18,726 nucleotides of DNA from an uncultured Pseudomonadota bacterium (GTDB taxonomy: Bacteria > Myxococcota_A > Polyangia > HGW-17), in NCBI GenBank assembly GCA_938004375.1, contig CALKWH010000305.1, forward strand, positions 1-18,726, given 5' to 3'. Below are positions 1-18,726 of the stretch, in pieces. Within the stretch, counting starts at the first letter, position 1. Each line of letters starts with the position of its first letter. Both the position numbers and the translations under genes were made by a program. The notes beneath the pieces are model-generated. The model saw only the letters and a list, made by a program, of their open reading frames with translations, was not told the origin of the DNA and ran no database searches.

Positions 1-1065
1 CGCGCTCCAGGTCACCACGCGGATGTTTTGGCCGCTGGACTCGAAGCGGGCGGTGAGCCGCGCGGCCACGGCGTCGGCCACGTCCATGTCGCGCAGGCGC
101 ATCTCGATGCCGAAAACGGTCTCGCCGGAGTCGGCGAGCTTGGGGTTGAACGAGTACGAGATGTCCAGGTGGACGTAGGCGAGCTTCTGGTCGTATTCCT
201 CGAAGCCGGCGAAGAAGATGCCGACGACGCACATGTCCAGGTTCTGCACGGCGGGGGCCACCTGGCTGGTGTCCATCGCCATGCCGAACGACGACATGGG
301 CGACAGCAGCGTCACGGAGTCCCCGACCCGCACGCCCATGCGGCGGGCGAGCCCGGAGCCGAGAATGATGCCCGGCCAGGCATGGTCCTGCTGCCGGCAG
401 TAGTCGTCGCCGGAGGCCGGCGCGACGGCCTTCGCGTCCTCGACGGTCTCCTCGGAGTCGTCGGTCACGACCGCGACGGCGGGGCGAAAGTCCCGGTTGC
501 GCTCCAGGGCGAAGATGTCGCCCTCGAGGAGGTGCCGGGGCAGGTCGAGCACGCGGGAGGCCAGTGAAGGGGAGATCCCCTTGACCAGCACGCCGCTGTG
601 CCGGCCGCCTCGCACGACGAGCATCTCGTTGAGGTTGAAGGGAGCCGCCTCGATCACGTCCGCGTCTTCCCGGGCGATCCCCAGGGTCTTCTCGGGATCC
701 GGGAACGTGGCCCCCTGGGGCATCAGTAGGATGTGACCGTTGACGCCCAATATCTTCTCCTTGAATTCCCGCTGGAACCCGGAGGAGACGGACCAGACCA
801 GCGTGAGGACGGTGGTGCCCAAAAGCACGCTGGAGATGGAGATGGTGGTGAACACCGAGAAGAACCGGAGCAGAGCGAAGACGCTGGTGCCCAGCAGGCC
901 GACCCCGAATAGGATGGCGCCGATGAACTGATACCAGCTCGGCCCGGTGAAGAACAGCGCGATGTTCAGGATCGCGAAGAGGAGAAAGGCGAAGAAGAGC
1001 GCGGCGAAGAGCCGGCTGCGCCTGGGGTTGTAGAGATACCGCCAGCTGGTGAACAGTTCGAACAT
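1..1065 (-). CDS. LolC/LolE-type ABC transporter permease, 3' end cut by window edge
   Basis: This is the N-terminal 355 residues of an inner-membrane permease of the FtsX/MacB superfamily, closest to LolC/LolE, which release outer-membrane lipoproteins to the carrier LolA. The gene starts at the ATG at 1065 and is still open at position 1. The N-terminus reads MFELFTSWRYLYNPRRSR. Residues 68-107 (FFSVFTTISIS, then SGFQREFKEKILGVNGH) match the LolC/E first helix and the start of the periplasmic domain. The motif SGLARRMGVRVGDSVTL lies near residues 237-253, and a VTW motif at the cut edge is also LolC-like. Unlike short LolC proteins, about 50 extra residues (19-66) form a hydrophobic hairpin before the canonical first helix. 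It follows the signal peptidase-like gene by 6 bases and has no clear ribosome binding site, so coupled translation is likely. LolC and LolE cannot be separated on this fragment. Confidence 0.85.
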   Translation of the reverse strand, partial: MFELFTSWRYLYNPRRSRLFAALFFAFLLFAILNIALFFTGPSWYQFIGAILFGVGLLGTSVFALLRFFSVFTTISISSVLLGTTVLTLVWSVSSGFQREFKEKILGVNGHILLMPQGATFPDPEKTLGIAREDADVIEAAPFNLNEMLVVRGGRHSGVLVKGISPSLASRVLDLPRHLLEGDIFALERNRDFRPAVAVVTDDSEETVEDAKAVAPASGDDYCRQQDHAWPGIILGSGLARRMGVRVGDSVTLLSPMSSFGMAMDTSQVAPAVQNLDMCVVGIFFAGFEEYDQKLAYVHLDISYSFNPKLADSGETVFGIEMRLRDMDVADAVAARLTARFESSGQNIRVVTWSA

Positions 1066-1071
1066 GCGAGG

Positions 1072-2133
1072 TTAACCGCCCGTGAGGCCGATCCGGTGCC
1101 AGGCGACGCCGCGCGTCGGGTGGCGGGACCACAGGATGACCAGCGGCGTCCCGGCCACATCGGACGCGCGCACTCTCAGCCAGGCGCTTTGTAGCACGAA
1201 CTGACGCAGATCGCTCAATAAAAACAGTTCCCCCGGCCCCACCTGGAAGACGAGCTCCCGGTACGTCGAGGCGGGGCCATCCTCGACCGTGGCGATGGGG
1301 TACGATCTTCCGGTCGGGCCGCGCCGCTCCTCGTGGAAGGTGCAGCGCTGCGCGCGTCCGTCTGGCAGCGTCCACACGCAGAACTCGTCACGCTGCTCCG
1401 ACACGGGGGCGGCGTCGGCGCGATCGGTGCGGTAGAGAATCCGGCCCCGCTCGTCGACCTCCACCTCCACGCGCTCTCCCGGCAGACCGGCGACCCGCAT
1501 GACGCGGGGGCCGTCCCCGGTCAGGAGACCGACGAGCGCCCCGTGACCGGGCGACCCTCCGTACGCCCAGGGGAGCCAGGCTCCCCGGCGCACTCCCAGC
1601 ACCACGTCCCCGGGCTGGGTGAACGAGGTGTCGGCATGTCCCGGCAGCTCGTAGACGAAGAAGGCCTGGCAGAACCACAGCGCGGGCAGCACCTGCAGGG
1701 CGGCGAAAACCGGGATCACCCGGACCACGGGGCGCAGCGGCCGCGTCCGTCCGGCGAGCCAGGCGTCGGCCACGCAGGCGAGCTTCGCCACGGCGCCGAA
1801 CCAGAAGACCGGACCCAGCAGGGACGGGGCCGCCCCCAGGAGCGCCAGCGGCAGCATCACGAGGAACGGGCCGGCCAGGAGCCCGGCGAACAGCGCGACG
1901 AACAGCAGGTCCACGCTGTGGATCCACACGGCGGCGACGAGGAACCCGGCCGCGAGCCCCGCCCAGCCGACCCCCCGGGCGCGCTGGCCGGCCGCGTACT
2001 GCCCCAGACCGGAGAACAGCAGGGACCAGCCCGCGGCGATCCAGGCGCTGCGGGAGGAACCGTATCGATGAATGAGGTCGGCCGCGTGCGTGGCCAGGCG
2101 GAGATCCATCCGCCAGCGGGGGGGGGCCTTCAT
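1072..2133 (-). CDS. Signal peptidase I-like membrane protein lacking catalytic Ser and Lys
   Basis: This 353-residue protein has a hydrophobic N-terminal half (helices roughly at 31-45, 53-72, 76-100, 104-121 and 138-160) with a GLGQYAAGQ motif. Its C-terminal half follows the signal peptidase I (S26) fold: PGDVVLG at 174-180, RVMRVAGLPGERV at 210-222, and SDLRQFVLQSAWLRV near 307-321 followed by ASDVAGTPLVILWS. These match boxes C, D and E. By alignment the nucleophilic serine is replaced by Ala167 (ADTSFTQPGD against SMxPTxxPGD). The general-base lysine of KRxxGxPGD is replaced by Met212, and box E has lost its GDNRxNS core. It is therefore probably not a protease and may be a structural or binding homologue. 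The start overlaps a run of nine C bases on the coding strand. A second in-frame ATG lies at 2109. The gene begins 4 bases after the upstream stop codon. Confidence 0.75.
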   Translation of the reverse strand: MKAPPRWRMDLRLATHAADLIHRYGSSRSAWIAAGWSLLFSGLGQYAAGQRARGVGWAGLAAGFLVAAVWIHSVDLLFVALFAGLLAGPFLVMLPLALLGAAPSLLGPVFWFGAVAKLACVADAWLAGRTRPLRPVVRVIPVFAALQVLPALWFCQAFFVYELPGHADTSFTQPGDVVLGVRRGAWLPWAYGGSPGHGALVGLLTGDGPRVMRVAGLPGERVEVEVDERGRILYRTDRADAAPVSEQRDEFCVWTLPDGRAQRCTFHEERRGPTGRSYPIATVEDGPASTYRELVFQVGPGELFLLSDLRQFVLQSAWLRVRASDVAGTPLVILWSRHPTRGVAWHRIGLTGG

Positions 2134-2137
2134 GGAA

Positions 2138-2794
2138 TCAGTCCAGGTGGAACTCGACCTTGAGCAGGGCCTCTCCCTTGGGGGTGACGTGGTATTCCTT
2201 GGCGCCCTTGCGGCTCTCGGCGCGGTCGCGCACCTTGATCATGCCCGTGTCCATGCCCTTCTGCTGGATCACCTTGCGCACGTTCTGCGGCAGAATGTGG
2301 TAACCGGTCAGGTCTCCCATCTCGGAGACCTCCTGCGGGGACATCCACTTGCGATCCGAGAGGACCATCAGGTACAGGACCTTGAGAAACTGGTTGCGGG
2401 AGAAGACCTGCGTGAGCAGCTCGTCGGGGAGCGCCTCGAGCTGGTCCTTCAGCGCGGAGCCCTCGGATCGGGTCGGCGCGGAGCGCTCCGCCCTGGCCTT
2501 CGCGGGCGCGGGGGACCTGGCATCCACCTCATCCACGGCAGGCACCTCGACGGGAACGGTCGGCGTCACCGGTGGGCAGCAGCAGGGGGCCTCCTCGGCC
2601 GGGTTCCCCAGGCTGCCGATCAGCGGCTCCAGCTTCTCCTTGATGCCGGGCACGTACTTCTCGGCCATGTCCAGAAACTCGACCGCCTTCTCGGTGAGCT
2701 TCACGGCGATTCGACATCCTGTCTCCAGCCCTTTTTCGAGCGCCTTGTCCCGGATCTCCATCCACTGATTCATGTTCGGAAAGTTCTCCATCAT
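2138..2794 (-). CDS. Hypothetical protein with C-terminal winged-helix-like domain
   Basis: I do not recognise this 218-residue protein as a named family. The N-terminal third (residues 1-62) is predicted helical and amphipathic. A low-complexity Pro/Ala linker follows, opening with three consecutive cysteines (71-73). The C-terminal part (about 112-218) looks like a winged helix: helices at 114-147, a MSPQEVSEMGDLTGYHI segment resembling a recognition region, a QNVRKVIQQKGM helix, and a wing ending YHVTPKGEALLKV, typical of MarR/PadR-like folds. A role in DNA binding or protein interaction is inferred. The ATG at 2794 has an AGGTG ribosome binding site 6 bases upstream. A second ATG directly follows it. 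A likely promoter sits in the gap upstream. The gene leads into the signal peptidase-like and LolC/E-type genes, so it may regulate them. Confidence 0.7.
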   Translation of the reverse strand: MMENFPNMNQWMEIRDKALEKGLETGCRIAVKLTEKAVEFLDMAEKYVPGIKEKLEPLIGSLGNPAEEAPCCCPPVTPTVPVEVPAVDEVDARSPAPAKARAERSAPTRSEGSALKDQLEALPDELLTQVFSRNQFLKVLYLMVLSDRKWMSPQEVSEMGDLTGYHILPQNVRKVIQQKGMDTGMIKVRDRAESRKGAKEYHVTPKGEALLKVEFHLD

Positions 2795-2820
2795 GGAAAC
2801 ACCTGCCCTTCGTGTAAGTC

Positions 2821-2855
2821 AGCCCAGACTAAACACATTTGCCGCACGGCGTCAA
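2821..2855 (-). promoter_or_regulatory. Candidate sigma-70 promoter for the winged-helix/SPase-like/LolC genes
   Basis: On the minus strand TTGACG (2850-2855) is followed by a 16-base spacer and TTTAGT (2828-2833), with transcription expected near 2821, 27 bases before the ATG at 2794. A second TTGACG copy lies just upstream at 2857-2862, giving a 7-base direct repeat. The -10 box matches only four of six positions, so this is a moderate prediction. Confidence 0.4.
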
Positions 2856-2858
2856 CCG

Positions 2859-3608
2859 TCAACGGGACACGGAGAATTCACAGGACACCACGGCCTTCAC
2901 CGTCTTCTCGATGGTCGAGGTGTCGTAGGAGCCGGAGTCCGAGACCTCGGTGGAGGCGGGCGCGGTGATCTGGAAGATGCCCTGAGAGACGGAGACCAGG
3001 GCGCCGACGCCCGTGCCGGTGTTCTCGGCCAGGGAACGGGCCCGCTCGAGGGCGTTGTGCATGGCGCGGCCCAGCAGATCCAGTTTCATTTTTTCAAGTC
3101 CGCTGAAGGTGTAGCGGGCCGGGTGGGCGCGGAACTCCAGCCCGTGCTTGATCAACTCGGGGGACTGACGCGCGATCTGATCGACCTTGCTGACCTCGCG
3201 GGACTGGAGCTCGACCGACTGGCGCAGCACGAAGGCCTCGATCACCGGCGTGGGATTTCCGCGCTCATCGAGGCGGGACAGGCTCTCGAGCTGGACCGGA
3301 TGGAAGATGACCTTCGTCTCGGGCGAAAAGCCGTATTGTTTGATCATGTCATGGACGAGCATGCGTCGGCTCTCGAGGGCCAGATAGCCCTCCTTGAGGT
3401 CGGCCGCGCGGACCACCCACTCCCCGCTCCAACTCGCCTGGTCGGCAATCACCTGCTGTTCGGCGGTCCCCTTGACGCGTATCACCCGCTGCTGCTTCAT
3501 TCCCAGCAGGGCGTTCCCGATGAAGACCGACGAGACGATCAGTCCCGCCGCCAGGCAGATTCCCAGCACGATCAGCCCGATTTTTCCGTCCTGCCTGGAC
3601 TCGCTCAT
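2859..3608 (-). CDS. SIMPL (DUF541) domain membrane-anchored protein
   Basis: This is a 249-residue protein with one N-terminal membrane helix (about residues 10-32, GLIVLGICLAAGLIVSSVFI) and a SIMPL domain outside the membrane. The domain opens with IRVKGTAEQQVIADQASWSG, the usual SIMPL entry pattern, and ends with VVSCEFSV. SIMPL proteins are periplasmic or envelope-associated, form oligomers in the cases studied, and mostly lack a known biochemical role. The start is set at the ATG at 3608 because AAGGAGG lies 5 bases upstream. An in-frame ATG at 3623 would place that site inside the gene and is less likely. The stop codon lies inside the promoter-like region of the next gene. It is separated from the four-paralog cluster by 244 bases, so co-transcription is uncertain. 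Confidence 0.85.
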   Translation of the reverse strand: MSESRQDGKIGLIVLGICLAAGLIVSSVFIGNALLGMKQQRVIRVKGTAEQQVIADQASWSGEWVVRAADLKEGYLALESRRMLVHDMIKQYGFSPETKVIFHPVQLESLSRLDERGNPTPVIEAFVLRQSVELQSREVSKVDQIARQSPELIKHGLEFRAHPARYTFSGLEKMKLDLLGRAMHNALERARSLAENTGTGVGALVSVSQGIFQITAPASTEVSDSGSYDTSTIEKTVKAVVSCEFSVSR

Positions 3609-3668
3609 GGAACCCTCCTTCACCGGCCGCCAGGGGCCGAAGCCGGGTGACTATACAATGAAAATCCC

Positions 3669-3690
3669 TCGAAATCGAAATCGAAATCGG
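3669..3690. repeat. (GAAATC)3 hexamer repeat, copy 1
   Basis: Three GAAATC units flanked by TC and GG stand out from the GC-rich surroundings. The same tract recurs 83 bases away at 3774-3793. Confidence 0.8.
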
Positions 3691-3773
3691 TCCAGATGGT
3701 TTTCGGAGTTGGCGCAGTTTCAAGTATCAAGTCATCGCCGACCTCGCCACCAAACCCTTAGATGGTCACGCAT

Positions 3774-3793
3774 GAAATCGAAATCGAAATCGG
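3774..3793. repeat. (GAAATC)3 hexamer repeat, copy 2
   Basis: Second copy of the tract, in the same orientation as the first and again ending in GG. With only two copies and no uniform spacers it is not a CRISPR array. Confidence 0.8.
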
Positions 3794-3852
3794 GAGACGG
3801 GCGTTCCCCGCTTCCGGGCAGGGGTCCCCGCCAATCGCCCGCATTGCCGGAC

Positions 3853-4626
3853 TCAGGGCTGAGGATCGCCGGGGGTCGTCGGACGGGGACGAGGGCGGTC
3901 ATCGGGGCGCGGGATGGGCTTCACCGGCGGGTGGGGCCGCATCTCGATGGGCGGCGGCTCCATCACCGGCTCCATCACCGGCTCCATGGGCGGCGGCGGC
4001 ATGGGCTCTTCGGGCGGCAGCGCGACGGGGGGGTGGTCGCGGACCTCCATAGGCGGCGGCGGCGGCGGATTGGGAGCGATGGGGGGCTGGTCGCGCACGT
4101 CGATGGGGGGCGGCTCCATCGGTTTGTCCGGGGGCGGCTTGTCGCAGCCGGAGACCCCCAGGAGGCCGGCCACGGCCATCCCGGCCACGGCAGCGGCCCG
4201 CGCCACGGGAGCGGCCGCGGCGATGGCGGGAGCGGCCGCGGCGACCGAGGGCGCGACGAAGTACTCCGGATCATGGGAGGCGGTCGTGAAGCCGTGGACG
4301 TGCAGGCGCAGCCGGCGGTCTCCCAGGGTGAGCTCGTCGCCGTCGAGGAGCACCACGGGTTTTTGCTCCTCCACCTCCACGAAGCGGCCGCCGCGGTGCA
4401 CACGCGCCCCCCCTGCGGCCCCCGGCTCCCGGTAGCACACCAATTTTTCATCCAGGGAGACCACCAACCGGATCGCGGCAGGCGCCCCGGAGCGCCACTC
4501 CACGATGCCGTCGGGCGTGAGCGCCAGCCCCGGCTGCAGACCGGTCAGCGCGCAGCAGCGCAGATACCGCCGATCCTCGGAGGCGGGGTGACAGTCCTCG
4601 ATGCACAGGGCGATGATGCGAGACAT
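3853..4626 (-). CDS. Paralog A4 of the radical SAM cluster: Cys motif, FHA-like domain, internal lipobox, Pro-rich tail
   Basis: This is the last and most divergent of four tandem paralogs, 257 residues long. The N-terminus carries IALCIEDCHP with Cys8, Cys12 and Cys24. Tyr is replaced by His in the CYP motif, and the following His-Glu is not conserved. Residues 25-112 form an FHA-like beta domain with GARVHRGGRFVEV and KPVVLLDGDELTLG. An Ala-rich hydrophobic segment (about 128-160) ends in LLGVSGC, a lipobox-like sequence with Cys161. The tail (162-257) is very proline-rich and holds three copies of the cluster motif: IDVRDQPP, MEVRDHPP and IEMRPHPP. A strong AGGAGG lies upstream of the ATG at 4626. 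A4 is most like A2 in its beta domain. It is probably a substrate of the radical SAM enzyme, though this is inferred only from context and shared motifs. Confidence 0.75.
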   Translation of the reverse strand: MSRIIALCIEDCHPASEDRRYLRCCALTGLQPGLALTPDGIVEWRSGAPAAIRLVVSLDEKLVCYREPGAAGGARVHRGGRFVEVEEQKPVVLLDGDELTLGDRRLRLHVHGFTTASHDPEYFVAPSVAAAAPAIAAAAPVARAAAVAGMAVAGLLGVSGCDKPPPDKPMEPPPIDVRDQPPIAPNPPPPPPMEVRDHPPVALPPEEPMPPPPMEPVMEPVMEPPPIEMRPHPPVKPIPRPDDRPRPRPTTPGDPQP

Positions 4627-4650
4627 GGAAAACTCTCCTCCTGGTGGCCG

Positions 4651-5289
4651 TCAGTTGGCCACGTCCGGCGGCTGGAACCGCGTCTCGATGGGCTCGGTCT
4701 TCTTCTCCGGCTCGGTCTCGGGCGGCTCCGGAACCGGCGCCGAGACCGGCGGGGGCGCGGCGGTGAGGACCCCGGGCTGCTCGTTCACGGGCTGCTCCCG
4801 CGGACAACCGGCGCCCGCCAGCGCAGTCACGGCGATCACGCCCGCTGCCGCGAGGCGGGCCCAGGTGTGCCGGGCGGGCTCATCGGCCGTGGCGCCGTTC
4901 TCGCCCGGCTGGAGGTAGCGCGGCTCGGCGGCCCCGGCGGCGACACCGTGCAGGTGGATCCGGTAGCAGCGACCCGGGTGGGCGAGGTAGTCGCCGTCCA
5001 CGAGGATGACCGGTCGGCCGGTCTCCAGTTCGACCCTGCGACTGGCGCGAGTGACGCGGGCCCCGGCGGGCATGCCCGGGTCGCGGATCACCCCCAGGCG
5101 CTCGTCCCCGGTCACGAAGAGGCGGCAGAACCCGGGAGCCCCGCCGTCCTCGTCGCGCCACAGGATCCGGCCGTCCGCGGCCAGCAACAGGCGGAACTCC
5201 GGGCCGGAGCCGGCCACGCAACGCAGATACCGGAGATGCTCGTGGACCGGGTAACAGTCCTCGACGCACAGCGCGATGGGGTTCGGCAT
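4651..5289 (-). CDS. Paralog A3 of the radical SAM cluster
   Basis: The protein is 212 residues long. It opens with IALCVEDCYPVHEHLRYLRC (Cys8, Cys12, Cys24), close to the family consensus. The FHA-like beta domain spans about 25-115 and includes GARVTRASRRVEL and RPVILVDGDYL, then GRCYRIHLHG. The hydrophobic stretch WARLAAAGVIAVTALAGAGC (143-162) looks like a signal-anchor with a lipobox ending at Cys162, but it is internal rather than N-terminal. The tail is Pro/Glu-rich and ends with a single IETRFQPP copy at the extreme C-terminus. After the cysteine, PVNEQP recalls SVNERP in A1. The ATG at 5289 has a GGAGG site 5 bases away that overlaps the TAG stop of A2, so A2 and A3 are probably translationally coupled. 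No function is known. Confidence 0.78.
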   Translation of the reverse strand: MPNPIALCVEDCYPVHEHLRYLRCVAGSGPEFRLLLAADGRILWRDEDGGAPGFCRLFVTGDERLGVIRDPGMPAGARVTRASRRVELETGRPVILVDGDYLAHPGRCYRIHLHGVAAGAAEPRYLQPGENGATADEPARHTWARLAAAGVIAVTALAGAGCPREQPVNEQPGVLTAAPPPVSAPVPEPPETEPEKKTEPIETRFQPPDVAN

Positions 5290-5298
5290 GGGAGCCTC

Positions 5299-6069
5299 CT
5301 ATTTCGTACCCGTGGGTGGCTTGGGCGGGGGGTTCGGCGCGATGGGCGGGGCCACCGCCGGCGGCACCGGACGCACCTCGATGGGCGCCTTCTTCATGTC
5401 CTTCCCGTCGTCGGGGACACCGGCGTCGGCCTTGGGAGGCGGTGGGGGCGGCGGGGGCGGCGGGGGCTCCGGCGCCACCTTGGGCGGCTCGTCGCGCACC
5501 TCCATGGGCGGCGGCGGCATGGACTCCTCCAGGGGCGGTTCTGGGGTCTGCTCCACCGCGGGCGGCTGGTCGCGCACCTCGATGGTCTTGGTGTCCTCGG
5601 CGGGGGGCCGGCTGCAGGCGGGCGCCGCGACCGTCCCGAGCACCAGGGCCCCGGCGGCGGCCAGGCGGGCCCACGTGGAGGACGCGGGCTCCTCGAAGTC
5701 CAGGTAGCGCGGTTCGGTGACCGCCGGGGCCTGCCCGTGCACGTGAAGCCGGTAGCAGTGACCGGACAACAGCAGGTAGTCGCCGTCGATCACGACGACC
5801 GGTTTATTCTCCTCGAGCGCCACCTCGCGTCCGGCGCGATGCACCCGCGCGCCCGCCGGGGCACCCGGGGGACGGAAACAGATCAACTTCTCGTCCGAGG
5901 AGACCCAGAGCTCGCACAGGACGGGCCCCTCCCCCTTCCACACGACCTCGCCGGCGGGCGTGATCGCCAGGCCCGGATCGACGCCGGTGATGGCGGTGCA
6001 GCGCAGGTAGCGCAGGCTCTCGTGGGGCGGATAGCAGTTCTCGATGCAGATGGCCAACGGTTTCGGCAT
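5299..6069 (-). CDS. Paralog A2 of the radical SAM cluster, polyproline tail
   Basis: The protein is 256 residues long. It starts at the ATG at 6069 with GGAGG 7 bases upstream. The reading frame is open further upstream, but that extension would overlap A1 and lacks the family N-terminus. Residues 5-24 read LAICIENCYPPHESLRYLRC with the three invariant cysteines (8, 12, 24). The FHA-like domain (25-112) has GARVHRAGREVAL, KPVVVIDGDYLLL and CYRLHVHG. The internal hydrophobic segment WARLAAAGALVLGTVAAPAC (133-152) ends in Cys152. The tail has three motif copies (IEVRDQPP, MEVRDEPP, IEVRPVPP) and a run of eleven prolines (202-212). Its beta domain pairs with A4, including SSDEKLICFRPPGAP against SLDEKLVCYREPGAA. 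It lies 41 bases after A1. Confidence 0.78.
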   Translation of the reverse strand: MPKPLAICIENCYPPHESLRYLRCTAITGVDPGLAITPAGEVVWKGEGPVLCELWVSSDEKLICFRPPGAPAGARVHRAGREVALEENKPVVVIDGDYLLLSGHCYRLHVHGQAPAVTEPRYLDFEEPASSTWARLAAAGALVLGTVAAPACSRPPAEDTKTIEVRDQPPAVEQTPEPPLEESMPPPPMEVRDEPPKVAPEPPPPPPPPPPPKADAGVPDDGKDMKKAPIEVRPVPPAVAPPIAPNPPPKPPTGTK

Positions 6070-6110
6070 GGTCAATCCTCCACGGGGCCCATCCCGGCCC
6101 CGGACGTCAC

Positions 6111-6725
6111 TTAAGGATAATTCGGATCCGGCGCGATCACGGGCGGCTCGTCCCGGACGTCGATCGGATCGACCTTGGTCTTGGGCTCCTTGCCCTCGGG
6201 CGGCTCCGGGCGCGGGGGTACGGGCTCGTCCCGTTGCACGTCCGGCCGCTCGTTCACGCTGCTCTCCTTCGGCGCACAGCCGATGCCTCCTGCGAACCCG
6301 GTCACCGCGATGAGCCCGGCGGCGGCGAACCGCGCCAGGGTGGAGGCGGCCGGCTCCTGCTCGTGCAGGAACGTCGGGACCGCGTGGCGCCGCGCCTCGC
6401 CGTGCACATGAATCTGGTAGCACCGGCCCGGCACCGCCAGGAAGTCCCCGTCGCACAGGATCACCGGCTTGCCCGGCGCGAGGTCCACGAACCGGCCGCC
6501 GCGATGCACCCGCCCCCCCGGCAGGCTGCCGGCGGTGGCCAGGCACGCCAGGCGGCCGTCCCCGGTCACCCGCAGCTCGCAGCACGACCCGGGCCCGGCG
6601 TCGACGACGCCCCCGGGTCCCACGTGGAGGCCGAGCTCCTGCACGACCGTGCACTGCAGATGGCGCAGCCCCTCATGGGCCGGATAGCAGTCCTCGAGAC
6701 AGATGGCGATGATCATCCCCGACAT
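6111..6725 (-). CDS. Paralog A1, first substrate-like gene after the radical SAM gene
   Basis: The protein is 204 residues long. The ATG at 6725 follows a perfect AGGAGG by 5 bases. That site overlaps the TAG stop of the radical SAM gene, and the two genes are only 9 bases apart. This is strong evidence for one transcript and coupled translation. The N-terminus has IAICLEDCYPAHEGLRHLQC (Cys9, Cys13, Cys25). The beta domain includes GGRVHRGGRFVDL, KPVILCDGDFLAV and GRCYQIHVHG. It carries more cysteines than its siblings (48, 49, 61, 91, 102). The hydrophobic segment (130-150) ends in FAGGIGC with Cys150. The tail is charged and Pro-rich and ends with one IDVRDEPP copy followed by VIAPDPNYP. 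It could be a modified substrate or a partner protein. Neither is proven. Confidence 0.78.
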   Translation of the reverse strand: MSGMIIAICLEDCYPAHEGLRHLQCTVVQELGLHVGPGGVVDAGPGSCCELRVTGDGRLACLATAGSLPGGRVHRGGRFVDLAPGKPVILCDGDFLAVPGRCYQIHVHGEARRHAVPTFLHEQEPAASTLARFAAAGLIAVTGFAGGIGCAPKESSVNERPDVQRDEPVPPRPEPPEGKEPKTKVDPIDVRDEPPVIAPDPNYP

Positions 6726-6734
6726 GAAAACCTC

Positions 6735-8075
6735 CTACAGATCGACGCAGTGGCGGGAGATCCCGCGCGGTTTCACCTCGGCCGGCGCCTCGATGCCCCG
6801 CCGGTGTGCCTCGGCCAGCAGGTGGTGGATCGGCCAGTCCAGCGCCGAGGTCCAGTCGTCGGCCAGAAGCTCGCTGATCACGCGCACCCGCCAGGTGTCG
6901 CACAGCGGGGTGTCGCCGTCGGTGGTGTAAAGATAGTTGTCCGAGCGGCAGCCGGCGCCGCAGAGCGTGGCCAGCGCGCAATCCCGGCACAGGGGCAGCC
7001 CGGCGGCCGGGTGCGGGTGGGAGCGCACGTGTCGCAGGGCGGCCTCGAAGCCCTCCTGGCGCAGGTGCCCGACCTTCTCCTCCATCTTGAAGCACGGAAA
7101 CAGCGAACCGTCCGAGCGCAGGTGCAGGTGGTGACCCAGGGCGCAGCCGCAGCCCTCGCGGCGGAACGCCAGCGGACTGGCCGTGACGGCGTGGATGGTC
7201 TCCCCGGCCTCGAAGGCGATGCGGTCGAGGGCGCGCTCGAGCTCGTAGCGGGAGGGGAACACGTGCTCGCCAGATTCCCTACCAGACAAGTAGGCAATCC
7301 CCAGGGCGACGCGGATCCCGGAAGGCAGGCGCCGCCGCAGCTCATGGAACTGCCCGGCCACCGTGTCCACGTGCTGGGGGAACAGCATGAGATCGATGAC
7401 GGCCTCTCCGCCGGCTGCGTACAGGTTGCCGATGGCGGTGAGCGCGGTCTCGAAGCGGGTCGTGCCCGAGAAGGCGTCGCAGGTCTCCTCGGTGGGACCC
7501 GCCAGGCTGATGCGCACCTGGGCGCCCCGCTTCACGAGCGAGGCCACCCGCCCGGCCAGCTCCGGGTCGGCCATGGGCATGCCGTTGGTGAAGATCGTGA
7601 GATCCAGATCCCGGTCCAGGATGCGCGAGGCGGCGTCCACCGCCCACGGCACGAGCAGGGGCTCGCCACCCAGGATGGCCACGCGGCCGCGGGGACCCAG
7701 CAGCGCGGGGATCCGGTCGATCACGCCGCACACCTCCTCGTACGTCATCTCGTCTTGGCGGGCCGTGCCGGAGTTGGTGCAGCAGTAGGAGCACAGCAGG
7801 TTGCAGGCGTTGGTGATCTGGAGCTGGACCGACGGGGGATCCGCCTTCTCGGGGCGCGGCGCGTCGAAGAAGCCGTGCCGTCGCAGCTCGGAGACCAGCT
7901 CCGAGGAGAGGTGGTCCGCGGGCGCGCGTCCCGCGAGGACCTCCTCCAGGGCGGGCACGGCCGGGGCCGGCACGCGGCAGAAGACGGCGTGCTCCCGGGA
8001 GACCAGGAGCCGTCCCTCGAACAGGGGCAGAAGGACGCTGTCCGGAGGGAGCTTGAGGGGTTCGGGCTGCTGCAT
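6735..8075 (-). CDS. Radical SAM/SPASM maturase
   Basis: This 446-residue enzyme belongs to the radical SAM superfamily. The [4Fe-4S] cluster motif CNLLCSYC lies at 91-98 (Cys91, Cys95, Cys98), followed by the SAM-binding GGEP at 136-139. The C-terminus is a SPASM domain for auxiliary iron-sulfur clusters. It holds CGCALG (309-314), Cys328 after SDGSLFPC, CRDC (363-366), Cys372, Cys376 and Cys392. This layout is typical of peptide and protein maturases that install crosslinks or oxidations in ribosomal substrates. The first 75 residues (LLPLFEGRLLVSREHAVF and on) resemble the N-terminal domain of HxsB-type maturases and may recognise substrate. The start at 8075 has GGAG 6 bases upstream. Four paralogous genes follow directly and are the likely substrates. 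The exact subfamily and reaction are unknown. Confidence 0.9.
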   Translation of the reverse strand: MQQPEPLKLPPDSVLLPLFEGRLLVSREHAVFCRVPAPAVPALEEVLAGRAPADHLSSELVSELRRHGFFDAPRPEKADPPSVQLQITNACNLLCSYCCTNSGTARQDEMTYEEVCGVIDRIPALLGPRGRVAILGGEPLLVPWAVDAASRILDRDLDLTIFTNGMPMADPELAGRVASLVKRGAQVRISLAGPTEETCDAFSGTTRFETALTAIGNLYAAGGEAVIDLMLFPQHVDTVAGQFHELRRRLPSGIRVALGIAYLSGRESGEHVFPSRYELERALDRIAFEAGETIHAVTASPLAFRREGCGCALGHHLHLRSDGSLFPCFKMEEKVGHLRQEGFEAALRHVRSHPHPAAGLPLCRDCALATLCGAGCRSDNYLYTTDGDTPLCDTWRVRVISELLADDWTSALDWPIHHLLAEAHRRGIEAPAEVKPRGISRHCVDL

Positions 8076-8100
8076 CGGGATCTCCTTCGGTTGCGGTCGG

Positions 8101-8113
8101 GCACCGGGGGTGC
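8101..8113. repeat. Short inverted repeat in the radical SAM leader
   Basis: GCACC-GGG-GGTGC forms a 5-bp stem with a 3-base loop, between the -10 box and the ribosome binding site. It lacks a T run and is unlikely to be a terminator. It could be a weak leader hairpin. Confidence 0.35.
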
Positions 8114-8121
8114 AGGCGAAC

Positions 8122-8127
8122 ATTATA
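8122..8127 (-). promoter_or_regulatory. -10 box upstream of the radical SAM operon
   Basis: A perfect TATAAT on the minus strand lies 47 bases before the ATG at 8075, in the gap after the DUF6178-like gene. No good -35 hexamer is found 16-18 bases upstream. The promoter may therefore depend on an activator or an alternative sigma factor, or the match may be chance. Its rarity in GC-rich DNA and its position make a promoter likely. Confidence 0.5.
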
Positions 8128-8152
8128 GGGGAATGTGGTCGACTTGGGGAGC

Positions 8153-9796
8153 TTATTTTTTCTGGCGCGGCGGTCGGCGGGAGAGCAGCAGGACCGCCTC
8201 GGGATCGGTGGCGCCGGCCAGGGGAGCCAGGTGGGTGTCCACGATCCGGGCCAGGCGGGCGGGCGTGAGCGCCACGCGGGGGGCGAGGAGCCCGGCGAGG
8301 GCCTTTCGGGCGCGGGGCACGTTCTCCGGGTCGGCCAGGAAGGCGCGCGCGGCGACCGCCGTCAGCGGCACCGCCGAGGCCTTCCCCTTCACCACCAGCG
8401 CCACGGCGGCCGAGCGCAACAGGTCCCCGAAGGTGATCGCGCCCGGGGCGTGCCGGGAGGTGCGCGCTGCGCCCTCGTCCGTGAGCAGGCCAGCCGGCAG
8501 GCCGAGCACCTCGAAGCACAGGCCCTTGAACACGCTCATCTCCTCGAGGAGCTCGGTGATCAGGGCGAGCTGGTCCAGGGTCGAGGGGGGCGCCGGCCGA
8601 TGGCCTCCCTCCGGGGTCCAGTCCAGATGGGGATGGGGGGCCAGCAGCGCGGCCAGGAAGGCGGACCAGGGCCCCTCGAGCAGGGTGGCGGTCCCCGGGG
8701 AGAGGGACACCACCCCCGTGCGCATCAGGGTGGCGGCCAAAAGCGCCCCCTGTCGCTGCAGATGGTAGCCGCACTGGAACAGACGCGACACGTGCAACGC
8801 GCGCAGGACGTCCTCGGGGGTCCGGGCGCGATGACGCACGAAGTAGGCCAGTCCCAGGTTCACGCCGGCCCTGGCCCGCTCCAGCACGTCGGCCAGCCCC
8901 GCCTCGTCGGCGACGTCGACCCCGTCGGCGGCCGTCATGCGATTGCAAAGCAGGGCGAGGTTGCCCCGGACGGCGTCCTGCTCTTCGACGATGAGCCGCG
9001 CCAGGCCTTCGGAGAGCAGGTCGCCCTCCCGGCGGGACGCGGCGACCGGCAGGTAGCAGGCGACGGCGGGCCGCTCCAGGGGCGTCCCCGCCTTCTCGAG
9101 GGAGACGCGGGCCGGGTCGACCGGGGTGTAGATCTCCCGGGCCGTGTGGGCGTCCCAGAAGCCCTCGTCCCGGATCCGACCGTTGCGCAGGCGATAACTC
9201 TCCTCCTCGAGGGCGCAGGGCAGCTCCATGGTCGTGGCCAGCAACAGCCGCTGGATCCCGGTGGCGTCGAACTCGTACCACCGGTCGATGAAGCGCAGGA
9301 GGTTGTTCCAGGCCTCCTCGGGGGTGTCCGGCAGGGGTTGGAGCTCGAAGTATTCGTCCGGGGTCGTGTACCAGGCGGAGTTCTCGGGGCGCTCCGGCTC
9401 GAGCTTGAGGTTGAAGATCGTCATCCGCGAGAGCAGGTGCAGCCCGAAGCCGTCGGGGAGCAGGCCGTGGATCTTCTCGTTCCAGGCCTCGTCCGGGAGC
9501 TCGAGCATCCGGGCGATCCACTCGTCGGCGCCCGCGGGGTCGAAGCCGTCGCCGCGCCAGGTGTCCATGTCCCAGCAGCACTGGAGCTGCTCCACCGCGG
9601 CGTGCAACACCAGCAGCCGACGGTCCTCGTGATCGGCCACCCGCGACAGGTGATAGACGGCCGAGGGTGGAAGCTCGGGGACCACCCGCGAGGGATCCCC
9701 CAGCGCCCAGAGGGCGTCCAGGTTCCGCCCCGACAGGGAGACCTCCACCGCCCGCTGCAGTTTATTCTGGTTGTCTCTTTCCTGCAGGTGATCCAT
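8153..9796 (-). CDS. DUF6178-like protein
   Basis: This 547-residue protein is soluble and acidic-to-neutral, with no signal peptide and no clear membrane helix. It resembles, from memory, the DUF6178 family of deltaproteobacterial lineages, which has no established function. Recognisable features are the early LPPSAVYHLSRVADHEDRR, the tryptophan-rich CCWDMDTWRGDGFDP near 75-90, and an Ala/Leu-rich helical C-terminal half. The start is placed at the ATG at 9796, because GGAGG lies 6 bases upstream. A TTG at 9799 is also possible but sits only 3 bases from that site. It overlaps the end of the small membrane protein gene by 35 bases, so the two are probably co-expressed. The family assignment is moderate. 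That this is a real gene is clear. Confidence 0.75.
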   Translation of the reverse strand: MDHLQERDNQNKLQRAVEVSLSGRNLDALWALGDPSRVVPELPPSAVYHLSRVADHEDRRLLVLHAAVEQLQCCWDMDTWRGDGFDPAGADEWIARMLELPDEAWNEKIHGLLPDGFGLHLLSRMTIFNLKLEPERPENSAWYTTPDEYFELQPLPDTPEEAWNNLLRFIDRWYEFDATGIQRLLLATTMELPCALEEESYRLRNGRIRDEGFWDAHTAREIYTPVDPARVSLEKAGTPLERPAVACYLPVAASRREGDLLSEGLARLIVEEQDAVRGNLALLCNRMTAADGVDVADEAGLADVLERARAGVNLGLAYFVRHRARTPEDVLRALHVSRLFQCGYHLQRQGALLAATLMRTGVVSLSPGTATLLEGPWSAFLAALLAPHPHLDWTPEGGHRPAPPSTLDQLALITELLEEMSVFKGLCFEVLGLPAGLLTDEGAARTSRHAPGAITFGDLLRSAAVALVVKGKASAVPLTAVAARAFLADPENVPRARKALAGLLAPRVALTPARLARIVDTHLAPLAGATDPEAVLLLSRRPPRQKK

Positions 9797-10142
9797 CAAC
9801 GTCCTCCCCGCCCGCGCCGGCCGGCGGCGCCTCCTCGGTCAGGACCTTCGTCAGGCCGTCGAGCGAGGACTGGCAACCCCTGGAATACACCATGAAGACG
9901 GCCACGACCAGGGCCATCAGGATGAGCACCTGATCGGCCATCATGGAGCGGTCCGCGGCACGATAGGTCAGACGGACCCGGTGACGGCGCGGCTCGGGCT
10001 CCGGCGTGGGCCCCTCATCCACGGCGGGCACGTCCTTCCCTGCGCCCGCGTCCTCGATGGAGGGTTCCTCTCCCCGGCGGACCTCGGGGTCACCCGGATC
10101 CCGGGGCCGCGGCGCTTCACCGTTGCCCCTATCGCCGCTCAT
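9762..10142 (-). CDS. Small single-helix membrane protein
   Basis: I do not recognise this 126-residue protein. Residues 1-65 are polar and rich in Pro, Glu, Asp and Arg. A single hydrophobic helix follows (about 69-87, DQVLILMALVVAVFMVY), preceded by arginines, then a short tail with Cys90. The charge pattern favours a cytoplasmic N-terminus and an outside C-terminus. Its ATG overlaps the stop codon of recJ as ATGA (10139-10142), and its 3' end overlaps the DUF6178-like gene. Both junctions indicate an operon and support the gene being real despite its low complexity. Confidence 0.65.
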   Translation of the reverse strand: MSGDRGNGEAPRPRDPGDPEVRRGEEPSIEDAGAGKDVPAVDEGPTPEPEPRRHRVRLTYRAADRSMMADQVLILMALVVAVFMVYSRGCQSSLDGLTKVLTEEAPPAGAGGEDVDGSPAGKRQPE

Positions 10143-11878
10143 GCGTCCTTTTCCCCGGCGTTCCAGAGAAAGAGGATCCGCATCTGCAGACCCTCGGGGT
10201 TGTACGAGTTGCGCTCGGGCACGTAAATCACGTTGACGAGGGGGCCGATGTCGCGCTGGGACTTCGCCATGTTGAACCCGATGGCCTGACGGACCGCCTG
10301 GGTCACGGGATCCCGCAGGCGCACAGAGACGTGCGCGTTCTTGGGATACCGCACCGAGACCACCTCGAGCTCCCGGCTCAGGAGCACGGGCTCGGGGTTC
10401 TGGTTCCCGAAGGGGGCCAGCAGCTTCAGTTCCTCGAGGAAGCGCGCGTTCAGTTCATGCAGGGGGACCAACGCGTCCACTGGAGTGGGGAGCGCGCTCC
10501 CGTCGCCGGCGAAGCCGCGCAGTTGGTCGTCGAAGGCGCGGGCGAAGTCGCCGAGCTGCTCCCGGGCCAGTTCGATCCCCATCGCACCCTGGTGGCCGCC
10601 GAAGGAGATCAGGTGTTCTGCGGTGCGCGAGATGACCTCGAAGATGTTGATCGCGCCGAAGGTGCGCACCGAGCCGCGACCGATGTCGCCGCGCAGGGCG
10701 ATGGCGATGGCCGGCCGCTTGTACTGTTCGGCGAGCTTGGCTGCGACGATACCGACGATCCCCGGGTGCCAATCGGTCCCCGAGACCACGATCCCCCAGC
10801 GGTAGTCCATCGAGGCCTCGGCCTGCACGACGGCTTCCTTGAACATCTGCTCCTGGATCTGCTGACGCCGCTCGTTGATGCGGGTGAGCTCACCCGCGAT
10901 CTGCAGGGCCTGCTGGTAGTCCGGCGCCGTGAGCAGCTGGAGGCTGAGCTCGGCGTCCCCCATGCGGCCGGGGGCGTTGAGCTTGGGCGTCATGCGGAAC
11001 ACGACGTGCTTCTCGGTGAGCTCCTCGGCCGGATCGATGTGGGCAGCCACACACAGCGCCCGCAGGGAAGGCCGCTTGCGTGCGGCGATCAGGCGCAGGC
11101 CGTGGTGCACCAGGATGCGGTTGTTCCCCGTGAGGGGAGAGACGTCGGCCAGCGTGCCCAGCGCGACGATGTCGAGGAAGTCCTTGAGCTCGGGGAGATC
11201 CGCCGGCGGGACGCGGCAGTCCGCCTCGAGCCGGGAACGCAGCCCGGCCATGAGATAGAACGAGAGTCCCACCGAGGCCATCCCGGGGAAGGGGAAGGCG
11301 CAGTCCGCGCGCAGGGGATTGATCAAGGCGCGGGCCTTCGGATAGGGCGCCTGCAGGTGGTGATGGTCGACGATGACCAGCTCGAGGCCGCGGGCGTTGG
11401 CCGCGTCCACCGCCTCGTGGTCGGTGGAGCCGACGTCGCAGGCGATGACCGTGCGCACGCCGGAGGCCGCGAAAAACTCGACGTCCTCTATGGTGAGGCC
11501 GTAGCCGCGGTCGCGGTGGGCCAGCCGGGTGACCGCCTGGATGCGGATCGCGCGGAAAAACAGCACCCACAGGGACACCGACGAGATCCCGTCGGAATCG
11601 TAGTCCCCGAACACACCGATCGCCTCGCCGGCCGTGACGCAGCCCGCGAGGTGGGAGACGGCCTTCTCGTAATCAGCGAGCGCCTCGGGCCGCTCGAGCC
11701 GGGCCAGCCGCGGATGGAGGAAGGCCTCGAGCTCGGGACCCGACGCGAAGCCGCGCACCGCCAGGATGCGGGCCGTCAGGGACGACAGATTGAACTTGTT
11801 CTCGATCTCGAAGGCCGCTTCGCCGGAGTGGGCGGGGATGATCGGCTGGGGTGGAAGCGGTGTGGTCGGACGGTTCAC
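10139..11878 (-). CDS. recJ: Single-stranded-DNA-specific exonuclease RecJ
   Basis: RecJ degrades single-stranded DNA 5' to 3' in recombination and mismatch or base-excision repair, using metal ions bound by DHH-family motifs. This 579-residue protein is of normal RecJ length. It shows DYDSDG (92-97), the DVGSTDHEAV segment (148-157), the DHH motif in VDHHH (170-174), VALGTLADVSPLTG (238-251), and NAPGRMGDAE (301-310). The DHHA1 region has HPGIVGIVAAKLAE (371-384) and FGGHQGAMG (426-434). The C-terminal part forms the OB-fold. The start is a GTG at 11878 with a weak ribosome binding site, so the exact N-terminus is less sure. Location just after secDF is common in deltaproteobacterial relatives, and the gap to secF is 69 bases with no clear terminator. 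Confidence 0.93.
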   Translation of the reverse strand: MNRPTTPLPPQPIIPAHSGEAAFEIENKFNLSSLTARILAVRGFASGPELEAFLHPRLARLERPEALADYEKAVSHLAGCVTAGEAIGVFGDYDSDGISSVSLWVLFFRAIRIQAVTRLAHRDRGYGLTIEDVEFFAASGVRTVIACDVGSTDHEAVDAANARGLELVIVDHHHLQAPYPKARALINPLRADCAFPFPGMASVGLSFYLMAGLRSRLEADCRVPPADLPELKDFLDIVALGTLADVSPLTGNNRILVHHGLRLIAARKRPSLRALCVAAHIDPAEELTEKHVVFRMTPKLNAPGRMGDAELSLQLLTAPDYQQALQIAGELTRINERRQQIQEQMFKEAVVQAEASMDYRWGIVVSGTDWHPGIVGIVAAKLAEQYKRPAIAIALRGDIGRGSVRTFGAINIFEVISRTAEHLISFGGHQGAMGIELAREQLGDFARAFDDQLRGFAGDGSALPTPVDALVPLHELNARFLEELKLLAPFGNQNPEPVLLSRELEVVSVRYPKNAHVSVRLRDPVTQAVRQAIGFNMAKSQRDIGPLVNVIYVPERNSYNPEGLQMRILFLWNAGEKDA

Positions 11879-11947
11879 GGGCTCACGCGACGGAAAAGAC
11901 TCGGTTCGGGGTCACCAACACTCACACGAAAAACGCGGGCGTCGGGG

Positions 11948-13402
11948 CTACCCCTTCCGTTTTCCGCCACGACCGCCGCGGCCCTTGCGGCGCAGCTTCT
12001 TGGCTTTCTTGACCTCGCGCTCCTTGAGCTCTTCCTCGCTGAGCTCCTCCTCGGGCCGCTCGTCATCGTCCTCGGAGCCTTCGGCCTCGCCGTCCCCGTC
12101 CTCGGAGTCTTCGGACTCGTCCTCGTCCATGGGCTCGGTCTCCTGGCGGTTGTCGGCGACGAAGTACCGGCCGAAGGCGGAGTCGATGAAGAGCACCATC
12201 GGGGAGGCGACGAAGATCGAGGAGTACGTGCCGATGATGATGCCGATGCCCATGGCCAGCGCGAAGTCACGCAGAACGCCGTCGGCGACCACAAAGATGG
12301 CCGCGACCGTGAAGAACGTGGTGGCCGAGGTCAGGATCGTGCGGGACAGGGTCTCGTTGATGGAGGTGTTGACCACCTTGGGCAGGCTGTGGGACCGCAA
12401 CTTCAGGATGTTCTCACGGATGCGGTCGTAGACGACGATGGTGTCGTTGAGCGAATAACCGACGATGGTGAGCAGCGCGGCTAGGATCGGCAGCGAGAAC
12501 TCGCGCCAGAACAGGGCGAAGATGCCCACCGTGATCAGGACGTCGTGCACCAGGGCGACGATGGCGCCCGGGGCGAACTTGAGGTCGAACCGCAGGACGA
12601 TGTAGAGCAGGATGAAGCCCAGGGCATAGAGCAGGGACAGGATGCCCTGGATGCGCAGGCGCTTGCCGACCTGGGGACCGCGGCTCTCGACGCTGAGAAC
12701 CGAGGCCTTGGCGCCCAACTGCTTGGTCAGGCCGTCCTCGATCTTCTCGGAGACGGACTCGAGCAGGATGGTGTACTCGTTGCGCTTGGGGCTCACGGTG
12801 AGGCCCTCGGCGTAGTCGAGCTCGGCCGGGTGGGGCTTCTCCCACTTGGGGGTCTCGCCCTTGCCCACGCGGGTCAGGTAGTCCAGCGCCTCGGGGGTGA
12901 GCTCGGCCTTGGGCACGCGGGCCTTGAGGTTGAGGGCGGCGAACAGCGGCTCGAACTCGTCGAGCTTGGTCGGGGCGTGGAAGCGGACCTTGATGTGGTC
13001 TCCGGCGGCGGAGAAGCGGATGCGGAACAGGTCGCTCTTGTACTTGCCGACGAAGGACTTTTCGATGGCGGCGCGCTGGTCGTCGGTGATCGACGAGAAC
13101 GAGCGCATGGCCACGAGGTAGCCGGTCTTGCCCACGCTGGAGACGGAGGCGTCCTTGTAGCCGATCTTCTCCAGCGCAGCGCGAAGGTCGGCGGGGGCCA
13201 CCTTCTTGTCGAACTCGAGCTGGATCTGGGTGCCCCCCAGGAAGTCGAGACCGTAGTTGAGCATCGTGCCGCGGCCGGGGATGAACACGTTGGCGACCAG
13301 GATCAGGATGCTGAGACCGACGAGCACGCCACTGAAGGCGAACGCCTTCCTGCGGTTACTCATGAATTGATAGTTGGTTCCGGGCTTGATGATCTCGAAC
13401 AT
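11948..13402 (-). CDS. secF: Protein translocase subunit SecF, extended
   Basis: SecF pairs with SecD in the inner membrane and uses the proton gradient to help pull proteins through SecYEG. The protein has an N-terminal helix (about 21-41) and the LNYGLDFLGGTQIQLEF motif (48-64). Five helices follow from about residue 251, including the conserved GYSLNDTIVVYDRIREN (315-331). At 484 residues it is far longer than E. coli SecF (about 320). The region between the first two helices is about 210 residues rather than about 110. A cytoplasmic tail (418-484) is first strongly acidic, then Lys/Arg/Gly-rich, ending KRKG. The ATG at 13402 has GGAG 6 bases upstream that overlaps the TAG stop of secD, so translation is likely coupled. 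Confidence 0.95.
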   Translation of the reverse strand: MFEIIKPGTNYQFMSNRRKAFAFSGVLVGLSILILVANVFIPGRGTMLNYGLDFLGGTQIQLEFDKKVAPADLRAALEKIGYKDASVSSVGKTGYLVAMRSFSSITDDQRAAIEKSFVGKYKSDLFRIRFSAAGDHIKVRFHAPTKLDEFEPLFAALNLKARVPKAELTPEALDYLTRVGKGETPKWEKPHPAELDYAEGLTVSPKRNEYTILLESVSEKIEDGLTKQLGAKASVLSVESRGPQVGKRLRIQGILSLLYALGFILLYIVLRFDLKFAPGAIVALVHDVLITVGIFALFWREFSLPILAALLTIVGYSLNDTIVVYDRIRENILKLRSHSLPKVVNTSINETLSRTILTSATTFFTVAAIFVVADGVLRDFALAMGIGIIIGTYSSIFVASPMVLFIDSAFGRYFVADNRQETEPMDEDESEDSEDGDGEAEGSEDDDERPEEELSEEELKEREVKKAKKLRRKGRGGRGGKRKG

Positions 13403-13411
13403 GGCCGACTC

Positions 13412-15301
<1,890 letters not shown>

Positions 15302-15321
15302 AATTGAACTCCCCTATTCAC

Positions 15322-15939
15322 CTAGGAATCGGATTCCTTGGATTCCTTGTCGTTGCCTTTCTTGCCCTCGGCTTCGCCGGAGAGCGCCGCCTGCTTGCCC
15401 TGCACGTGGGAGCGCAGCACCTTGATGGTCGTCTTGTTGCCGACCTCGAGGGTAACGATCTGATCCGTGAGGGAGACGATGGTCCCGAGCATGCCGCCGG
15501 AGGTAATCACCCGATCGCCCTTGGTCAATGCGTTGAGCATCACCTGCATCTCTTTCTGGCGTTTCTGCTGGGGGCGAATCAAGAAAAGGTAGAACACCAC
15601 GAACATCACGCCCAGCAGCACGAGCGAAAACATCTGGTTTCCGCCGCCGCAGCCGCCCTGGGGTTGCTGCTGGGGCGAAGGGGGCGCCATGGTGGCCGTC
15701 AACCCGTCGCCCACGGGGGTCGACTGGGCCAGGGGAGCGCCGGCCGTCGCGGGAGCGCCGGGCGTCGCGGGAGCGCCGGCCGTCGCGGGAGCGCCGGGCG
15801 TCGCGGGAGCGCCGGCCGTCGCGGGAGCGCCGGCCGTCGCGGGGGCTCCGGCAGTCGCGGGGACCGCGGGGGCTTCGATCGCCATCGAGGCGCTCACCGG
15901 CTGCCCCTCGGGGGTTTGAAATGCACAGGCTACACTCAC
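15322..15939 (-). CDS. yajC: Preprotein translocase subunit YajC with repetitive N-terminus
   Basis: YajC is a small inner-membrane protein that associates with SecDF. Here the core is normal: one helix (103-121), then YLFLIRPQQKRQKE and LTKGDRVITSGGMLGTIVSL (138-157). The core is preceded by about 100 unusual residues. These include six GAPATA/GAPATP hexapeptides (31-66) and a Gln/Pro/Gly stretch with Cys97. The tail is charged and hydrophilic. The protein is 205 residues, about twice the usual length. The start is a GTG at 15939, supported by GGAGGT 5 bases upstream. An in-frame start nearer the helix (Met84) would give a normal-sized YajC, but no comparable ribosome binding site was noted there. 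It heads the secDF-recJ operon. Confidence 0.9.
   Translation of the reverse strand: MSVACAFQTPEGQPVSASMAIEAPAVPATAGAPATAGAPATAGAPATPGAPATAGAPATPGAPATAGAPLAQSTPVGDGLTATMAPPSPQQQPQGGCGGGNQMFSLVLLGVMFVVFYLFLIRPQQKRQKEMQVMLNALTKGDRVITSGGMLGTIVSLTDQIVTLEVGNKTTIKVLRSHVQGKQAALSGEAEGKKGNDKESKESDS
15742..15849. repeat. Six tandem 18-bp repeats inside yajC
   Basis: On the plus strand the unit reads roughly GGAGCGCCGGCCGTCGCG, with GGGCGTC as a variant. It encodes the GAPATA/GAPATP hexapeptide in the YajC N-terminus. The near identity of units suggests recent expansion by slippage or unequal recombination. Confidence 0.9.
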
Positions 15940-16006
15940 TTGGGACCTCCAGAATCAACGAAAAAAGCCTTCCGCGACCGGGCATGCCGGGCGGACAGGT
16001 CAGAGA

Positions 16007-16035
16007 TGTCTATCAAAGAAGCGGGTGAGGGTCAA
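16007..16035 (-). promoter_or_regulatory. Candidate promoter of the yajC-secD-secF operon
   Basis: On the minus strand TTGACC (16030-16035) is followed by a 17-base spacer and TAGACA (16007-16012). The -35 is strong and the spacing ideal. The -10 lacks the final T. Transcription would start near 16000, about 60 bases before the GTG at 15939. Confidence 0.45.
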
Positions 16036-16133
16036 CCTCGATTCTCGGGCCTTTGTGGAAATGAAATAATTACACACCGCATTCAACTTCCTCGAACCCG
16101 TATCCCGCCCTCAACTTTTCCTGAATATAGTTG

Positions 16134-16151
16134 GTTGACTTTTCGGTCAAC
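16134..16151. promoter_or_regulatory. Palindrome overlapping the dnaG -35 box
   Basis: GTTGAC and GTCAAC form a perfect 6-bp inverted repeat around a 6-base centre. It covers the -35 box and part of the spacer of the dnaG promoter, a typical position for a repressor operator. It could also be chance, since the -35 consensus supplies one arm. Confidence 0.4.
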
Positions 16152-16162
16152 TCCTCTATATT
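16135..16162 (+). promoter_or_regulatory. Sigma-70 promoter of dnaG
   Basis: TTGACT (16135-16140), a 16-base spacer and TATATT (16157-16162) form a good housekeeping promoter in an AT-rich island. Transcription would start near 16169, about 70 bases before the dnaG GTG. Confidence 0.65.
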
Positions 16163-16239
16163 ACGCCGATTTCGTCCAGCCACGGCCACGCCCCGGCGAC
16201 CGCCGGCGTCCGCCAGAGCTGACGTCTTCGGAACAGAGC

Positions 16240-18102
16240 GTGCGTTTCAGTCCTCAGCAGCTTTCGCAGATTCGCAAGGCCCTCCGCATCGCCGACGTGA
16301 TTGGCGCCCGGATCACGCTGCACCAGTCGGGCGCCCAGCTCCGCGGCCCCTGCCCCTTCCACCAGGAAAAAGATCCGAGCTTCTACGTCTACCCGGACAA
16401 GGAGTTTTTCATCTGTTACGGCTGCCAGGCCAAGGGGGACGTCTTCGACTTCCTGATGCGCAGCGAGGGCTTCACCTTCTCCGAGGCCGTCTCGGCCGCC
16501 GCCGCCGCCGCCGGGATCGAGCTCGAACCCCAGAGCGCGGAGGAGCACGACGAGGAACGCCGACGGGAGCGGCATCGCCAGCGGCTCTATCGGGTGAACG
16601 AGGCGGCCGCGGACTTCTTCCGGGACCGACTGCAGGGCGAGGGCGCGGCCCACGCCCGGGACTATCTCGATGGACGCGGCCTGGGTCCCGAGGTGCTGCA
16701 CCATTACCGGATCGGCTACGCGCCCGACTCCTGGGACGCGCTGACCCGGCACCTCCAGGAACTGGACCTGACCGCCGAGGCGCTCGAGGTCGGCCTCTTG
16801 CGCGAAGGCCAGCAGGGCCGAGGTCCCTACGACTTCTTCCGGGACCGGATCATGTTCCCCATCGCCGACTCCTTCGGGCACGTCCGGGGCTTCTCCAGCC
16901 GGATCCTGCGCGCCGACCGGCCCGAAGGGAAATACGTCAACAGCCCGGAGTCCGCGGTCTACACCAAGGGCCAGTCCGTCTACGGCCTTCATGAAGTCCA
17001 GCGGCACCTGCGGCAGGCCGATCGCGTGATCCTGGTCGAAGGAAACGTGGACGTGCTCACCTGCGCGCAGGCGGGACTACCCCCGGTGGTCGCCCCCCTG
17101 GGCACCGCCCTCACCGCCGCACAGATCCAGGTACTGATGCGCTACACGAAGAACGTGTGGCTGATGTTCGACGGCGACTCGGCCGGGCGCAAGGCCACGC
17201 TGCGCGCCCTGCCCCTGCTTCTTGAAGCCGGCAGCGGCGGACGGGTGGTGCTGTTGCCCGAACCCCACGACCCCGACTCCCTCGTCCGTGAACAGGGGCC
17301 CGAAGCAGCCCGCAAGTGGATCGACCGGGCCCTGCCGGTGCTCGACACCTTCCTCCAACTCACCCTCGCCCCGCCCGAAGCGCCGATCTCCGAGCGCGCC
17401 CGCAGCCTGGAGGCGACCGCCGGCGTGTGGAAGTGGGTGCCCGCCGCCCAGCGCGGTCCCTATATCAATCAAATCGCGCTCATGCTCCGGCTCGACGCTG
17501 CCGATGTCCGGCCCGTGCTGGAACCCGCCTCCGGCGCCGGTCGGTTCCGGATCCCGGCCACCGGTCCCGCGCCGGACGCCGCCGCGGGGTCCGCGCAGCC
17601 CGAGCCTGTCCTGTCGGCCGAAGAGAAAGCCGAGTACCGACACCTGTTCCACCTCTTCTGCTTCCTCACCCGTCACGAGCGGCTGGTCGGGGACGAGCTC
17701 CTCGCCCTCCTGGGCGACCAGCTGGCCAGCGCCGCCGTGCGGGATTTGTGGCGCACGGTCCTCGAGGAGCACCTGTGGCGGGACACCGAAAAATTTCTCA
17801 CGCTGCTTCATCCTGCAGCCGCCCGTTCCTACCTGGAGATCGCCGAGTCCATGAAAACCATCGCGCAACCGGAAGAGACCCTCTCCGAGTTCCTGCGCAA
17901 CTTCAAACTCCATGGCGTGAAGCGAAAGATCCGGGAACTGGACGGCCAACTGCAGGCCCTGAACAAGCGGGATCAATCCGAGCTCTACCGGAGCCTGCTC
18001 CAAGAGCGGATGAACCTGGAGAAGACACGCAACCAACTTGTCCAAATCCGAGGGGCAACACATGACGAAGAAAAAGATCCAGAATACCAGCAGTCCGAAT
18101 GA
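16240..18102 (+). CDS. dnaG: DNA primase DnaG
   Basis: DnaG makes the RNA primers for DNA replication. The 620-residue protein has an N-terminal CHC2 zinc-binding domain (Cys38, His41, Cys59, Cys62, in GPCPFH and ICYGC). The RNA polymerase basic region follows, with FRDRIMFPIAD (200-210) and KYVNSPES. The TOPRIM core has VEGNVDVL (266-273, Glu267), PLGTALT and DGDSAGRKA (311-319, with Asp311 and Asp313). The C-terminal 190 residues are the helicase-interaction domain and less conserved. The start is a GTG at 16240, chosen because it begins about 10 residues before the conserved region. There is no in-frame ATG nearby and the ribosome binding site is weak. The open frame extends upstream but lacks homology. 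The next gene overlaps the 3' end by 41 bases. Confidence 0.95.
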   Translation: MRFSPQQLSQIRKALRIADVIGARITLHQSGAQLRGPCPFHQEKDPSFYVYPDKEFFICYGCQAKGDVFDFLMRSEGFTFSEAVSAAAAAAGIELEPQSAEEHDEERRRERHRQRLYRVNEAAADFFRDRLQGEGAAHARDYLDGRGLGPEVLHHYRIGYAPDSWDALTRHLQELDLTAEALEVGLLREGQQGRGPYDFFRDRIMFPIADSFGHVRGFSSRILRADRPEGKYVNSPESAVYTKGQSVYGLHEVQRHLRQADRVILVEGNVDVLTCAQAGLPPVVAPLGTALTAAQIQVLMRYTKNVWLMFDGDSAGRKATLRALPLLLEAGSGGRVVLLPEPHDPDSLVREQGPEAARKWIDRALPVLDTFLQLTLAPPEAPISERARSLEATAGVWKWVPAAQRGPYINQIALMLRLDAADVRPVLEPASGAGRFRIPATGPAPDAAAGSAQPEPVLSAEEKAEYRHLFHLFCFLTRHERLVGDELLALLGDQLASAAVRDLWRTVLEEHLWRDTEKFLTLLHPAAARSYLEIAESMKTIAQPEETLSEFLRNFKLHGVKRKIRELDGQLQALNKRDQSELYRSLLQERMNLEKTRNQLVQIRGATHDEEKDPEYQQSE

Positions 18103-18726
18103 CGCCCGGAAGGCCGCCCGCGGCCAGGCCGGCAAAGTGAAACCCGAGCGCCGCGAGCCGGCCGGAAAACGGAACGCGGCCGGAAATAAGACCCAAGACG
18201 AGGACTCCCGGACCTCCCGGAAGTCCGCCCCGGCGCCGGCCGCCGGAAAGTCCAAGAGCAGCCAGGGCAAGACGCCGCCGGCCCCCGCCCGCAGCGTCCA
18301 GTCCGCACGGAAACCGGACAACAAAAAGCAGGACAACAAGAAGCAGGACAACAGGAAGCAGGGCAAGACGCCGCCGGCCCCCGCCCGCAACACCCAGGCC
18401 GCACGGAAACCGGACAACAAAAAGCAGGGCAAGACGCCGCCGGCCCCCGCCCGCGGCACCCCGGAAGGTCGCCGGGATACCTCTGCCAGACGGCCCGAGA
18501 CCCCCCGCACCGCACAATCGGGAAAGAAGGCGCCGCCGCCCCAGGCGAAGCGGACACCCCAGCCTCCGACGAAAACCCAACCCCAGGGCAGGCACGCGCA
18601 CCCGAATCCCAAGGCCCAGCAGGCCGCGAAGGCCCAACCCCAGGGCAAGAACGCACGCCCCAATCCCAAGGCCCAGCAGGCCGCGAAGCCCCGACCCCAG
18701 GGCAAGAACGCACGCCCCAATCCCAA
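18062..18726 (+). CDS. Lys/Pro/Ala-rich repeat protein, 3' end beyond window; possible RpoD N-terminus
   Basis: The ATG at 18062 lies inside the end of dnaG in another frame, with GAGGGG just upstream, and the frame stays open for 221 codons to the window edge. The visible protein begins MTKKKIQNTSSPNDARKAAR. It is extremely basic and disordered, rich in Lys, Arg, Pro, Ala, Gln and Asn, with no folded domain in view. It contains GKTPPAPAR blocks, KQDNK repeats and a 19-residue tandem repeat with GKNARPNPKAQQAAK. In many bacteria dnaG is followed by rpoD, and related lineages can carry long basic N-terminal extensions on this sigma factor, so an RpoD N-terminus is the leading guess. A nucleic-acid-binding histone-like protein is an alternative. 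Identity needs the sequence beyond the edge. Confidence 0.7.
   Translation, partial: MTKKKIQNTSSPNDARKAARGQAGKVKPERREPAGKRNAAGNKTQDEDSRTSRKSAPAPAAGKSKSSQGKTPPAPARSVQSARKPDNKKQDNKKQDNRKQGKTPPAPARNTQAARKPDNKKQGKTPPAPARGTPEGRRDTSARRPETPRTAQSGKKAPPPQAKRTPQPPTKTQPQGRHAHPNPKAQQAAKAQPQGKNARPNPKAQQAAKPRPQGKNARPNP
18263..18454. repeat. Three copies of a roughly 30-bp repeat encoding QGKTPPAPAR
   Basis: Nearly identical blocks begin at 18263, 18359 and 18425. The 96- and 66-base spacings differ by 30 bases, equal to two extra 15-base KQDNK-type units in the first interval. This shows nested repeat expansion. Confidence 0.85.
18587..18726. repeat. 57-bp tandem repeat, at least 2.4 copies
   Basis: Units start at 18587, 18644 and 18701 and continue past the edge. 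Each encodes 19 residues of the form GKNARPNPKAQQAAK then PRPQ or AQPQ. The second and third units are nearly identical, while the first has diverged (GRHAHPNP). Confidence 0.9.

What the first reader, a model, noticed from the sequence alone, without database searches (positions are those of the whole stretch)
3853..8075. Radical SAM/SPASM maturase followed by four tandem paralogs of an unrecognised family
The sequence shows an intact maturase (CX3CX2C, GGEP, cysteine-rich SPASM) leading a tight minus-strand cluster of four related genes with strong ribosome binding sites. SPASM enzymes with adjacent small paralogous genes usually modify them. Here the candidates are large (204-257 residues), with a folded FHA-like domain, an internal membrane segment and a proline-rich tail. 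That is unlike classic short RiPP precursors. I infer a protein-modification system, possibly for surface-exposed proteins, and know of no described match.
Basis: partly seen in the sequence, partly recalled or inferred. Interest (0 to 1): 0.88.

Follow-up and report, generated by a model that had tools for sequence, protein, structure and literature searches.

The report
Radical-SAM maturase with FHA-led exported lipoproteins
A radical-SAM enzyme is encoded beside, and elsewhere in the genome from, a family of proteins that share an FHA-like front domain, a built-in export signal and repeated I-E-V-R-x-x-P-P motifs that are its likely targets, suggesting an undescribed way in which bacteria chemically modify exported, probably lipid-anchored proteins.

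Summary
In detail: an intact rSAM/SPASM enzyme and four paralogues (A1-A4). (1) A-family tails repeat a motif, [IV]-[ED]-V-R-x-x-P-P: 170 copies in 95 members against 0.8 expected in shuffled tails; in 374 kb, 78 copies lie in A frames, 1 elsewhere. (2) The "membrane segment" looks like an internal export signal: 84 of 94 members have a lipobox-like Cys there, 8 an AxA-like end, and no motif precedes it. (3) One maturase seems to serve several A genes: of 50 in 12 relatives, 22 lie on its contig, 28 elsewhere. In 192 genomes 17 have both families, 1 only A, 1 only a maturase remnant. In 377 genomes, four have this type; six have a divergent maturase paired with divergent FHA-like proteins bearing another repeated motif. 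Best reading: RiPP-like maturation of exported lipoproteins with a folded FHA-like leader. Modification, chemistry and role are unproven. No matching Pfam/NCBIfam family or paper was found.

The parts
6735..8075 (-). Radical SAM/SPASM maturase, 446 aa
   Evidence: Pfam Radical_SAM 2.4e-16; 305 homologues at E<=1e-20, of which 120 listed; 54-94% identity for the 47 homologues aligned with it; fold near SkfB, CteB, SuiB, TigE, PqqE; far below the cut-off of the 25 NCBIfam models shown of 70 matched (best 65.8 bits, cut-off 265)
7866..8048 (-). RRE-like N-terminal domain of the maturase (about residues 10-70, b-b-b-a-a)
   Evidence: model secondary structure E13-17, E22-26, E31-35, H37-47, H58-66; VIA alignments to CteB and TigE start at model residues 10-11 and 3, those to SkfB and SuiB only at 76-80; no Pfam hit for residues 1-80
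7782..7805 (-). CX3CX2C radical-SAM cluster motif (residues 91-98)
   Evidence: sequence; C91, C95, C98 invariant in the 48-row alignment
6900..7151 (-). SPASM-type auxiliary-cluster cysteines (residues 309-392)
   Evidence: C309, C311, C328, C363, C366, C372, C376, C392 invariant in the 48-row alignment
6111..6725 (-). A1: FHA-like domain + hydrophobic segment ending in Cys + tail with one IDVRDEPP (6141-6164)
5299..6069 (-). A2: same architecture, three motifs (5560-5583, 5482-5505, 5359-5382)
   Evidence: AlphaFold2 model
4651..5289 (-). A3: same architecture, one motif IETRFQPP (4666-4689)
3853..4626 (-). A4: same architecture, three motifs (4081-4104, 4027-4050, 3925-3948)
5722..6063 (-). 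FHA-like domain of A2 (residues 3-116)
5614..5667 (-). Hydrophobic segment of A2 ending at Cys152, read as an internal lipoprotein-type export signal
   Evidence: sequence; across 94 family members 84 have a Cys here, 8 an AxA-like end by eye, 2 neither

Best explanation
A RiPP-like maturation system for exported proteins. In the cytosol the maturase, probably through its RRE-like N-terminal domain, recognises the FHA-like N-terminal domain of each A protein (a folded 'leader') and modifies the repeated [IV]-[ED]-V-R-x-x-P-P motifs in the proline-rich tail. The hydrophobic segment then acts as an internal signal: the tail crosses the inner membrane and is cleaved at the lipobox-like Cys (and lipidated) or, in a minority, at an AxA-like signal-peptidase I site, leaving the FHA-like domain behind. 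One maturase serves several A proteins, many encoded elsewhere in the genome. Shown: the families, the motif, its position and specificity, the FHA-like fold, co-occurrence, dispersal. Inferred: that A is the substrate, that the motif is the site, recognition through RRE-like and FHA-like domains, order of steps, cleavage. Unknown: the chemistry (a change on the aliphatic Ile/Val or on Arg, without a Cys or aromatic partner inside the motif, is most compatible with it) and the role of the mature protein.
For: Motif: 170 copies in 95 family members (three of them the window's own A1, A2, A4) vs 0.77 expected in shuffled tails; 83 of 95 have at least one. Leave-one-position-out scan: I/V 158 of 175, E/D 177 of 185, V 156 of 176, R 171 of 177, P 177 of 181, P 177 of 178, the two x positions variable. 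78 of 79 copies in 374 kb, six frames, lie in A ORFs. Internal signal: 84 of 94 with Cys, 8 AxA-like by eye, 0 motifs before it, K+R 190 vs D+E 89 in the 12 residues before it; two of 60 scanned members match TonB_C, a periplasmic domain by general knowledge. Co-occurrence in 192 genomes: both 17, A only 1, maturase only 1, a remnant (Fisher 3.6e-22, relatedness ignored); 7 of these 17 (G020, G061, G064, G065, G067, G083, G089) were not among the 13 genomes first found through A, and all have both. Parallel clade: of 377 genomes the 10 with a maturase split 4 to 6, and the A type fits the maturase type in all 10; the clade II proteins are remote homologues of the FHA-like domain (hhalign probability 94.6, 80 columns), 7 of 8 have the lipobox-like Cys, and their tails carry another short repeat, about [RHQ]-x-[MLTSAG]-G, 17 vs 2.5 expected (pattern chosen after looking). 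Maturase fold is near peptide-modifying SPASM enzymes.
Confidence: 0.6

Rival explanations
1. The maturase modifies the FHA-like domain itself (a crosslink or other change at the near-invariant Cys24/Cys8), and the tail motif is only a conserved binding or spacer element.
For: C8, E10, C24, H109, H111 are invariant in the 60-row alignment; an equivalent of C24 is present in 7 of 8 clade II proteins by reading the alignment, and hhalign aligns that region with C24; nearest PDB sequence and fold matches include thioether-forming SkfB and CteB.
Against: C8 and the HVHG histidines are not kept in clade II; does not explain why a short motif occurs 1-5 times per tail, almost only in A genes, and is replaced by another motif in the clade with the divergent maturase.
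Confidence: 0.15
2. A proteins are stable inner-membrane proteins (FHA-like domain in the cytosol, uncleaved anchor, proline-rich periplasmic tail, TonB- or TagH-like in layout); the maturase modifies the tail but no leader is removed.
For: Weak profile similarity of A4 to TagH and GltG (E 0.0015 and 0.002, far below cut-off), TonB_C in two of 60 members; one hydrophobic segment.
Against: Lipobox-like Cys or AxA-like end at the same place in 92 of 94.
Confidence: 0.15
3. A classical secreted RiPP: the tail is cut further and released as small modified peptides (signal, antibiotic or metallophore).
For: The repeated motif resembles multi-core precursors such as TvgA with TVGG repeats (PMC9062424, passages); 8 of 94 members have AxA-like rather than Cys ends.
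Against: Some members carry an extra C-terminal domain after the motifs; Cys in most. None of the window's neighbouring genes recurs beside the maturase in distant relatives, but I did not systematically look there for transporters or proteases.
Confidence: 0.07
4. The genes are neighbours without functional link.
For: Both lie in a conserved SecDF/RecJ neighbourhood in close relatives.
Against: Co-occurrence in the 192- and 377-genome samples, including A genes on other contigs.
Confidence: 0.03

Closest known systems
RRE-bearing rSAM/SPASM peptide maturases (SkfB, CteB, SuiB, TigE; also PqqE, whose RRE is the separate PqqD, recalled)
   Different: Their substrates are (by recall) short peptides encoded beside the enzyme; here they are mostly about 190-370 aa proteins with a folded domain and an internal export signal, many encoded elsewhere. 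Enzymes with small-molecule substrates score similarly in fold.
TvgA/TvgB, TVGG-repeat precursor with cyclopropylglycine-forming rSAM (PMC9062424, passages including one from the abstract)
   Same: Short Val-containing motif repeated in one precursor and modified repeatedly by one rSAM.
   Different: Motif TVGG vs [IV][ED]VRxxPP; five-gene cluster with oxidase and peptidase/transporters; no FHA-like domain mentioned in the passages seen.
Proteusins (PMC10858898, start of abstract in search listing)
   Same: Long structured leader preceding the modified core.
   Different: Leader of another kind (nitrile-hydratase-like, recalled), not FHA-like; no internal lipobox-type signal (recalled).
His-Xaa-Ser system HxsA/B/C (Haft and Basu, as cited in a passage of PMC9062424; otherwise recalled)
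   Same: Repeated short motif and rSAM maturase; window enzyme has weak similarity to HxsC (39.7 bits).
   Different: Two maturases, other motif; window enzyme far below the HxsC cut-off of 267.9 bits.
TIGR04133 'rSAM_w_lipo' (name seen in NCBIfam output)
   Same: By its name, an rSAM/SPASM protein linked with a lipoprotein.
   Different: It came up, below its cut-off (153 vs 425 bits), for a different SPASM gene in a relative (L010), and was not among the 25 families shown for the window enzyme.

Membership tests
Radical SAM/SPASM peptide maturase | CX3CX2C motif and rSAM core fold | tested here: met
Radical SAM/SPASM peptide maturase | SPASM cysteine set for two auxiliary clusters | tested here: met
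   Pfam SPASM just below cut-off (19.1 vs 21.5 bits), but eight C-terminal cysteines invariant in the 48-row alignment; the pattern itself is recalled
Radical SAM/SPASM peptide maturase | RiPP recognition element (RRE) | tested here: inconclusive
   b-b-b-a-a N-terminal domain; CteB and TigE alignments reach into it, SkfB and SuiB ones do not; no Pfam hit
NCBIfam-curated rSAM maturase families (mycofactocin, sactipeptide StsB, HxsC, PapB, SCIFF and others) | score above the curated cut-off | tested here: not met
   best 65.8 bits vs 265; the 25 shown of 70 families are all far below cut-off
FHA domain | FHA beta-sandwich fold | tested here: met
FHA domain | match to the Pfam FHA model | tested here: not met
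   no FHA match for A1-A4 (E up to 1) or for the 60 rows of alignment A3 (E up to 0.05)
FHA domain | phosphothreonine-binding residues | not tested
   not examined on the model; hence 'FHA-like'
Bacterial lipoprotein | hydrophobic segment followed by lipobox Cys | tested here: met
   84 of 94 members; the script's lipobox rule was permissive (only the residue before Cys was restricted), no signal-peptide predictor was available
Bacterial lipoprotein | signal at the protein's N-terminus | tested here: not met
   the segment lies behind the FHA-like domain, after about residue 115
RiPP precursor | post-translational modification by the partner enzyme | not testable with these tools
   needs mass spectrometry
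RiPP precursor | conserved leader region plus core with conserved motif | tested here: met
   conserved N-terminal domain and tail motif

The most novel reading that the evidence does not exclude
A genome-wide post-translational modification system in which a single radical-SAM maturase uses a domesticated FHA-like domain as a portable folded leader to decorate repeated [IV][ED]VRxxPP sites in a whole family of exported lipoproteins with new chemistry, and in which maturase clades and motif types have diverged together.
Probability: 0.4. Interest if true: 0.88.

Novelty: new variant of a known kind. Interest (0 to 1): 0.76.

Why it matters
Radical-SAM maturases are mostly known from making small peptide products (general knowledge). 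If this reading holds, they also decorate cell-envelope proteins, steered by a folded FHA-derived tag attached to many proteins. It would give a testable substrate motif for chemistry without Cys or aromatic residues, a natural tag for directing rSAM enzymes to proteins, and a handle on an unannotated protein family of Myxococcota. Maturase homologues named from Planctomycetota and Chloroflexi suggest a wider range, not tested here for A genes.

Tried and rejected
Own genome: not held, so dispersal in the window's own species could not be tested; relatives reached through loci were used. PADLOC hits of the maturase to viperins look like generic rSAM similarity. DUF6178, SIMPL and the S26-like neighbour as system parts: set aside, they accompany the maturase only in close relatives (L020, L021, L023). 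The DnaG query was cut from a guessed start and may be out of frame, so its lack of hits means nothing. L010/L014: an rSAM gene convergent to an A gene looked like a second maturase; it is a different SPASM protein nearest TIGR04103, below its cut-off (303 vs 725 bits), and was set aside. Two partial A matches (G001, G002) are tails of proteins already counted and were dropped (57 rows to 55). Of the 55, five lie in G005, which has no maturase, leaving 50; nine of these are in G003, G004 and G007, where the maturase is incomplete or in two pieces, so adjacency is hard to judge; short matches such as the 49-residue one in G012 are counted. Riflebacteria-phylum sample: 2 of 39 genomes with an A match, one of them (G207) a marginal 6.8e-4 hit that I treat as chance. 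Solved-structure sequence search with the A profile: one chance-level hit, E 3.5. Clade II motif patterns were chosen after reading the tails; of eight patterns tried five exceed all 300 shuffles, two do not ([DE][VIM][RHQVSE]xx[PG]; [VIA]x4-5G[DKEGA]), and the strict clade I pattern has no copy. Neighbours of dispersed A genes were listed but not classified. No viral or metagenome scan was made. Limits: the genome-contig scan rested on one peptide pattern; protein searches scored only about 8000 candidates; the large genome samples scored at most 4-20 candidates per genome; completeness of genomes is not told.

Paper searches for a prior description: (search listings only); passages seen in PMC9062424 and PMC8939145; none describes this system, within that open-access library.

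Full report
What is there. On the minus strand, 6735-8075 encodes a 446-aa radical SAM/SPASM protein, followed by A1 (6111-6725), A2 (5299-6069), A3 (4651-5289) and A4 (3853-4626), closely spaced and with good ribosome-binding sites. The four A proteins are paralogues. They reach no Pfam or NCBIfam cut-off; the only hits are weak (A4 to TagH and GltG at 0.0015 and 0.002, A2 to DUF2064 at 0.15, A3 to LppK at 0.068). The maturase is far below the cut-off of the 25 NCBIfam families shown of 70 matched.

The A proteins. Residues 3-116 of A2 have an FHA-like fold. Then come a hydrophobic segment and a proline-rich tail. In 95 family members (three are the window's own A1, A2 and A4) the tails carry 170 copies of [ED][VILMT]RxxPP against 0.77 expected in shuffled tails; 83 of 95 have at least one. 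Scoring each position without itself gives [IV]-[ED]-V-R-x-x-P-P. Shuffling ignores shared descent, but the tail between motifs varies widely and copy number runs from 0 to 5. Specificity: in 374,223 bases (window and L001-L027, six frames) 78 copies lie in A reading frames and 1 outside; all 8 in the window are in A1-A4.

Topology. Of 94 members long enough to test, 84 have a Cys in lipobox-like position at the end of the hydrophobic segment (a permissive rule); in 8 others the same place ends, by eye, in AxA-like sequence; 2 have neither. No motif lies before it, and the distance from Cys to first motif is 1 to 52 residues. That one position accepts two alternative signal-peptidase-type endings is my main argument for a cleavable internal signal. 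Two of 60 scanned members match TonB_C, which acts in the periplasm (general knowledge).

One maturase, several A genes. The genome-contig scan with a diverse A alignment gave 27 loci in 13 genomes; 9 of the 27 show a family maturase within the DNA held, though several contigs are short. Whole-genome searches found the maturase in 12 of the 13; in G003, G004, G006 and G007 it is incomplete or in two pieces, which I read as one gene each. They found 57 A matches, 55 after dropping two tail fragments. By my count from the tables, in the 12 genomes with a maturase 22 of 50 lie on its contig and 28 on others; five more are in G005, which has none. Contig breaks inflate the second number somewhat; in G001, G002, G009, G010 and G012, which have A genes beside the maturase, 19 further matches lie on other contigs.

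Co-occurrence. In 192 genomes of the same class, A was found in 18 and the maturase in 18, both in 17. A-only: G005, where a profile search finds only generic rSAM proteins (best 6.6e-18). Maturase-only: G014, whose copy matches residues 6-144 and 394-446 in direct succession, a remnant. Ten of the 17 were among the 13 genomes found through A; seven were not and have both. A first sample of 144 gave 17 and 18 and overlaps the 192. Fisher 3.6e-22 ignores relatedness.

A parallel clade. In 377 genomes of the phylum the maturase query found 10 genomes; A2-profile hits were in exactly four of them, the other six having maturases of 37-41% identity, one of them (G314) a partial match with a stop. 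Reading beside five of these showed genes with an FHA-like domain, a hydrophobic segment ending in Cys and low-complexity or Cys-rich repeat tails. Their profile aligns with the A family at hhalign probability 94.6 (80 columns). A search with it found exactly those six genomes of 377; four of the six supplied the profile and G370 had been read before, so only G314 was unseen; the absence from the other 371 is the stronger part of this test. Their tails lack VRxxPP and instead repeat short Gly motifs such as HPMGDV, RLSGKK, VDIHEMGDV and VDVREGEM. In G314 the Cys-rich repeats of one protein end in such motifs. The resemblance of VDVRE-G to IEVRD-xPP is suggestive only. One clade II protein (L091 2750-3298) lacks both the Cys and a typical tail.

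Interpretation. The simplest reading is RiPP-like logic applied to envelope proteins: folded FHA-like recognition domain, maturase, repeated sites, then export and lipidation. Motif and maturase type change together, which is expected if the motif is the substrate. The motif has no Cys and no aromatic residue, so thioether and cyclophane chemistry within the motif is unlikely (inference); TvgB shows that an rSAM enzyme can modify repeated Val motifs (PMC9062424, passages). The main rival is modification of the near-invariant Cys24 of the FHA-like domain. The role of the mature tails is not known; variants with TonB_C or a further C-terminal domain suggest they are linkers or anchors for envelope functions (inference).

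Novelty. Pfam, NCBIfam and the paper searches listed under Tried and rejected gave no description. I rate it a new variant of a known kind (rSAM/SPASM peptide modification), because fold and logic are familiar while substrate architecture, dispersal and motif are not.

Noticed in passing
window 1072-15939: Close relative L020 keeps the neighbourhood YajC-SecD-SecF-RecJ-(small ORF)-DUF6178-maturase-A genes-SIMPL protein-two further genes, and L021 and L023 the parts their contigs hold; distant relatives do not.
   Followed up: yes
window 1072-2133: Membrane protein with weak signal-peptidase-I-like similarity (E 0.0092 in NCBIfam, 0.092 in Pfam), beside the cluster in L020 and L021.
   Followed up: partly
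L021:2456-3235: A close relative (G009) has a fifth, weaker-scoring A gene next to the maturase, before the A1 equivalent; the window has four.
   Followed up: no
L010 about 8746-9840 and L014 (minus strand): A different SPASM protein, nearest 'nif11-class maturase 3' but below its cut-off, lies convergent to an A gene in two genomes.
   Followed up: partly
G014 contig 324 (L079, L081, L084): Remnant of the maturase with the middle of the protein missing, in a genome where no A gene was found: possible decay of the pair.
   Followed up: partly
proteins P0052, P0058, P0059, P0060, P0063, P0067, P0070, P0071, P0073, P0077-P0081: A-family members with a further C-terminal domain of about 120 aa beginning near 'G-[EAP]-W-[TV]' after the motif region; the Pfam scan of 60 members (six of these among them) gave at most marginal hits such as DUF7161 in three members (best 0.0028), not assigned.
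   Followed up: no
A family residues C8, E10, C24, H109, H111: Invariant Cys/Glu/His set on strands that should be adjacent in an FHA-like sandwich; could be a metal site. Not tested on coordinates.
   Followed up: no
L101 (G314 contig 83): Clade II protein with a row of Cys-rich repeats of roughly 45-50 residues, each followed by a short Gly motif.
   Followed up: partly
L017:304-327: The only copy of the motif outside A frames in the loci scanned (VEVRTEPP); may be chance.
   Followed up: no
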